Source of the DNA: Calothrix sp. NIES-4101 | GTDB taxonomy: Bacteria; Cyanobacteriota; Cyanobacteriia; Cyanobacteriales; Nostocaceae | Length of the DNA: 64,000 bases | Direction: 5' to 3' | Assembly: GCA_004296455.1 (NCBI GenBank) | Contig: AP018280.1 | Coordinates: 6,622,794-6,686,793, forward strand | Shown here: piece after piece, positions 1-64,000 of the stretch | How positions within the stretch are numbered: position 1 is the stretch's first letter | How the letters are laid out: every line of letters begins with the position of its first letter | Made by a program: the position numbers and the translations under genes | Notes under the pieces: generated by a model | The model's database searches: none | What the model saw: only the letters and a program-made list of their open reading frames with translations | What the model was told of the DNA's origin: nothing

Positions 1-1
1 T

Positions 2-856
2 GCAGATGAAGTATTTGTTGTCGATTCTCAAAGTACAGATCAAAGTGCAGAAATAGTTAAAAACTATGGAGCAAACCTTGTTCAATTTCATTTTAACGGA
101 CGCTGGCCCAAAAAGAAAAATTGGTCTTTAGAAAATTTACCATTTCGCAATGAATGGATATTGATTGTTGACTGTGACGAACGAATCACTCCCGAACTTT
201 GGGATGAAATCGCTGAAGCAATCCAAAACTCTGAAAATGAAGGTTATTATCTTAACCGTCGTGTATTTTTTCTAGGCAAATGGATTCGCCACGGTGGCAA
301 ATATCCTGATTGGAACTTGCGTTTATTCAAGCACAAACTCGGTCGTTACGAAAATTTAAATACCGAAGATATTCGCAATACAGGTGATAATGAAGTTCAC
401 GAGCATGTCATCTTACCTGGAAAAGTTGGCTACCTCAAAAATGACATGTTACATGAGGATTTCCGCGACCTATTCCACTGGTTAGAGCGTCATAACCGCT
501 ACTCAAACTGGGAAGCTCGTGTTTATTACAATATCCTTACTGGTCAAGATAATAATGCTACTATTGGTGCCAGTTTATTTGGTGACGCAGTTCAGCGCAA
601 GCGCTTTTTGAAGAAAATCTGGGTTAGATTGCCCTTTAAACCATTCTTGCGTTTTGTATTGTTTTATATCATTCAACGTGGTTTCCTAGATGGAAAAGCT
701 GGATATACTTATGGGCGGTTATTGAGCCAATATGAATATCAAATCGGGGTGAAATTGTACGAATTACGCAGTTGTAATGGGCAGTTAAATACCGCTAAAA
801 ACACGGAAAAGACGCAACAAAAGTTTAACCAAGAAGCCAGACAAACAGCAGTCTAG
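2..856 (+). CDS. Glycosyltransferase family 2, 3' part
   Basis: The reading frame is open from the left edge, so the start lies outside the window; 284 codons are visible. The visible part begins inside a GT-A fold: a VVDSQSTD segment (the usual V-D-S-x-S-T-D nucleotide-sugar motif) and, about 50 residues later, an IVDCDER segment with the DxD-like acidic pair of inverting family 2 enzymes. The C-terminal part is basic and aromatic with a possible membrane-associated helix (FKPFLRFVLFYIIQRGF). The enzyme probably transfers a sugar to a lipid or glycan acceptor at the membrane. The next gene on the same strand is a WcaF-like acetyltransferase, which suggests an exopolysaccharide or glycolipid pathway; that is inference. 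Substrate unknown. Confidence 0.85.
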   Translation, partial: ADEVFVVDSQSTDQSAEIVKNYGANLVQFHFNGRWPKKKNWSLENLPFRNEWILIVDCDERITPELWDEIAEAIQNSENEGYYLNRRVFFLGKWIRHGGKYPDWNLRLFKHKLGRYENLNTEDIRNTGDNEVHEHVILPGKVGYLKNDMLHEDFRDLFHWLERHNRYSNWEARVYYNILTGQDNNATIGASLFGDAVQRKRFLKKIWVRLPFKPFLRFVLFYIIQRGFLDGKAGYTYGRLLSQYEYQIGVKLYELRSCNGQLNTAKNTEKTQQKFNQEARQTAV

Positions 857-883
857 TTTCTCATTTATTTTCCTGAACAACGA

Positions 884-922
884 GATTCCTGACTTTTGCA
901 TAAGTCGGGAATCCTAAATTTT
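884..922 (+). terminator. Stem-loop after the glycosyltransferase
   Basis: GATTCC-T-GACTT pairs with AAGTC-G-GGAATC across a short TTGCAT loop, followed by CTAAATTTTT. The U-tract is interrupted, so termination may be partial and the downstream acetyltransferase could be cotranscribed. Confidence 0.5.
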
Positions 923-971
923 TGCCAATAAAAAAATCAAATTTTATTATTAATTTTGATAATTACATGTG

Positions 972-1589
972 ATGATTAGCGAACCTATAAATCATTTAAA
1001 TACCGAAAATAATTCGCATAGTAATATGAATGCAGAATCATTTATAGATTTAAGCAAATATGACCAATCTTGGTATGATCGGGGAAAACCAACTTGGTTT
1101 GTGTTGCTGTGGTGGTTTGTCCAAGCTGTGACATTCCCGCTAACTTTACATCCTTTGAATGGTTTACGTTGTGGGATACTGCGTCTGTTTGGTGCCCGCA
1201 TCGGTAAAAAAGTTTTAATCAGACCAACAGCCAGATTTACCTATCCCTGGAAAGTGACAATTGGTGATTACAGTTGGATTGGTGATAATGTGGTTTTTTA
1301 TAGCCTTGACCAAATAACTATTGGTAATAATTGCGTCATTTCCCAAAAAAGCTATTTATGTACAGGGAGTCATGACCTCCAAGACCCAGCATTTGGCTTA
1401 CAAACAGCTCGAATCAATATTCAAGATGGTGTTTGGGTTGCAGCCGATTGTTTTGTTGCCCCTGGAGTTACTATTGGAGCAAATGCGGTTATTGGTGCTC
1501 GCAGTAGTGTTTTTGCTGATATACCACCCGGGCAGGTTTGCCGGGGTACTCCTTGTCGCCCCAAGTATGCAAGAGTGACTAGCAAATAA
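972..1589 (+). CDS. WcaF-like exopolysaccharide acetyltransferase
   Basis: A 205-residue left-handed beta-helix acyltransferase of the WcaF/colanic-acid type. An N-terminal extension (LSKYDQSWYDRGKPTW) and a hydrophobic segment (WFVLLWWFVQAVTFPLTLHP) precede imperfect hexapeptide repeats (IGKKVLI, VTIGDYSWIGDN, ITIGNNCVIS, VTIGANAVIGARSSV). TGSHD carries the probable catalytic histidine. The C-terminal GTPCRPKYAR matches the family G-x-P-A/C-x-x tail. It probably O-acetylates a sugar of a cell-surface polysaccharide using acetyl-CoA. The ATG at 972 directly follows an in-frame GTG at 969; a later ATG at 1026 is also possible because the first 18 residues are low in complexity. It lies 115 bases after the glycosyltransferase. 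Confidence 0.85.
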   Translation: MISEPINHLNTENNSHSNMNAESFIDLSKYDQSWYDRGKPTWFVLLWWFVQAVTFPLTLHPLNGLRCGILRLFGARIGKKVLIRPTARFTYPWKVTIGDYSWIGDNVVFYSLDQITIGNNCVISQKSYLCTGSHDLQDPAFGLQTARINIQDGVWVAADCFVAPGVTIGANAVIGARSSVFADIPPGQVCRGTPCRPKYARVTSK

Positions 1590-2118
1590 ATTTTGTATCT
1601 GACTCGAATGTCAATATTGATAATTGGTGTAGATATATTAAATCTAGTGCGGTGGTGAAATAATTCGCTACCTTCTATTTGGGAGTTAGTCAAAAGTACA
1701 ATCACTAATTGCTGGCAACTGTATCTTGAAGCCTCACATGCTTGCCACAAGTTACTTAAGTTTAAACAAATAATTTATACAAGAACAACAGTAATTTTGT
1801 CAGTCAACTAGAATTCAAACAGTTAGTTTGATGGCTGGTTTGTTATATACTGAGGTTAAAGGCACATTTTTAAACGATTTTTTTACAATCCTCATATCTG
1901 AAAATATATTTTTACTTGTTTTGAAATTTCCTTTGCAATTTATTGTATTAAATTGTACTTGTATAAGCATTGCCTGATATGGCAGCATCACATAAATAAC
2001 TATTCCTATCCACATGAGGCAGGTAAAAAACTTATGAAACGAGTGTTTTACCCCTGAATGTGCATACTGGCTGTTGATAGTAGTGGATTGAAAAAATTTG
2101 TATCCCAGGGTGAGATTA
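1590..2118. other. Intergenic stretch, AT-rich
   Basis: About 530 bases between the acetyltransferase and the CphA2-like gene. I see no coding sequence with a ribosome binding site, no RNA gene and no convincing terminator. The promoter of the downstream ligase gene presumably lies here. Confidence 0.5.
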
Positions 2119-4029
2119 ATGGTTAAATATAATCGAAATGAAACAGTTCGTATCAATGCACGGAAAACGGATGTATTTGATATTTTCAATTTCAAACACT
2201 ATGCTGGAGCAAATCCATATTTAAGCGCAGGGGCTTTAGTATTTGATTTTGCTATTACAGATGAACAAGAAGCTTTACCATTAGAAGATTACTTGGAACA
2301 AGTATGTCAATACTTCCCTGATTTACGTAATGAGACTTATGAATCTCACGCCCACTTATTTGCCCATACCGCTTCCAAAATGGGAAAATTAGAGATGGAT
2401 TTACATTTAGATAAACTGAGTGTAAAGTCGGATTCTGACAAGTCTACAATCGCGATTCAATCACTTCACGAACGTACAACTCGAGCAGTTATTTATTTTG
2501 TCTGGGATTGGTTTGAAGCAATTACTCAAAAAGAAGATATTGTTTTTGATGAACAATTAACCATATTACAAAATCGTTTTCGACAGTCAGTATATGGTGG
2601 CCCTACGGTTTATGCTTTGTGGCGAACCGCAGAGAAAAAAGGTATTCCCGTCTTTTATTTGTGGGAAGAAGGACTAACTCAATATGGCTTTGGTAAAAAT
2701 CATATTCGCGGAATTGCGACAACTTTTGACTGTGATAGTCACGTTGACTCTGACTTTACAACCCGTAAAGATGACTGCAAAGCATTTTTAAAGTCATTGG
2801 GTTTTCCAGTTCCCGAAGGTGAAATTGTCAAGAGCGATCGCGAAGCTTTAGCAGTAGCTAAAGAAATTGGCTATCCCGTCGCCATTAAACCCGTTGTTGG
2901 CCACAAAGGTATTGGCGTGACAGCAGATATAACTTCTCCCAGAGAATTAGAATTAGCTTATAGTCGCGCAGTTGCAGCAATACCAGAAAACCAACCAATT
3001 AGAATAATTGTTGAAAAAAGTATCAAAGGTAGTGACTTCCGTTTACTTTGTGTGAATGGGCGGTTTGTTGCTGCTACCGAACGTCGCCCTGCCTCAGTTG
3101 TTGGCGACGGTCACTCGACTATTAATGAACTTATTCGTGAGGAAAATCGCCAACCCGAACGTCGCGACACTCCCACCTCAGCCATGAGTAAAATTCAGTG
3201 TGATGAAGCAATGAAACTTTACTTGGAAGAGCAAGGTTTATCATTGGATAGTGTTATCGAAAAAGACGAAAAAATCTATCTTCGCAAAGTTGCGAATCTT
3301 TCAGCCGGAGGTGTCAGTATTGACGCAACTAGTACCATACACCCCGATAATATTATTTTGGCGCAGGACATTGATCAATATTTTCGCTTGACTTGCTTAG
3401 GTATTGATGTCATCACAGAAAGTCTAGAGAAGTCTTGGAAAGAAGGTAATTTTGCCATTCTAGAAATCAATGCTGCACCCGGAATTTTAATGCATTTAAA
3501 TCCTGCTATGGGTGAAAGTGTAGATGTGCCCTCGCATATTTTAAATACTTTTTTTGAGTCCGAGGACACTGCGAGAATTCCGATAATTACGTTTAATCAA
3601 ATATCCGTCCAGGAATTGCAAGAAACTATTGATCACATTCTTTCAAAAAACCCTGATTGGACTATTGGAGCAGTATCTCGCAATGGAGTTTTTATCAATC
3701 GCTCAGAAAAAGTTTTGAGTCCAGACTATAACAATAATGTCCAAAATTTATTGAGAAATCCCAATCTCGATTTATTAATTGCCGAGTATAACGAAGATAT
3801 TTTGGAACAAGATGGCATGTTTTACTATGGTAGTAACATGGTAGTTTTAGATAATCCCACTGAGACTGAAATGATGTTAGCGCGGGATATTTTAAAAAAT
3901 TCAACATTAGTTGTGAGAAAATCACACAACATTACAATCCACCGTCAAGGTTTGATTGAAGAGTATTCATTAGGAGAAAATGAACCCTTTGTCAGGGCTT
4001 ATTTAAAGGAAATCAATACGATTCTGTAA
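2119..4029 (+). CDS. cphA2: CphA2-type truncated cyanophycin synthetase
   Basis: 636 residues from the ATG at 2119, chosen over an in-frame TTG at 2098 because an AGGGTGAG purine run sits just before it. An N-terminal domain (about 1-195) ends in YGGPTVYALWRTAEKKGIPV, the counterpart of the CphA join. An ATP-grasp domain (about 210-480) has EIGYPVAIKPVVGHKGIGV, the DFRLLCVNGRFVAATER strand, SAGGVSIDAT and EINAAPG. The C-terminal 150 residues resemble the start of the CphA Mur-ligase-like domain, but the P-loop GTNGKTTT is absent and the protein stops about 250 residues short of CphA1 (about 900). This architecture is that of CphA2, reported to polymerise beta-Asp-Arg dipeptides. No cyanophycinase gene is adjacent. 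A different ATP-grasp peptide ligase remains possible. Confidence 0.7.
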   Translation: MVKYNRNETVRINARKTDVFDIFNFKHYAGANPYLSAGALVFDFAITDEQEALPLEDYLEQVCQYFPDLRNETYESHAHLFAHTASKMGKLEMDLHLDKLSVKSDSDKSTIAIQSLHERTTRAVIYFVWDWFEAITQKEDIVFDEQLTILQNRFRQSVYGGPTVYALWRTAEKKGIPVFYLWEEGLTQYGFGKNHIRGIATTFDCDSHVDSDFTTRKDDCKAFLKSLGFPVPEGEIVKSDREALAVAKEIGYPVAIKPVVGHKGIGVTADITSPRELELAYSRAVAAIPENQPIRIIVEKSIKGSDFRLLCVNGRFVAATERRPASVVGDGHSTINELIREENRQPERRDTPTSAMSKIQCDEAMKLYLEEQGLSLDSVIEKDEKIYLRKVANLSAGGVSIDATSTIHPDNIILAQDIDQYFRLTCLGIDVITESLEKSWKEGNFAILEINAAPGILMHLNPAMGESVDVPSHILNTFFESEDTARIPIITFNQISVQELQETIDHILSKNPDWTIGAVSRNGVFINRSEKVLSPDYNNNVQNLLRNPNLDLLIAEYNEDILEQDGMFYYGSNMVVLDNPTETEMMLARDILKNSTLVVRKSHNITIHRQGLIEEYSLGENEPFVRAYLKEINTIL

Positions 4030-4057
4030 TTTTGTTCACGTTCATGACCAAATAAAC

Positions 4058-4086
4058 ATCCCCGATTTACGAGAAAAGTCGGGGAT
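4058..4086. terminator. Bidirectional terminator between convergent genes
   Basis: ATCCCCGATTT and AAAGTCGGGGAT form a GC-rich stem with one wobble, flanked by A-rich sequence on the left and TTATAAT on the right. It sits between the convergent CphA2-like and DUF1823 genes and can serve both. Confidence 0.7.
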
Positions 4087-4109
4087 ACTTATAATAATGC
4101 AGTTCAATG

Positions 4110-4490
4110 TTATGAATTATATGCAATCCCATGAATTTGCATATAACTCAATAACCAATTAGCAGCAGTTGCTCTCCGGGTTTGCCGGGGGCCAAATTCG
4201 CCAATTTTGTAACCTTTAAAACCTAGTTTTTGCTTAAGTGATTGTTTATTTTCTTGAGGGATAGAACGAGTTAATTTCATAGCTGCGGGACGACTATCAA
4301 AAAAATCTGGTGGTTCTGGATATTCATCGCGCCATTCACTGATCACTTCCGAGATATCCCACTGGTTTTGGGTTTCGTTGTAGCGATATCCAAGATAATG
4401 CCATACCAACTGGTTAACTGTAGCATCATCAATTGTTTCATTTAAAATTGCCCAAAGTGTATCAGTATTCAGAGGCGGTAAATCTGTCAT
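4110..4490 (-). CDS. DUF1823 family protein
   Basis: A 126-residue soluble protein with the pattern I recognise from the cyanobacterial DUF1823 family: LPPLNTDTLWAIL, VNQLVWHYLGYRY, WRDEYPEPPDFFDSRPA, KLTRSIP, and a basic C-terminal block KLGFKGYKIGEFGPRQTRRA followed by ANWLLSYM. No signal peptide and no cysteine pairs. The function is not known. The ATG at 4490 gives the family's usual N-terminus. It is convergent with the CphA2-like gene and divergent from acylphosphatase. Confidence 0.8.
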   Translation of the reverse strand: MTDLPPLNTDTLWAILNETIDDATVNQLVWHYLGYRYNETQNQWDISEVISEWRDEYPEPPDFFDSRPAAMKLTRSIPQENKQSLKQKLGFKGYKIGEFGPRQTRRATAANWLLSYMQIHGIAYNS

Positions 4491-4648
4491 AAACTACTTT
4501 ACTTAACAATCAACTCAACAATAAAATGAAATTTACAATAGCATTCCATTAGTGACAATAATTGATCAATATTAGATTAGCTTCCAAACATAAGCATAAT
4601 TTTATTTTTCTACATCACAGCTATTTACCGCGTAATTCCCAGCAGAGA

Positions 4649-4951
4649 ATGTCAAATACAGCATCACAGACTAACTTAACCCGTGCCCATGTCTTAATTT
4701 CTGGAAAAGTCCAGGGTGTGGGTTTTCGTTATTTCACAGTACAAACCGCTAGCCAGCTAAAACTCAATGGTTGGGTGCAAAATCTTCCCGACGGGCGCGT
4801 GGAGGCTGTATTGGAAGGGGCTAGGGAAGTAGTTGAGGAGATGATTCGCTGGTGTCATTCAGGTTCACCTGCGGCTGTGGTGGAATCCGTTGTGGTTGAA
4901 TATGAGAAACCGGAAGGTTTATGTGAATTTCAAATGAGGCGCAATACTTAA
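4649..4951 (+). CDS. acyP: Acylphosphatase
   Basis: A 100-residue acylphosphatase, which hydrolyses the carboxyl-phosphate bond of acyl phosphates in the cytoplasm. The signature is complete: [14 protein letters not shown] holds the phosphate-binding loop and catalytic arginine, and [17 protein letters not shown] holds the catalytic asparagine and the second family motif. The ATG at 4649 (MSNTASQ) is preceded by CAGAGA. The frame is open further upstream to about 4562, but that would add 29 unrelated residues. Length and motif spacing are normal. Confidence 0.93.
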
Positions 4952-4990
4952 ATAATCGACATTGCTGAATCAGGAGGATGATTGAGGCTG

Positions 4991-5047
4991 AATATCATGT
5001 CTGATTAAACACTTCTCATTAAGACTGACACAGAGGCGTAGAGACGT
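4991..5047 (-). repeat. Dispersed repeat family A, copy 1 (right part)
   Basis: On the minus strand it reads GTCAGTCTTAATGAGAAGT, then a few variable bases, then CAGACATGATATT. It matches the right half of copies at 45957-46071 and 58434-58542. It lies downstream of the acylphosphatase stop, with its GACATGATATT end towards that gene. The left half is replaced by unrelated sequence resembling 48490-48540. Confidence 0.6.
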
Positions 5048-5137
5048 GGCAACACGGTGATTATTTTTTATGCAAATTCCACAATTATCCGGCAATTATG
5101 CAACACCCAATAATTAAATAGGTATAGATAAAATCAA

Positions 5138-5161
5138 AGAGACGCAGTAAACAGCGTCTCT
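5138..5161 (-). terminator. Stem-loop after map
   Basis: AGAGACGC and GCGTCTCT form a perfect 8-bp stem with an 8-nt loop. Read on the minus strand it is followed by TTGATTTTATC, as expected for a terminator of the methionine aminopeptidase gene that ends at 5236. The same palindrome is common as an intergenic repeat in Nostocales, so the role is not certain. Confidence 0.45.
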
Positions 5162-5235
5162 AAACAAATATTGGAAAATTTGAATTTGTAATTTTGCTGC
5201 TGTGACTGAGCAATCCAATATATTAAAATCCAAAC

Positions 5236-6060
5236 TTACAATTTCGTGCGGTCTGTCAAAATTTCATACCCACTTTCTGTCACCAGTACCGTATGCTCAA
5301 ACTGTGCAGAGAGGGAATTATCAACCGTTACCGCAGTCCATCGGTCTGATAAAGTGCGTGTAAATTTAGACCCCGCATTTAAAATTGGCTCGATCGCTAA
5401 TGTCATTCCCGATCGCAATTTGACGTTGGGCATTTCCCGAGTGCGGAAGTTAAATACTGATGGCTCTTCGTGTAAATTACGACCAACTCCATGACCGGTA
5501 AAGTCTTCGACAATGCTGAAGCCGTTACCTTTGACATGGTCTTCAATCGCGCCCGCAATATCAAGCAGATAAGCACCTGCTTTCACCTGTTCAATACCTT
5601 TAAACAAAGCTTCCTCGGCAACGCGGATTAACTTTGCGGCATCGGGTGTGACTTCACCAACTGCGATCGTAATGCAGGAGTCCCCGTGAAAACCCTGAAA
5701 GAAAGCTCCAGTATCAACTTTAAGTACATCTCCAGCCCGAATTACTTTCTTAGGACTGGGAATACCATGTACAACTTCGTTATTAATACTCGAACAGATG
5801 GAGCCAGTAAAGCCGTGATATCCCTTGAAACTGGGGGTTGCACCCATTTCGCGAATACGTTTTTCTGCATAAGCATCCAAGTCTGCTGTTGTCATCCCTG
5901 GCTGTACCAGTTCAGAAATTTCTTTGAGGACGGTTGCCACAATTTTGCCAGATTGCCGCATGATATCAATTTCGCGGGGCGATTTAATTTCTATACCTCG
6001 TCGCTGTCTTTTGGAACTGGGTTGGGCTGGTTGAGAAAGCAGGTTGCTTAAGATGTTCAT
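5236..6060 (-). CDS. map: Methionine aminopeptidase, type I
   Basis: A 274-residue metalloprotease that removes N-terminal methionine from nascent proteins in the cytoplasm. The five metal ligands are present in order: Asp in KVDTGAF, Asp in HGDSCIT, His in [12 protein letters not shown], Glu in LAIEPI and Glu in QFEHTVL. The substrate histidine lies in YHGFTG. The first 25 residues ([14 protein letters not shown]) form a short basic extension without a zinc-finger pattern, as in the shorter bacterial and plastid forms. Start ATG at 6060. It appears monocistronic. Confidence 0.95.
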
Positions 6061-6343
6061 GGGATATTAATAATTATTGGCTTTTTGTCGCAGAGAGAAT
6101 GTTTGCTGGATTTTAGTTAATTGAAAGTTAATTGAAGAACAATATCATCTATATTAAAGTTAACTTATTTTGCGGCTACTGCCTGACGATTCTGGTAAAG
6201 TCTGTTTAAGCAAATGGTATGAGAATGCCAAAATTTTCGAGAAGAAAGGCTTTCAGCCAGAATTGTAGACTGCTTGATTCTCAGCCACATACTTGTAAAA
6301 ATGGAATTTTATCTCCAGAAAAATCTTCTTTGACTTGATTCCA

Positions 6344-6856
6344 CTATTTCACTGCAATTTCACCTGTCATTCCCGCTTCGGCATGTCCAGGTATAGTACA
6401 ACGTAAGTTATAGTTGCCTGGTTTAAGTGCTAAAAATACCCATTCTGCCTCCGCTCCAGGTTTGAGTTCGAGTTCGTGAATTGCACCTTTGATTTCAACT
6501 TTACCTGCCTCAACTTTCTGCGTCCAAATCCCATCAGCAAAGTCTTTCGCAGTAAAGTAGTGCTTTTGCGGACTCGGATTCACCAGGTGTAAATTGTAGC
6601 GTTTTCCCGACACTAAATCCAGGCGATTCGGCTCAAATTTAAGTTCGTTGGCTGAATTTCCTAAGTTCACTCCAACTTCAATTGCTGCTTGCTTGAGTAA
6701 GCCTGTGGGTACAGTCGCATATGCGGCAGGGGCAGGAGTCCAAATATATAATAGTGAAGCAAATATCAAGCAGATATACAGTAGGAGACGATTCCAGAAC
6801 TTCCCACCTAAGAGTTTTACTTGGAAAATATTGGCAACAGACGACAGCAACATCAT
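6344..6856 (-). CDS. Exported or membrane-anchored cupredoxin
   Basis: 170 residues from the ATG at 6856, preceded by AAGGGGGGAACT; an in-frame TTG at 6877 is less likely. A basic N-terminus and hydrophobic stretch (LLLYICLIFASLLYIW) ending at APAAYA indicate export or anchoring. The C-terminal cupredoxin domain has all four likely type 1 copper ligands: His in PSPQKHYF, then Cys, His and Met in C-TIPG-H-AEAG-M. The protein could carry electrons or store copper in the thylakoid lumen or periplasm. It is not plastocyanin, which has a different frame around the ligands. It starts 58 bases downstream of the M16 peptidase on the same strand and may share its transcript. Confidence 0.8.
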   Translation of the reverse strand: MMLLSSVANIFQVKLLGGKFWNRLLLYICLIFASLLYIWTPAPAAYATVPTGLLKQAAIEVGVNLGNSANELKFEPNRLDLVSGKRYNLHLVNPSPQKHYFTAKDFADGIWTQKVEAGKVEIKGAIHELELKPGAEAEWVFLALKPGNYNLRCTIPGHAEAGMTGEIAVK

Positions 6857-6914
6857 AGTTCCCCCCTTTACCCTCAACTCAGGACTTAACCATTTCCAAT
6901 TAGCCGTAACCTAA

Positions 6915-9773
6915 CTACTTTACAGCGCCTTGTCCAGCAACGACAGCAGGACCAGCCGTAACTACTACAATTTTATCTGGATTCAGTAATTCACGAGCGA
7001 CTTGATTCACTTGGGAGGGTGTAATCGCATCAATTTTTTTAGTGAAGCTACTTAATTCGCGGGAATCAAAACCATATACCTCATTCATGAGAATTTTGTG
7101 GGTGAGTTCTTCAGGATTTGCCAGGGAAACAAGATAGTTACTAATTAATGTACGTTTAGCATCTGCAACTTCCTGTTGAGTAACACCTTTTCGATTCATT
7201 TCTTCCAATAAACTACGAGTACTCGCGATCGCTTTATTGGCATCTCCGGGGCTAGTTTGCATTTCAATCAAAAATGTGCCGGAATTTCTACCAGCGATGA
7301 AATTACTGTAAATTCCATAGGTTAAGCCTTGGCGATCGCGTACTTCTGCACCTAAGCGACTCGATAGGGTGTCACCACCCAAAATTTGGTTTAATACCAA
7401 AGCTGAGTAGTAACGGGAGTCGGAACGATTTATTGCCTTACTCCCCATGTAAATAATTGCTTGCACTTTACCTGGTAACACAGAATTTACTTGCACCAAA
7501 CTATCGGGATTGGATACTGAGGGATAACTTATGTCAGGTGGTTTTCCTTCTGCTTTCCAGTCACCAAATTCTGTTTGAATGAGCGATCGTACCTTGGCTC
7601 GGTCAAAATCCCCCACTATTGCTAGTATCATCCGATCCGGACGGTAGTGTTTGGCCTTAAAATCAATTACATCTTGACGAGAAATTCGGCGCAAACTTTC
7701 CTTAGTGGGAAACTTATGCAATGGGTGTGTTTTCGGATAAATAGACTGTATGAATGCTCTTCTAGCAACTTCCGAAGGGTCATCTAATTCCTGAATAAGT
7801 GCAGTTAAAGCCTGCCTGCGACTTAATTCTAGTTCTTTTTTGGGGAAGACTGGATTTTTAACCGCATCAGCTAAAGTATGCAGTAACACAGGTAAATCAG
7901 CTGCTAAACTATCACCTTCGATCCTTACCCCTTCCCGCACAGCATTAAACTCTAAATTTGCACCTCGCTCTTCCAAGGCTTTGGCAAGGGATAGTACATC
8001 TTTTGTTTTAGTACCGCTTAATAAATTGTCAGCGACTAATTCCGCCAACCCAGCTTTAGCATCACTGTCAAATTCTGAACCAGCTTGGAGATAAGCACTC
8101 AATGTCACCGTGGGAGTACTTTTATCATCTAACATTAAAATTCGCAGTCCATTCGCCAAAGTCATAGATTCTGGCAAAATCTGAGGTGGAGAAGCTTGTT
8201 GGGAAACTGCTTCAACCTGGGGTAAATACTTAAATGCATCAGTTGTATCTGAAGCGGCACCAGAAATAAAACTTTCGTGGGTTTGATTTAACTTGTTTTT
8301 ACCACTACCTTTTGATGTGATTGGTGCTTGAGTTGGTTGGAAATAACCTACTACACGTGATTCCAATTTGAGATACTGCTTGGCAACACGTTGCACATCT
8401 TCAGAAGTCACTTGGCGGAGATTTTCCAAGTAATAATTGATATAATTATGGTCCCCCGTGACGATCTCATCGTTAGCCAGTTGCATTGCTTGGCTAGTAA
8501 TGTCTCGATTACCTAAAATTACTGAAGCTTCAAACTGTGCTTTGGCACGTTTGATCTCGTCAGCAGTAACACCCTTTTGAGCAAGTTTGGTAATTTCTTG
8601 AGCCAGAATCTCATCTATTTTTTTTAAGTCTTGTTTTGGGGCTGCCGTTACCGATAATTCATACCAGCCAAAATCGATTAAACTGGCAACCGAACCACTG
8701 ACATCATTAGCAATTCCAGAATCAACTAAGGCTTGATACAAACGCGAATTACGCCCTTCTGACAAAATATAATCCATTACATCCAATGCAGGGGAATCTG
8801 GATGCTGAATATTTGGTAAAGGATAAACCGTTTGTAAAATCGCTGCGGCTCCAGGTTCTTGAAGAATTATTGGGTTTTTCCGGCTTTGAGAAGTCTGTGC
8901 AAAACTTTGCAGGGATTGCTGTGTAATTGAAAATTGTTGACTATTAGTCCTTATTTGTTCCTGTTTAGCTAACTTGCCAAATTTCTCTTTTACCTCTTGG
9001 ATAACTGCATCAGTTTGAAAATCCCCAACTATTGTTAAAACAGCATTATTCGGATTGTAAAAATTATTATAGTATTTACGTACTTGATCAACGGTAAATT
9101 TTTCAACATCATCTTTTGTACCACCGACAGGTAATCCATAGGGATGATACGGAAAAATTGCTCGCATTACCGCACGGTTCAGGCGGTACTCAGGATCATT
9201 CTCGTAACCCTGCAATTCTGAAATCACAACTCGCTTTTCACTAACTAACTGTTCCGCATCAATCAGCGAGTTTTGCATTCTGTCTGCTTCTAATTCCATC
9301 AAAGCGTTCAATTTCTCACGCTCGACGGTTCCATAATAAGCCGTTTGGTCATAACTGGTGAAAGCATTGGAGTCACTACCCAAAGCACTAAACAAGCGTC
9401 CAAACTGAATGGGACGGCTAGTAGTACCTTTGAACATCATATGTTCGAGTTGATGGGCAATGCCATTGACACCGACTTCTTCGTTGCGTGAACCAATTTT
9501 ATACCATACCTGTACTGTCACTACTGGTGCTGTATGAACTTCTTTTGTCAGTACTGTCAGACCATTTTCCAGCACTATTTTGTGGACAGTATCATTCATT
9601 GGTTGAGCAATCGTTTTATTTGTAACTAATTCCTTACGCAAAATTACTTTATTAGATATATTTGTGAGTTGGCTATAAGCAGAATAATCATTGACCAGCA
9701 ATATAATAGCTAGCCAAAGACTAAGAAAAAATAATGGAAATCTATATCGATATAGTTTAGCAAACACAGACAT
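6915..9773 (-). CDS. Double M16 family zinc peptidase
   Basis: 952 residues. An N-terminal membrane segment (about 12-30) may be an uncleaved signal anchor. The first M16 unit (about 62-490) is catalytic: HQLEH at 107-111 is the inverted zinc motif HxxEH, and the third ligand is Glu186 in ISELQGYENDP. The second unit (about 535-950) has LAELVADNLLSG at the corresponding position and therefore no HxxEH, but keeps the R-x-x-x-G-x-x-Y substrate-binding loop (RDRQGLTYGIYS). The arrangement is one active and one inactive half in a single chain, as in pitrilysin and PqqL-like proteins. It probably degrades peptides outside the plasma membrane. Start ATG at 9773. Confidence 0.9.
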   Translation of the reverse strand: MSVFAKLYRYRFPLFFLSLWLAIILLVNDYSAYSQLTNISNKVILRKELVTNKTIAQPMNDTVHKIVLENGLTVLTKEVHTAPVVTVQVWYKIGSRNEEVGVNGIAHQLEHMMFKGTTSRPIQFGRLFSALGSDSNAFTSYDQTAYYGTVEREKLNALMELEADRMQNSLIDAEQLVSEKRVVISELQGYENDPEYRLNRAVMRAIFPYHPYGLPVGGTKDDVEKFTVDQVRKYYNNFYNPNNAVLTIVGDFQTDAVIQEVKEKFGKLAKQEQIRTNSQQFSITQQSLQSFAQTSQSRKNPIILQEPGAAAILQTVYPLPNIQHPDSPALDVMDYILSEGRNSRLYQALVDSGIANDVSGSVASLIDFGWYELSVTAAPKQDLKKIDEILAQEITKLAQKGVTADEIKRAKAQFEASVILGNRDITSQAMQLANDEIVTGDHNYINYYLENLRQVTSEDVQRVAKQYLKLESRVVGYFQPTQAPITSKGSGKNKLNQTHESFISGAASDTTDAFKYLPQVEAVSQQASPPQILPESMTLANGLRILMLDDKSTPTVTLSAYLQAGSEFDSDAKAGLAELVADNLLSGTKTKDVLSLAKALEERGANLEFNAVREGVRIEGDSLAADLPVLLHTLADAVKNPVFPKKELELSRRQALTALIQELDDPSEVARRAFIQSIYPKTHPLHKFPTKESLRRISRQDVIDFKAKHYRPDRMILAIVGDFDRAKVRSLIQTEFGDWKAEGKPPDISYPSVSNPDSLVQVNSVLPGKVQAIIYMGSKAINRSDSRYYSALVLNQILGGDTLSSRLGAEVRDRQGLTYGIYSNFIAGRNSGTFLIEMQTSPGDANKAIASTRSLLEEMNRKGVTQQEVADAKRTLISNYLVSLANPEELTHKILMNEVYGFDSRELSSFTKKIDAITPSQVNQVARELLNPDKIVVVTAGPAVVAGQGAVK

Positions 9774-10233
9774 GCTTTTTAGTATCTCATCTGTAAACTT
9801 ATTTACATGATTTTTTGCTGAATAATAGTGTAATCCCTCTCAGTAATCTGTTGCCTCGGCAACACTACAGATAAGATTATTCTACAGAGGAATTAAACAA
9901 AGAATCTTGCTGGAGAAAATTAATTGGGAAATTAGCAGGTAAATCAGCAAAATCAAACCTGAGGTTGGTATTACCCCGCAAAAGCCTCTCAATTGGTTAC
10001 AGCAATAATTATGGGTCAACACTTTTGTATATTCTTTATATATTTATTTTTGCTCATGTACTTATTGCTGTAGAACAGTTTAAGCAAAGTCAAAATTAAG
10101 ATTTACGATTACCCACTAGCAAAACATAATCTAGCTTTGCCAGTCTATGGAACAACCAAGGATGAAGCTTGGGAAAGAGGGAATTACTTTGCTGATAAGT
10201 AATTCTGGGAACAGTGATAGATGACAGCGAATT
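9774..10233. other. Intergenic stretch
   Basis: 460 bases between two minus-strand genes. No ORF with a ribosome binding site, no repeat and no RNA gene recognised. The promoter of the M16 peptidase must lie at its left end. Confidence 0.4.
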
Positions 10234-10683
10234 TTACGAGTTTGATAATTTCCCGATAACACGAATAAACTCTAAAGGCAAACCATCTGCATCGGCAATA
10301 AAAGTCACCTCATAGATAGTATTACCGATTTGTTGCTGTGTTGGTTCTAAAAGAATCTTCAGTGGTAGTAAGCCATTCTGATCATTTTGGGACACGAATG
10401 CAAAACTTTCCTGTAAAGAAGACAACCAGCTAGGTAAATCGGAAACGAGTTCAGTTAAATCGAATGACAAATGATAATACCCTACATAGTGTTCATCTGC
10501 AAACCCATCAGGTGCAGGTTTTGGTTCGGGTATGTGGATGAGTTCAATTCTGCCGTTTAACCCCTCCATCCAACAAGCCAGGGTATAGCCAGTTGTGAAG
10601 CGTTCGATGACTGTAAAACCCAATTGCTCGTAAAATGCGATCGCACGATGGATATTGGCTGTTCGGATCGAAGCGTGGTGCAT
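10234..10683 (-). CDS. VOC family (glyoxalase-fold) protein
   Basis: 149 residues from the ATG at 10683 (MHHASIRTANIHRAIAFYEQ). The frame is open upstream to 10809, but that part translates to a proline/serine-rich run from a C-rich intergenic repeat and is rejected. The fold is shown by the N-terminal beta-alpha-beta unit HASIRTANIHRAIAFYEQLGF, the central ELIHIPE and YHLSFDL strands, and the terminal DADGLPLEFIRV. The metal-ligand pattern (His at 3, Glu in IELIH, His in YYHLSF, Glu in LEFIRV) is compatible with a glyoxalase I-type or dioxygenase-type centre. Substrate unknown. Confidence 0.8.
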   Translation of the reverse strand: MHHASIRTANIHRAIAFYEQLGFTVIERFTTGYTLACWMEGLNGRIELIHIPEPKPAPDGFADEHYVGYYHLSFDLTELVSDLPSWLSSLQESFAFVSQNDQNGLLPLKILLEPTQQQIGNTIYEVTFIADADGLPLEFIRVIGKLSNS

Positions 10684-10832
10684 AAAATTGGGGAGTTGAG
10701 GATGGGTGGGAGGTGATACGGGGAAAGGACTAGGCGGGGAATAGGGGAGAGTGTACGGGGATAATGAGTAAAACAACCTCGCGCCCTTTGCTACTCGCTC
10801 CTCCCCCACTCTGCCTTATGTCACCACATTCT

Positions 10833-11354
10833 CTACTCAAACAGCCGAAAATATGGATACCTGACAGGGACTCCAGGTTCTTTATCTAAATCAAAATTGA
10901 TTACTTCCCAGCAACTATCCTCAGACGCTTCGGGGCTAAACTCCACTGGTAAGCCATACAGTCGCGCGGATGTCCCCTCCGATTGTCCGGAACGCCAAGG
11001 GGTACTCCGCTCTAAATATCCGCTCATCAACTCCTGATAGCGTCGGGCAATAATAACTCGCGTTGCTCGATAACCTTGAGTATAAAGTTTATCAAGTGCC
11101 TCGTGAATTTCAAACCTAATGCCATCGGGGTGTGTGTGCTGGCGATACCACTCACTATCCCATCTGCGCCAATGTCGTCCCGATTGAAGATGAATTAACT
11201 CTCCTGATTTGGGATTGGCTTCAAATGCTCCATGTCTAGGGCATAAATATGTATCAGTTAGTGTCAGTGCCGGAATAGTTTGGCGGCAGTGGGGACACTG
11301 AATTTCGGGACCGAAGATTGGGTACTGCAAGGCTGAATTCATCATGAAGTGCAT
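10833..11354 (-). CDS. TIGR02652 family cyanobacterial protein
   Basis: 173 residues. The N-terminal part carries CPHC followed after exactly 14 residues by CPRH, the CxxC-x14-CxxH motif that defines the cyanobacteria-only family TIGR02652; length also fits. It may bind zinc or an Fe-S cluster. The rest includes SGRHWRRWDSEWYRQHTHPDG and FEIHEALDKLYTQGYRATRVIIARRYQELM. Function unknown. The ATG at 11354 has other in-frame ATGs at 11345 and 11342. It lies just upstream of the VOC protein on the same strand. Confidence 0.85.
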   Translation of the reverse strand: MHFMMNSALQYPIFGPEIQCPHCRQTIPALTLTDTYLCPRHGAFEANPKSGELIHLQSGRHWRRWDSEWYRQHTHPDGIRFEIHEALDKLYTQGYRATRVIIARRYQELMSGYLERSTPWRSGQSEGTSARLYGLPVEFSPEASEDSCWEVINFDLDKEPGVPVRYPYFRLFE

Positions 11355-11824
11355 TTAAACATATCTTTTAATAAAACATCAGTAAAATAGTTACATTTTA
11401 CACTTTTTATTTTCAACTTTTGATAAATTGCATTAGTTTAACTACTGATTAAGGTCTTCACGACAACATTTTATGATTTTTTAAGTTATCGAAATTTATC
11501 TCATGTACAAAAGTTGATATTAGTTGCGAATTGATAGATTTTTGTAAAGTGGGATTTCCAGATTGTTGATTTTTAGTTGGGGATTTTTAGTTTAAAGTTT
11601 CCCCACAAAAAAGTAAATTTATTACTCATAAATATTTCTCATGATGAGAAAAACTACGTTAGCAAAACAGTGTTTTGTAGTAACTCTGATTTAGCAGTGG
11701 ATATATCGAGTTTACATTTCATTATTCAGGCTTGGCTGTTGTTGTCATGATATTCTGGTTTTGCAACTAAACTACGCAAATTGATTTATTTAACTATTCT
11801 TGGGTTCTACACTCATATTCTATC
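11355..11824. other. Divergent intergenic region, AT-rich
   Basis: 470 bases between divergent genes (TIGR02652 protein on minus, gamma carbonic anhydrase on plus). It must contain both promoters. I see no specific operator, repeat or small gene. Confidence 0.4.
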
Positions 11825-12349
11825 GTGTCTACATCTTCCTATTGGTCGCCTTGCGACATTTCTCAAGCTGCTTTTGTGGCAGATAGCGCTGATTTAATTG
11901 GTTCTGTAAAGATTTCTCCAGGTGTCAGCATTTGGTATGGTGCAGTTGTACGTGGGGATGTCGAAAAAATTGAAATTGGTGAATGTACTAATATCCAAGA
12001 TGGTGCAATTTTACATGGTGACCCTGGTAAGCCGACAATCTTAGAAGATTACGTTACTATCGGGCATCGTGCCGTTATCCATTCAGCACATATCGAACGC
12101 GGTTGCTTGATTGGTATTGGTGCAATTGTTTTAGATGGGGTACGAGTGGGGAGCGGCAGTATTATTGGTGCTGGAGCTGTTGTCACCAAAGATGTACCAC
12201 CCCTATCGCTAGTTATGGGCATTCCAGCTAAAGTGGTACGCCAAGTTTCCTTGGAAGAAGCCACAGAATTAATTGAACATGCCAAACGCTACCAAAAATT
12301 AGGTTTAGTTCATGCTGGTAAAGGCTCAGATTTGGGATTTGCGGAGTGA
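11825..12349 (+). CDS. Gamma-carbonic-anhydrase-family protein
   Basis: 174 residues, left-handed beta-helix trimer family of gamma carbonic anhydrases (YrdA/PaaY-like). Hexapeptide repeats run from about residue 20 to 135 (LIGSVKISPGVSIWYGAVVRGD, IGECTNIQDGAILHGD, TIGHRAVIHSAHI, LIGIGAIVLDGVRVGSGSIIGAGAVV). The three zinc histidines fall in LHGD, IGHRAVIH and IHSAH. A C-terminal helix (EEATELIEHAKRYQKLG) packs on the outside. The protein may hydrate CO2, but many members show no activity; it is not the CcmM fusion because no RbcS-like repeats follow. Start is GTG at 11825; no in-frame ATG gives a complete domain. Confidence 0.85.
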   Translation: MSTSSYWSPCDISQAAFVADSADLIGSVKISPGVSIWYGAVVRGDVEKIEIGECTNIQDGAILHGDPGKPTILEDYVTIGHRAVIHSAHIERGCLIGIGAIVLDGVRVGSGSIIGAGAVVTKDVPPLSLVMGIPAKVVRQVSLEEATELIEHAKRYQKLGLVHAGKGSDLGFAE

Positions 12350-12523
12350 TTTAGGTTGGATTGGGAAGCTTTTGATTCTTCATAGCTCCTTTCCCACAGC
12401 TTTATTTACAAAATTGTAAACATTCTTTACAAAAAAGCTTGGAAAAAATCACCACTTTAGCTAAAAATAAAATGAGAAGAATTGACAAAACTTAAATCTT
12501 TACTTAACAGAGGGGTTCTTGAT

Positions 12524-12649
12524 ATGGATATTGATTTTCGCGTGGCGATTGTGCTAGCTCCAATTGCAGTAGCTGCTGGTTGGGCTGTATTCAACATTGG
12601 TGCGGCTGCATTACGCCAAGCTCAAGGTTTTTTAAACAGAGACGCTTAA
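12524..12649 (+). CDS. psbY: Photosystem II protein Y
   Basis: A 41-residue ORF with a strong Shine-Dalgarno (AGAGGGG) nine bases before the ATG. It encodes [20 protein letters not shown], then [20 protein letters not shown] and a last alanine: a single membrane helix with the [10 protein letters not shown] core and a basic C-terminal tail, the pattern of PsbY. PsbY is a peripheral small subunit of photosystem II near cytochrome b559 in the thylakoid membrane. It has its own terminator. Confidence 0.93.
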
Positions 12650-12687
12650 ACCCAAATTTAGAACGCTAAATTATTAATCAAAATTTA

Positions 12688-12725
12688 ACCGACTGTTTAC
12701 TTGTAAGAGAAACAGTCGGTTTTAT
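12688..12725 (+). terminator. Rho-independent terminator of psbY
   Basis: ACCGACTGTTT and AAACAGTCGGT form a perfect 11-bp stem with an 11-nt loop, followed by TTTATT. It lies 38 bases after the psbY stop. Confidence 0.88.
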
Positions 12726-12779
12726 TCTGTGATTGTTTTTACAGGAAAATTGCCCAATTCCCACTCCTCCTTGCCAACT

Positions 12780-14144
12780 ATGAATATTGAGTCAATTCTC
12801 CAGCCCTTTCAACGCTTCGGTGTGCATTTAGGTTGCGATCGCATTTACAAACTGTTACAAAATCTTGGGAATCCCCACCTTCAAGTACCGATAATTCACG
12901 TGGCTGGTACAAATGGTAAGGGTTCAGTATGTGCTTATCTTTCATCTGTGCTTACAGAAGCGGGCTATCGTACTGGACGTTATACTTCACCTCATTTAGT
13001 CGATTGGACGGAACGTATCAGCCTGAATGAGAAGCAAGTTACGAAGGAAGTATTTTGTCAATTATTATTGCAAGTGCAACAGGCAATTGAACCCAATGAA
13101 GAATCACCGACACAATTTGAAGTAATTACCGCCGCCGCTTGGTTATATTTTGCCCAACAAAAGGCTGATATCGCTGTCATAGAAGTGGGCTTGGGAGGAC
13201 GTTTAGATGCCACTAACGTTTGCCCACAGCCTTTAGTATCAGTGATTACGTCAATTAGTCGCGAACATTGGCAACAGCTTGGTTCTACCGTCACCAAGAT
13301 TGCTGGAGAGAAAGCCGGAATTGTCAAAGCGGGGTGTCCTGTGGTGATGGGACAATTACCACCGGATGCTGAACAAGTCGTACTTGCCAGAGCTACAGAA
13401 CTGGATTGTCAAATTTTGAAACCAGAAGTGTCTAAAAAAATTGATAATTTAGTTGATAATTTAATGCCAATGGCAGAATATCAATCAATTTTTCGCCCAG
13501 AAAAAACAATTAAATATCCCTTGGCGTTAGCAGGACAAATTCAGTTAGCCAATTCAGCTTTGGCGCTAGCAACTTTAGAAAGTTTACAGCATCAGGGCTG
13601 GAATCAACTAACAGAAACAGTCATTATCAATGGTATGGGTAAAACTAAATGGTGGGGGAGAATGCAATGGGTTAATTGGAAAAATAAAGATATTCATCAA
13701 GATATTAATCAAGAAAAAACCTATAAATTATTACTTGATGGTGCCCATAATCCGGCGGCGGCAAAAGTGCTGAGAAAATATGTAGATTCGCTGAATATCC
13801 AATCAGTTAGTTGGGTAATGGGAATGTTATCAACAAAGGAGCATGACAAGGTATTTGCAGAATTGCTAAGAGATGGCGATCGCTTATATATATTACCTGT
13901 TCCAGATCACAGTACAGCGACACCTGAAGAGTTGGCAATTTTGGCGCAAAAAATCTGTCCAAGTTTAAGTTTTTGTCAAATATATTCTAACTTAAGTTTA
14001 GCAATGGAGGCTGCCTTTTCTGTGCCAGATTTGGATTATTTTATCTCAGATAATGCAAATTTAAATCAGCCGAAGGATTTAGTAGTTTTGTGTGGATCAC
14101 TATATTTAATTGGTCATTTTTTAGGAAGTTTCAATTACAGTTAA
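12780..14144 (+). CDS. folC: Folylpolyglutamate/dihydrofolate synthase
   Basis: 454 residues, Mur-ligase-like enzyme of folate metabolism that adds glutamate to dihydropteroate or tetrahydrofolate with ATP. The P-loop is HVAGTNGKGSV (about residue 40); the omega-loop and SPHL motif follow (TGRYTSPHLVDWTERI); FEVITAAAWLYFAQ and VIEVGLGGRLDATN give the magnesium and catalytic signatures; LLLDGAHNPAAA is the C-terminal FolC motif, and the linker contains HxxxLG-like SISREHWQQLGSTV. The ATG at 12780 was chosen; an in-frame GTG at 12729 lies directly after the psbY terminator and would add 17 atypical residues. The DegT-type gene starts 17 bases after its stop. Confidence 0.93.
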   Translation: MNIESILQPFQRFGVHLGCDRIYKLLQNLGNPHLQVPIIHVAGTNGKGSVCAYLSSVLTEAGYRTGRYTSPHLVDWTERISLNEKQVTKEVFCQLLLQVQQAIEPNEESPTQFEVITAAAWLYFAQQKADIAVIEVGLGGRLDATNVCPQPLVSVITSISREHWQQLGSTVTKIAGEKAGIVKAGCPVVMGQLPPDAEQVVLARATELDCQILKPEVSKKIDNLVDNLMPMAEYQSIFRPEKTIKYPLALAGQIQLANSALALATLESLQHQGWNQLTETVIINGMGKTKWWGRMQWVNWKNKDIHQDINQEKTYKLLLDGAHNPAAAKVLRKYVDSLNIQSVSWVMGMLSTKEHDKVFAELLRDGDRLYILPVPDHSTATPEELAILAQKICPSLSFCQIYSNLSLAMEAAFSVPDLDYFISDNANLNQPKDLVVLCGSLYLIGHFLGSFNYS

Positions 14145-14161
14145 TAAATTGGTTGCAAACA

Positions 14162-15415
14162 ATGATGAATGCCACAATCCCCAATCGAAACCAAATTTAT
14201 CCTCGACTACAACTAGATATTAGTTTCCAGGACTTAATCACTAGTATTATATCTTTTTCTCGAAGTTTGGATATCAATGAGAGTCTGACTAGAATTACCT
14301 CTTTTTTCCCAGAAGATAAAGCAATTGTAGTTACATTTTCTGTGAGAACTGCATTTGATTTACTATTACAATCATTAAAATTTCCTTCTGAATCGGAAGT
14401 ATTAATGAGTGCAATCAATATTAAAAATATGGTGGAAATTATTAAACTTAATGGGTTAATTCCGGTTCCTGTTGATATTTCCCTGGAAGGTTGTGAACCA
14501 TCATTAGAATTATTAGAGAAGCTGGTTTCTCAAAAAACAAAAATTCTCCTGATTGCCCATTTATTTGGTACTATTATTGATTTGCAACCCTATGTAGAAT
14601 TTTGCCAAAAATATAATTTGATTCTGATTGAGGATTGCGCTCAAGCATTTGCAGGAAAGAAATACTATGGACACCCGCAAGCAGATGTGAGTTTTTTTAG
14701 TTTTGGGGCGATAAAATCATCTACTGCTTTGGGTGGAGGAGTGGCAGTATTCAAAGATAGAAAGCAAGCTGAGAAAATAGAATATTTGCAGCAGCAGTAT
14801 CCACGGAAGAGTGAGTTATGGTTTTTTGTGCGAGTTGGGAAATTTATATTACTAAAAACACTCTCAATCCCTGTGATTTATTACCTGTTACTTCAGATAT
14901 TACAGATATTCAAAAAAGATTTAGATGCAACAATTAATGCGACAACACGAGGTTTTTCTCAAGGGAATTTACTTACTAAATTACGTTATCAACCTCCCCA
15001 TCATTTAATCTGGTTTCTTGCATATAGATTGAGTAGATGTGACAATTTTTCGGCTCGCATTCAAACTGCTGAATATTTTCTTGCCATCATCAAAAAAAAT
15101 ATCAAAAATATGAAAATTCCTGGAATTGACGCAAGTTACCATTCTTATTGGTTATTTCCAATTCTCGTCGCCAATCCCGAATCTCTGATGGTAAAATTGC
15201 GATCGCATAATTTTGATGTCACTAGAGGAACTACTAGTTTGACAGTTCCAGAAGCTTCGGCACATCAATGTAGCCATTTGCAAATTGACAATGCTCAGTA
15301 TTTGATGAAACATGTTCTCTTTTTACCAATATCTCATCAAGTTCCTACCACGGAGCTAGAGCGATTAGCGAATGTATTAGCTAGGGAATTAAATACAGAT
15401 GATACCAATTTGTAA
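14162..15415 (+). CDS. DegT/DnrJ/EryC1-type PLP aminotransferase
   Basis: 417 residues, fold type I PLP enzyme of the sugar aminotransferase (DegT/DnrJ/EryC1/StrS) family. VVTFSVRTAFDLLLQSL corresponds to the N-terminal cofactor loop, ILIAHLFGTIIDLQPYVEFC and IEDCAQAFAGKKYYG contain the cofactor-contacting Asp, and SFFSFGAIKSSTALGGG carries the Schiff-base lysine. It probably aminates a keto sugar or similar ketone; the substrate is unknown. The segment around FVRVGKFILLKTLSIPVIYYLLLQIL (about 225-250) is unusually hydrophobic and may touch the membrane. The tandem ATGs at 14162/14165 are the likely start, 17 bases from the folC stop. Confidence 0.8.
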   Translation: MMNATIPNRNQIYPRLQLDISFQDLITSIISFSRSLDINESLTRITSFFPEDKAIVVTFSVRTAFDLLLQSLKFPSESEVLMSAINIKNMVEIIKLNGLIPVPVDISLEGCEPSLELLEKLVSQKTKILLIAHLFGTIIDLQPYVEFCQKYNLILIEDCAQAFAGKKYYGHPQADVSFFSFGAIKSSTALGGGVAVFKDRKQAEKIEYLQQQYPRKSELWFFVRVGKFILLKTLSIPVIYYLLLQILQIFKKDLDATINATTRGFSQGNLLTKLRYQPPHHLIWFLAYRLSRCDNFSARIQTAEYFLAIIKKNIKNMKIPGIDASYHSYWLFPILVANPESLMVKLRSHNFDVTRGTTSLTVPEASAHQCSHLQIDNAQYLMKHVLFLPISHQVPTTELERLANVLARELNTDDTNL

Positions 15416-15444
15416 TTCGTAATCAACAACTAACTATCATCAAA

Positions 15445-15705
15445 TTACCACTTCAAAAATGCCGCATCAATTCCGGCTTCACGGCGAATTTTACTATCCT
15501 TCTCAAACCAGGCTATAACTTGTTGGGCAGTTAAATCTTCGAGATTAACATCATACTCTTCCGCTATATGAGTTAATACTCGCAAAGAGGAAATAGTTAT
15601 TCTTGTGAGAAATTTCTCAGGAGATGAAAGCAATGCCGCATCAACTTTTGCTGACTCTTCTGCTGTTAAAAATTGTGTTCCTGGTTGTTGCGGTGGCAAG
15701 TCCAT
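15445..15705 (-). CDS. Small conserved protein of unknown function
   Basis: 86 residues from the ATG at 15705; a GTG two codons upstream is possible. It is acidic and helical: FLTAEESAKVDAALLSSPEKF, then RITISSLRVLTHIAEEY and LTAQQVIAWFEKDSKIRREAG, ending in AAFLKW. No cysteine pair, membrane segment or catalytic motif. I recognise it only as resembling small conserved cyanobacterial proteins. It is convergent with the DegT-type gene. Confidence 0.65.
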   Translation of the reverse strand: MDLPPQQPGTQFLTAEESAKVDAALLSSPEKFLTRITISSLRVLTHIAEEYDVNLEDLTAQQVIAWFEKDSKIRREAGIDAAFLKW

Positions 15706-15890
15706 AATCACTTAAGATAAATACTTAGTAAATGAAAATTTGCAGATGATTGACGAACCAATCAAGACTATCAAGTATAGCCAATCCGTAACAGCTATGA
15801 CTAATTAATCTGTCACCATAACCTAAACTGAAATTTAGTCAAGAAACTTAATAATTAATTTTCCTGTTTTCGTAACATTACAATCAAACC

Positions 15891-16553
15891 CTAGCGGGAA
15901 CGCACTAAATAGCCACAACGGTGTTCACCATTAATCATCCAATGGGTACGTTCTACCGTACAATCGGGCAAAACAGCAGCAAACATTTCCAATTCGTGTC
16001 CGCAAACACTAGGGAAAGACTCTGCCACATTAGATATTGCACAATTATGCTCGGCGATGATAAACCGACGCTCGCGTAAATCCCCCTCACCCACTTCGAC
16101 TGGGTGACATTCCGTCATATATCCTTCAGCTTTTCGCAATTCCACCAGCACAGCTAAGCGTTGGACAAGGGAACCATCACCAACCCGATCGCGATATTCT
16201 AGAGCTTTACGCTCCCATTGCTTTTGCAATATTGTTCCTACCTGTTCGCGTCCCACTGTTTCCGTTAAGGTGTCCAACAGCGATACCGCAAAATTCCCAT
16301 AGCCTTGCCTTGGTTGTAAGCGATCGCGTCCTAACTGGCTTAACTTATATATTAGCTGTGGACGACCCATCCCAGTCTGTACTGATGACGAATTGACAAT
16401 CAGTTCCTCCGCCTCCAAATCTTTGAGATGGCGACGAATCGCTTGGGGGCTAATTTCTAGCGTTTCGGCTAACTCTAGAGCCGATGCTTGTCCATGTTTC
16501 AAAAGATATTCTAAAATATCTTCCTTCGTTGAGGTCTGCTGCGTCGTTTGCAT
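15891..16553 (-). CDS. sufR: SufR, iron-sulfur repressor of the suf genes
   Basis: 220 residues. A DeoR/MarR-like winged helix-turn-helix lies at about 9-65 (ILEYLLKHGQASALELAETL, SPQAIRRHLKDLEAE). The C-terminal part has four cysteines at 171, 184, 198 and 213 with spacing C-x12-C-x13-C-x14-C, the signature of SufR. In cyanobacteria SufR carries Fe-S clusters and represses sufBCDS and its own gene when clusters are plentiful. It is divergent from sufB, and two CAAC-N6-GTTG palindromes lie between. Start ATG at 16553. Confidence 0.96.
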   Translation of the reverse strand: MQTTQQTSTKEDILEYLLKHGQASALELAETLEISPQAIRRHLKDLEAEELIVNSSSVQTGMGRPQLIYKLSQLGRDRLQPRQGYGNFAVSLLDTLTETVGREQVGTILQKQWERKALEYRDRVGDGSLVQRLAVLVELRKAEGYMTECHPVEVGEGDLRERRFIIAEHNCAISNVAESFPSVCGHELEMFAAVLPDCTVERTHWMINGEHRCGYLVRSR

Positions 16554-16602
16554 CTTCGCCCCAAATAATTTTCAAAAATAACTGCGGAAAAATTGACTTT
16601 GA

Positions 16603-16616
16603 CAACAATATTGTTG
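16603..16616. promoter_or_regulatory. SufR operator 1
   Basis: CAAC-AATATT-GTTG within the perfect 16-bp palindrome ACAACAATATTGTTGT, 50 bases upstream of the sufR start. It equals the CAAC-N6-GTTG SufR operator described in Synechocystis. Confidence 0.85.
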
Positions 16617-16647
16617 TTAATCTAGCGTAAAATAAAGATAACTTAAA

Positions 16648-16661
16648 CAACACATCTGTTG
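16648..16661. promoter_or_regulatory. SufR operator 2
   Basis: CAAC-ACATCT-GTTG, second operator in the sufR-sufB intergenic region. Centres of the two sites are 45 bp apart, about four helical turns, so two repressors would sit on the same DNA face. Confidence 0.85.
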
Positions 16662-16794
16662 TTTTATTGCCTAAAACTATTCTAACAGCCGTTTGCACGG
16701 TTTGAAATTACTGTAACAATTGGCGAGAAGCGCCTCAAAAGCCTGTCTCCCATTCTTAAAGAGAATCCTAAAGAGAGAACGCGAGAAACCACTG

Positions 16795-18234
16795 ATGAGT
16801 TCTACAGTTAAAACCCTAGTCAATCAACCTTACAAGTACGGCTTTGTCACCGACATCGAGGCTGATACTATACCTCGTGGGTTAAGCGAAGATATTGTTC
16901 GTCTCATCTCCGCTAAAAAAAACGAGCCGGAATTTATGCTGGAGTTTCGCCTGCGGGCATATCGCCACTGGCTAAAAATGACCGAGCCAGATTGGTCTGG
17001 TTTAAATTATCCGGCGATCGACTATCAAAATATTATCTATTACTCTGCCCCTAAGCAAAGTAAGAAAAAATTAAACAGCTTGGATGAAGTCGATCCGACT
17101 TTACTAGAAACCTTTGAGAAGCTGGGTATTCCCCTCACCGAGCAGAAGCGACTCGCTAATGTTGCAGTGGATGCTATTTTTGATAGCGTTTCCGTCGCTA
17201 CCACCTTCAAGGAGAAGCTAGCTAAGGATGGTGTAATTTTCTGCTCGATTTCCGAAGCTCTTCAAGAACATCCAGAATTGATTGAGAAGTATTTGGGTAG
17301 TGTTGTTCCCATTGCTGACAACTACTTTGCGGCTTTAAATGCTGCTGTATTTAGCGATGGTTCATTTGTGTATATTCCCAAGGGTGTCAAGTGCCCTATG
17401 GAACTATCTACTTATTTCCGGATTAATAACGGTGATACTGGACAATTCGAGCGGACTTTAATTGTTGCCGAAGAAGGTAGCTATGTTTCCTACCTAGAAG
17501 GTTGTACAGCGCCAATGTATGACAGCAACCAGCTACATGCTGCGGTTGTGGAACTTGTTGCCTTAGATAATGCTGAAATTAAATACTCTACGGTGCAAAA
17601 TTGGTACGCGGGAGATGCCAACGGTAAGGGTGGTATTTACAATTTTGTGACTAAACGTGGTTTGTGTCAGGGTGTCAATTCTAAAATTTCCTGGACGCAG
17701 GTAGAAACTGGTTCGGCAATTACTTGGAAGTATCCTAGCTGTGTTTTAGTTGGTGACAATTCCGTAGGCGAATTTTACTCGGTGGCGCTAACTAATAATA
17801 TGCAGCAAGCGGACACCGGCACAAAAATGATTCACGTTGGCAAGAATACCCGCAGTACGATTATTTCTAAGGGTATTTCCGCAGGCAAATCTAGCAATAG
17901 CTACCGTGGTTTGGTGAAGGTAAATCCGACGGCAAAGGGCGCTAGAAACTATTCACAATGCGACTCAATGCTAATTGGGGACAATGCCCATGCGAATACA
18001 TTCCCTTATATTCAGGTGCAAAATAATACTGCAAAAGTAGAACACGAAGCTTCGACATCGAAAATAGGGGAAGACCAATTATTTTACTTTAGCCAACGGG
18101 GTATTTCCGCCGAAGATGCCGTATCAATGATGATTAGCGGTTTCTGTAAGGATGTATTCAACCAGTTACCGATGGAGTTTGCTGTTGAGGCTGATAAGTT
18201 ATTGAGCTTGAAACTTGAAGGTAGTGTTGGCTAG
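16795..18234 (+). CDS. sufB: SufB, Fe-S cluster assembly scaffold
   Basis: 479 residues from the ATG at 16795 ([13 protein letters not shown]). The frame is open upstream to 16720, but that part is unrelated to SufB. SufB forms the SufBC2D scaffold complex in the cytoplasm on which Fe-S clusters are built. Visible features: [38 protein letters not shown], a parallel beta-helix core with [20 protein letters not shown], the conserved NFVTKRGLC, and [25 protein letters not shown] and [11 protein letters not shown] near the C-terminus. First gene of the suf cluster; SufR operators lie 134-192 bases upstream. Confidence 0.97.
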
Positions 18235-18356
18235 AAGTTTGCCTGCCCCAAATCACCGAGTCGCACAGTTTTTCTGAGTCTCTAAGCCTGAAACAAAGCT
18301 TTTTTGGCAAGAACTGGAAAGCGAAGAAAGTACAGAAAGAAGAAAGAAAAAGAAAG

Positions 18357-19145
18357 ATGATTATTGAAAATAGTGAAGTATTGCTGTCGGTGCGTGATTT
18401 GACAGCTAGTGTTGAGGGAACGCCAATTTTAAAAGGATTGAATCTTGAAGTCAAAGCCGGCGAGATTCATGCGATTATGGGGCCTAATGGTTCGGGTAAA
18501 AGTACTTTCTCTAAGGTTTTGGCTGGACATCCGGCTTATGAAGTGACTGGTGGTGAGGTAATTTTCCAAGGGCAGAATTTATTGGAGATGTCGGCAGAAG
18601 ATAGAGCCAGAAGTGGCGTATTTTTGGCTTTTCAGTATCCTTTGGAAATTCCTGGGGTAAGCAATTTAGACTTTTTGCGGGTTGCCTATAACTCGAAGCG
18701 GAAAGCGCAAGGTTTGGAGGAGTTGGAACCTTTTGATTTTGAGGATTTGGTTTACGAAAAGCTAGATGTGGTGAAAATGGACTCAGCTTTTTTAAACCGT
18801 AGTGTGAATGAAGGTTTTTCGGGTGGCGAGAAAAAGCGGAATGAAATTCTGCAAATGGCTTTACTAGAACCGAAAGTGGCAATTTTGGATGAGACGGATT
18901 CGGGTTTGGATATTGACGCACTGAAAATTGTTGCAGGTGGTGTCAATCAGTTGGCAAATCCTCAAAATGCCACAATTATGATTACCCACTATCAGCGTTT
19001 GCTGAATTATATTGTCCCTGACTATGTTCATGTTATGGCACGTGGACGCATCCTCAGTTCTGGCGGTAAGGAATTAGCCCTAGAGTTGGAAGAACGTGGT
19101 TATGACTGGATTTTGGAACAATTTGCTGAAACTGTGGGAGTTTAG
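18357..19145 (+). CDS. sufC: SufC, Fe-S assembly ATPase
   Basis: 262 residues, ABC-type ATPase that drives conformational change of the SufBCD scaffold. Walker A is [10 protein letters not shown], the Q-loop lies in [13 protein letters not shown], the signature is [12 protein letters not shown], Walker B is [12 protein letters not shown], and the H-loop is MITHYQRLL. No membrane part, as for all SufC proteins. A purine-rich run (AGAAAGAAAAAGAAAG) directly precedes the ATG at 18357 and supplies the ribosome binding site. 122 bases after sufB. Confidence 0.97.
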
Positions 19146-19150
19146 TTGTT

Positions 19151-20491
19151 ATGGTACAAGTTTCCCCCAGCCCAATTCCCAATTCTAATGTCGCTAGTCT
19201 CATGTCTACTCTCTTGGATAGGGATAGCTATTTAACGGGGTTGTTAAATACTGTAGAGACGCAAAATGTCACGTTGCCACCTAGTTGGTTGCAGGATGTG
19301 AAAAAAACCGCAGCTAATTGGGTACGTCATTCGACATTACCTAGCAACCGCGATGAAGAATGGCGTTTTACAGATTTATCGGCATTAAAAAAGATCAATT
19401 TCACTGTTGCAACTACAAATGTAGAGACATTACAGGTCGCTCCACTACCGGAAACAGCAAATAGCCGTTTGGTATTTGTGAACGGTATTTACGAACCGAA
19501 ATTATCATCAGTATCAAGTTTACCAGAAGGTATCTTAGTTACCAATTTATCTAAATTACCTGTTGAATATACAGAAAAGACTCAAGAGTATCTCGCCCAA
19601 GCAGAGGGCGCATTAGAAGTATTTACAGCCTTAAATACCGCGATCGCACCAGATGCAGCAGTAATTTGGGTTTCTAAGAATGTCATTGTTGACACAGTCA
19701 TCCATTTAGTATTTATCAGTGCTGGTGAAAATCCGGTAATTTCCCAGCCGCGCTGTTTACTGGTGGCGGAAACTGGCTCACAAGTCAGTTTTGTGGAGGA
19801 ATTTGTCGCCGGTAGCACAGGTACTTATTTCGCTAATGCTGTCACGGAAATTTGGATTGCGGAAAATGCCAGCGTCAACCATACTCGACTGCAAAACGAC
19901 TCCACAGAGGCATTCCACATTGGCAAAACAGCCGTTACCCAAGCACGCCATAGTCGATATACTTGTAATACGATCGCACTTGGTGCCAAGTTATCCCGCC
20001 ACAACTTAGAAATTCTTCAAACTGGCGAACAAACAGAAACAACCCTAAACGGGTTAGCGATGATTAAAGGCGAACAAACAGCCGATATGCATAGTGCGAT
20101 CGCGTTAAATTATCCTTATGGTGTTAGTAACCAGTTACAAAAAAATATTGTTGGTGATAAGGCACATGCAATCTTTAACGGTAAGGTATTTGTACCGAAA
20201 CCAGCCCAAGAAACCAATGCTGCCCAATTAAATCGGAATTTACTCCTATCCTCCAAATCGCGGGTTGACACGAAACCCCAACTGGAAATTACCGCAGACA
20301 ATGTTAAATGCGCTCATGGTGCTACCGTCAGTCAATTAGAAGATGATGAAATTTTCTACCTGCAAAGTCGCGGTATCAACCAAGAAGATTCTCGCAATTT
20401 GTTAATTAATGCCTTCGCCACCGAAATCATTAACAATATTCCCGTGAATTCCCTACGGGACAATTTACTGAAGATTGTCAAACAGTTTTAA
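19151..20491 (+). CDS. sufD: SufD, Fe-S assembly scaffold partner
   Basis: 446 residues, SufB paralogue that pairs with SufB and SufC. The N-terminal helical part includes NRDEEWRFTDLSALKK, a SufD hallmark; the beta-helix core has HNLEILQTGEQTETTLNG and the conserved AHAIFNGKVFV; the C-terminal part has CAHGATVSQLEDDEIFYLQS and SRGINQEDSRNLLINAFA. Starts five bases after the sufC stop, so the two are translated from one transcript. Confidence 0.97.
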   Translation: MVQVSPSPIPNSNVASLMSTLLDRDSYLTGLLNTVETQNVTLPPSWLQDVKKTAANWVRHSTLPSNRDEEWRFTDLSALKKINFTVATTNVETLQVAPLPETANSRLVFVNGIYEPKLSSVSSLPEGILVTNLSKLPVEYTEKTQEYLAQAEGALEVFTALNTAIAPDAAVIWVSKNVIVDTVIHLVFISAGENPVISQPRCLLVAETGSQVSFVEEFVAGSTGTYFANAVTEIWIAENASVNHTRLQNDSTEAFHIGKTAVTQARHSRYTCNTIALGAKLSRHNLEILQTGEQTETTLNGLAMIKGEQTADMHSAIALNYPYGVSNQLQKNIVGDKAHAIFNGKVFVPKPAQETNAAQLNRNLLLSSKSRVDTKPQLEITADNVKCAHGATVSQLEDDEIFYLQSRGINQEDSRNLLINAFATEIINNIPVNSLRDNLLKIVKQF

Positions 20492-20560
20492 TTGCTATTG
20501 GTTAGTAGTTAGTGGTTAATAGTTAATCGGGAATAGGGGAATCAATAATTTCTCATTCTT

Positions 20561-20602
20561 AACTCCTAACTTCTAACTTCTAACTCCTAACTCCTAACTT
20601 TT
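20561..20602 (+). repeat. Heptanucleotide tandem repeat (STRR)
   Basis: Six contiguous 7-mers of the form AACTYYT (AACTCCT, AACTTCT, AACTTCT, AACTCCT, AACTCCT, AACTTTT), ending just before the sufS start. This is a short tandemly repeated repetitive sequence typical of Nostocales. The upstream GGTTAGTAGTTAGTGG at about 20500-20516 is partly complementary and could pair with it. Confidence 0.85.
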
Positions 20603-20607
20603 AAATT

Positions 20608-21870
20608 ATGCATATCACCCAACCACAAACCATTGCTCAAAAAGTTCGCAAGGACTTCCCCATTCTCAACCAGGAAGTGAATGGGAAACCGCTAATTTAC
20701 CTCGATAGCGCCGCCACATCCCAAAAACCCCGATTTGTCCTCGATACCTGGCGCGACTATTACGAAAACTATAACTCTAACGTCCATCGTGGCGCGCACA
20801 CCCTCAGCGCCAAAGCTACCGATGCTTATGAAGGTGCCAGGGATAAAATTGCCGCATTTATTAATGCTAATTCCCGCAATGAAATTATCTATACCCGCAA
20901 TGCTTCTGAAGCGATTAATTTAGTCGCCTATAGCTGGGCAATGAATAATTTACAACGAGGGGATGAAATTATTCTCTCGGTGATGGAACACCATAGTAAT
21001 TTAGTGCCCTGGCAATTCGTTGCGGAAAAAACAGGCGCAGTACTCAAACATGTGGAATTAACTCCTGAAGAAGGCTTTGATTTTGCCCACTTTCAAAAGT
21101 TAATTTCCAATCAAACAAAATTAGTATCTGTAGTTCATATTTCTAACACCTTGGGTTGCATCAATCCAGTCGAAGAAATTTGCCAACTTGCCCATAAATA
21201 CGGGGCAAAAGTATTAATAGATGCTTGCCAAAGTGTACCCCATATGCCTATCGATGTCCAAGCTATAGATTGTGATTGGCTTGTAGCTTCGGGACATAAA
21301 ATGTGCGCTCCTACTGGTATTGGTTTTTTATATGGTAAAGAAGAAATATTACAGGCAATGCCGCCCTTTTTAGGTGGTGGTGAAATGATTTCTGAGGTAT
21401 ATTTAGACCATTCTACCTATGCCGAATTACCCCATAAATTTGAAGCCGGAACACCAGCAATTGGAGAAGCGATCGCTTTAGGTGCAGCAGTCGATTACTT
21501 AACTAAACTGGGGATGGATCAAATTCATGCCTACGAAGCCGAATTAACAGCTTACTTATTCCAAGAATTAGAAGCAATTCCCAACATTACTATATATGGA
21601 ACAAAGCCTAATGCTAACGGTTTTGGACGTGCTGCATTAGCTTCTTTTAATGCAGGTGATATCCATCCTAATGATTTATCGGCATTATTAGATCAAGAAG
21701 GTGTAGCAATTCGTTCTGGACATCATTGCACACAACCATTACACCGCTACTTAAATTTACCTGGCACAGCCAGGGCTAGTTTATCTTTCTACAATACTAC
21801 TGAAGAAATAGACGGATTTATCAAAGCATTAAAAGATACAATTGATTTCTTTGCTAGTATTTTGGACTAG
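20608..21870 (+). CDS. sufS: SufS, cysteine desulfurase
   Basis: 420 residues, class II cysteine desulfurase (NifS/CsdA/SufS group), PLP enzyme that takes sulfur from cysteine and passes it as persulfide to the Suf scaffold. The PLP lysine is in [18 protein letters not shown] and the persulfide cysteine in [39 protein letters not shown] and [10 protein letters not shown] are further family signatures. Last gene of the suf cluster, 116 bases after sufD, with the heptanucleotide repeat in between. No SufE gene is in the window. Confidence 0.97.
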
Positions 21871-21974
21871 ATCAAAAATTGCAGCCAAAAATTTAAATTA
21901 AGATGATTTATAGATAGTAGGGTGGGCATTGCTCACCTGAAAACTGATGAATTACAAATTATTTTAAATTATCC

Positions 21975-22005
21975 TTGACACTTTCTACTCCAGGGGAAAT
22001 ATACT
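21975..22005 (+). promoter_or_regulatory. Candidate sigma-70 promoter of the PhoD-like gene
   Basis: TTGACA at 21975-21980 and TATACT at 22000-22005, separated by 19 bases (longer than the 17-base optimum). A transcript would begin near 22012, supporting the ATG at 22031. I saw no clear PhoB-type box. Confidence 0.4.
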
Positions 22006-22030
22006 CGAATTGTTCCCCTCAGGTTTGATT

Positions 22031-24553
22031 ATGGGTTGGATACCATTACGAGAGCGAATTCATACCATGCCGCTAGTTCTCGCTGGTCCAATTTTGCGGC
22101 GAACAGAACCCAATGCAGTGACTGTTTGGGTGGCTTTAAAAACTAGTTGCAATGTAACTTTAAAAGTTTTCGATTTAAATTATAATTTATTGCTGTCTGG
22201 CAGTCAGAAAACAATTAAAATTGGCACAAATTTGTATGTCACTGCTGTCACTGCCAAAGCTGCATCAAATGTACTTTTATATGGTGAAAATTATCTCTAC
22301 GATTTAGAATTTGATGGCAAAAAACTTGATACTCCCGGAATTTTAAATGCAATTGGTTTGATTAGTGATATTACTTACCCCGCTTTTAATTTACCCAGTT
22401 TTGCATTACCTCCCCAAAATTTAAATGAATTACGCATAGTACATGGTTCCTGTCGGAAATTGCATGGCGAAAGCCTAGATGCCATGGCAGGTTTAGACAA
22501 AATGATTCACGAAGCGCTGATACTCTCGCCACAACAGCGTCCACACCAACTTTTTTTAACAGGCGACCAAATCTATGCCGATGATGTTGCAGATGCTTTA
22601 TTATTCATCTTAATGGATGCATCAACAACACTTTTGGGATGGTCAGAACCATTACCTGATGTTAACAATCCAGCCGAATTACAGCCCGGTAAACGCAATA
22701 AATTAGCTACAAAGATTGCCGGTTTAACTGCCAGTATCGATAAATTTAACCGGATTACCAACATAGACAAAAGCCATTTATTTACCTTTGGTGAATTTAT
22801 GGTGATGTATTTATTTGCTTGGAGCGATGTACTTTGGACAGAATCCGAAAACTTTCCAGAATTTACTGATATTCATCAAAATCCACCCCGATTTAATCGA
22901 GGCAAAAAAGAATTTAGACAAGAAATTACCCATCTTAAAAACTTCCTCTCCACCTTATCCCAAGTCAGGCGTGCCTTAGCGAATATCCCCACCTACATGA
23001 TATTTGACGACCACGAAATCACCGACGACTGGAACTTGAATTTGGGATGGTGCGATCGCGTTTTATCCAAACCTCTGGGTTGCCGCATACTGCAAAATGG
23101 TCTACTAGCATATGCCATTTGTCAAGCCTGGGGAAATACACCTGAACAATTTACTCAACATCACCTTAAAGATAATCCAGGGGCAGTATTACTCAAAGCC
23201 GCAGAAAAATGGTTTGCCTCCGGTGGGAAAGATAGCCAATCCGAGCAAGAGATTACTCAACGCATCGGTTTACCCACCATTGCAGATATTAGAAACACAA
23301 ACCCCAGACAACTACCCCATTTTCCTCAAGCAATACAGTGGCATTACAGCATCAAAGCGCCCGGTTATGAAGTTATTTTCCTCGATACCCGGACTCGCAG
23401 AGGTTTTCCTGGTGGAGAATTTGATTTTCCCGCCCTGTTAAGCGAAGCCGCATGTCAGCAACAACTACCTGACTTGAATGCACAAACACCCATAACTTTT
23501 ATAATTTCACCTGGCCCTGTTGTCGGCTTACCTTTCCTCGAAGGCATTCAAAAATCAGCGAAAACATTAGCCGAAAAACTAGGAACAGCCGCTTGGGGAT
23601 TTGATCCGGAAGCTTGGGGATTAGAAGCAAAAGCATTTGAACAATTTTTAGCCCGGTTAGCATTACGCAACCCCACACCTCAAAGTCGTGTAGTTATCCT
23701 CTCTGGGGATGTTCACTATAGCTTTGCAGCACGTTTACAATATTCAGCTAATCAGGCGTTTCCAGGATGTAGTAATAGGATTCAAAAGAATCAAACAAAT
23801 CCCCAAAATCAGCATCAGATTAATCATGAAATTGTCATTGTTCAATTTACCAGTAGTTCTTTTAAAAATGAGAAACGGGAAGCTGGCGGTAGTTATTCAT
23901 TACATTTGAAAGGTTTCATCCCCTTTAAAGTTGTCGATCATCATCCAAAAGCTGAAATTTTAGGCTGGGCAAATTCGGAATTACAAGAATTACCAATTGG
24001 TAATTTTTATACTTATTCTGACGAATTGATGCAGTGTTTCCCGTGGAGTGTAAAAGAACAGCCAGCAATAGTAAATTTAGTCGAAAACAGAACTTGGTTT
24101 CGATTTTTAGAAGTATTAAAAAAACCAGAATGGTGGTATCGAATAGATTTTTTATCCGCTAAGTTAGAGAAAATCAACTTCAATAATTCTTTTTGGGATT
24201 GTCACAGGGGTAAATCTGCACAGCAAAAAGAACCAAAATCTGTAATTGCTCCTTTACCAACACAAAACCGTCGCCCAGCATTAGAAAATTATCTAAACAT
24301 GGCAAAAAATTATCACGAATATAAAGGATTGTGGGGTCATGGAAAGGAGATTGTGGGAGTCAATAACTTTGGTGAAATTACCTTTGAATTAGATGAACAG
24401 CAGCCAATTGCTGTACAAACTTTGTGGTGGAGATTAGAGAGTTTTGACAAAGATAAACTTTTAGAATGTTTTCCATTAACTCGATATGAAATCTCCCTGA
24501 GTTTTGATGATCCAGAATGTCCAATCAATGATGTGTTGAGAGAAGTTGAATAG
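22031..24553 (+). CDS. PhoD-like phosphatase
   Basis: 840 residues from the ATG at 22031 (AGG nine bases upstream); the ATG at 22067 (MPLVLAGPILRR) is an alternative. The N-terminal beta domain (GPILRRTEPNAVTVWVAL) is followed by a metallophosphatase core: VHGSCRKLHGES, LTGDQIYADDVADAL, IFDDHEITDDWN and VVILSGDVHYSFAARL contain the metal-binding Asp, His and Asn residues of PhoD-type enzymes. It probably hydrolyses phosphate esters with Ca/Fe. No signal peptide or Tat motif is visible, unlike classical secreted PhoD, and it is much longer than those (about 550). A long C-terminal extension after residue 640 is of unknown role. Confidence 0.82.
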   Translation: MGWIPLRERIHTMPLVLAGPILRRTEPNAVTVWVALKTSCNVTLKVFDLNYNLLLSGSQKTIKIGTNLYVTAVTAKAASNVLLYGENYLYDLEFDGKKLDTPGILNAIGLISDITYPAFNLPSFALPPQNLNELRIVHGSCRKLHGESLDAMAGLDKMIHEALILSPQQRPHQLFLTGDQIYADDVADALLFILMDASTTLLGWSEPLPDVNNPAELQPGKRNKLATKIAGLTASIDKFNRITNIDKSHLFTFGEFMVMYLFAWSDVLWTESENFPEFTDIHQNPPRFNRGKKEFRQEITHLKNFLSTLSQVRRALANIPTYMIFDDHEITDDWNLNLGWCDRVLSKPLGCRILQNGLLAYAICQAWGNTPEQFTQHHLKDNPGAVLLKAAEKWFASGGKDSQSEQEITQRIGLPTIADIRNTNPRQLPHFPQAIQWHYSIKAPGYEVIFLDTRTRRGFPGGEFDFPALLSEAACQQQLPDLNAQTPITFIISPGPVVGLPFLEGIQKSAKTLAEKLGTAAWGFDPEAWGLEAKAFEQFLARLALRNPTPQSRVVILSGDVHYSFAARLQYSANQAFPGCSNRIQKNQTNPQNQHQINHEIVIVQFTSSSFKNEKREAGGSYSLHLKGFIPFKVVDHHPKAEILGWANSELQELPIGNFYTYSDELMQCFPWSVKEQPAIVNLVENRTWFRFLEVLKKPEWWYRIDFLSAKLEKINFNNSFWDCHRGKSAQQKEPKSVIAPLPTQNRRPALENYLNMAKNYHEYKGLWGHGKEIVGVNNFGEITFELDEQQPIAVQTLWWRLESFDKDKLLECFPLTRYEISLSFDDPECPINDVLREVE

Positions 24554-24715
24554 ATCACATATTTTTGATGCTGGATTATTTTTCCAGTTTCCCAGGCGAT
24601 CGCATTATTTCTGATTATTATCTCTGTCTCTCCTCTGCTCCGGTTTCGGCGAACCTGATATGATTCCCAGAGAATCATCACAAATGACCAGCCAGTGATT
24701 AAGGAATATTCACAA

Positions 24716-25288
24716 ATGACGAACTTGGTTGTTGCTACCGGAAATCCAGGAAAACTCAAAGAAATGCAAGCTTATCTAATTGATTCTGGTTGGGAATTAA
24801 TACTCAAACCCGAAGAATTAGAAATTGAAGAAACTGGTGAAACCTTTGCGGCAAATGCCTGCTTAAAAGCTTCACAAGTAGCATTAGCTACAGGCAATTG
24901 GTCGATCGCTGATGATTCTGGTTTGGCTGTGGATGCTTTGAATGGTAGACCAGGAGTATATTCTGCCCGTTATGGCAATTCAGATATTGACCGAATAAAT
25001 CGGTTGTTAAAAGAACTCAGTAATCAAGAAAATCGGCAAGCAAAATTTGTTTGTGCGATCGCAATTGCTCGTCCAGATGGTGCGATCGTTTTACAAACTG
25101 AAGGAATTTGTCGTGGCGAAATTCTCTATGCTCCTCAAGGGAATGGGGGTTTTGGCTATGATCCCATATTTTACGTGCCCGAACAACAATTAACCTATGC
25201 AGAAATGACACCAGAAATGAAGCGTTCTATCAGTCATCGCGGCAAAGCCTTTACAGAGTTACTTCAAAAATTGCCGAATTTGCAGTAA
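24716..25288 (+). CDS. rdgB: RdgB/HAM1 non-canonical purine NTP pyrophosphatase
   Basis: 190 residues. It hydrolyses dITP, ITP and XTP to monophosphates and so keeps deaminated purines out of nucleic acids. TNLVVATGNPGKLKEMQ is the N-terminal substrate-binding signature, ADDSGLAVDALNGRPGVYSARY the central one, and GGFGYDPIFY and SHRGKAF the C-terminal ones. Start ATG at 24716; the few upstream codons in frame are non-coding. Length is normal. Confidence 0.95.
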   Translation: MTNLVVATGNPGKLKEMQAYLIDSGWELILKPEELEIEETGETFAANACLKASQVALATGNWSIADDSGLAVDALNGRPGVYSARYGNSDIDRINRLLKELSNQENRQAKFVCAIAIARPDGAIVLQTEGICRGEILYAPQGNGGFGYDPIFYVPEQQLTYAEMTPEMKRSISHRGKAFTELLQKLPNLQ

Positions 25289-25313
25289 TTGGGAAATCGA
25301 CAATCAGCTTTAA

Positions 25314-25435
25314 TACTGTTTCTCCAAAATCTGGCAACACATCTCCCCATCTTTGCGTCATTATCTGACTTGAAAGAGTCATTCGTTATTCTCCGCGTCC
25401 CCGCGTCTCCCTGTCTCCCTGTCTGCCTTTCATGC
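25314..25435 (+). repeat. Dispersed repeat family B, copy 1
   Basis: Begins TACTGTTTCTCCAAAATCTG and runs into CT-rich blocks (CGCGTCCCCGCGTCTCCCTG). It shares its left end with 32942-33047 and with 59614-59716 (minus strand). The right end is not clear here. The remainder of the 25289-25638 gap holds GCTTGCGGGAAGGCTACGCC and related palindromic sequence common in Nostocales, and no gene. Confidence 0.55.
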
Positions 25436-25638
25436 TTGGCGATGAAATTTTTTCATCGGGACTGCCTACTTTCTTTTGGATGGAATGCGGGCATCCCTTC
25501 AAATCATAGCTTGCGGGAAGGCTACGCCAACGAAGGCAGGCTTGCCCGCTACTATTTTATGCAAGTTAAATGTCGAACGGCTGAGACATTGATTAATCAG
25601 TAATAACCATTCACCATTAACTACTAATTAACTAATGA

Positions 25639-26007
<369 letters not shown>

Positions 26008-26262
26008 TTATCTATCTAACCAGATTCTCTGCCAGTAGCTGCAATTTATTGCATTCAAAGAATAAACAGGGAAATTCTGAAATCAAGATGTACAAATTAT
26101 CATGCCACTTTCAATAAATACAATGCCTGATGAAATTAAATTCAACAGGCTACAGTTTTCATCTCATCAACAGAGATTTGATCAACAGAATTTATAATCC
26201 TGATTATTATCAATTTATCATTATTTTGTATTTCTTGTAACAGAAATAATGCTTAAAGTTTG

Positions 26263-26276
26263 GTATGTGACGATAC
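26263..26276 (-). promoter_or_regulatory. Candidate NtcA site upstream of glnB
   Basis: GTA-N8-TAC (GTATGTGACGATAC on the plus strand), the NtcA core palindrome. No clear TAN3T -10 box is found at the expected 20-24 bases downstream on the minus strand, and the distance to glnB is long. The rest of 25978-26394 holds a 9-base tandem (GATACTCAT twice) and no gene. Confidence 0.35.
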
Positions 26277-26394
26277 TCATGATACTCATGGTACGTTTGC
26301 TTCTATACCTCAAGACTATATTGCGTAGGCATAAACCTACTTGGCTGATGTGAAGATTTCCTGTAGCTTGCGACTCTTCTATCCAAAACAGGTA

Positions 26395-27024
26395 TTAGCT
26401 ATTACTGTGGCTTTGGATTAGAGGTCGAACAACCACATAACCAGCACCAAAAGCTGTAATGACAATCAGCAAAATCGCAATTAGCAGCGTCCAACCATTT
26501 GTTTCGCTGGTTTGCGGTTGTCGCTTTGGAGGATAATAGCGAACTTCTTCTTCTTCAATATATGTGGGATAGTTTGTGGGGAAATAATCAGGTATAACCT
26601 CTGGATGTAGGGGTTTTTGATTAACTTTGGTTTTTTTAGGTTGAGGAGAATTAACTGCTGGGCGACGAGGATTTGCTTTTTGAGTGCGAACTACCTTCTG
26701 AGGTTCAGAAATCGTTCGCTCGACTTCATGATTGAAGTTAAAGTTGGCAGATGTGTGGACTTCTGGGTGATAACTAGTTGATTCAGGAGCATTAACGAGA
26801 TACTGCAACTGTATAACCGAATTTACTGCTTTTGTAATTTCTCTTTGTAAAACTTGGTTTTCCGTTTGCAGTTGCTGGTTTCTTAAAGTCAATGAATTAA
26901 CCATTTCCAGTGCAGCTTGTAATTCCTCTGCCAAGTCACGATATACCGAAAGCGGTACGGATGCCGGATAGCTTTGGTAACTCGTCGTTTGAGGATTGGG
27001 AACTGAGTTTGTAGTCGTTCGCAT
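26395..27024 (-). CDS. Coiled-coil, tail-anchored protein of unknown function
   Basis: 209 residues. Residues about 28-75 form a coiled coil (YRDLAEELQAALEMVNSLTL, NQQLQTENQVLQREITKA). A proline- and lysine-rich low-complexity linker follows (about 85-175). The C-terminus has one membrane helix (LLIAILLIVITAFGAGYVVV) and a short tail, so the protein is probably tail-anchored with the coiled coil in the cytoplasm. I do not recognise a named family. Start ATG at 27024. Confidence 0.7.
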   Translation of the reverse strand: MRTTTNSVPNPQTTSYQSYPASVPLSVYRDLAEELQAALEMVNSLTLRNQQLQTENQVLQREITKAVNSVIQLQYLVNAPESTSYHPEVHTSANFNFNHEVERTISEPQKVVRTQKANPRRPAVNSPQPKKTKVNQKPLHPEVIPDYFPTNYPTYIEEEEVRYYPPKRQPQTSETNGWTLLIAILLIVITAFGAGYVVVRPLIQSHSNS

Positions 27025-27236
27025 AGGTTTAAGTTAATTCTTAGTTAATTGCCGCAATCAAGGGTAATAGATATAACAAAAATTGTCTTTAGTCAACAAG
27101 GATTTTACGGAAACTATGCCAAAGGATAATAGAAAATAGTCCAGAGAGCAAAGTTTTTTGACACTTCTTGAGGTTATTGGCTGTGGGATAGACAATAAGA
27201 CTATACACTAAGGAAAATTTCTTGAGGAAACGTTAC

Positions 27237-27626
27237 ATGGCAAAAACAAATGGGGTAAAAACTGAAACCTCTGTACAAGAATTATCCTTAAATTCGGAGG
27301 CAGAAGAGGAGGCGATCGCAACTTCGTCGGCAACAATAGAAGATAGCCAAGGTATTGATGAAATTTTAAACTCGTTGAAAGCTTTATTGAGTACTGTCGA
27401 AAAGCTGCAAAAAATTCGCCAGGAGGTGGGTGATATTAAGCCTTTAATTGGGCGAATGCTAGATGGGGAATTAGTGGCTGGCGAAGAACTTGAACAACTA
27501 AAATCAGGTGTGAGTGGTCTTTCGCGTCTTGTGCGGGCTTATAGCGATCATCAAGCGGCACTTTCTAAAGCACAACCTGCCAGAGAACTCCTAGATCGAG
27601 TTTTGAAAGAGGGGCATACTGGATAA
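27237..27626 (+). CDS. Small acidic helical protein of unknown function
   Basis: 129 residues from the ATG at 27237 (GAGGAAACGTTAC upstream). An acidic disordered N-terminus (NSEAEEEAIATS) is followed by helices IDEILNSLKALLSTVEKLQK, VGDIKPLIGRML and ELEQLKSGVSGLSRLVRAYS. No catalytic motif or membrane segment. No family recognised. It lies 455 bases upstream of smc on the same strand. Confidence 0.65.
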   Translation: MAKTNGVKTETSVQELSLNSEAEEEAIATSSATIEDSQGIDEILNSLKALLSTVEKLQKIRQEVGDIKPLIGRMLDGELVAGEELEQLKSGVSGLSRLVRAYSDHQAALSKAQPARELLDRVLKEGHTG

Positions 27627-28081
27627 TTATTTTAATTTTCTGTGATCATGCGCTTAATAAAACTTAATCTTTTGCTATTGGTGTGAGTCTGACAATCTCA
27701 GCTATTAAGCGCAACTTCATCAAAATTCAACATCCAAATACTGCTTGCCGACCGATTGGAGAACTGGTAGTAGTTGTTAATACCTAAACAGCAGTTAGTT
27801 GGTGAGGCGATCGCACTTTCCACTCCTGTTGTAGTATTAGTCAAGTTGGTGTGATCTACGATGAAAATTTCACCGGCTTCACCACTAGCTAAGTATTTAA
27901 AGTTTAGTATTTAAACTTAAGTATTTCAGTGTACTAATTAAATGTACTCCTAACTCAGCCCTCAAACTATTATTATTTTGCATATTGTCACAATTTTTTC
28001 TCTTGCAGACGATAATTCGCTGTTGCAAATCACACATAACTTGGTACACTTGAACTTCATTAGCCCAGATATACAACGCTT
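27627..28081. other. Intergenic stretch upstream of smc
   Basis: 455 bases with a tandem of GTATTTAAA / AGTATTTAAACTTAAGTATT near 27890-27925 but no ORF with a ribosome binding site and no RNA gene recognised. Confidence 0.4.
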
Positions 28082-31000
28082 ATGGTTCACATAAAGCGCG
28101 TTGAACTGACAAATTTTAAATCTTTTGGTGGCACAACTTCGGTACCATTGTTACCGGGGTTTACTGTTGTGACTGGTCCTAATGGTTCGGGTAAGTCGAA
28201 TATCCTCGACGCTTTACTATTTTGCCTGGGTTTAGCTGGTTCTAGGGGGATGCGTGCGGATAAATTACCTGATTTGGTAAATACTGCTCAGATATCTAAG
28301 GCTCGTTCGACAGTGGAAGCGAGTGTTACCGTTACTTTTGATTTGTCAAACCACGCACCGGATGAAATTTTTAATGAAGCAGATTTAGTTGTCACCACCA
28401 TTGAAGATGATGACTCTTTGCTGGATGAGGTGGAGGAGGAACCCCCTAAAGAGGAAGAACTGAGTGAAGACGATCGCACTCGCAAGGATAAAATTAAAGC
28501 GAAACCTGGTGAAGATTGGTATGTGACGCGCCGGCTCAGGGTGACGCAGCAGGGTACTTATACGTCGAATTATTACATTAATGGGATTTCTTGCACGCTT
28601 TCGGAGTTACATGAAGAGTTAGAAAGCTTGCGGGTGAACCCAGACGGTTATAACGTGGTGCTGCAAGGGGACGTTACAGGTATTATCTCGATGAATGCGC
28701 GGGAACGTCGGGAAATTATCGATGAGCTAGCAGGTGTGGCTGCCTTTGACAGGAAAATTCATCAAGCGAAGGATACTTTAGAGGAAGTTAAGGAAAAAGA
28801 AGATAGCTGTCGGATTATTGAGTCGGAATTAGTGGCACAATGCGATCGCTTAGCTCAAGATAAGGCAAAAGCTGAGAGATATCAAAAGTATCGTAGCGAA
28901 TTTTTGGAAAAACAAAAGTGGGAAGTTGTCCTTTCTTGGAGAAGTTTGCAAAATCAACAGGATAAGTTGCAAAATCAAATCCAAGCTGGGGATAAGCAAA
29001 ATACTGAACTCAGTGAACAGTTAACGAATCTGAATCAGGAAATTGCGGCGAAGAATATTGAACTGGAAAAAATCAACGCCCATTTAAAGACTTTAGGTGA
29101 TGAACAGTTATTAGCGACGCAGTCACTACTTGCTAACCAAGAAGCAGAAAAGAAGCAATTACAACGTCAGCAAAGCGAGCTAACGAATACGCAGCAAGAC
29201 ACCGCGCGCAGATTACAACAGACTCAAGCGGAAATTCAGCAGCATCACCAAAATTTACAACAAGTCGGGGAAGGACAAACCTTAGAACGACAATCAATTT
29301 CCTATTGTCAGCAACAACGGGATACAGCACAGCAAACCTTGGAACAATCCCGCGAAACTGCTGGGACAGTAGCAGCCGCATCGGAAGCTTGGGTACAGCA
29401 GCAAACAGCACTCAACCGTCAAATTGAAACTTTGCTGCAAACTTTAGAACCCCGGAGAACAGAACAAGCCCAGTTAAGCGAGAGAAATGCCCAACTACAG
29501 CAGCAGATTCAGGAGCAAACGGAGTTATTAGCCCGAATTGAACCAGAATTAGCTGAAAAACAAAGCCAACTTTCCCAACTGGAAAATGAAGTAGGTAGTG
29601 CAAACGAACCCATTCAAGATTTAGCCCAGAATCTTGCTGCCACCGAACAGGAATTACAATTGCAGCAGGAAACACACAAGCGACTGTTACTTGAACAACG
29701 TGACAAACAACGACAACTGGACAAACTCGAAGCCCAGGCACAGGCACAGCAGGAAGCCCAGGGTACGGGTGCTAGTAAAGTCATTATCCAGGCAGGACTT
29801 CCGGGAGTTTGCGGATTAGTTGCCGAGTTGGGACGGGTGGAACCAGAATATCAATTAGCCTTGGAGATTGCGGCGGGAGCGAGGTTAGCCAATATTGTTG
29901 TCGAAGATGATGCGATCGCTGCGGCTGGTATCGAATTACTCAAACAACGACGGGCTGGACGAGCCACATTTCTACCTTTAAATAAAATTCAAGTACCCCG
30001 TATCCCCTCCGTGGGAGAATTACGTCACACCAATGGATTTATTGATTTAGCCATTAATTTAGTGGAGACAGAAAACCGTTTCCGCGATATTTTTGCCTAT
30101 GTTTTTGGCGGAACCTTAGTATTTGCCAGTTTAAACCAAGCGCGATCGCAATTGGGAAGATATAGAATCGTCACTCTGGATGGGGAATTGCTGGAATCGA
30201 GTGGAGCTATGACTGGTGGTAGTATAGGGACGCGATCGCAATTACGATTTGGAACACCGGAAGCGGGGGAATCGGAAGAGGTACGCCAAATTAAACAGCG
30301 TTTGCATGAGATTGAGCGGGTTTTAGACAGATGTAGCCAAGCAATCACCAATCTTGCGGCAACAGTCAAACAATTATCCCAAGAATTGACCGAATCTCGT
30401 CAAGGCAAGCGGGAACAACTACTCAGATTAGAAGCATTACAAAAGGAAGTTAAAAATTTATCAACTCAGGTAGATAGTGCTAAAAAACAACTTTCCCAGA
30501 ATCAAGAGAAATTTACCACAGCGCGATCGCGGTTAGAAATTTTAAATCTGGAATTACCGAGTCAGGAAGAAACTCTGTCGCAATTAAGACAAACTTTAGC
30601 GGAATTGGAAGCCTCACAAGCACCTAGTGAATGGCAACAAATTCAAGCCGTGATTAAAAATAATGAGCAACAATTACAACAACGCGAGACAGCATTACGG
30701 GAAGCTCAACAACGCCTAACCAACCTCGAATCACAACAGCAAAGACTCCAAGAACGCATCCAAGAAGCCGAAGCCCGGATTGAACAATATCAAGAACAAC
30801 AGCAAAATCAACAAATTCAACTCATTGCCCTCAACAGCCAACACACAATACTCAGCAGCCAAATCGAAGAAACCCGGATAAAATTAGCCGAACTTGAAGC
30901 CAACTTAGGCGAAGATAAAAAGAAACGCGATGCCTTAGAAGCAGAATTGCGATCGCATCTTTTAAAACAGCAGCAAATTGAATGGGAAATCCAAAAACTC

Positions 31001-31771
31001 CAAGAAAGTCAAATCACTAGGCGGGAAGAACTCGCCAACGTCCAAACCCAACTACAAACCATTTCCCAAGAATTACCCACACCCCTACCCGAAGTCCCCC
31101 AACAAGTCGATTTAGAAGAACTTCAAAAAGAATTAAAAAGCCTCACCAAACGAATGCAAGCAATGGAACCTGTGAACATGCTCGCACTCGAACAATATGA
31201 ACGTACCCAAAATCGTCTCCAAGAATTAACCCAAAAACTAGAAACATTAGCAGGAGAACGCACCGAACTATTATTAAGAATTGAAAATTTCACTACTCTC
31301 CGCCAACGCGCCTTCAAAGAATCATTTGACGCAGTCAACGAAAACTTCCAAGCCATCTTTGCCAACCTTTCCGACGGTGACGGCTACTTACAATTAGATA
31401 ATCCCGAAGACCCATTTAATAGCGGTTTGAACATGGTAGCACACCCCAAAGGGAAACCTGTGCAACGACTTGCCTCCATGTCCGGGGGAGAAAAATCATT
31501 AACCGCCCTCAGCTTTATTTTCGCCCTGCAAAAATATCGTCCCTCACCCTTCTACGCCTTTGACGAAGTTGACAGTTTCCTCGACGGCTTTAACGTCGAA
31601 CGATTATCAAAAGTTGTGCGCGAACAATCATCCAGCGCTCAATTCATCGTTGTCAGTCACCGTCGTCCAATGATAGAATCAGCCGAACGCACAATCGGTG
31701 TTACCCAAGCACGGGGAGCTTATACCCAAGTGTTGGGAATTACGCTAAAAACAGACAATACATCTGCTTGA
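28082..31771 (+). CDS. smc: SMC, chromosome segregation ATPase
   Basis: 1229 residues. Structural maintenance of chromosomes protein: N-terminal ATPase half with Walker [18 protein letters not shown], two long glutamine-rich coiled coils (about 240-520 and 700-1050), a central hinge (about 560-690, GVCGLVAELGRVEPEYQLAL, GRATFLPLNKI) and a C-terminal half with the signature LASMSGGEKSLTAL and Walker B PFYAFDEVDSFLD. The acidic insertion near 100-140 (EVEEEPPKEEELSEDDRTRK) is longer than in enterobacteria or Bacillus. It organises and segregates the chromosome with ScpA/ScpB, which are not in the window. Start ATG at 28082. Confidence 0.97.
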   Translation: MVHIKRVELTNFKSFGGTTSVPLLPGFTVVTGPNGSGKSNILDALLFCLGLAGSRGMRADKLPDLVNTAQISKARSTVEASVTVTFDLSNHAPDEIFNEADLVVTTIEDDDSLLDEVEEEPPKEEELSEDDRTRKDKIKAKPGEDWYVTRRLRVTQQGTYTSNYYINGISCTLSELHEELESLRVNPDGYNVVLQGDVTGIISMNARERREIIDELAGVAAFDRKIHQAKDTLEEVKEKEDSCRIIESELVAQCDRLAQDKAKAERYQKYRSEFLEKQKWEVVLSWRSLQNQQDKLQNQIQAGDKQNTELSEQLTNLNQEIAAKNIELEKINAHLKTLGDEQLLATQSLLANQEAEKKQLQRQQSELTNTQQDTARRLQQTQAEIQQHHQNLQQVGEGQTLERQSISYCQQQRDTAQQTLEQSRETAGTVAAASEAWVQQQTALNRQIETLLQTLEPRRTEQAQLSERNAQLQQQIQEQTELLARIEPELAEKQSQLSQLENEVGSANEPIQDLAQNLAATEQELQLQQETHKRLLLEQRDKQRQLDKLEAQAQAQQEAQGTGASKVIIQAGLPGVCGLVAELGRVEPEYQLALEIAAGARLANIVVEDDAIAAAGIELLKQRRAGRATFLPLNKIQVPRIPSVGELRHTNGFIDLAINLVETENRFRDIFAYVFGGTLVFASLNQARSQLGRYRIVTLDGELLESSGAMTGGSIGTRSQLRFGTPEAGESEEVRQIKQRLHEIERVLDRCSQAITNLAATVKQLSQELTESRQGKREQLLRLEALQKEVKNLSTQVDSAKKQLSQNQEKFTTARSRLEILNLELPSQEETLSQLRQTLAELEASQAPSEWQQIQAVIKNNEQQLQQRETALREAQQRLTNLESQQQRLQERIQEAEARIEQYQEQQQNQQIQLIALNSQHTILSSQIEETRIKLAELEANLGEDKKKRDALEAELRSHLLKQQQIEWEIQKLQESQITRREELANVQTQLQTISQELPTPLPEVPQQVDLEELQKELKSLTKRMQAMEPVNMLALEQYERTQNRLQELTQKLETLAGERTELLLRIENFTTLRQRAFKESFDAVNENFQAIFANLSDGDGYLQLDNPEDPFNSGLNMVAHPKGKPVQRLASMSGGEKSLTALSFIFALQKYRPSPFYAFDEVDSFLDGFNVERLSKVVREQSSSAQFIVVSHRRPMIESAERTIGVTQARGAYTQVLGITLKTDNTSA

Positions 31772-31831
31772 GATTTTGTTAATAATAGTGTATAGATTAA
31801 CCGGATTCGAGAATCAGGACTCGGTATTATA

Positions 31832-32824
31832 ATGACCTCAGAACAAACTATTAGACGCTCAGATATTTTAAACACCCAGGTAGTCACCAAAGATGCCAGA
31901 CGGTTGGGTATTGTTAGTCAAGTATGGATTGATGTAGACCAACGTGAGGTTGTAGCATTTAGTTTGCGAGACAGCCTGATTTCCGTTTCCGGCATCCCCC
32001 GTTACATGTATCTAGATCGTGTTACTAAAATTGGCGACGTAATTTTAGTCGAAAATGAAGATGCGATCGAAGATATTGATGTTGATGCCTACAGTAACCT
32101 CGTTAATTGGGAAGTAATTACTGAGACTGGCGAAGCTTTGGGTAGGGTACGCGGCTTTAAGTTCGATACAGCCAACGGCAAAATTTTATCGATAGTGATT
32201 GCTTCTTTGGGATTACCCCAAGTACCCGAACAGGTATTAAGTACCTACGAAATCTCTGTCGATGAAATTGTCAGCACAGGGCCAAATCGTTTGATTGTAT
32301 TTGAGGGTGCTGAAGAACGCTTGACTCAGTTATCTGTTGGTTTGCTCGAACGCCTGGGTATTGGTAAAGCACCTTGGGATCGAGATGGCGAAGACGAATA
32401 CTATTCTGCCCCGAAAACGATCGCACCTGCTAACCAACTTCCTAGCGGTGTACCTCTGGAACCGCCAATGACAAAAGTTCGTACTCCCGAACGAGTCAAA
32501 GAACCTGTTTGGGATGAAGATGATTACGAACCAGAACCACCTCGTCGTCAAGTTATGGAGGCACGCCCCGCCGAGTCAATTCGCTACCCAGAAGATGACT
32601 ATGATGATTATGAAGATGAAGGAGATAACTGGGCAGCTATTGATAAAGACCAGTATCAGAAAGAACCAGAAATTGATAACCCAGTTTTCACCAGTAATAA
32701 ATCTGACTTCGACGATGATGATTTAGATCAAGATGTTTGGGAAGAGGATGAAGCGCCAAAACCAATCGTTATTCCCGAAAAAGTCAAGCAGAAACAGCCA
32801 GAGTATGAAGAAGAAGGGTATTAA
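31832..32824 (+). CDS. PRC-barrel domain protein with acidic tail
   Basis: 330 residues. Two PRC-barrel modules lie at about 8-85 (SDILNTQVVTKDARRLGIVS, VWIDVDQREVVAF) and 88-165 (NWEVITETGEALGRVRGFKF). The C-terminal half is disordered and very acidic (YDDYEDEGDNWAAID, DFDDDDLDQDVWEED). PRC-barrels bind RNA, reaction centres or other proteins; the role here is unknown. It follows smc by 60 bases and may be cotranscribed. Start ATG at 31832. Confidence 0.85.
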   Translation: MTSEQTIRRSDILNTQVVTKDARRLGIVSQVWIDVDQREVVAFSLRDSLISVSGIPRYMYLDRVTKIGDVILVENEDAIEDIDVDAYSNLVNWEVITETGEALGRVRGFKFDTANGKILSIVIASLGLPQVPEQVLSTYEISVDEIVSTGPNRLIVFEGAEERLTQLSVGLLERLGIGKAPWDRDGEDEYYSAPKTIAPANQLPSGVPLEPPMTKVRTPERVKEPVWDEDDYEPEPPRRQVMEARPAESIRYPEDDYDDYEDEGDNWAAIDKDQYQKEPEIDNPVFTSNKSDFDDDDLDQDVWEEDEAPKPIVIPEKVKQKQPEYEEEGY

Positions 32825-32941
32825 ATAAACTCGTTTTATACCAAAAATCAAGCTTTTTCAACCTCTTTCCCAGTGGGATAGAGGTTATATTTATTATTTT
32901 AAAAACCGTAAATAACCGTATATTTACTAGATTCTGAACTA

Positions 32942-33047
32942 ATATCGTTTCTCCAAAATCTGGCAAGTAATACAATAAATCTCCCTGTCTCTTCATTTTC
33001 GCGTCCCCACGTCACTATCTCTTGCTTTATTTTGGAGAATTGGTATA
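32942..33047 (+). repeat. Dispersed repeat family B, copy 2 (MITE-like)
   Basis: The left end ATATCGTTTCTCCAAAATCT and the right end, read in reverse complement TATACCAATTCTCCAAAATA, form imperfect terminal inverted repeats around a CT-rich core (CGCGTCCCCACGTCA). Related copies are at 25314 and, inverted, at 59614-59716. It lies just upstream of the ZnuA-like lipoprotein gene and may carry or disturb its promoter. Confidence 0.6.
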
Positions 33048-33087
33048 ACTACTACTAACTATTGACTATTGAATATTGACTACTGGT

Positions 33088-34092
33088 ATGAGGAATCTGC
33101 TGTTAATCCTGTTTTCACTCCATTTTTTTCTCTCCGCTTGCAATAATTCCCCCAACTTTAATAACTCTCAATCTCTGACAATTAAAACCCCTTCTCCAGA
33201 GCAAAATAATCAAAAGAAAAATTTGCCTAAAGTAGTTGTAACTACCAGTGTACTCTGCGACCTGACCAAACAAATAGCAGCAAATACGATTAATCTTGTT
33301 TGCTTGATACCCCCAGATATAAATCCCCGTCGTTATCAACGAAAATCTGGAGATAATCAAGAAATTGCCGCAGCAAAATTAATTCTCTACAACGGTTACA
33401 ACTTGGAACCTGCTGTATTTAATCTCATTAAAACAAGTAAAAATCCTGCACCCAAAATAGCAGTTGGCGAGCGGGCAGTACCCAAGCCGAAATTAATGAT
33501 TTCCGAAGGGAATAAAAAGATAAATAACCCTTATTTATGGCATAATCCTAAAAATGCGATCGCAATGGTAAATATTATTAGTAATAGTCTCAAGCAAATT
33601 TCACCAGAAAATGGTAATTTGTACACCAGCAATGCAAAGAAAGTTCAAGCAGAAATCACTAAATTAGATAAATGGATTCAAGCACGGGTGGCTAGTATTC
33701 CTTCGTCACAAAGAAAATTGATTACTAATCATCTTGAGATTGGATATTTTTCTCAAAAATATGGAATTGAATACAAACCCATATTTGTCAGTATTAGTAA
33801 TGATGAAAATTCTTCTTTATCGCGCTTAGAACCATTAATTAATAAAATTCAAAAGTCAAGAGTTCCAGCGATTTTTGTGAATAATACAGCAAGCCCCAAA
33901 TTAGTAAAAACTATAGCAAAAGAAGCAGATGTACGTATTTCTGGCAGACCACTTTTTGTAGCTAATTTAGGAATGCCTGGAAGTGAAAGCGACACATATC
34001 AGAAAATGATGGTAGCAAATACTCGCACTATTGTTGAAGGGTTAGGGGGTACTTACTTGATATTTAAACCACTTTCACGTTCTCAAAAATAA
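33088..34092 (+). CDS. ZnuA/MntC-like lipoprotein with altered metal ligands
   Basis: 334 residues from the ATG at 33088 (TTG at 33076 is in frame upstream). A lipoprotein signal peptide ends at LHFFLSAC. The body matches the cluster A-I substrate-binding proteins for Zn/Mn: VVVTTSVLCDLTKQIA, LILYNGYNLEPAVF, LWHNPKNAIAMVNII, GYFSQKYGI, NNTASPKLVKTIAKEADV, DTYQKMMVANTRTIVEGL. The positions that normally bind metal are changed: the first His is replaced (PRRYQ), the second motif D-P-H-V-W is N-P-Y-L-W, and the terminal Asp before L-G is Asn (FVANLG); only the third (TNHLE) could still bind. No permease or ATPase gene is near. It may bind no metal or something else. Confidence 0.75.
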   Translation: MRNLLLILFSLHFFLSACNNSPNFNNSQSLTIKTPSPEQNNQKKNLPKVVVTTSVLCDLTKQIAANTINLVCLIPPDINPRRYQRKSGDNQEIAAAKLILYNGYNLEPAVFNLIKTSKNPAPKIAVGERAVPKPKLMISEGNKKINNPYLWHNPKNAIAMVNIISNSLKQISPENGNLYTSNAKKVQAEITKLDKWIQARVASIPSSQRKLITNHLEIGYFSQKYGIEYKPIFVSISNDENSSLSRLEPLINKIQKSRVPAIFVNNTASPKLVKTIAKEADVRISGRPLFVANLGMPGSESDTYQKMMVANTRTIVEGLGGTYLIFKPLSRSQK

Positions 34093-34536
34093 TGATCTCG
34101 CCTAGATATTAAGCTTTATTTAATTGAGAAATTCTATCTCAAAATTGAACTACGATATTTATACGGTGCTAGTTGAAGGCTTTGTGGTTAGGATTGCTCA
34201 AAAGATTAATCAGATTCTTGACTCAATATTTAGCCTAAAATATTCAGCAAAAATTAATCGTAAACAATCGGGGAATTAATCCTGCACAGTGTCATATTGA
34301 TATATGAATTAGTCATTAATTTCGTTGAGTGCAAGATGTGAACCTTCAACTAGTCAGAAAAAATAGATTGGACAGATTCAACGATTGAAAAGACATACGT
34401 TCAGAAACTCAATGATTCCATATTGGCTCAAAACACGGTTGTAGCAAAACAATGGTTTGACGAGGTTTCCATAGATATCTTTTGGTAAATTGATGGGTTA
34501 CGTTAATTCAGGTTAATTAAGGTAGCTCATCTGAAA
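34093..34536. other. AT-rich stretch without a gene
   Basis: About 440 bases after the ZnuA-like gene. All frames are interrupted; no repeat, tRNA or terminator was recognised. Confidence 0.4.
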
Positions 34537-34710
34537 TTAGCTGGCATGTGCCCAATCGCTGAGAGATTCTTGCTTTGGTTGTGTTTTGTTGTGGCGAATA
34601 GGCACTTTGGGACTACCAATATCGACATAGGATGATTGCTTTTGTTTTTTAGTCGATTTGGTTTCTCGTTGATTCGGGTTCTGATTTGAACTACTAGGGT
34701 TAGATTTCAT
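34537..34710 (-). CDS. Candidate 57-residue basic small protein
   Basis: An ORF with a Shine-Dalgarno (GGAGCA) about nine bases before the ATG at 34710. The product is hydrophilic and basic: MKSNPSSSNQNPNQRETKST, then KKQKQSSYVDIGSPKVPIRH, ending in KQESLSDWAHAS. It is probably disordered, with no signal peptide or membrane segment and no RGSGR motif of heterocyst-inhibitor peptides. Homology unknown; I base the call on ribosome binding site, ORF and composition only. Confidence 0.45.
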   Translation of the reverse strand: MKSNPSSSNQNPNQRETKSTKKQKQSSYVDIGSPKVPIRHNKTQPKQESLSDWAHAS

Positions 34711-34808
34711 GGTAATTTGCTCCTATTTACATAATCATTCAAGCCTAAACTCTAATCTTTATCTTCATCCCCTCAACAGGTATTTCCTGAAAATAGGATA
34801 AAGAAAAG

Positions 34809-34976
34809 ATGAAAAAATCAATGCCAAACCGGATACAGTTTGATTTTCCTCTTAACTCATGCTATGCACGGTTTAAGTTGGAAAAATATGTACAAAAAGG
34901 GAATGGGTCCATGATTATACACGATAATGCTAAAAATGTCTATAAAGTTGATCGTGAGAAATTGAGTACATGGTAA
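34809..34976 (+). CDS. Candidate 55-residue small protein
   Basis: ORF from the ATG at 34809, with AGGATAAAGAAAAG directly upstream as a weak ribosome binding site. The product, MKKSMPNRIQFDFPLNSCYA then RFKLEKYVQKGNGSMII and VYKVDREKLSTW, has the composition of a folded small domain. No known family recognised. It is divergent from the 57-residue ORF (98 bases apart) and ends four bases before a potential structured element. Confidence 0.35.
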   Translation: MKKSMPNRIQFDFPLNSCYARFKLEKYVQKGNGSMIIHDNAKNVYKVDREKLSTW

Positions 34977-34979
34977 TGA

Positions 34980-35083
34980 GGATTGAGCAACAGACTATAC
35001 ACTGATGACTCAAAAGTTATTTCTTGGCACTGAACTATTTAGCACTGATGACTCAGTGCTCAACTAAATTGCTTCCTCAATCC
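34980..35083 (+). other. Potential structured element with nested stems
   Basis: The outer stem is GGATTGAG (34980-34987) with CTCAATCC (35076-35083). An inner perfect hairpin GCACTGA-TGAC-TCAGTGC lies at 35042-35059, and a second copy of CACTGATGACTCA lies at 35000-35012. No T-tract follows, so it is not a typical terminator. It could be a small RNA, a leader or a transposon remnant. Confidence 0.35.
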
Positions 35084-35232
35084 GGAGTTAGATAATTGGA
35101 GGATAATTTTGGTATTTGTATGAATCAAATAATCACCCTTTGAAACTTTGCCAAAGGGGGCAATCAGCAAGATTTCACGTCTCAAGGTTTTTGGAAATCC
35201 GCGTATTCATGATTCCATTGTTCAGCAATGTC

Positions 35233-35583
35233 CTAAATTCCTACCCAGATACTTCCTTCTTCGATACGAGTAGGGAAAACAGACAGAGATTTTTCGGTGG
35301 AAATCATACCTAGTAACTTACCAACTCCGGGAGGAAATGGAGTCCAAGCTACGGGATTACCCGTGGTTAAGTCAAAGGCACTACGGTGAAATGGACAAAC
35401 AATTGCCCCATCCTCAGTAATTTTGCCCTTCTTCAAGGGTAGTTTGAGGTGAGGGCAAGAATTTTCAACTGCGTATATTTGGTTGTTATGGTGAAGTAAT
35501 AAAATAGCGCGTTCTTCGACTTTAACTACTGTTCGTCCATCTTTTGGTAGTTCGTCTTGGGCAAGGACTTTAATCCAATTCAT
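35233..35583 (-). CDS. Rieske [2Fe-2S] domain protein
   Basis: 116 residues from the ATG at 35583, preceded by AGAGGAATTT. A single Rieske ferredoxin domain: NSCPHLKLPLKKG (first Cys and His) and IVCPFHRSAFDL (second Cys and His), then LTTGNPVAWTPFPPGVGKL. It resembles NirD-like and dioxygenase-ferredoxin proteins, soluble and cytoplasmic, carrying one electron. No oxygenase or reductase gene is adjacent, so the partner is unknown. It lies downstream of the histidine kinase on the same strand with a 172-base gap. Confidence 0.88.
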   Translation of the reverse strand: MNWIKVLAQDELPKDGRTVVKVEERAILLLHHNNQIYAVENSCPHLKLPLKKGKITEDGAIVCPFHRSAFDLTTGNPVAWTPFPPGVGKLLGMISTEKSLSVFPTRIEEGSIWVGI

Positions 35584-35755
35584 AAATTCCTCTCTTTTTG
35601 GTTTTAAATTCTGCACTGGGATGGCAGTAGCTTTAAAAAAAAACTTTTATCTCAATTGGATTTTACGATATTTACTGCGCCAAGAGTTAATTATGTCTAA
35701 TTTTTGGTGAAACTTCAAAGTCTATCTGGCTAGATTTCTAAATATTATCTAAACA

Positions 35756-38500
35756 TTATTTGATGGGAATTTCGATCGCCATCTCAGTACCTTGATTGGG
35801 CTTAGAGGTGCATTTAATCACGCCATTATGTTTTTCAACTACAATTTTATAAGTAATTGCTAATCCCAATCCTGTACCTTTTCCTACAGCTTTAGTGGTA
35901 AAAAATGGGTCAAAAATCAGTTTTTGGACTTCTTCTGACATGCCAATCCCGTTATCTGCTATCCGTATAATGACTGAGTTTTTTTGAGGACATATACTCG
36001 TGGAAATACTAATTTGGGGAGTAAAATAACAAGGATTTTCTGCTTGATGTTCTAAATTTTCAATTGCGACATTGTCGACGCAGCGCGGCTCTAAAGCGTC
36101 AATGGCATTGGTGAGAATGTTCATAAAGACTTGATTGATTTGTCCTGCATAGCATTCCACTAGGGGCAAATCACCGTATTTTTTAATTACCTTGATGTCG
36201 GGACAATTAGTATTGGGGTTAATTCGATGTTGTAAAATTAATAGAGTATTATCGATACCTTCATGCAAATTGACGGGTTTCATGTCGGCTTCATCAAGGC
36301 GGGAGAAGTTACGCAGAGATAGGACGATTGAGCGAATTCTTTCGGCTCCAATTGTCATCGACGACATAATTTTTGGTAAATCTGCGACGATAAATTCTAA
36401 ATCTATTTCTTGAGATTTAGCATCAATTTCTAGATTGGCTTGGGGATATTGTTTTTGGTATAGGTGTAATAATTCGAGTATTTGTTCGCTATAACTCACG
36501 GCATGACTGAGGTTTCCGTAGATAAAGTTAACTGGGTTATTGATTTCGTGTGCGACTCCTGCCACGAGTTGTCCCAAGCTAGACATTTTTTCACTCTGGA
36601 TAAGTTGGGTTTGGGTTTGTTGTAAATCGTAGATTGCTTGCCCCAGAAGTTTGGCTTTGGTTTTGGCTTCGACTTCGGCTTGACGAGTCCCTTCGTAAAG
36701 TTGTGATTGTTGGATTGCGATCGCAGCTTGATCTGCTAATTGTTTTAATAGGTCGATTTCGTCTTCGTGCCAATTACGAGGCGCTTGACATTGATGGGCA
36801 ATTAGTAGTCCCCACAGATAATCTCCCATGTTGATGGGGACTATAAGATTAGCTTTGATTTCCAAGCCGTTTAAAAACTCCAGATGACAGGGGCTTAGGG
36901 AGGCTGTGGCAACATTATTGATTGCCCTAGTTCTACCTCGAAAATAGTGGAGTGCTTGCTCATTAGGAAAGCAATTGGGAGGGGCTGTCACGGCTAAAAC
37001 TGATTGCCAATTCCCGTTAATTTCTTCGACAATTACTTCCCCCTCTAAACTGTCAAATAGTTGATAGATTAATACTCGATCTGCATTTAATAATTTACGA
37101 ACTTCGCGGACAATAGTTTGCAAGGTAATTTTTAAGTCGAGAGTACCCCGAATCTGTTCGCTAACTATTTTGATTGCATTGGCTATTAATAAGTGTTTTT
37201 TTAATTCTGCGGTTTTTACTTCCACCTGTTGTTTGAGTTTGCGATTCCGGCTTTGCAATTGCAGGTGAGTCTGTTGTTGTTGAATTGCCATGACAAAATG
37301 CTGCCTCAGGATTTGTGCTAGGGATATTTCCTCTTGCGTCCATTCCTGTACTTGTGCTTTTCTTTCTTCTGGGCAAATTTGCAAAGAAATCTGCGGTAAA
37401 TTCTTCGGGGAATTTTGTTGATACTTTCCTACCCAGACAATGTCACTGTCTAATTCATGGCGAAAAATGCTCATCACACCCATGCAATTTTGATGGTAGC
37501 CAAGTGGTATTAGTAAAAGTCCACGAATTTTTGTTTGTTCAAAAGCAGCAGTCAAAACAGATAACTCAGTTTCTTGATCAAGATCAGAAATTGCCCAAAT
37601 TCCTTCTTGGGGAGATTCTGTCATCCAGTGCCGTTGCCAATATGGATGTTGTTCAATCAAATTATGTGGAAATGCTTGAGGTAATTGAGGTTGTTCTCCC
37701 CAAGTATGTAACTCGCCTGTAGACTGGAGATAAATTCTACCTCCACAACCTCCCAATGCTAAGACTGTTGTTGCTAATGCCTCTTGTAGTTGTCTGGTTG
37801 GTAGGGAGTGCAGGTGAGTAATTACTTGGTTGATAATTACTTGTCGCTGTTGTTCAATGTTGATTTTTTGAGATAATTGATTTTGAGCGATCGCGATCGC
37901 AATTTGATCGGTAAGTTGCTGCAAAGCTCTTAATTCCCGCTTCAATATTGAACGGGGTTGACTGTGATGCAATACCAATAAACCCCATAATAAGGGAGCA
38001 TCAGAGTTTTGCGGGATAATCGGGATGAGTAAGGAAGATTGTATCCCCATCGCTTTTAAGTATTCAAGATGCCAAGAGTCTACAGGTCGAATTTGTACAT
38101 TATTCCCATCACCCGGTAAAATTTCCCCAGTTTGCGGATGTTCAAGCACAGATACTCCCATCTTCCCAGTCGTAACATCCACTGTCACTCGCTGTCTGGT
38201 TTTGAGAGAAAACATCTCTTGAATATGAGTGAGCATATTATCTGCTAAAAAATTTAATCCCAACAGAGATGATAATTTTTCCTCACAAACTGACTCAGCA
38301 ATTACTTTTCCACTACCATCAGGCTCGAATCGATAAATCATGACTCTATCTGTAGCCAAAAAACTACGAATATCGATCACTACAGCTTCGAGAATTTTTT
38401 GCAGTTCGAGATTGCGTCTAATTCGGTTTATCGTTCTTTGCAATAATGTTTCTTGATCAAAAATTTTCTCTTGATTGGTAATGCAGTCATCTGATTTCAT
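35756..38500 (-). CDS. Multi-GAF sensor histidine kinase
   Basis: 914 residues, no membrane segment. GAF 1 at about 25-205 ([20 protein letters not shown], then [18 protein letters not shown]), a more divergent GAF at about 230-410, a coiled linker, and GAF 3 at about 450-605 ([37 protein letters not shown]). Kinase core: H-box [18 protein letters not shown]-box [14 protein letters not shown]1 [13 protein letters not shown]2 [10 protein letters not shown]. The conserved Cys of bilin-binding GAFs is not in the usual CH pair, except for the PCHLEF segment of GAF 3, so pigment binding is uncertain. No response regulator is adjacent. Start ATG at 38500. Confidence 0.92.
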
Positions 38501-38765
38501 CGTTTCTGTGTATTTATTGTTGAATATGAAATATAAAAATATTCTGAATTAATTGCCATTTTAAGCATTTATATGTTTTATGGCAGCGCGAAAAACGCTG
38601 AATTATCAGGGATATCAACTGTAATTATGACTTTTATTTTTTTGATTAATTACGTAAAAACAAGTACTGTGATGATGAGCCGAGACAGATGGAGCTATGA
38701 TTAAGAAGTAGATTTACTGTTTATATGATTATCAATTACAAAGATATTTCAAATATTAGTAATTA

Positions 38766-39236
38766 TTAAACGGATGTTACTTGATGCAAATATGAATTAC
38801 GCAGTTGAGTACGGACATTCATGAGAATTTGACCTAAATGATTTTCGCCTTGACGGCTAGCACCACAACCCCAAAAATAATCACAAGGCGAATCTTCAAT
38901 CAGGATTTCTTCTTCAGTTGTCAGCAGAACTGCGCGAATATCTGCATGGCTGAGAAACTTTTGTAATACAGCTTTTTGCATGACTGATATTTTGACAATA
39001 TCCCAATCTGGACGCAAACAGCGATCGCAATTACGTCCCAATGCTGCGGCAATCTCTGGAGTCTTAGCTGCATGGATGCTGGGAATAATGTACTCGTCTA
39101 CACTGCCAACAAATTTTTGAGCTTGATAATAATGCTCAACAGTCGCCCAAAAAAACCCTTCCATTTCGATTCCGTGGGGCGAAAAGTTAGAAAAACAGCC
39201 GTAAGCATCACCAGATTTGTAGAAGTAAATTGTCAT
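38766..39236 (-). CDS. NADAR family N-glycosidase (YbiA-like)
   Basis: 156 residues of the NADAR/YbiA family. Motifs: GCFSNFSPHGIEMEGFFW, TVEHYYQAQKF with the key Glu and His, AAKTPEIAAALGR, MQKAVLQKFLSHADIR, and DYFWGCGASRQGENHLG. YbiA acts on riboflavin-pathway intermediates; other NADAR proteins remove ADP-ribose from guanosine in nucleic acids. Which applies cannot be told from sequence alone. It lies 90 bases downstream of the PGM1-related ligase on the same strand. Start ATG at 39236. Confidence 0.88.
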   Translation of the reverse strand: MTIYFYKSGDAYGCFSNFSPHGIEMEGFFWATVEHYYQAQKFVGSVDEYIIPSIHAAKTPEIAAALGRNCDRCLRPDWDIVKISVMQKAVLQKFLSHADIRAVLLTTEEEILIEDSPCDYFWGCGASRQGENHLGQILMNVRTQLRNSYLHQVTSV

Positions 39237-39326
39237 TGGTATTTTTGGGATTTTTTGTCAAAACTATATTTTATCTCCAATATTGATTATGCCTGTGAAT
39301 GCTTGCAGAAACTATTGAGCAAACGG

Positions 39327-40943
39327 CTACAAACTTCCTTCTTCCCAACTCATGGGAGAAGAATATTCAGCAAACGCCGAAACATCATCATTTGCTTCTT
39401 TACTTTCTGCATCCAATACTTTAGTCACTTTGTTGTAGATATCTTGAGCTTCTTGGGGAGAATCGCCAATACTTGTTAATCCCAATTTGCCAAATTGCGA
39501 TAAACAACCCATTAAATGAAAAACGCTGCCTGTTTCCGTTCCAGTTTCAAAATGTAAGCGGTGGTGAGCGATAATATCCATTAAATCATTGGGTAATAAT
39601 CCCTTGTATCTATCTTTTTGTAGGTTATCGGTAGCGATGTAATATTTAGCTCGCCCTTGTTGACTATAAAATAAACCCGTTGCTAGGTCATAACGACCAT
39701 TAGTTAACAGTTTTAAGGTCATAAAAGGATGGGTAGTACCTCCTTTACGGAGGTTAATTTCTATTGCTTGAATATCCCATTCCCCATTGTCTTGCTTAAC
39801 AGTAACAAAGTCTACTCCATAGCGTTCTAATGCTCCTTTTGCTGCTAAATTTTGCCCAACTTTTAACCCTAATTCCTGTAATTTTAAGCGATATTCGACA
39901 TCGGCTGGAAAGCGACAACCAAGGTAAATTTGACCGTCGGGACCACCTAAAATTTGGTCATGGGTCGATAATATTTCCACTTCTCCTGTGGGAGTAATTC
40001 GTCCTTGTACACTGGGCGATCGCTTAATTTCACCTTCGACAAATCCTTCTACTATTGCACCTAATTCGGCAATGCGACTGGAAAAGTTTTCCCAGGTTTC
40101 TTGACTGGCTTGAAAACGCATTTCGGCGAAGCTATTGAAGATAGCTGTCACTCTTTCAACATGACTACCTTGAGGTGGTGCTAAATTAGCAACAGGTCGT
40201 AAATCTAAGATGGCATTTCCTTCCCCCGAAATCCCTTCATTTAGCTTCACAACCATGCGTTTTAGGGTTGGTTGTCTTTCCCAAAGTTGGGCTGCTGCTG
40301 TGGCTAATTCGGTTGCACTCCACACTCGTTCGCTACCGTCGGGATGGGGCACTCCTGCTTCCGCAAAGATTTGTCTGCTACCGCTTTTTGTTCCCCAAAT
40401 TTGCAAATCTGGGGCTGCTGCATATAATGGCACACCTAATTTTACCGATAATTCTGCTTCTAAATCGGTTGCATTATAGCAAGCCATGAATGCTTTATTA
40501 ATTCGTACAGCGTGACGAATTCTTTCTAATAAACGGGGACGTTCTAATATTTTTTGGCTAAGGGGTTTTTGAGAGGAATCGTAGGTAGAAAGCAGTAATA
40601 AACGATTGCGGGCATGGGAAAAGGGGATACCTGGTAATAGTTGTAAGTAATAATCAATGATGCTGGGGTGTAGCGGCATTGATGTTACATAAATTAATCT
40701 TGTGCGGGGATTACGCAAGCGAATTAAAGAAAATAATAGTCTTTCTTCGTAATGTTCGCAGCCCTCAACTTTTTTGAGTTCACGCTGGTCTATACTCAGT
40801 GAAGGGATGACGACAATATCAGCATCACTATTATCAAATAGTTCGATAGTTTTCCAGCGATCGCGTAAAGTCAGTTGGAGTTGGCGAAATTCATCAAGTT
40901 GTTCGCTTGTCGCCTCTAAGTGCGAGATATTCGCGGTTTGCAT
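39327..40943 (-). CDS. PGM1-related ATP-grasp peptide ligase
   Basis: 538 residues. I recognise the family as PGM1-related peptide ligases: an N-terminal Rossmann-like part (ADIVVIPSLSIDQRELKKVE, EERLLFSLIRLRNPRTRLIY), an ATP-grasp core (GSRQIFAEAGVPHPDGSERV, RMVVKLNEGISGEGNAIL, AIVEGFVEGEIKRSPSVQ, IQAIEINLRKGGTTHP) and a C-terminal PGM1_C-like region (KYYIATDNLQKDRYKGLLPN, LHFETGTETGSVFHLMGCLS). The actinobacterial PGM1 joins an amidino acid to peptides in pheganomycin synthesis. The cyanobacterial substrate is unknown, and no precursor peptide or biosynthetic cluster is evident here. Start ATG at 40943. Confidence 0.8.
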   Translation of the reverse strand: MQTANISHLEATSEQLDEFRQLQLTLRDRWKTIELFDNSDADIVVIPSLSIDQRELKKVEGCEHYEERLLFSLIRLRNPRTRLIYVTSMPLHPSIIDYYLQLLPGIPFSHARNRLLLLSTYDSSQKPLSQKILERPRLLERIRHAVRINKAFMACYNATDLEAELSVKLGVPLYAAAPDLQIWGTKSGSRQIFAEAGVPHPDGSERVWSATELATAAAQLWERQPTLKRMVVKLNEGISGEGNAILDLRPVANLAPPQGSHVERVTAIFNSFAEMRFQASQETWENFSSRIAELGAIVEGFVEGEIKRSPSVQGRITPTGEVEILSTHDQILGGPDGQIYLGCRFPADVEYRLKLQELGLKVGQNLAAKGALERYGVDFVTVKQDNGEWDIQAIEINLRKGGTTHPFMTLKLLTNGRYDLATGLFYSQQGRAKYYIATDNLQKDRYKGLLPNDLMDIIAHHRLHFETGTETGSVFHLMGCLSQFGKLGLTSIGDSPQEAQDIYNKVTKVLDAESKEANDDVSAFAEYSSPMSWEEGSL

Positions 40944-41073
40944 CTAATTAACCCCCTGATTACGCAGTTGTTGCGCTTGTGATTTTCCTCATTGTGGGGG
41001 ATGAAAATCGTTAAATCCTCTTTTCTCCCCTTTACCCATGCACCTTTGTTGTGCAATTTTAAGCCATAACAGC

Positions 41074-42531
41074 TTACTTCCAATCTTTTCCGATACGGAT
41101 AGTAACATCAGATTCGAGTTCGCCTGTAGCCGCGACCTCAACTTGACCTAAACCCAGAGCTTTTTGCACTTGTTCCCCTAAGGAGCGATCGCCTTTTTGA
41201 ACGATAATTTGGGTATCGTGCTGTGAGTTTAACCAATCGGGGGCTGCATAGGCTTTGGCAAAACCTTTCTGCCTCAGCGCCGTCAGAACTTTTTCGGTTA
41301 CTTCTGGTTTGGCAGCAGCATTTTGAACAGCGATTTTTAGGTTCGGTAGAGGAGTCACTTTCGGTTGCATTCCCGCAATGGTGACACCAGTATAGTCATT
41401 CAGTAATTGAACTTGTCCAGTTAAGTCAATCCAATAACTGTCCGGATCAGCACTCAAACGGCTGAAAATTCCCGGTAAAATAGTCATTTGGAAATTATCG
41501 CGCTCCACAGTCGCAGAAAAATTCACAATCGCCATCATTTCTTCGATCTTCAGATTGGTATCGAAGTACTTTCGCATCACCCGAATTAATTGCGGTAATT
41601 TGGGAGCATTTGTTGGACTCGAAAGTCTCTCACGCAATGCCTTTAATAAAGCTTGCTGGCGCTGAACACGGGGTAAATCTCCGCTTTTTGCTTCCCGAAA
41701 CCGGGCAAACTCTTCTGCTTGTTCACCATTAAGATTTTGCCAGCCCTTGACTAAATTGGCAGAAACACCTTGGGAACTGTTTTGATTTTCTACCGATGCT
41801 GGCACAAATACCTCAACCCCACCCAATTGATCTACTAGCTGACGCAAGCCACTGGGAGAGATACGAATATAACGATCTATGGGAGTATTATTTAAAGTTC
41901 GGCTAATCACGCGCGCCGCCAAAACTGGACCACCTTGAGCATTGGCATCCGAAACCTTGTTCAATCCCTTTTCGGGAATGGCAATCATCGTATCTTTGGG
42001 AATTGATAGCACCCTGATAGTCGGATTCTGTGAACTTTGGGGGTCTAGACGAATTAAAAGCATTGTATCGCTTTTACCCGAAAAACTTTCCGGCGAACCA
42101 TCAATACTATTGGGTACAGGTTCAATCCCCATCACCAAAATATTCATCGGGCGAGTCAGCTTGTATTCCGCAATATTACTCCACACATCCGCAGGTAATT
42201 GGGTTTTTTCCGCCTCTTTACCTGACCATTGCAGTTCCTCATCGCTACGGTCTACTGTACTCCATAAGGGAGTCCACAGTGCCAATGCCGATACCAACAA
42301 GCCTGATAGAGTGAAGCCAACGGAAATAGTTAGTATCCAAAACAACCAGCGTGGCATCGACAAACCAAGCCGTTGGTAAAGCTGGCTGGGGATAGAACCC
42401 TCTGTACCTGAGGATTTACGGACAATATTTTCTGGATATGTTGCCATCACTACATCTGGAGATGATTCCGAATGTACTCGTACTTCTTGATCTTCCAACC
42501 AATCTTCTTGTCGTCCTACTTGTTTAACCAC
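41074..42531 (-). CDS. LytR-CpsA-Psr (LCP) family protein
   Basis: 485 residues from a GTG at 42531, chosen because GGGGAG lies six bases upstream; the ATG at 42447 and a TTG at 42549 are alternatives. A cytoplasmic N-terminus is followed by one membrane helix (WLFWILTISVGFTLSGLLVS), so the rest is periplasmic. The LCP domain (about 125-330) has SDTMLLIRLDP, VLSIPKDTMIAIP, KVSDANAQGG and EEFARFREAKSGDLPRVQRQ, with the Arg and Asp residues that hold polyprenyl phosphate. A LytR_C domain is at the C-terminus. LCP enzymes attach polyprenyl-linked glycans to peptidoglycan. Divergent from manC. Confidence 0.9.
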   Translation of the reverse strand: MVKQVGRQEDWLEDQEVRVHSESSPDVVMATYPENIVRKSSGTEGSIPSQLYQRLGLSMPRWLFWILTISVGFTLSGLLVSALALWTPLWSTVDRSDEELQWSGKEAEKTQLPADVWSNIAEYKLTRPMNILVMGIEPVPNSIDGSPESFSGKSDTMLLIRLDPQSSQNPTIRVLSIPKDTMIAIPEKGLNKVSDANAQGGPVLAARVISRTLNNTPIDRYIRISPSGLRQLVDQLGGVEVFVPASVENQNSSQGVSANLVKGWQNLNGEQAEEFARFREAKSGDLPRVQRQQALLKALRERLSSPTNAPKLPQLIRVMRKYFDTNLKIEEMMAIVNFSATVERDNFQMTILPGIFSRLSADPDSYWIDLTGQVQLLNDYTGVTIAGMQPKVTPLPNLKIAVQNAAAKPEVTEKVLTALRQKGFAKAYAAPDWLNSQHDTQIIVQKGDRSLGEQVQKALGLGQVEVAATGELESDVTIRIGKDWK

Positions 42532-42752
42532 GATTATCTCCCCACTCAACCTAAACCAATTCCTGGAATAAACCCTCTCTCGCCAGCTTTATATATAAAA
42601 GACTGATCCAAAGCAATAACTTGTCTTCTCTACAGGTCATCTTAATGCAAGCTAGAAAACTTGCCAGTGGCAGAACTAGCATTACACTGGAGAAGTTTGC
42701 TCCGTGCAACTTCTGGATAATGTTTTAAATTTATTAGATTCGGTCTCAGAAT

Positions 42753-43817
42753 ATGAGCAATGTATTTTTTCCTGTAATCCTTGCGGGCGGTAAAGGTGAG
42801 CGTTTTTGGCCCCTCAGTCGCCGCGATCGCCCGAAGCAATTTTTATGCCTAGATGGCACTGATAGAAGCCTCCTACAAGCAACTGCCGACCGATTGCTGG
42901 AATTTGCCAATGGTTGGGATAACTTGTGGGTAATTACTTCTAGCATGATTGCACAGGGGATTCGGGAACAGCTACCCGAATTGCCATCTCATAACTTACT
43001 TGTGGAGCCACAAGGAAGGGATACGGCAGCAGCTGTTGCTTGGACTAGTTTAGAAATTCAAAAGCGTTATGGAGACGATGCAATTATTGGCTTTTTCCCG
43101 GCAGACCATTGGATTGCCGACCAAAAAGTGTTTGCACGTACATTAAACGCAGCTTCCCAACTGGCAGCAACCACAGATGCGATCGTGACGTTGGGGATCA
43201 AACCGACGTTCCCTTCTACAGGCTATGGCTATATCGAGCAAGGCGAAAAGAAAGGTATCTTTAACGACTTGCCAGCTTATCATGTCAACCGCTTTACTGA
43301 AAAGCCTAACCGGGAAACGGCGGAAACTTTTCTATCTACGGGTCGTTTTAGCTGGAATAGCGGTATGTTCGTTTTCAGGGCGGGTGTTGTTCTCCAGGAA
43401 CTACGCCTTCATGCCCCGGAAATTATTGAACTCCTGGAAAAAAATGGTGCGGATATTTACCCTCAATTACCTAAGAAGAGTATAGACTACGCTCTCATGG
43501 AAAAGACAGGTCTAGCATATGTGTTGCCTGTAGAATTTGGTTGGGATGACTTGGGTGATTGGAATGCAATTGAGCGTTTGTTGAAAACGGAAGATTCTCC
43601 AAATGTGGAACTGGGGACTCATGTAGGATTAGATACAAAAGGAGCGATAGTTTACGCCTCGAATAAGGATGATGTAGTTGTTACCATCGGTATGGAGGAT
43701 GTTGTGATTGTACGCGATCGCAATGTTACCCTGATTGTGAACAAAGAACGTACCCAGGAGATTAAGGAAGTCCTCAAAACTCTCCAAAGCGATTCCCGAT
43801 TTCAAGAGTTACTGTAA
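42753..43817 (+). CDS. manC: Mannose-1-phosphate guanylyltransferase
   Basis: 354 residues, nucleotidyltransferase making GDP-mannose from mannose-1-phosphate and GTP. FPVILAGGKGERFWPLSR and RPKQFLCL form the signature; GYGYIEQG, RFTEKPNRETAETFL, WNSGMFVFRA and EFGWDDLGDWNAI are the sugar-binding parts. It lacks the C-terminal isomerase half of bifunctional AlgA/ManC enzymes, so it is monofunctional. GDP-mannose feeds surface polysaccharides, in line with the divergent LCP gene. Start ATG at 42753. Confidence 0.93.
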   Translation: MSNVFFPVILAGGKGERFWPLSRRDRPKQFLCLDGTDRSLLQATADRLLEFANGWDNLWVITSSMIAQGIREQLPELPSHNLLVEPQGRDTAAAVAWTSLEIQKRYGDDAIIGFFPADHWIADQKVFARTLNAASQLAATTDAIVTLGIKPTFPSTGYGYIEQGEKKGIFNDLPAYHVNRFTEKPNRETAETFLSTGRFSWNSGMFVFRAGVVLQELRLHAPEIIELLEKNGADIYPQLPKKSIDYALMEKTGLAYVLPVEFGWDDLGDWNAIERLLKTEDSPNVELGTHVGLDTKGAIVYASNKDDVVVTIGMEDVVIVRDRNVTLIVNKERTQEIKEVLKTLQSDSRFQELL

Positions 43818-44173
43818 TTAGTAAATATAGAGGTGCTTCTTCGGGTGGTCGAAGTTTTACTGGGTGGTGAGTTAAATCAAAGATGAGATATATCTCTGTA
43901 ATTATTGAGTAATTATTGAGTTAGTTAAGTCATCTATGTTAACTTAGCCAATTTAGAACTCTTGACAGAAGCGAAAAAACTATATATCCATTATAACTTG
44001 ACTGTAAGGGGGAGGGGAAAGGGTATAAGGGAGACAAGTATGGTGATGTGATGATGATTTCTAGGCAAAAATTCCCAAATCATCCCACAATTAGGCAATG
44101 CCATTTTTTCAGTTCCCTGAATTTTCCATTTCCCATTTCCCAGTTCCTTCTTCCTATTCCCCATCTCCAAACC
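43818..44173. other. Intergenic stretch with purine-rich run
   Basis: About 355 bases. It holds GTAAGGGGGAGGGGAAAGGG near 44003-44022 and CCCATTTCCCAGTTCC-type repeats near 44125-44165 directly before the ABC1 kinase start. No gene seen. Confidence 0.4.
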
Positions 44174-45832
44174 ATGTTCCTCACCCAAACGGTTCCTCGA
44201 CAGCGCGAAATTATTGAAGTCCTTTTCCGTAATGGTTGGGACTACATGCGAAAATTACTGACAGGTGGGAAATCAGAAGACCCTCAACTACCGACACCTG
44301 CTGTTTTAAAAAAAATTTTTATCGACTTGGGGCCAGTTTACGTTAAACTCGGTCAGCTACTCTCAACCCGTCCCGATATCCTTAGCCGTGCTTACATTGA
44401 GGAACTCTCAACACTACAGGATGAAGTTCCTCCCGTGGCTTGGACAGAAGTAGAGGTTTTGATTCGCAAGCAATTAAAACGACCTTTGGAAGAAACGTTT
44501 AAGTATTTAAATTCCGTTCCTGTTGCCGCAGGTTCTATTGCCCAAACCCATCGTGCTACCCTAGCGGATGGTCGTGAAGTTGCTCTGAAAGTACAACGTC
44601 CGGGTATTGATGTCACAATCGCTCAGGATATTGCTTTAATACAGGGTATCGCCGATTTAGTTGCCCGTACCGAATTTGGTCAGAATTACGAAATAAAATC
44701 GATCGCTGAGGAATTTTGCAAAGCTTTAGAAGCAGAATTAGATTTTACCCGTGAGGCTAGCTTCACTGACGAACTGCGGCGTAATTTGTCCCAGAGCAAA
44801 TGGTTTGATCCCCAACAAATTGCGATCGCTCAAATATACTGGGAATTAACGACACCAAAGTTAATGGTGATGGAGTGGCTGGATGGAGTACCCATTCTGT
44901 CAGCACCAATTGCTAGTGATAATAGTAGCGATACTGATGGCAAAGACCCTATTGCTGAACGTAAAGCCATCACAACTTTACTATTTCGCGCTTTTTTCCA
45001 GCAATTATATATAGACGGATTCTTCCATGCTGATCCTCATCCAGGCAACTTATTCTATCTGCAAGATGGTCGTGTTGCCCTTTTAGATTGCGGTATGGTG
45101 GGAAGACTCGATCCCCGCACTCAACAAATTTTAACTGAGATGTTGCTGGCAATTGTTGATTTAGACGCACAACGTTGTGCCCAATTAACTTTACAACTTG
45201 CAGATTCAAACCAGCCAGTCATCATGGCACGTTTGGAAAGTGACTATGACAGAATGTTACGGAAATATCACAATGTCAGTCTGACGCAAATCAACTTTTC
45301 CCAAATCATTTACGAACTTCTCCAAGTTGCCCGCAATAATAAAATTCGCCTTCCCAGTAACATGGGTTTATATGCCAAAACCATTGCGAACCTCGAAGGT
45401 GTTGCCCGTGGTTTTAACCCCGAACTCAACTTCTTTGACGAAATCAAGCCTTTATTAACGGATTTATTTCGCCGTCAGCTATTGGGTGATAGTCCTGTAC
45501 GTTCCTTGCTACGTACTGCCCTTGATCTCAAAAGTCTCTCGCTGCAATCTCCCCGTCAGATTGAGTCATTGTTAGATAGAGTCACATCAGAAACACTGCA
45601 ATGGAATATCTCTATCCGGGGATTGGATAGTTTACGCCGCACCACCGACGCTGCTGCTAATCGGCTCTCCTTTAGCATCCTCGTAGGGTCACTGATAATG
45701 GGTGCAGCAATTATTTCTAGTAATCCCAGAACGCCTGAGTTGTCCTTACTAAGTAATATCTTGTTTGCGGCAGCAAGTTTACTAAGTTTGTGGCTGATAA
45801 TTAGTATTTTGCGTTCTGGGAGGTTAAATTAA
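44174..45832 (+). CDS. ABC1/AarF/UbiB family atypical kinase
   Basis: 552 residues from the ATG at 44174; the upstream open frame from 44048 is repeat-derived and rejected. Family motifs: the KxGQ motif in VYVKLGQLLSTRPDIL, GSIAQTHRATLADGREVALK (A-rich nucleotide loop), KALEAELDFTREASF, MVMEWLDGVPI, FFHADPHPGNLFYL (catalytic HADPHPGN), and LLDCGMVGRLDP (DFG-like DCG). Two C-terminal hydrophobic segments (ILVGSLIMGAAII, ILFAAASLLSLWLIISIL) anchor it in the membrane. Homologues support quinone or tocopherol metabolism. Confidence 0.93.
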   Translation: MFLTQTVPRQREIIEVLFRNGWDYMRKLLTGGKSEDPQLPTPAVLKKIFIDLGPVYVKLGQLLSTRPDILSRAYIEELSTLQDEVPPVAWTEVEVLIRKQLKRPLEETFKYLNSVPVAAGSIAQTHRATLADGREVALKVQRPGIDVTIAQDIALIQGIADLVARTEFGQNYEIKSIAEEFCKALEAELDFTREASFTDELRRNLSQSKWFDPQQIAIAQIYWELTTPKLMVMEWLDGVPILSAPIASDNSSDTDGKDPIAERKAITTLLFRAFFQQLYIDGFFHADPHPGNLFYLQDGRVALLDCGMVGRLDPRTQQILTEMLLAIVDLDAQRCAQLTLQLADSNQPVIMARLESDYDRMLRKYHNVSLTQINFSQIIYELLQVARNNKIRLPSNMGLYAKTIANLEGVARGFNPELNFFDEIKPLLTDLFRRQLLGDSPVRSLLRTALDLKSLSLQSPRQIESLLDRVTSETLQWNISIRGLDSLRRTTDAAANRLSFSILVGSLIMGAAIISSNPRTPELSLLSNILFAAASLLSLWLIISILRSGRLN

Positions 45833-45956
45833 TCATCCCCATAAATCCGACGGGGAGATGGGGAGACGCGGGGATGATTTAGCTTAATGTTGCATGAAAT
45901 ACTAATAGTTTCAGCATCTAATTCATCCCACATTGATGTAATGCCAGAAACTAACC

Positions 45957-46071
45957 GTATCATGTTCTCATTTTCGGATATCCACTTACAATTAAAATTT
46001 CTCCGTGTCCCTGCGTCTCTAAGTCTCCGTGTCAGTCTTAATAAGAAGTATGCAACCGGACATGATATTAC
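45957..46071 (+). repeat. Dispersed repeat family A, copy 2 (MITE-like)
   Basis: The ends carry inverted TATCATGTTC / GGACATGATA. The core is CT-rich (CTCCGTGTCCCTGCGTCTCT, then GTCAGTCTTAATAAGAAGT). The right end supplies the stop codon of the GH57 gene (TTA at 46068-46070 on the plus strand). Copies at 4991 and 58434. Confidence 0.65.
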
Positions 46072-47564
46072 TTCAATAATTCTTCACCCCGCCGATACAA
46101 TTCTTTAGCATAATCTGTCCAAGTTCCCTGTCCCCAATAGCGAAAACAACTTGTTTGTAGCAAGAAGTTATATAGTAATGCTTGTTGATAATCTTCGCGC
46201 TGTGTCACTGATGCATCTTCTGCAATTAAGCGATCGTATTTAGCGTGAAACATTGCGCTCAATTTATTCATGGGTTCGAGAACGTTTTCATACCCTTTTA
46301 CCCAACTCAAATCATTCGTCCAGGATGCTCCATCGATATGAAATTGATGGTCATTATTTTTCAATTCTTGAATAGCATTGTTAACATCTGTTGGTGTTAC
46401 ACGATCTAAATTTACACGCTGCCAAATTTTATGTTGTTGTACTGCTTGTACTGTCGGATATTCTTCAGGGTTTACACCTGTGGCTTCAATTAGTTCTAAA
46501 TATTCAGTCCCATTCATCGCCACAGTACCCGCATAATTATTGCCAGAATCACGAATTTCATGATATATCCGCAAGAAATCGCGGGGAAATTCATTCATCA
46601 TTACGCCACCATTTTCACCATCAGCAATTTGTGTGACTAATGAAGGAATCTGACTATTCCCTAGTTGCTGTTTATTCCTACCTTTAGCCTCAAAATATGG
46701 CTGCATTTGAGCAACTAATTTTGTATCCGAACCTTGGGTTTTAATTAATGCTGTAATACTAATGGTTTCACCTTGAGAATTACGGGCAAATAATCGATTA
46801 GGAATATATTTTTGGTCATGATGTAAACCAGAACCATCGAAATTTTCCAACGAATGTTCTTGTACCATTAACCATTTGTAACCACATTCTTTCAAAGCTT
46901 TAATGTATTCAAAGAGAGTATCTGGATGGTTAGGTAAATGCATTTCCGGAGGTGAAAACCCTTTTACTCTTTTTAAAGCATCGTAACCAAAGATTGCCGC
47001 AAAATGGTGTTGCCAAGCTTGGATATGTAACTTGATATCGGGAATTGGTGTTGAAGGAACAACTGCATGGCTCCACATTGTTCCCAGCCATTCCACATAG
47101 GGCTGATATTGGGAATCGCAAGTTATACGCTTGAGGTTATTAATAATATCTTCACGCTGCATTTGTCGCAAACCCCAAAGCAAATTACCTGAATAGTCAA
47201 GCATAATGCGGGGATTGCAACCTTGAGAAATCAAATCGGGTATAAATTCACCAATCCGACCATAACACCAAGCGAAAACACTGGCGTTATGGTTATCCCC
47301 ATCATGGGAATTTGCAAACATATGCTGAAGATTGCTAATTAGTTCACCGTTGATACCTGCGGGAATTGTTGGTTGGTGCATATGAAGAGCGCACGCAAAG
47401 CCAGCTGTAATATTTTCTAGACTTAGATTCGTGGTGTTCAAAAATACTGGTTCATTGTGGTTTGTAACTAAAGAAATTTCGCCTTCCCAGCCACAAATAT
47501 TGGGATAATGGAAACGGGTTTCATTCAGTGTCGGAAGATTGCTGGAGAAGATAGTTGCAGTCAT
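46068..47564 (-). CDS. Glycoside hydrolase family 57 protein
   Basis: 498 residues from the ATG at 47564; a GTG at 47600 is in frame. The GH57 barrel is indicated by AGFACALHMHQPTIPAG (His motif 1), VFAWCYGRIGEF, LWGLRQMQRED, MWSHAVVPSTPIPD (motif 2), RVKGFSPPEMHLPN with Glu (motif 3, nucleophile region), and the later IADGENGGVMMNEF. Family members act on alpha-glucans (amylase, branching, 4-alpha-glucanotransferase); the exact reaction is not clear. No signal peptide. The stop codon lies inside repeat family A copy 2. Confidence 0.85.
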   Translation of the reverse strand: MTATIFSSNLPTLNETRFHYPNICGWEGEISLVTNHNEPVFLNTTNLSLENITAGFACALHMHQPTIPAGINGELISNLQHMFANSHDGDNHNASVFAWCYGRIGEFIPDLISQGCNPRIMLDYSGNLLWGLRQMQREDIINNLKRITCDSQYQPYVEWLGTMWSHAVVPSTPIPDIKLHIQAWQHHFAAIFGYDALKRVKGFSPPEMHLPNHPDTLFEYIKALKECGYKWLMVQEHSLENFDGSGLHHDQKYIPNRLFARNSQGETISITALIKTQGSDTKLVAQMQPYFEAKGRNKQQLGNSQIPSLVTQIADGENGGVMMNEFPRDFLRIYHEIRDSGNNYAGTVAMNGTEYLELIEATGVNPEEYPTVQAVQQHKIWQRVNLDRVTPTDVNNAIQELKNNDHQFHIDGASWTNDLSWVKGYENVLEPMNKLSAMFHAKYDRLIAEDASVTQREDYQQALLYNFLLQTSCFRYWGQGTWTDYAKELYRRGEELLK

Positions 47565-47892
47565 GAATATAATCTCTGACGGTCTGAAATTTATTTTCAC
47601 CCATGATTTCGGTTACATCAGTAAGTCTCTAAATAAATTAATACTCCGCTTACATCCATGACTCAATTCTGGGACAACTATAATTCTTAACTGATTCTCA
47701 GCCAAACTTCAGGTTGACCAATTTTAATAACAACTAAGCACCCATGATTGAGAATACAAGACTGTGAATGAAAAACTATGAATGAAAAAGACTTATAAAA
47801 TTAGCTTTTTCATCTTTTTCGACAGGATATTTATTTGGCGACGTTGTACTAGCTGCCCGATCGCAGTGAATTGTTACATAATGTAAATATAA
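47565..47892. other. Divergent intergenic region
   Basis: About 330 bases between GH57 (minus) and msrB (plus). It must hold both promoters. No distinct operator seen. Confidence 0.4.
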
Positions 47893-48396
47893 ATGAGAAC
47901 TAGGCGATACTTTTTGCAAGCGAGTGGAGCAATGTTTTTGATTACCTTGCCAGCTTGCTATCCAACTCGGAGGAAAACAACCATGACAGCATCAAAAGAT
48001 CAATATGAAGTCACTAAAACAGAACAAGAGTGGCAAGCAACTTTAACACCTGAGCAATTCCGTGTTTTGCGTAAACATGGTACCGAACGGGCAGGTACAA
48101 GTCCCTTGGATAAAGAATATGGAGAAGGTACTTACTATTGTTCTGGATGTGGACAAGCGCTTTTCACTTCTGATACAAAGTTTAATAGTGGTACAGGATG
48201 GCCCAGCTTTTTTGCGCCAATTGAAGGTGCGATCGCAACTACAGTTGACAAATCCTTGTTCATGACGCGAGTTGAAGTACATTGTAGTCGTTGTGGGGGA
48301 CACTTAGGACATGTCTTTGGTGATGGTCCTAAACCAACGGGGCAACGCTATTGTATGAATGGAGTGTCGTTAAATTTCGTCAAAAAAAGCGATTAG
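47893..48396 (+). CDS. msrB: Exported methionine-R-sulfoxide reductase
   Basis: 167 residues. MsrB reduces R-methionine sulfoxide in proteins. Two CxxC zinc motifs (YCSGCGQ and HCSRCGG), SGTGWPSF, VEVHCSRCGGHLGHVF and RYCMNGVSLNF with the catalytic Cys are all present. The N-terminus is MRTRRYFLQASGAMFLITLP followed by AC: a twin-arginine-like signal (TRRYFLQ) plus a lipobox (LPAC), so the protein is probably exported folded and lipid-anchored. An internal ATG at 47983 (MTASKDQ) would give a cytoplasmic form. Confidence 0.92.
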   Translation: MRTRRYFLQASGAMFLITLPACYPTRRKTTMTASKDQYEVTKTEQEWQATLTPEQFRVLRKHGTERAGTSPLDKEYGEGTYYCSGCGQALFTSDTKFNSGTGWPSFFAPIEGAIATTVDKSLFMTRVEVHCSRCGGHLGHVFGDGPKPTGQRYCMNGVSLNFVKKSD

Positions 48397-48410
48397 TTTT
48401 TAGTATTTAT

Positions 48411-48431
48411 CCCACGACTAATAGTCGTGGG
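48411..48431 (+). terminator. Stem-loop after msrB
   Basis: CCCACGACTA and TAGTCGTGGG form a 21-base near-perfect palindrome, 15 bases after the msrB stop, followed by TTGGATTCTTT. The T-tract is weak. Confidence 0.6.
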
Positions 48432-48549
48432 TTGGATTCTTTGACAGTAGCGATGAGCAATTCGGAATCAGGAAATGATAGAGCCTAACGCGGTGATTAG
48501 TTTTTATGTACCAAAATCATCCCGTCATTATGCAAAACCTGATTGCCAA

Positions 48550-50166
48550 TCAAACACAAGGACGTTTTCCATCCTTTGAGTAAACCATCTCCGAAACCTT
48601 GGGTGGTTGCTCCCCAATATGAAACATTAGCACTCGCTGCTCTACAATCCTATCGGAATTTGTGACGCGATCGAACTGCCTTCTGTGTTCTGCCCAAGAT
48701 TCAATCAATGCAGTCTCCACAAACCGACTAGGGTCTGACACATCCTGATATAATCCCCATTGAATTGCACCATCGCGACGGCGAATCCTGGCTAAGGCTT
48801 GCATCGCTAGAGTAAACTCCTCAGCTTGATTGGGATCAATATAATATTCTAGCGTTACTAAAACTGGACCATCATTTGGGCAAGGTTCAAAAGCATGAGT
48901 TGGTTGATCCCAATGTAGTGATGAGCGTAAATCAAGTAACTCTGAGCATTTGAGGCGAAATTTTGCCGTGAGAATAATACCGATAAGCAGCCCAATCCCC
49001 GCAGATGCTAGCGATATCGAGATACCGTAACGTTGGGCTATAGTTCCCCACAATAGACTTCCTACGCTCATACTGCCCTGAAACACTAGCAACTGTACCG
49101 CTAAGGCTCTAGCTTTTACCCAAGCAGGAACAGAGCTTTGTGCTGCCACATTCAAACTTACCATCACACCCAAAGATGATATCCCCACAAACAGCATCAC
49201 CACACAAATTACGAAAAAGTTCCGTTGGGAAGACAATACCAGTATCATCAAACCCATAACAGCAGAGCAACCAGCAACTAACCTATCAATAGAAAATTTT
49301 TTCCTCAATTGGGGTAAGAGAAAGGCACCAGCTAAACCACCAATACCCCAAAAGCCCAAAATGACACCGTAACCCAAAGCATCAAGCTTTAACTCATATC
49401 GTCCCAGTAATGGCAGCAGTGCAAACAAAGAACTCGCAAAAAATATGTAAGCAATTGTTCGATAGATTACTGAATGGAAAACAGGAGCGTGGCGCACATA
49501 ACGCACCCCAGCTTGGATTGCTCCAACTACACGCTCAGTTGGTAAAGCGCTTGCTTGGGGAATCCGCTTCCAATGATAGATAACCCAAATCACACTAATA
49601 AATGTAGCGGCATTCAGTAAAAAAACGACTCCAACCCCAGAGACAGCAATAATTATACCTGCTATTGCTGGACCAATCGATCGCGAAAGATTGACAACTA
49701 TACCGCTAAGTGTAACAGCTTGGGGAAGTTCTTCTCTGGGCACGAGTTCAGGTGTTACAGCTTGCCATACAGGTAGGTTCATCGAACTACCAATACTCAT
49801 AGCAAAGGTTAAACCCAGGAGAAGCCAAGGGGTGGTGATGTTTGCCATAGTTAGCACACCCAATAGGAATGCAACTCCTAACATCCATGCTTGCGTCCAT
49901 AAAAGCATTTTACGGCGATCAATGACATCTGCGATCGCGCCTGCGGGAAGTGCTAGAAAAAAGAACGGTAAACTCGATGCCGCCTGCATCAGCGCCACTA
50001 ATATGGGTGAATTTGGCGCAAGTGTCGTCATCAACCAAGCTGCACCCACATCATGCATCCAAGTTCCAACGCTGGAAATTGCCGAAGCAATCCATAAGGA
50101 ACGAAAAACTTGTTGTTTGAGCGGACTCCACATTGATGTCGGTGTCGATGCTGTTGATACTGTCAT
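48550..50166 (-). CDS. MFS_3 family exporter
   Basis: 538 residues from the ATG at 50166; a TTG nine codons upstream is in frame. About 12 membrane helices of the MFS_3 (enterobactin exporter EntS-like) type: FRSLWIASAISSVGTWMHDV, WLLLGLTFAMSIGSSMNLPV, RSIGPAIAGIIIAVSGVGVV. The loop GAIADVIDRRKMLL is the MFS A-motif variant. A C-terminal soluble domain of about 110 residues (VLVTLEYYIDPNQAEEFTLA, RRDGAIQWGLYQDVSDPSRF) resembles an antibiotic-biosynthesis-monooxygenase-like ferredoxin fold and is common in this subfamily. Substrate unknown. Confidence 0.85.
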   Translation of the reverse strand: MTVSTASTPTSMWSPLKQQVFRSLWIASAISSVGTWMHDVGAAWLMTTLAPNSPILVALMQAASSLPFFFLALPAGAIADVIDRRKMLLWTQAWMLGVAFLLGVLTMANITTPWLLLGLTFAMSIGSSMNLPVWQAVTPELVPREELPQAVTLSGIVVNLSRSIGPAIAGIIIAVSGVGVVFLLNAATFISVIWVIYHWKRIPQASALPTERVVGAIQAGVRYVRHAPVFHSVIYRTIAYIFFASSLFALLPLLGRYELKLDALGYGVILGFWGIGGLAGAFLLPQLRKKFSIDRLVAGCSAVMGLMILVLSSQRNFFVICVVMLFVGISSLGVMVSLNVAAQSSVPAWVKARALAVQLLVFQGSMSVGSLLWGTIAQRYGISISLASAGIGLLIGIILTAKFRLKCSELLDLRSSLHWDQPTHAFEPCPNDGPVLVTLEYYIDPNQAEEFTLAMQALARIRRRDGAIQWGLYQDVSDPSRFVETALIESWAEHRRQFDRVTNSDRIVEQRVLMFHIGEQPPKVSEMVYSKDGKRPCV

Positions 50167-50284
50167 ATGAGGAGAGAACTTAAGTAGAAACAAATTAAAC
50201 CTAAGAATTAATTTTAATGGTGTTGGTAATCAATTCTTACTTGGTAATTTGTGAATCATCCCCCATGATGTAGTGCAATCAACA

Positions 50285-51074
50285 TTAGATGACAAAGAAG
50301 TTAGCCGGCTTATCTAAGTTCACTACAGTCATATTTTTCACAACCGCTACATTTAGATTCCCAGCTTGAATTAAAGTATCACTACCTTGTTGTGTAAATG
50401 TAAACGAAGCATATCCCCAACCACCTGCACAACCAAATATATCTTCCCCAAGTGTAAAATCTTGAATGGTATCTGTACCTTGGTCAGTTACATTCAAAAC
50501 CAAAGTATCATTCCCAGCACCACCCCAAATGGTGTCATTTCCATCACCACCCCAGATGGTGTCATTCCCATCATTGCCATACAACGTATCATTACCCCAA
50601 CCACCGTAGATGGTGTCATTTCCAGCATTACCTTGAATAATGTCATCAAAAGTAAAGCCATTCTCCGAGCCATAATTTGGCATGTTTGGTAAATCACCGT
50701 AGAGAGTATCATTCCCTGCTCCACCAATAATGCGGTCATTACCCAAACCACCATAGATAGTATCACCACCAGCTAAACCATCAATGCGATCGCTCCCATC
50801 GGTTCCTATGAGAATATCAGCACTAGCCGTAGGAAGTGTAATATTGTTTGTCAAATCAGTTGTGACAAAATTAATAGCACCGCTAGTAACCGTTATTTTA
50901 AAGGTTTTCGCTTGCGAAATTCCACCCTCACTATCTTCGACTTGAACCTGAAAATCTATCGTTTTACTACCAGTACCAGTAATATTGCTCGCTAAAGTGT
51001 AAGTTAAGTCACCATTAGTATTAATTGTTGGAGTTCCGGTAAAGAAACTAGAGTCTGATGAGTTGACTAAGCTA
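50285..51074 (-). pseudogene. RTX-type secreted protein, C-terminal fragment (split by IS)
   Basis: The 3' part of the gene whose 5' part is at 52375-55194. Read from the IS junction it gives [20 protein letters not shown], a beta-sandwich repeat, then about nine calcium-binding nonapeptides ([59 protein letters not shown]) and a C-terminal region typical of type I secretion (FFVI end). The fragment has no own ATG start; a TTG at 50854 is internal. It is probably not translated. Confidence 0.85.
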
Positions 51075-51149
51075 AGGATCGTGGATTAAATAAGGTGTAA
51101 TACTGCCAATAATATCAGTACACTAGAAGGGTAAATTGAGAACTGGTAA

Positions 51150-51731
51150 ATGATGCACCCTTACCCTGGTGAAATTGAAGTTCAAATGCAACGATATTAT
51201 GAATCGTTGTCGGAGAAGGATTGCCGCCGATATGCAGCAATTGAAGCAGTAAAATTAGGGTACGGGGGACAGGCATACATCCGTCGCTTGCTGGGATGCC
51301 ATCACGAAACCTTACAATTAGGCTTGCGAGAACTTGAGGACGAAACGGCGCTTGGGCAGGAGAGGATTCGCCAACCCGGAGGTGGACGGAAATCAGCCTT
51401 CGAGACAATTGTTGGATTAGACGAGGCGTTTTTGCGAGTGTTGGAGAGGCACACAGCAGGTTCGCCGATGGATGAAAGTGTCAAGTGGACCAATCTCAAG
51501 CGTCATGAGATTGCAGGATTGCTGGGAAATGAAGGAATCGAAGTGAGTGTGACAGTGGTAGACCAGTTGTTGGAGAAATATAACTTTCGTAAACGTAAAG
51601 CAGTAAAGACCCTGGCAACAGGAGAGAATCAATATCGCAACGAGCAATTTGAGACGATTGACCAACTTAAGCACTCTTATCAAACGGCAGGTAATCCGGT
51701 CATGAGTATGGACACCAAAAAAAAGAATTAA
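51150..51731 (+). CDS. ISAzo13 transposase, frame 0 part
   Basis: 193 residues: an N-terminal DNA-binding part (YGGQAYIRRLLGCHHETL, RELEDETALGQERIRQPGGG) and the first part of the DDE catalytic domain. It ends VMSMDTKKKN just after the first catalytic Asp (SMDTKKK). The usual continuation is KKKELIG, which is found in the -1 frame. Stop TAA at 51729 directly follows the A AAA AAG heptamer at 51719-51725. Confidence 0.88.
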   Translation: MMHPYPGEIEVQMQRYYESLSEKDCRRYAAIEAVKLGYGGQAYIRRLLGCHHETLQLGLRELEDETALGQERIRQPGGGRKSAFETIVGLDEAFLRVLERHTAGSPMDESVKWTNLKRHEIAGLLGNEGIEVSVTVVDQLLEKYNFRKRKAVKTLATGENQYRNEQFETIDQLKHSYQTAGNPVMSMDTKKKN

Positions 51732-52363
51732 TTGGGCAGTTATACCGGGAGGGACAACTATACACTCAAGAAACGATAGAGGTGTTTGACCATGATTGGC
51801 CAACGCTTGCGACTGGAGTTGCCATTCCCCATGGGCTGTACGATATAACAGACAATGTGGGTTATATCCAGATTGGCATCAGCCACGATACCAGTGAATT
51901 AGCCTGTGACTCAATTCGCTACTGGTGGAACACCTATGGTAAGACGCGTTATTCTTTGGCAAATTCAATTTTGCTGTTATGTGATGGTGGCGGTAGCAAT
52001 AGCTCTCGCTATTACATCTTCAAACAGGACTTACAGGCATTAGTTAATGAACTGGGCATCGAAATTCGTATCGCTCATTATCCGCCCTACACCTCCAAGT
52101 ATAATCCGATTGAGCATCGTTTGTTTCCTCATATCTCTCGCGTTTGTCAGGGGATGATTTTTGAGAGTATCCAGACTGTAAAAGACTTAATGGCAAAGGC
52201 AACCACTCGCACAGGACTCAAAGTTTTTACAACGATTCTCGATAAAACCTATCAAACGGGTCGAAAAGTGGCTGAAGATTTCAAATCAAACATGAAGATT
52301 GTTTTTGATGAATTTTTGCCCCAATGGAATTACACCGCTAAACCAGAATTACACTTTATTTAA
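51722..52363 (+). CDS. ISAzo13 transposase, -1 frame part
   Basis: Read after a -1 shift this frame gives KKELIGQLYREGQLYTQETI, then the catalytic domain: GVAIPHGLYDITDNVGYIQI, ILLLCDGGGSNSSRYYIFKQ with the second Asp, and AHYPPYTSKYNPIEHRLFPH with the catalytic Glu, ending FLPQWNYTAKPELHFI. With the frame 0 part it makes about 404 residues, normal for ISAzo13. On its own the first ATG is at 51782. The stop codon lies in the right inverted repeat. Confidence 0.85.
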   Translation, partial: KELIGQLYREGQLYTQETIEVFDHDWPTLATGVAIPHGLYDITDNVGYIQIGISHDTSELACDSIRYWWNTYGKTRYSLANSILLLCDGGGSNSSRYYIFKQDLQALVNELGIEIRIAHYPPYTSKYNPIEHRLFPHISRVCQGMIFESIQTVKDLMAKATTRTGLKVFTTILDKTYQTGRKVAEDFKSNMKIVFDEFLPQWNYTAKPELHFI

Positions 52364-52374
52364 TCCACGATCCT

Positions 52375-55194
52375 AACCGTATACCCAGTATTAGTTTGTG
52401 TTTCGTTTACACCGGGGTTAAAATTGTAAGCCCAACCTTGGATCGTTTTTGTTACTGTTTGACCAGAAATTGCTCTGACGCTTTGATTTCCACCAATAGA
52501 GAAAGTAGGAGCATCATTAATGGGATTGACAGTGATTGATAAAGTTTTGGAGCTACTTGGAGTCACACCATCAGTAGCATTAATAGAGAGGGTATCATTG
52601 CCAAAAAAGTCTTGATTGCCTCTATAAATAAGTCCGTTCGTCGCAGCCAAGGTAGTATTGATTTGGCTCAGAGAACCAGTAATAATCACTTCCTCAGTAC
52701 CATTACTAATCACAGAGGTAATACCACCTGAAACACTTGTATTTACCGTTAGCTTACCATTATTGACTTTTAGTGTAGTCGTTATAGTTTCAGAATCAAC
52801 GTCATTAATGCTAATACCTTGAACAACTAAATCTGTATCTTCATTTACTGATAAGTTAGAACTAAAACCTGTATTAACTGATATTTCACCAAGTTTGAAA
52901 TTAGCGCTAGAAGTTGGTGTTCCATCACCAAAAAATAAGAAATTAGGAGTTTGGTAAGGATTAGAAGGAAGATAAGCGGGTGTACTAAAGCTTGTATAAT
53001 CCCGCAAATTGCCAGTAAGTATTGCTGTTGTATAGTCCTCTCTAAACAGACTGTAAGTATTACCAATTACTTTCAATTCGTAATTTTTAAAAACCTTAGT
53101 AGTAAAACCAGATATCGTTGTTCCTTCACCGTGAGTAAAAAGTGTTTGAGTTAAATCGCCAGGTGTGGGTTCAGCAGCACCATCATTTTGTGCCCATATT
53201 TCATTTTCCCAAAAAGCTAATTCTATACCCTTTAAATCATTGCCAATGACAGTGACGCTAAAACCTGCTCTATCTGCTTTCCCATCACCATTTTTATCTG
53301 CACCAGCACCTGAATGATTTTCAGAAAGTATTTCAACTGCAAACTTTATGCTATATCCAGCGTTGCGATCAAGAACTGGCATTAATTCAGCTTTCGCAGC
53401 ATAACCAACATAGTCCTGAATAAAGGCAGTTGTATTTAGCTGGTTGCCGGTTTGTACTGTACCATTTGGAAAATAAGGAAGAGTTTGATATATAAACCCT
53501 TGAGAATTTGGTGTAGCTGTTGTTGAACCATTGTAGAGTTGGAATGATGCACCAGGAGCAGCAATAATTGGAGCATCATTAACTGCTGTTAAACTAACTG
53601 TTTTAGTTACTGGACTGCTAGTTAAATCAGTATCATCTGTTAATTGGAAACGTATAGTGCGATCGCCTGCTAAAGGTTTATCTGAGATATTGTTGTAGTA
53701 AATATTACTAATTACTGTTTGTACAACAGCAGCAGTCGCATTAGTATTGAAAGTAACTTCCAAAGGTGTACCATTCATTCCACCTGTGAAAGTTCCTATT
53801 GTTGTAGTCCCAATCTTAATCAAATTAAGACCAGGAATATCAACACCAGCAATAAATCCTCCTGTGGGGTTGTTGCGAATTAATAGGATATCGTTAATAT
53901 TTGCACCACTTGCAAAATCGACAACCAACTTACCACCATTGAAGTTGCTTGAGTCTGAATCAGTAACGGTAATTGTGCTATCAATTAATATAAAACCAGC
54001 ATTTTCGGTGTAGGTTAAGCTTGATGCTGGCAAGCTAAGTTTGGGTACAGGTGATGGTGTTGAACTATTACGAGGGTTGACTGATGTTGCTGTAAAGTCA
54101 TTGAAGTTATTATCTGTATCTTTATTTCCTCGCTTTCGCGCCACAGATGTTGTATTGCTTGGAGCCGCAGTTGGGCTAGTTTCCGAAAAGTTTGCAGTAG
54201 AACCATAGCCAACAAAGTCAATGATATCCGTACTTGTAGGATTAGAGTCGGAGAGAGGAGTGATACTATTAACAAGTGCAACCTTACCAGCTGTAGCACT
54301 CATCGAAATTGAGCCTGTAGCATCTGGTGCTGGTAAATTAGATGTCCCACCTGTTCCAGCAGCAAGTTGGATAAGATAGTAACTTCCAGGGTTAATATTC
54401 CCAGAAAGAGAAATTAAATTATCCCAAGTTGTATCAGTTGCAGAGGTATATTGTACTGACCAACCGGATAAATTGACAGTTGTCGTTCCCCGATTGTACA
54501 ACTCGATAAAGTCATTTTTATAAGTTGCTCCAGAATTACCACCACCACCATAAATTTGGCTAATTACAACACTGTTACTAGGTAAAATGCTGCTGTAACT
54601 TTCTAATGTTGTTTGTTGAAAAGCCAAAGAAGACTCAATACTCCCCGTCTTCACCTCTAAATCCCAATCCCCACCCAGCGCAGCATTCCCAGTCAAATCA
54701 TTCGATGCAGCTACATCTGCACCTGTCACCTGACTCAACTGCTGTACAAATGCAACGCCAATTTCCCCCTCTGCTACCTCGCAACCATACAACAAAATAT
54801 CAGCTTCTTCTGTCAGCGAATCTTTCCACTGTTGTAACTGACTCTCATACTGACTCAAATTACCCGAATTTAAGTAACTTGACCCCAGTTGTAAACTACC
54901 AGCACTACCGTGAGAAACTATGTGTAGTGAATCATATTGCCCACCTAATAAACTTTCGGTAATTTGTGCTATCCCATCTTTTTCGGGATTAAGAATTACG
55001 ACTTCTGTATTTGATTGAATATCTGCTATCAGACTTTCATAATCATAAACTCTAGCATCAATAAATAATATATTTTTCTTGTTAATTAGATATGAGGATG
55101 TAGTAGATACATTTGCCAACATATTCGATGATAATTCTTCATCCTGAGCCTCATTATAGTCATTTGATAGTATTTTCTTTGATAGTATTTTCAT
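52375..55194 (-). pseudogene. RTX-type secreted protein, N-terminal fragment (split by IS)
   Basis: About 940 residues: DUF4347 at about 40-200 (NILFIDARVYDYESLIADI, LHIVSHGSAGSLQLG, LLYGCEVAEGEIG), a lamin-tail domain at about 205-385 (VVISQIYGGGGNSGATYKND, LYNRGTTTVNLSGWSVQYTS), then beta-sandwich/cadherin-like repeats (VNDAPI, INDAPTFS) and an LTD-like or lectin-like module. The open frame runs four codons into the IS and stops (R-I-V-D). Joined to 50285-51074 after IS removal it gives an intact protein of about 1202 residues. The intact form is probably exported by a type I system and may mediate adhesion. The truncated form lacks the C-terminal secretion region. Start ATG at 55194. Confidence 0.88.
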
Positions 55195-55208
55195 AATAAT
55201 TTTGGTTT

Positions 55209-55385
55209 ATTTAAATGGCTCTTCAGTTCTTTTTATGGAAAACTTAGCTAAAAATCCTTGAAAGCCTTATTACATAGGAATTTAGCCTCAAAAAGTATCA
55301 TAGTTGCTTGTAATCATTGTTTTGTAAGGGTTTTACTGCAAAAAAACCTCAAGCTCCATAAAACTTGCCGAAGAGCCATTTAAAT
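55209..55385. repeat. Inverted-repeat element (MITE-like)
   Basis: ATTTAAATGGCTCTTC at 55209-55224 is the reverse complement of GAAGAGCCATTTAAAT at 55370-55385; the similarity continues inward with TTTTTATGGA against TTTTATGGAG. The 177-base element has no ORF. The rest of 55195-55612 is AT-rich without a gene. Confidence 0.6.
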
Positions 55386-55612
55386 TAATAATAGTTAAAA
55401 ACAAAAAAGCTTAAATTCAAGTAAATATCTGCAACTATTATTACTTTCAGCAATAATCGACACATCAGTGTTTGTACTACGCTTGTTTTAATAATTATGT
55501 GAAATTGCTTTTGAAAATGCTAATTGCAAGAAACATTTAGGTGCAAAATACGTGATCTCACTGAAAGCAAAGATTATTGATAGAAGTTAACCTGTAACCG
55601 TTACTAGTCGCT

Positions 55613-56140
55613 ATGTATTCTCATAATATGCACGACGGATACAGATATAAAATTTATCACCTGTTGCTAGGCTCTATTTTTATCCTGATAAGTAGTACTA
55701 CTTTTCCTGAAAGCGCTAAAGCAGAACCAACTCTAGGTACAGATGTAACAAGTAGTTGTGTTGTGGAGAAAGTACGAAATGGCAAACTAGGAGTTACAAA
55801 TGACAGTAAGGCTCTCAGTAGCACCATATCTGGTGGAATATCTGGAATTGTCACCATAGACTGTACTGGTTCAGTTGTTGTTGCGATTGTTCAACCTGTA
55901 CAAAATAGTGGTACAACAACATTTACAGATTCAGGAGATATATTATCTGCGACAGCAAAGAATGCAGAATTAGATTTAGATACTGCTAATCCTGGAAAAC
56001 TTAGCAAAACTCTAACAGATAGTGAAGAAGATGGCTATTTTGGGGAGGTTAAAGTTGATATGGAAGCAAGAAAAAATAGTGTTGTAATTAGTCCTGGCAC
56101 ATATAACTTTACTGTTACTCTTACTGTTACTCCTCAGTGA
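55613..56140 (+). CDS. Small exported beta-rich protein of unknown function
   Basis: 175 residues with a signal peptide (YHLLLGSIFILISSTTFPES then AKA-EP as cleavage region). The mature part has two cysteines (SSCVVEKVRNG and TIDCTGS), probably a disulfide, and ends SPGTYNFTVTLTVTPQ, similar to spore-coat-U or fimbrial-subunit-like beta-sandwich proteins. No family assigned. The ATG at 55613 is the first; 55628 is an alternative. The downstream gene encodes a protein of the same design. Confidence 0.7.
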   Translation: MYSHNMHDGYRYKIYHLLLGSIFILISSTTFPESAKAEPTLGTDVTSSCVVEKVRNGKLGVTNDSKALSSTISGGISGIVTIDCTGSVVVAIVQPVQNSGTTTFTDSGDILSATAKNAELDLDTANPGKLSKTLTDSEEDGYFGEVKVDMEARKNSVVISPGTYNFTVTLTVTPQ

Positions 56141-56229
56141 AATTTGAGTTGATTTTTTTATCTTTATTTAGGTTATATGTATTTATTTTTCTAGATTACA
56201 AATATATTTTAAAATTTCAGGAAAAGCAG

Positions 56230-56685
56230 ATGATGGTGCAAATGCGATCGCTCTTAATTTTGCTAGTAATAACAACGGCTCCTGTCGCTTGGTTGCAAAA
56301 ATCAGTAGCAGATGAGACTAAGCCGGTATGTACTTTCTCGGAAGGCGCTGGTGGTCAATTAGTTACTGAGGGCAAGGTAATGCCAAGCAAGTTGGTTACT
56401 TTTGAAGCTGCTGGTGGTGCGGCGATTAAGATGGATGTCACTTGTAGTCAACCTGCTAAGTTGCTTGTTTCTCCTCCTATTCAGGTGGGAGGACCAGAAT
56501 TTAAACCTGTATCGGCTTTTACAACGGTAACTACAGCAACAGGCGATTCGACTAAGTCTAATGAGGCTCCTTTGGCTCTACCTGCGGGAACTACTGCTTT
56601 ATCAATTAATTTATATGTGGATAAGGGTAATCGTTTGAAGGTAGGAAATTATCAGTATACTTTTAAATTTACTGTTATTGATTAG
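56230..56685 (+). CDS. Second small exported beta-rich protein
   Basis: 151 residues from the ATG at 56230, with AGGAAAAGCAG upstream; the frame is open to 56137 but lacks a better start. Signal peptide MRSLLILLVITTAPVAWLQK. Two cysteines (PVCTFSEG and DVTCSQP) and the end GNYQYTFKFTVID mirror the first protein (G-T-Y-N-F-T-V). The two look like diverged tandem paralogues, 89 bases apart. Confidence 0.7.
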   Translation: MMVQMRSLLILLVITTAPVAWLQKSVADETKPVCTFSEGAGGQLVTEGKVMPSKLVTFEAAGGAAIKMDVTCSQPAKLLVSPPIQVGGPEFKPVSAFTTVTTATGDSTKSNEAPLALPAGTTALSINLYVDKGNRLKVGNYQYTFKFTVID

Positions 56686-56933
56686 ACTAGTAAGTAGGAA
56701 AGCAAATTTATTTGTAAGACGCATTTCGACTGCTCAAAACAGCTACAGAAGAACGGTTGAGCGTAGCCAAAACCTGGCATCTGGCTTGCTTTAATTCTAC
56801 CTAGCTACCTACAAAAAATTTTTGAGGATATAAGAAATAAATTAAAATAGATTGAAATAGATTTAATCCAGTTCAACTTTCGATTTGATTTGGAATGGTG
56901 CGTTACGCTCGGCTAACAGCACCTTACTTTCGT

Positions 56934-56958
56934 ACTTTATTTAATCCACATTCTTAAC
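56934..56958 (-). repeat. Relic resembling the ISAzo13 right end
   Basis: ACTTTATTTAATCCAC is identical over 16 bases to the right end of the IS at 51075-52373 and continues ATTCTTAAC against GATCCTAAC. No transposase is nearby. A GGTGC...GCACC stem with GTTACGCTCGGCTAACA as its loop (about 56897-56923) precedes it. Confidence 0.45.
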
Positions 56959-56970
56959 ATTCCTAATTAA

Positions 56971-58242
56971 CTAAACAGGCTTCCAACCTTTGATTTTCAA
57001 GGCATCACCTTCAAACTTTTTGCCTTTCAACATCCGATTCCAGTAAACCCAAGGCAAAATATGACGTTTTACCACCCACATACTATAGCGCTCCTCCCTC
57101 GGATCGAGTGGGAAGGTAGACATGGGCTGGTTGGTATAATCAAATTCTGCCATGATGACTTTGCCGTACCCTGTAATCAACGGACAGCAAGTATAACCGT
57201 TGTAATGCGCTTTGAGAGGTGTTGCCTGCATCAAAGCCAGCAGGTTTTCCACTAATACTGGTGCTTGTCTGCGAATTGCTGCGGCAGTTTTTGAGGTTGG
57301 TAGGGAAGAGGCATCACCTAAACTAAATACATTGCCGTAAACATTATGCTGCAAGGTATCTTTGTTCACATTTACCCAACCTTTACCAGCACCATCGGCA
57401 ACCGCTAATTTACTATTTTTAATAAAATCTGGTGGACTCATGGGTGGAGTCACGTGAATCATGTCGTATTTCATGACAACTTGTTCGATTCCTGCGTCAG
57501 TTGTCACATCAAATACAGCTTCTTTGGTTGCCGCCCGAATTGCCCGAAGATTGTGCTTGAATTGAAGTTGGATATTTTTGCGTTCTACTACTTTGAGTAA
57601 TGACTGTGCATAGGCAGGAACGGGGAAAATTGCACCAACTGCGCTACAAAACATGACATTCGTTTGGTTCCGAATCCCAGCGTTACGGAATGCGTCATCC
57701 GCTAGGTACATGATTTTTTGAGGCGCTCCTCCGCATTTGATGGGGGTTGCCGGGAAGGTAAATATGGCATTTCCACCTTTAAAGTTGCGAATGACTTCCC
57801 AAGTGTAGGCTGCATGGGCAAATGAGTAATTACTACAGACTCCATCCTTACCAATAGATTCTTGCAAACCTTCGATTAAATGCCAGTCAATTTGAATACC
57901 GGGGGAAACTATCAAATAATCGTAGTTGATGGATTTACCTTGGTTGGTAATGACCGTGTTATTATCGGGATCAAGTTTAACGGCTGATTCTTGAATCCAA
58001 TTTACACCGGGGGGAATACACAGAGCCTCTGGTTTGACTGTATCTTCGATGCGGAACTGTCCTCCACCCACTAAAGTCCATGCTGGCTGGTAAAAGTGCT
58101 TGTCTGATGGTTCGAGGATGGCAATATCTAATTGATGATTCTTGACAAGTAGCTGTGATGCGACTGTAATTCCAGCAGCACCTCCACCGATGATGAGTAT
58201 TTGATGGTGTAGCTTTTGGTTGACGGTTGAATTGTCAGTCAT
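56971..58242 (-). CDS. Sulfide:quinone oxidoreductase-like flavoprotein
   Basis: 423 residues from the ATG at 58242. FAD-dependent disulfide-type oxidoreductase: ILIIGGGAAGITVASQLL (FAD Rossmann motif), HFYQPAWTLVGGG, YDYLIVSPGIQIDWH, TFPATPIKCGGAPQKIMYLA with a Cys at the redox position, NVFSLGDASSLPTSKTAAAI and the C-terminal amphipathic tail. This pattern fits type II SQR, which oxidises sulfide and passes electrons to quinone at the membrane. A second catalytic Cys is not certain. The upstream open frame to 58308 is not coding. Confidence 0.82.
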   Translation of the reverse strand: MTDNSTVNQKLHHQILIIGGGAAGITVASQLLVKNHQLDIAILEPSDKHFYQPAWTLVGGGQFRIEDTVKPEALCIPPGVNWIQESAVKLDPDNNTVITNQGKSINYDYLIVSPGIQIDWHLIEGLQESIGKDGVCSNYSFAHAAYTWEVIRNFKGGNAIFTFPATPIKCGGAPQKIMYLADDAFRNAGIRNQTNVMFCSAVGAIFPVPAYAQSLLKVVERKNIQLQFKHNLRAIRAATKEAVFDVTTDAGIEQVVMKYDMIHVTPPMSPPDFIKNSKLAVADGAGKGWVNVNKDTLQHNVYGNVFSLGDASSLPTSKTAAAIRRQAPVLVENLLALMQATPLKAHYNGYTCCPLITGYGKVIMAEFDYTNQPMSTFPLDPREERYSMWVVKRHILPWVYWNRMLKGKKFEGDALKIKGWKPV

Positions 58243-58433
58243 TGTTAGGGGAAAGGGGGGAAAGGAAGAAGGGAAGATAGATAAATTGATGGAAAATAGC
58301 GATCGCAAGTAATTTCACCGCGAGGTAAAATAATTCCCAAGAGCAAGATTCTCCCAATTAACAATGCCCAAAACATTAAGTTTGTAATGATTCTTTAGAA
58401 AACAGACAAAAGTACACTTGTATTATTTTGTAT

Positions 58434-58542
58434 TCATATCATGTTCGGCTAATCACTGACAATTAAAATTTCTCCGCGTCCCCAAGTCCCTAAGTCCCCG
58501 TGTCAGTCTTGATAGTAAGTATTAAAAAAGACATTAGATTAC
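58434..58542 (+). repeat. Dispersed repeat family A, copy 3
   Basis: Left end ATATCATGTTCGG, CT-rich core (CTCCGCGTCCCCAAGTCCCT) and GTCAGTCTTGATAGTAAGT. The right end (GACATTAGATTAC) supplies the stop codon of the hydrolase gene ending at 58539, as copy 2 does for GH57. Confidence 0.6.
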
Positions 58543-59507
58543 TCATTTACATAACCTTCTGTGTCGGCGGGACTGTTTTGAGCTACAGGTACAGGTTGCT
58601 TGCAACTCTTACTAATCCAATCGAGAATGATGGGATTTATTTCTTCTGGACTTTCATCGTGAGGACAATGCCCAATGTTATCCAGGTTGAGAATTTCTAA
58701 TTTGGAATTGTATTGAGCGAAGATGGGTGCTAATGAAGGTGGAACAAATCTATCTTTGTTACCCCAAATTAATAACATGGGTACGTTGAGGTTGGGGAGG
58801 ATAGCTTTGACACTAGGACTAAAGTTTGCACCAATACTGGCTTTAAACAAAGCCGTAAATGCCCGTACTGAACCCCTATCCTGTGCTGGAGATGCAAATA
58901 TATCAATGAGTTCATCGGTGATAGCTTCGGGATTAGCATAAGCGATCGCAGCCCAACGACGCAAGACTCCTGGTTGCCGCAAGAAGTAAAATAAGGGTTT
59001 GAGAAATAATGGTGAAGCGACAAAATTCTTGATTGTTAATACCGTAGGGCGCAAAAATGGTGGTATCGCTTCCTGCTCTAATGAAGGATCAGGTAAACTC
59101 ATCATTACCAGTCCTTGCACCATATCCGGATAAGCTGAGGCTGCCGTAATCGAAACCAATGAACCTAATGAATTACCAATAATCACGACTGGCTTACGAA
59201 TAAATGCTTTCCAAAAGTCGTATACCTGTTCTGCCCACATATGGACACTGTAATTTACTGGCGCTTTTTCAGATGCACCCCATCCCAACATATCCAAGGC
59301 ATAAACGGTATGCTGTTGGCTAAATACTTCTAAATTTTGTCGCCAATGTCCAATGGAAGCACCAAAACCATGTAGCAAAATTATTGGTGTTGCTTCTGGA
59401 TTTTGACTGGCATTACGAATATACGTGTAACGTGTTTGCCAACCTCGCCAAACCCAATCCCGTTGATTCCCGACTCTGTGCTGCCACTCTATCAGCATTT
59501 TTCGCAC
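58539..59507 (-). CDS. Alpha/beta hydrolase
   Basis: 322 residues of the haloalkane-dehalogenase/epoxide-hydrolase-like alpha/beta hydrolase group. Oxyanion motif LLHGFGASIGHW, nucleophile elbow VIIGNSLGSL with Ser, catalytic Asp in WGNKDRFVPP, and catalytic His in IGHCPHDESPEEIN. A Ser nucleophile argues for an esterase or C-C hydrolase rather than a dehalogenase. Substrate unknown. The start may be at 59507 (MRKMLIEW) or 59498. Confidence 0.85.
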   Translation of the reverse strand: MRKMLIEWQHRVGNQRDWVWRGWQTRYTYIRNASQNPEATPIILLHGFGASIGHWRQNLEVFSQQHTVYALDMLGWGASEKAPVNYSVHMWAEQVYDFWKAFIRKPVVIIGNSLGSLVSITAASAYPDMVQGLVMMSLPDPSLEQEAIPPFLRPTVLTIKNFVASPLFLKPLFYFLRQPGVLRRWAAIAYANPEAITDELIDIFASPAQDRGSVRAFTALFKASIGANFSPSVKAILPNLNVPMLLIWGNKDRFVPPSLAPIFAQYNSKLEILNLDNIGHCPHDESPEEINPIILDWISKSCKQPVPVAQNSPADTEGYVNE

Positions 59508-59613
59508 TTCCTGAAAATTTCCCCATGGAGGAGATTGAGGATTAAATTCTGAGTATTAATCATTTCACCTTCAATATAACAGTTGCAAGGGCAAGTCGAA
59601 CAACCTTAAAGCC

Positions 59614-59716
59614 TCATACCAATCCTGCAAAAAAGTAACAGATGGTGACGGGAAAACTTGGAGATGGGAGAGATACGGAGATTTATTTTATGTGTTGCCA
59701 GATTTTTAGAGAAAGC
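59614..59716 (-). repeat. Dispersed repeat family B, copy 3
   Basis: On the minus strand it begins GCTTTCTCTAAAAATCTGGC and ends GCAGGATTGGTATG, matching the ends of 32942-33047. It lies in the 860-base gap before infC. Confidence 0.5.
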
Positions 59717-59825
59717 GCTATCAGAGAACTTCAGATAACTCAGAGACTGACAAGATATTTCTCAGCGTCAGACCTTGAAATTTTTGACTACTGAGCAGTG
59801 ATAACTGAACTATATATTGAATATT

Positions 59826-59894
59826 AGACATCTCCAAAAAAGAAGATAAAAGCTTTATGTAATCAGGGTTGATCCTCCATTTCTGGAGATGTCT
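59826..59894. repeat. Short inverted-repeat element, 69 bases
   Basis: AGACATCTCCA and TGGAGATGTCT are perfect 11-base terminal inverted repeats, flanked by ATT on both sides. It is either a solo transposon-derived hairpin or a terminator-like structure. The rest of 59895-60370 is AT-rich and presumably holds the infC promoter and leader. Confidence 0.55.
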
Positions 59895-60370
59895 ATTGTA
59901 AATTAAGGTTTGCAAAGAATTTTAACATTTTGGTTTTACAAAGTACTCTCGAAAATAGCATCTCAGTGCCTCTGGAAGTTGGATATCTGCAAACACTTTT
60001 TCCATGGACTTCACCATTAAAATACAAAAACAGACTATATGGAAACATGGCTATATATACTACAGCCCCCTAGTAGAATTACGGTATATATTACACATCA
60101 ATTGCTGTTCTGAAAGTGTTACAATAATTTGAAGTTTGCTGCTGCTGTGTAATTTAGGTTAACGATTTGAGAGAAAAACTAGGAGAGTGAGTAGAATGGC
60201 AACATAGAGCGATCGCACATTTATTGTGCAAATTCGCTACTCTATAAACATAGGTTTTAAATGTAGGTTCCTAGGCAGGCATCTGCATTGCTTATCTCAG
60301 TTTTTCTTCTGAGGCGTAGTTTTCCAAATCAACCCAAACTATAAAAATAAACAGCTCCTACAAATCATAC

Positions 60371-60904
60371 ATGTCTGTGATTGAGAAAAGAAGAAACCGC
60401 GATCTGCCCCAAATTAACGAGAGAATTCGCTTTCCCAAAATTCGGGTTATTGATACGGATGGTTCCCAGTTGGGTATTTTGACACCACAAGAAGCACAAA
60501 GGCTAGCCGACGAAAACGAGTTGGACTTGGTGCTACTGAGTGACAAAGCCGAACCACCTGTGTGCCGAATTATGGACTATGGGAAATACAAGTTTGAGCA
60601 AGAAAAAAAGGCACGGGAAGCAAGGAAAAAGCAGCATACTGCTGACGTGAAAGAAGTCAAGATGCGCTACAAAATAGAAGAACACGATTACAACGTTCGT
60701 GTCAAGCAGGCGGAGCGCTTCTTGAAAGATGGGGACAAGGTAAAAGCCACCGTCATGTTCCGGGGTCGAGAAATTCAACATAGCGATTTGGCAGAAACCT
60801 TACTCAAGCGCATGGCTAGTGATTTAGAGTCAGTGGGTGAGGTACAGCAATTGCCGAAGAAAGAAGGGCGGAACATGATGATGCTCATCTCTCCGAAGAA
60901 ATAA
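60371..60904 (+). CDS. infC: Translation initiation factor IF3, copy 1
   Basis: 177 residues. IF3 binds the 30S subunit, prevents 50S joining and checks start codons. N-terminal domain with [19 protein letters not shown] and [20 protein letters not shown]; linker with [20 protein letters not shown]-terminal domain with [40 protein letters not shown] and [16 protein letters not shown]. Start ATG at 60371 (ATG TCT GTG ATT GAG) without a clear Shine-Dalgarno. A second, diverged copy follows 246 bases downstream. Confidence 0.96.
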
Positions 60905-61150
60905 TCAAGAAAGGGAATATGATAATGGTTAGAGAGATGCTTTGTTAATAATGTGCCAATCGGGTTATGGAATTTTCTTGCTTTTGCGGTTTATCATAAC
61001 CTATCTAGCTGGTATTTTATTTTGAAGTGCCTCTCTTAACTTCTCTGAATAGACAATCGAGAAACAGAGTTAAGTTCAGTTCAATAGAGTTTCCAGTAGT
61101 AAGTCCAACATTTAACCCTAATTAAAGAGTTTACACCAATAAAAACGCCT

Positions 61151-61678
61151 GTGATTGAGAAAAAACGAACCCGCGACCTACCCCAAATCAACGAACGTAT
61201 TCGCTTTCCTGCGATTAGGTTAATTGATTCCGATAAAACCCAGTTGGGTATTATGTCTCCCCAAGAAGCGCTAGTTATAGCTGAGGAGAAAGGTCTGGAT
61301 TTGGTATTGTTGACTGATAAGGCTGACCCTCCAGTGTGTCAGATTATCAACTATGGTAAATTTAAGTACGAACAAGAGAAGAAAGCGCGGGAAGACCGCA
61401 AAGGGCAGAAAACCCAAGATGTCAAAGAAGTTAAGATGCGTTACAAAATAGAAGAACACGACTATAATGTGCGTGTCAAGAACGCCGAGCGCTTTCTTAA
61501 TGATAATGATAAGGTCAAAGTGACTGTAATGTTCCGAGGTCGGGAGATTCAGCATAGTCATTTAGCAGAAATTTTGTTGAAGCGTATGGCTGCTGATTTG
61601 GAACCCTATGGTGAGGTGCAGCAAGCACCGAAGAAAGAAGGGCGGAACATGATGATGCTGATTGCACCCAAGAAATGA
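61151..61678 (+). CDS. infC: Translation initiation factor IF3, copy 2
   Basis: 175 residues from a GTG at 61151. By eye about 137 of 175 aligned residues equal copy 1 (near 78%); all IF3 blocks are kept: [70 protein letters not shown]. The place of the copy 1 ATG is taken by ACG (ACG CCT GTG ATT GAG at 61145-61159). Initiation is therefore at GTG, ACG or perhaps ATT, and may be weak or IF3-regulated. A strong terminator follows. No frame defect, so the copy is likely functional. Confidence 0.92.
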
Positions 61679-61797
61679 TGTTTAGTTAATGATTAATATT
61701 TGGTGGTTATATAGTTAATCGGTGCTGGAAAACTAATATTTAATTTCTGAGCCCATCACTAATCACCAATCACAAAAATTTAAGTAAAAAATGATAT

Positions 61798-61847
61798 TCC
61801 TGAGCGCTGAGTGGGAAACATAATACTCAGTTGCTCAGGATTTTTTT
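61798..61847 (+). terminator. Rho-independent terminator after infC copy 2
   Basis: TCCTGAGC pairs with GCTCAGGA, an inner CTGAGT pairs with ACTCAG, and seven T residues follow at 61841-61847. It lies 120 bases after the second infC stop. Confidence 0.88.
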
Positions 61848-62023
61848 ATGACTAGGGAGTGGGATTAGGTTTGTTTAAATCATGACGGTAACGGTACAAC
61901 TGACGCGGAGATGGGGAGATAGGGGGACGCAAAGAAGAATTAATGATAAATAGATATATTTATCCCGTCTTCCCTCATTCCTTCTTGATTCGACAGGGTG
62001 ACTACAGCAGAAAATAGAATGGC

Positions 62024-64000
62024 ATGAAACTAAAAAATCACTGGTTGGCTGCATATAAAGGTGTTGTTGGGCAATTACTGCAATGGGTTAATCTCCGTCC
62101 GGAGGAGAGCGATCGCACTTGGCTAATGTTCGCTTGTTATACTGCGACATCAGTGGGATTACGGTGGACAGAAGATAGTACAGTTGCTTTGTTTTTGGAT
62201 AAATATGGGGCAACTTGGCTACCTGTGATTTATGTTGCCAGTGCTTGTATGGGAACCCTATTGGTTTTTTTTTACTCCTGGCTACAAAAAATCATGCCCT
62301 TACGTTGGGTGGTAGCTGCGATCGCACCTTGCATGTTTATCCCCTTGTTTTTGTTGCGTTTGGGTTTAGAAGTTCCTGCCTTGACGATAGGAGTAGTCTT
62401 TTTACTCAGGTTATGGGTTGATGCGTTTTATGTTCTCAATGACCTCAACACCTCAATTGCCGCGAATCAAGTTTTTAATATTCGTGAAATCAAGCGTACC
62501 TATCCCATCATTAGTAGTGGGTTACTAGTTGCAGATATTTTCAGTGGTTTTAGTTTGCCCTTTCTAGTCATATTTGTCGGACTCAACAATATTATCATTC
62601 CCATTTCGGCAGTTTTTATTATCGCCGGGGCACTCATTTTACGTTACCTGAGCCATCGTTACAAAACAGCCTTCCCCGATCATTTAACCAAACAAGCAGC
62701 GATCGCTCAAATTCAAGGTAGACCCCTTCTCTCCAATCAGCTAAAGAAATACTCGCTGTTATTGTTTGCCTTTTTTGGACTATTACAAATCATTGGTGTA
62801 TTAATCGATTTTCAGTATCTTACCCAAATTGAAATTAACTATAGCGATAAAGAAATTGCTAGCTTTTTAGGGATATTTGGCGGGATTACTGGGCTATGCG
62901 AACTATTCATGCAATTGTTTATCTCTAGTCGCATTTTGGAAAAGTTTGGAGTCTTTTTTACATCAGCCAGTTTACCAATTTGTGTAGGGATTTTGTTACC
63001 CTCGTCGGTGATGTTGCTGGGTTTGTTACCAATGACACAGGGCAATAGTTTTTTTTGGGGCTTGGTAATTCTGAAGTTCATTGATGAACTGCTGCGTTAT
63101 ACCTTTGTTGTCAGTGGTAGCCCCCTATTATTCCAACCAATACCAGACAAGTTCCGTAGTTACATCCAAACATTTGCTGGAGGAATTGCCGAGGCTTGGG
63201 GTACAGGTATCGCTGGCGTGGTGATTTTTGCCACTATCTGGTTGGCAACATTCATAATCCCCATTCCCTTAGATAAAAATTGGGTATTAGTTGTTGAGAC
63301 AACAATTGTATCTGGCTTATGTCTGGGAATACTTTGGGTATTGCGATCGCGCTATGTTGACTTGTTGGTTTTAAGTGCGGGAAGAGGACAACTAACAGGG
63401 GTGGATGTGGATGTGCGAACCTTTAAACAAGCTGTCGTCAAAACCTTGAAAGAAACTGGTTCCGTTGCCGATAAACGTTCTTGTATCGACTTGCTCACCC
63501 AAATTGACCCCCCAGGAGCAGTGGAAATTCTCGCACCGTTGTTAACTAAATTACCTTCAGAATTACAGACACCGACTTTGGAGGTGATGCTGACAGCAGG
63601 AGCTAGCCCCGTATACTTAGCTGATGTAAAACCTTTATTACAACGCTCTAAGACAGAAGTCACTCCAGAAGTCTTTGCACTGGCTTTGCGTTATGTCTGG
63701 TTAGTGGAAGAAAGCCCTAATTTAAGTAAGCTGGAACAATTCCTTTACCCCGAACAACATTCCCTAATTCGTGCGACAGCTGCGACGTTGCTGCTACGTC
63801 AAGGAACAACACAACAAAAGGTGACTGCCACCCGGACTCTGAAAACAATGCTGACGCATTCCCAAGAACAGGAACGGGTTAACGCGGTAAGAGCATTAAG
63901 CGGAGCAGTTTATTTGCAAACACTCCGCCTGTTGATTCCCACTTTATTGCAGGATAAATCCTTACGGGTACGCTGCGCTGTCTTAGAAATGATTGCGGCT
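62024..64000 (+). CDS. Nucleotide-translocase-like membrane protein with HEAT-like helices, 5' part
   Basis: 659 codons are visible and the frame is open at the right edge. Residues about 30-440 contain 10-12 membrane helices in an MFS/NTT (ATP/ADP translocase-like, Npt1/Npt2) arrangement: WLMFACYTATSVGLRWTEDS, LTIGVVFLLRLWVDAFYVLN, IKRTYPIISSGLLVADIFSG, FWGLVILKFIDELLRYTFVV, PIPDKFRSYIQTFAGGIAEA. From about 460 onward soluble helical pairs look like HEAT repeats (EILAPLLTKLPSELQTPTLE, ALRYVWLVEESPN, RVNAVRALSGAVYLQTLRLL). Similar cyanobacterial proteins often continue into a cyclic-nucleotide-binding domain; that part would lie outside. Transported substrate unknown. Start ATG at 62024, weak ribosome binding site. 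Confidence 0.75.
   Translation, partial: MKLKNHWLAAYKGVVGQLLQWVNLRPEESDRTWLMFACYTATSVGLRWTEDSTVALFLDKYGATWLPVIYVASACMGTLLVFFYSWLQKIMPLRWVVAAIAPCMFIPLFLLRLGLEVPALTIGVVFLLRLWVDAFYVLNDLNTSIAANQVFNIREIKRTYPIISSGLLVADIFSGFSLPFLVIFVGLNNIIIPISAVFIIAGALILRYLSHRYKTAFPDHLTKQAAIAQIQGRPLLSNQLKKYSLLLFAFFGLLQIIGVLIDFQYLTQIEINYSDKEIASFLGIFGGITGLCELFMQLFISSRILEKFGVFFTSASLPICVGILLPSSVMLLGLLPMTQGNSFFWGLVILKFIDELLRYTFVVSGSPLLFQPIPDKFRSYIQTFAGGIAEAWGTGIAGVVIFATIWLATFIIPIPLDKNWVLVVETTIVSGLCLGILWVLRSRYVDLLVLSAGRGQLTGVDVDVRTFKQAVVKTLKETGSVADKRSCIDLLTQIDPPGAVEILAPLLTKLPSELQTPTLEVMLTAGASPVYLADVKPLLQRSKTEVTPEVFALALRYVWLVEESPNLSKLEQFLYPEQHSLIRATAATLLLRQGTTQQKVTATRTLKTMLTHSQEQERVNAVRALSGAVYLQTLRLLIPTLLQDKSLRVRCAVLEMIAA

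Follow-up and report, generated by a model that had tools for sequence, protein, structure and literature searches.

The window, a stretch of 64,000 nucleotides from Calothrix sp. NIES-4101, belongs to a contig of 7.2 Mb in a genome of 7.6 Mb and carries two intact genes for initiation factor IF3 (infC) on the same strand, with 246 bp between the stop codon of the first (copy 1) and the GTG of the second (copy 2). The features of the locus are as follows.

58539-59507, minus strand: alpha/beta hydrolase gene (Pfam), a conserved neighbour
60117-60197, plus strand: conserved promoter-like infC block ending in TAGAAT (from alignment; boundaries set by eye)
60371-60904, plus strand: copy 1, the native infC, with an ATG start and 177 aa; the family-wide orthologue, in conserved gene order
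60905-61150, plus strand: spacer and leader of copy 2, the last 26 nt of which resemble Nostoc-type infC leaders
61151-61678, plus strand: copy 2, a diverged infC, with a GTG start and 175 aa; ACG at 61145
61794-61848, plus strand: conserved hairpin with a T-run, found 3' of infC in relatives and 3' of copy 2 here
62024-64000, plus strand: long co-directed gene, open at the window end, a conserved neighbour whose sole Pfam match is a HEAT repeat below the cut-off

The two proteins are identical at 137 of 175 residues (78%), and the genes are 74.6% identical as DNA. Both copies match the Pfam domains IF3_N (PF05198) and IF3_C (PF00707) above the curated cut-offs and pass the cut-off of the NCBIfam infC equivalog TIGR00168, covering nearly the whole profile; at 78% identity, there is no doubt about the fold of copy 2. 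The first-pass annotation had described two full-length tandem IF3 genes, and its coordinates, strand, 246-bp spacing and identity of about 78% were all right. An assembly artefact, which it had named as an outcome that would refute it, is very unlikely, because the copies differ at about half of their third codon positions and because the same tandem order is found in a second assembly, that of the metagenome-assembled genome (MAG) Calothrix sp. CSU_2_0. We also rejected gene conversion as a force homogenizing the copies: identity at third positions is 0.51 in the window genome, 0.47 in CSU_2_0 and 0.46-0.50 across genomes, and since it is alike within and across genomes there has been no general homogenization. 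A 32-nt run near the 3' ends (window positions 60854-60885 and 61628-61659, placed by eye) is identical between the copies, as against runs of at most 20 nt between copies of different genomes, and may reflect a small local gene conversion.

Where family loci extend far enough, most have the order divergent hydrolase, single infC, co-directed long gene. The window hydrolase is 83-85% identical to those of seven sister-genus loci and less similar to those of other family loci among the matches listed. In all three genomes of the genus that have copy 2 (the window genome, CSU_2_0 and Calothrix elsteri), the hairpin comes after copy 2 and not after copy 1. Across Nostocaceae, the post-infC hairpin is represented by 71 distinct 55-mers, and of 14 base pairs tested, 13 are kept in 68-71 of the 71 and one in 43; the loop, GGGAAA.ATAAT, is nearly invariant (the search pattern itself fixed part of the loop and the inner stem), and the strict pattern has matches in 8 of 21 genomes, one in each. 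A mere terminator would not need so fixed a loop. At gathering scores, Rfam gave no known RNA element near the genes, hairpin included, and four sub-threshold matches look like chance.

A scan for terminator-like sites on the plus strand between the copies returned none with a loop limit of 8; the same scan misses the hairpin at 61794-61848, because its loop exceeds that limit. Neither a consensus promoter scan nor alignment revealed a promoter of copy 2's own in the spacer, and the scan did not score the block at 60117-60197 as a promoter either. A table of strong transcription starts in the filamentous Nodularia includes two for infC (PMC3610870). We favor read-through from the copy 1 promoter as the probable means by which copy 2 is transcribed.

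The remark in the first-pass annotation that bacteria normally have one infC is too simple for this genome, which also has a short, divergent IF3 gene elsewhere (locus L003, G000:C1:4151959-4152396). This third gene is 39% identical to infC, its IF3_C match ends at position 71 of 86, indicating a shortened C-terminal domain, and it adjoins recombinase-like and RNA-binding-protein-like genes (labels by eye). At 1e-35 the short type is present in 148 of 217 family genomes, with up to 3 copies per genome. Copy 2 is not of this type, being full-length and 78% identical to copy 1, whereas the short type is about 40% identical and has the shortened C-terminal domain.

Copy 2 in related genomes

At 1e-8, a cut-off lenient enough to let in the short IF3 type as well, 214 of the 217 family genomes had an infC match. 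The main infC is 90-94% identical to copy 1 among the matches listed and 87-88% identical in three further genomes. Relatives of copy 2 above 84% identity were found in only two others of the 217, both of the same genus: Calothrix elsteri CCALA 953 (96%; G027, locus L062) and the MAG CSU_2_0 (95%; G028, locus L063). Copy 2 was thus found in 3 of 217 family genomes, all of this genus, and a search of the 217 family and 388 order genomes gave no possible donor above 84% identity.

Pairs of infC genes are rare. At 1e-70, two were found in four of the 217 family genomes (the window genome G000, G028, G002 and G094) and in one of the 388 order genomes (G000), 57 of which gave no match at that threshold; at 1e-45, G000 and G275 were the only two of 386 phylum genomes (completeness 90% or more) to show a pair. 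The three surveys overlap, and G027 and G028 fall outside the order and phylum draws as listed. We rejected G002, G094 and G275 as comparable tandem pairs: in G002 the two infC genes are alike, inverted and separated by 72 kb; G094, which is 38% contaminated, has its two genes on different contigs, and so does G275. In Amazonocrinis nigriterrae CENA67, two infC regions (L073 and L077) lie 72 kb apart, inverted, on one scaffold, and this pair is possibly an assembly palindrome. We found no report of tandem infC in Calothrix in the openly licensed PMC literature, which does not prove that none exists.

CSU_2_0 has the same tandem pair as the window (L063, copy 1 from 2220 and copy 2 from 2995), and searches with IF3_C and with the short type at 1e-35 gave no third IF3 gene in this 96% complete MAG. 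In C. elsteri, represented by one draft genome of 800 contigs, the Pfam search gave a single IF3_C match, which is copy 2, with N- and C-terminal IF3 domains above the curated cut-offs; the short divergent type gave no hit there at 1e-35. A remnant of copy 1 lies inside the contig at L062:2653-2772. It can be aligned to the final ~39 codons of CSU_2_0 copy 1, allowing for substitutions and a gap of one base, and its 3' flank is collinear on to copy 2. Upstream of the remnant, C. elsteri keeps the promoter-like block ending in TAGAAT, ~390 nt before the copy 2 start (hand count). The deletion has therefore moved copy 2 closer behind the old infC promoter region, from which we infer that it is expressed. 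At this locus the old gene is lost, a homologue stands in its place and the neighbours are kept, which is the pattern of in situ displacement. Because C. elsteri keeps only copy 2 together with a decayed remnant of copy 1, copy 2 seems able to act as the sole IF3. This is the strongest comparative datum we have, and it argues against a strictly specialized role for copy 2.

Start codon, constraint and residue changes of copy 2

At position 61145, copy 2 of the window has ACG where both orthologues (C. elsteri and CSU_2_0) have ATG, so the GTG two codons on is its likely start. Two codons ahead of the valine of VIEK, 105 of 122 distinct leaders carry ATG; the remaining 17 include nine with ACG (one of them window copy 2, and three with ATG directly before) and three that reflect a register shift of the script. 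For other cyanobacterial families, 80 loci were given, of which 16 were unreadable and 5 were duplicates, leaving 59 distinct leaders with ATG (15), ACG (14), no CCx-GTG (13), ACA (9), AAG (4), ATA (2), GAA (1) or a stop (1); L256 was misfiled under AAG, its real arrangement being ACG CTT GTG. ACG CCT followed by GTG is a common form of infC leader there, accounting for 14 of the 59. At the loci outside the family (L169-L188 and L222-L281), infC is frequently without an in-frame ATG, with ACG or ACA in its place and CCT GTG following. The CCT or CCA ahead of the GTG is conserved, even though initiation at GTG would leave it untranslated.

One cyanobacterial locus from outside the family, L281, reads TAG CCT GTG. 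Since a stop directly precedes CCT GTG there, GTG is the plain infC start in L281, and ACG is accordingly not the main reading for copy 2, though a conceivable one. Annotations of two red-algal plastids also start infC at GTG (PMC3667073), which together with L281 makes GTG initiation the simpler reading for copy 2. Given the L281 stop, we set aside as the main reading a non-AUG (ACG) start acting as an IF3-feedback device.

The first-pass annotation had also claimed that the second copy is retained with a function, and the substitution pattern upholds this. Pairwise omega (NG86) for copy 2 is 0.053 between the window and CSU_2_0, 0.041 between the window and C. elsteri and 0.015 between CSU_2_0 and C. 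elsteri (for copy 1, window/CSU_2_0, it is 0.049), and the orthologues keep frame and length. Judged by purifying selection, copy 2 is functional. A purpose-written branch-class codon model with uniform rates among sites gave, with copy 2 placed beside Nostoc, omega values of 0.028 (background), 0.113 (copy 2 stem), 0.033 (copy 2 crown) and 0.045 (copy 1), and, with copy 2 placed within the genus, 0.028, 0.094, 0.034 and 0.040, respectively. Four omega classes instead of one (3 extra parameters) raised twice the log likelihood by 17.0 in the Nostoc placement and by 9.2 in the in-genus placement. The stem value is rough, since rates do not vary among sites in this model and synonymous changes on that branch approach saturation. 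Relaxed selection, named beforehand as a refuting outcome, was thus seen to the extent that stem omega is 3-4 times the background, but this value is far below 1 and the crown is near the background. We read the values as a faster episode in copy 2 followed by normal constraint.

At 138 of 169 columns of the alignment, at least 95% of 149 other cyanobacterial sequences agree, and all three copy 2 sequences depart at 18 of these, whereas the median other sequence departs at 0 and the highest at 13. The changes (copy 1 numbering) are V26L, T29S, G31K, S57T, R66Q, M68I, D69N, F75Y, A84D, K87G, H89K, A91Q, Q113N, K119N, G121N, A126V/I, D139H and S174A. At 12 of the 18 sites the copy 2 residue occurs in none of the 149, and at the other 6 it occurs in one to four. 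Where the conserved motif is CRIMDYGK, copy 2 reads CQIINYGK, with Q, I and N in place of R, M and D. Residue 66, which by alignment is also residue 66 of E. coli IF3, is Q in 3 of 3 copy 2 sequences and R in copy 1, in 149 of 149 others and in three aligned PDB chains. By its near-invariant residues, copy 2 is not an unaltered canonical IF3, a class narrower than the IF3 family, and copy 1 keeps R66. Net charge (K+R-D-E) is 7 in both copies.

Origin of copy 2 and comparison with known systems

In a tree of 152 sequences, built after one of odd length had been removed and with no reading obtained from loci L179 and L187, the copy 2 sequences form a fully supported monophyletic group on a long stem, the placement of which is weakly supported. 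A nucleotide AU test under a partitioned model, with 48 sequences and six trees (one free, five constrained), rejected none of them. Under GY+F3X4+G4 in IQ-TREE, with eight of nine topologies, the AU test rejected copy 2 as the sister of copy 1 (p 0.0013), as the sister of the sister genus (0.016) and outside the family (0.036). It kept a duplication before the sister genus (0.41), the base of the Calothrix group (0.52), a position as sister of three other Calothrix-group sequences (0.46) and two Nostoc-side placements (0.51 and 0.50); an SH test on the same eight topologies rejects none. Under a codon model, then, the split of copy 2 from the native infC is older than the genus, and it probably does predate the genus.

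The residues and the leader of copy 2 bear on where it came from. At ten sites that separate a Calothrix/sister-genus set (9 sequences) from a Nostoc set (27), both chosen by hand, copy 2 is in the Nostoc state at 8 (unanimously at 6, and in two of its three sequences at 2); one of the remaining sites is mixed and the other has a third residue. The 26-nt leader of CSU_2_0 copy 2 has a mean identity of 0.66 to Nostoc leaders (n = 42 of 43), as against 0.44 to other leaders of the Calothrix group (n = 13), 0.34 to the sister genus (n = 7) and 0.27 and 0.38 to copy 1, in an ungapped comparison that penalizes an indel in the Calothrix group. The best local alignments of the window spacer to other leaders do not beat shuffles. 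Taken together, a foreign origin seems the likelier source and an old duplication with loss elsewhere the less likely, both being tenable.

We propose, with a probability of roughly 0.58, that copy 2 is an older or foreign IF3 that is displacing infC in situ and that the window shows an intermediate stage. Copy 2 would be a bona fide, fast-diverged IF3, the line of which split from the native infC before the genus parted from its sister genus and which ended up between the native gene and the hairpin that follows infC in relatives. Its leader and residues would fit acquisition from another member of the Nostocaceae by recombination, an old duplication lost elsewhere being our second choice. 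Probably cotranscribed with the native gene by read-through from its promoter, copy 2 would act on the 30S subunit like an ordinary IF3, presumably with full activity. Under the proposal, the native copy became dispensable because copy 2 can do the whole job; two genomes still keep both, and C. elsteri has deleted copy 1, leaving copy 2 behind the old promoter.

Vertical descent alone could also account for the pair, at either of two depths. A duplication before the sister-genus split, with copy 2 then lost in the sister genus and elsewhere, is possible, if clearly less probable than displacement: codon AU keeps copy 2 at the base of copy 1 plus the sister genus and at the base of the Calothrix group, but this history requires loss in the seven sister-genus genomes sampled, the hairpin stands directly 3' of infC with no remnant seen in the sister-genus loci read, and our purpose-written codon model without rate variation (nine topologies, 18 sequences) puts it 13.6 lnL units behind (standard error 7.7). 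The other history is a tandem duplication within the genus, after which copy 2 diverged fast and C. elsteri lost one of two redundant genes at random, with both copies doing the same work as a matter of dosage or neutral redundancy. The adjacency and shared strand of the copies speak for it; the raised omega of the copy 2 stem agrees with it, and the nucleotide-model AU test keeps it (p-AU 0.176). We nevertheless think it improbable, as codon+gamma AU rejects it, the purpose-written codon model finds it 23.3 lnL units worse (standard error 8.9), and copy 2 lacks residues and leader features common to copy 1 and the sister genus.

A different kind of account holds that copy 2 is specialized for particular mRNAs or conditions, such as nitrogen starvation or light color, and is kept beside copy 1 for that purpose. 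The first-pass annotation had offered dosage, or an IF3 specialized for stress or a differentiated cell type, as reasons for retention; either may still apply, strict specialization being weakened by C. elsteri. Purifying selection on both copies in two genomes, the changes at near-invariant residues and the reported regulatory role of one IF3 in Fremyella speak for a specialized role. We find it doubtful, however, since the searches of C. elsteri gave copy 2 as its sole IF3, so that copy 2 covers the general function there, and since the spacer yielded no separate promoter for copy 2. It is also conceivable, though we would not expect it, that copy 2 is an IF3 of altered initiation stringency (R66Q, M68I and D69N at the end of the N domain, and a changed linker) that first worked beside a normal IF3 and then took over whole-cell initiation in C. 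elsteri; the start of window copy 2 (ATG to ACG, with GTG downstream) might then be under IF3 feedback. If so, the genus and its sister would offer a natural series of old only, both, and new only for the evolution of initiation fidelity.

Against known systems, both window copies are members of the IF3 family in being full-length, two-domain proteins above the curated cut-offs; copy 2 differs from the family in its alteration at the RIMDYGK motif and at other columns that hardly vary in 149 cyanobacterial sequences. IF3 is essential in bacteria where it has been studied. The series of genomes described here suggests that a free-living cell tolerates substitutions at nearly invariant IF3 residues. 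Fremyella diplosiphon reportedly has two IF3 genes, infCa and infCb (Gutu et al. 2013, PNAS). It is likewise a filamentous cyanobacterium that has multiple IF3 genes, including a highly divergent one, but the window pair is tandem and of the main infC type, and one relative keeps only the second copy. The short gene L003 may be of the Fremyella infCb kind.

One Nostoc study counts infC among 31 universal conserved marker proteins (PMC5987646); infC trees may compare nonorthologous genes in Calothrix and its relatives. E. coli infC, with its AUU start and IF3 autocontrol (works cited in PMC9845219), resembles copy 2 in an unusual start context, ACG standing at the old start position, but in copy 2 a usable GTG follows. 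A known parallel to displacement is that of the ribosomal proteins L15 and L30 of Thermus thermophilus, described as in situ xenologous gene displacement (PMC1274311): there too a core translation gene was replaced in its own locus with the gene order unbroken. The difference is that in the present case two genomes still represent the intermediate stage with both copies, and a third shows the loss of the old copy through its remnant; the foreign origin is likely but not proven. Because the intermediate and the end point are both preserved in close relatives, the in-place swap of a core translation gene is testable in this genus.
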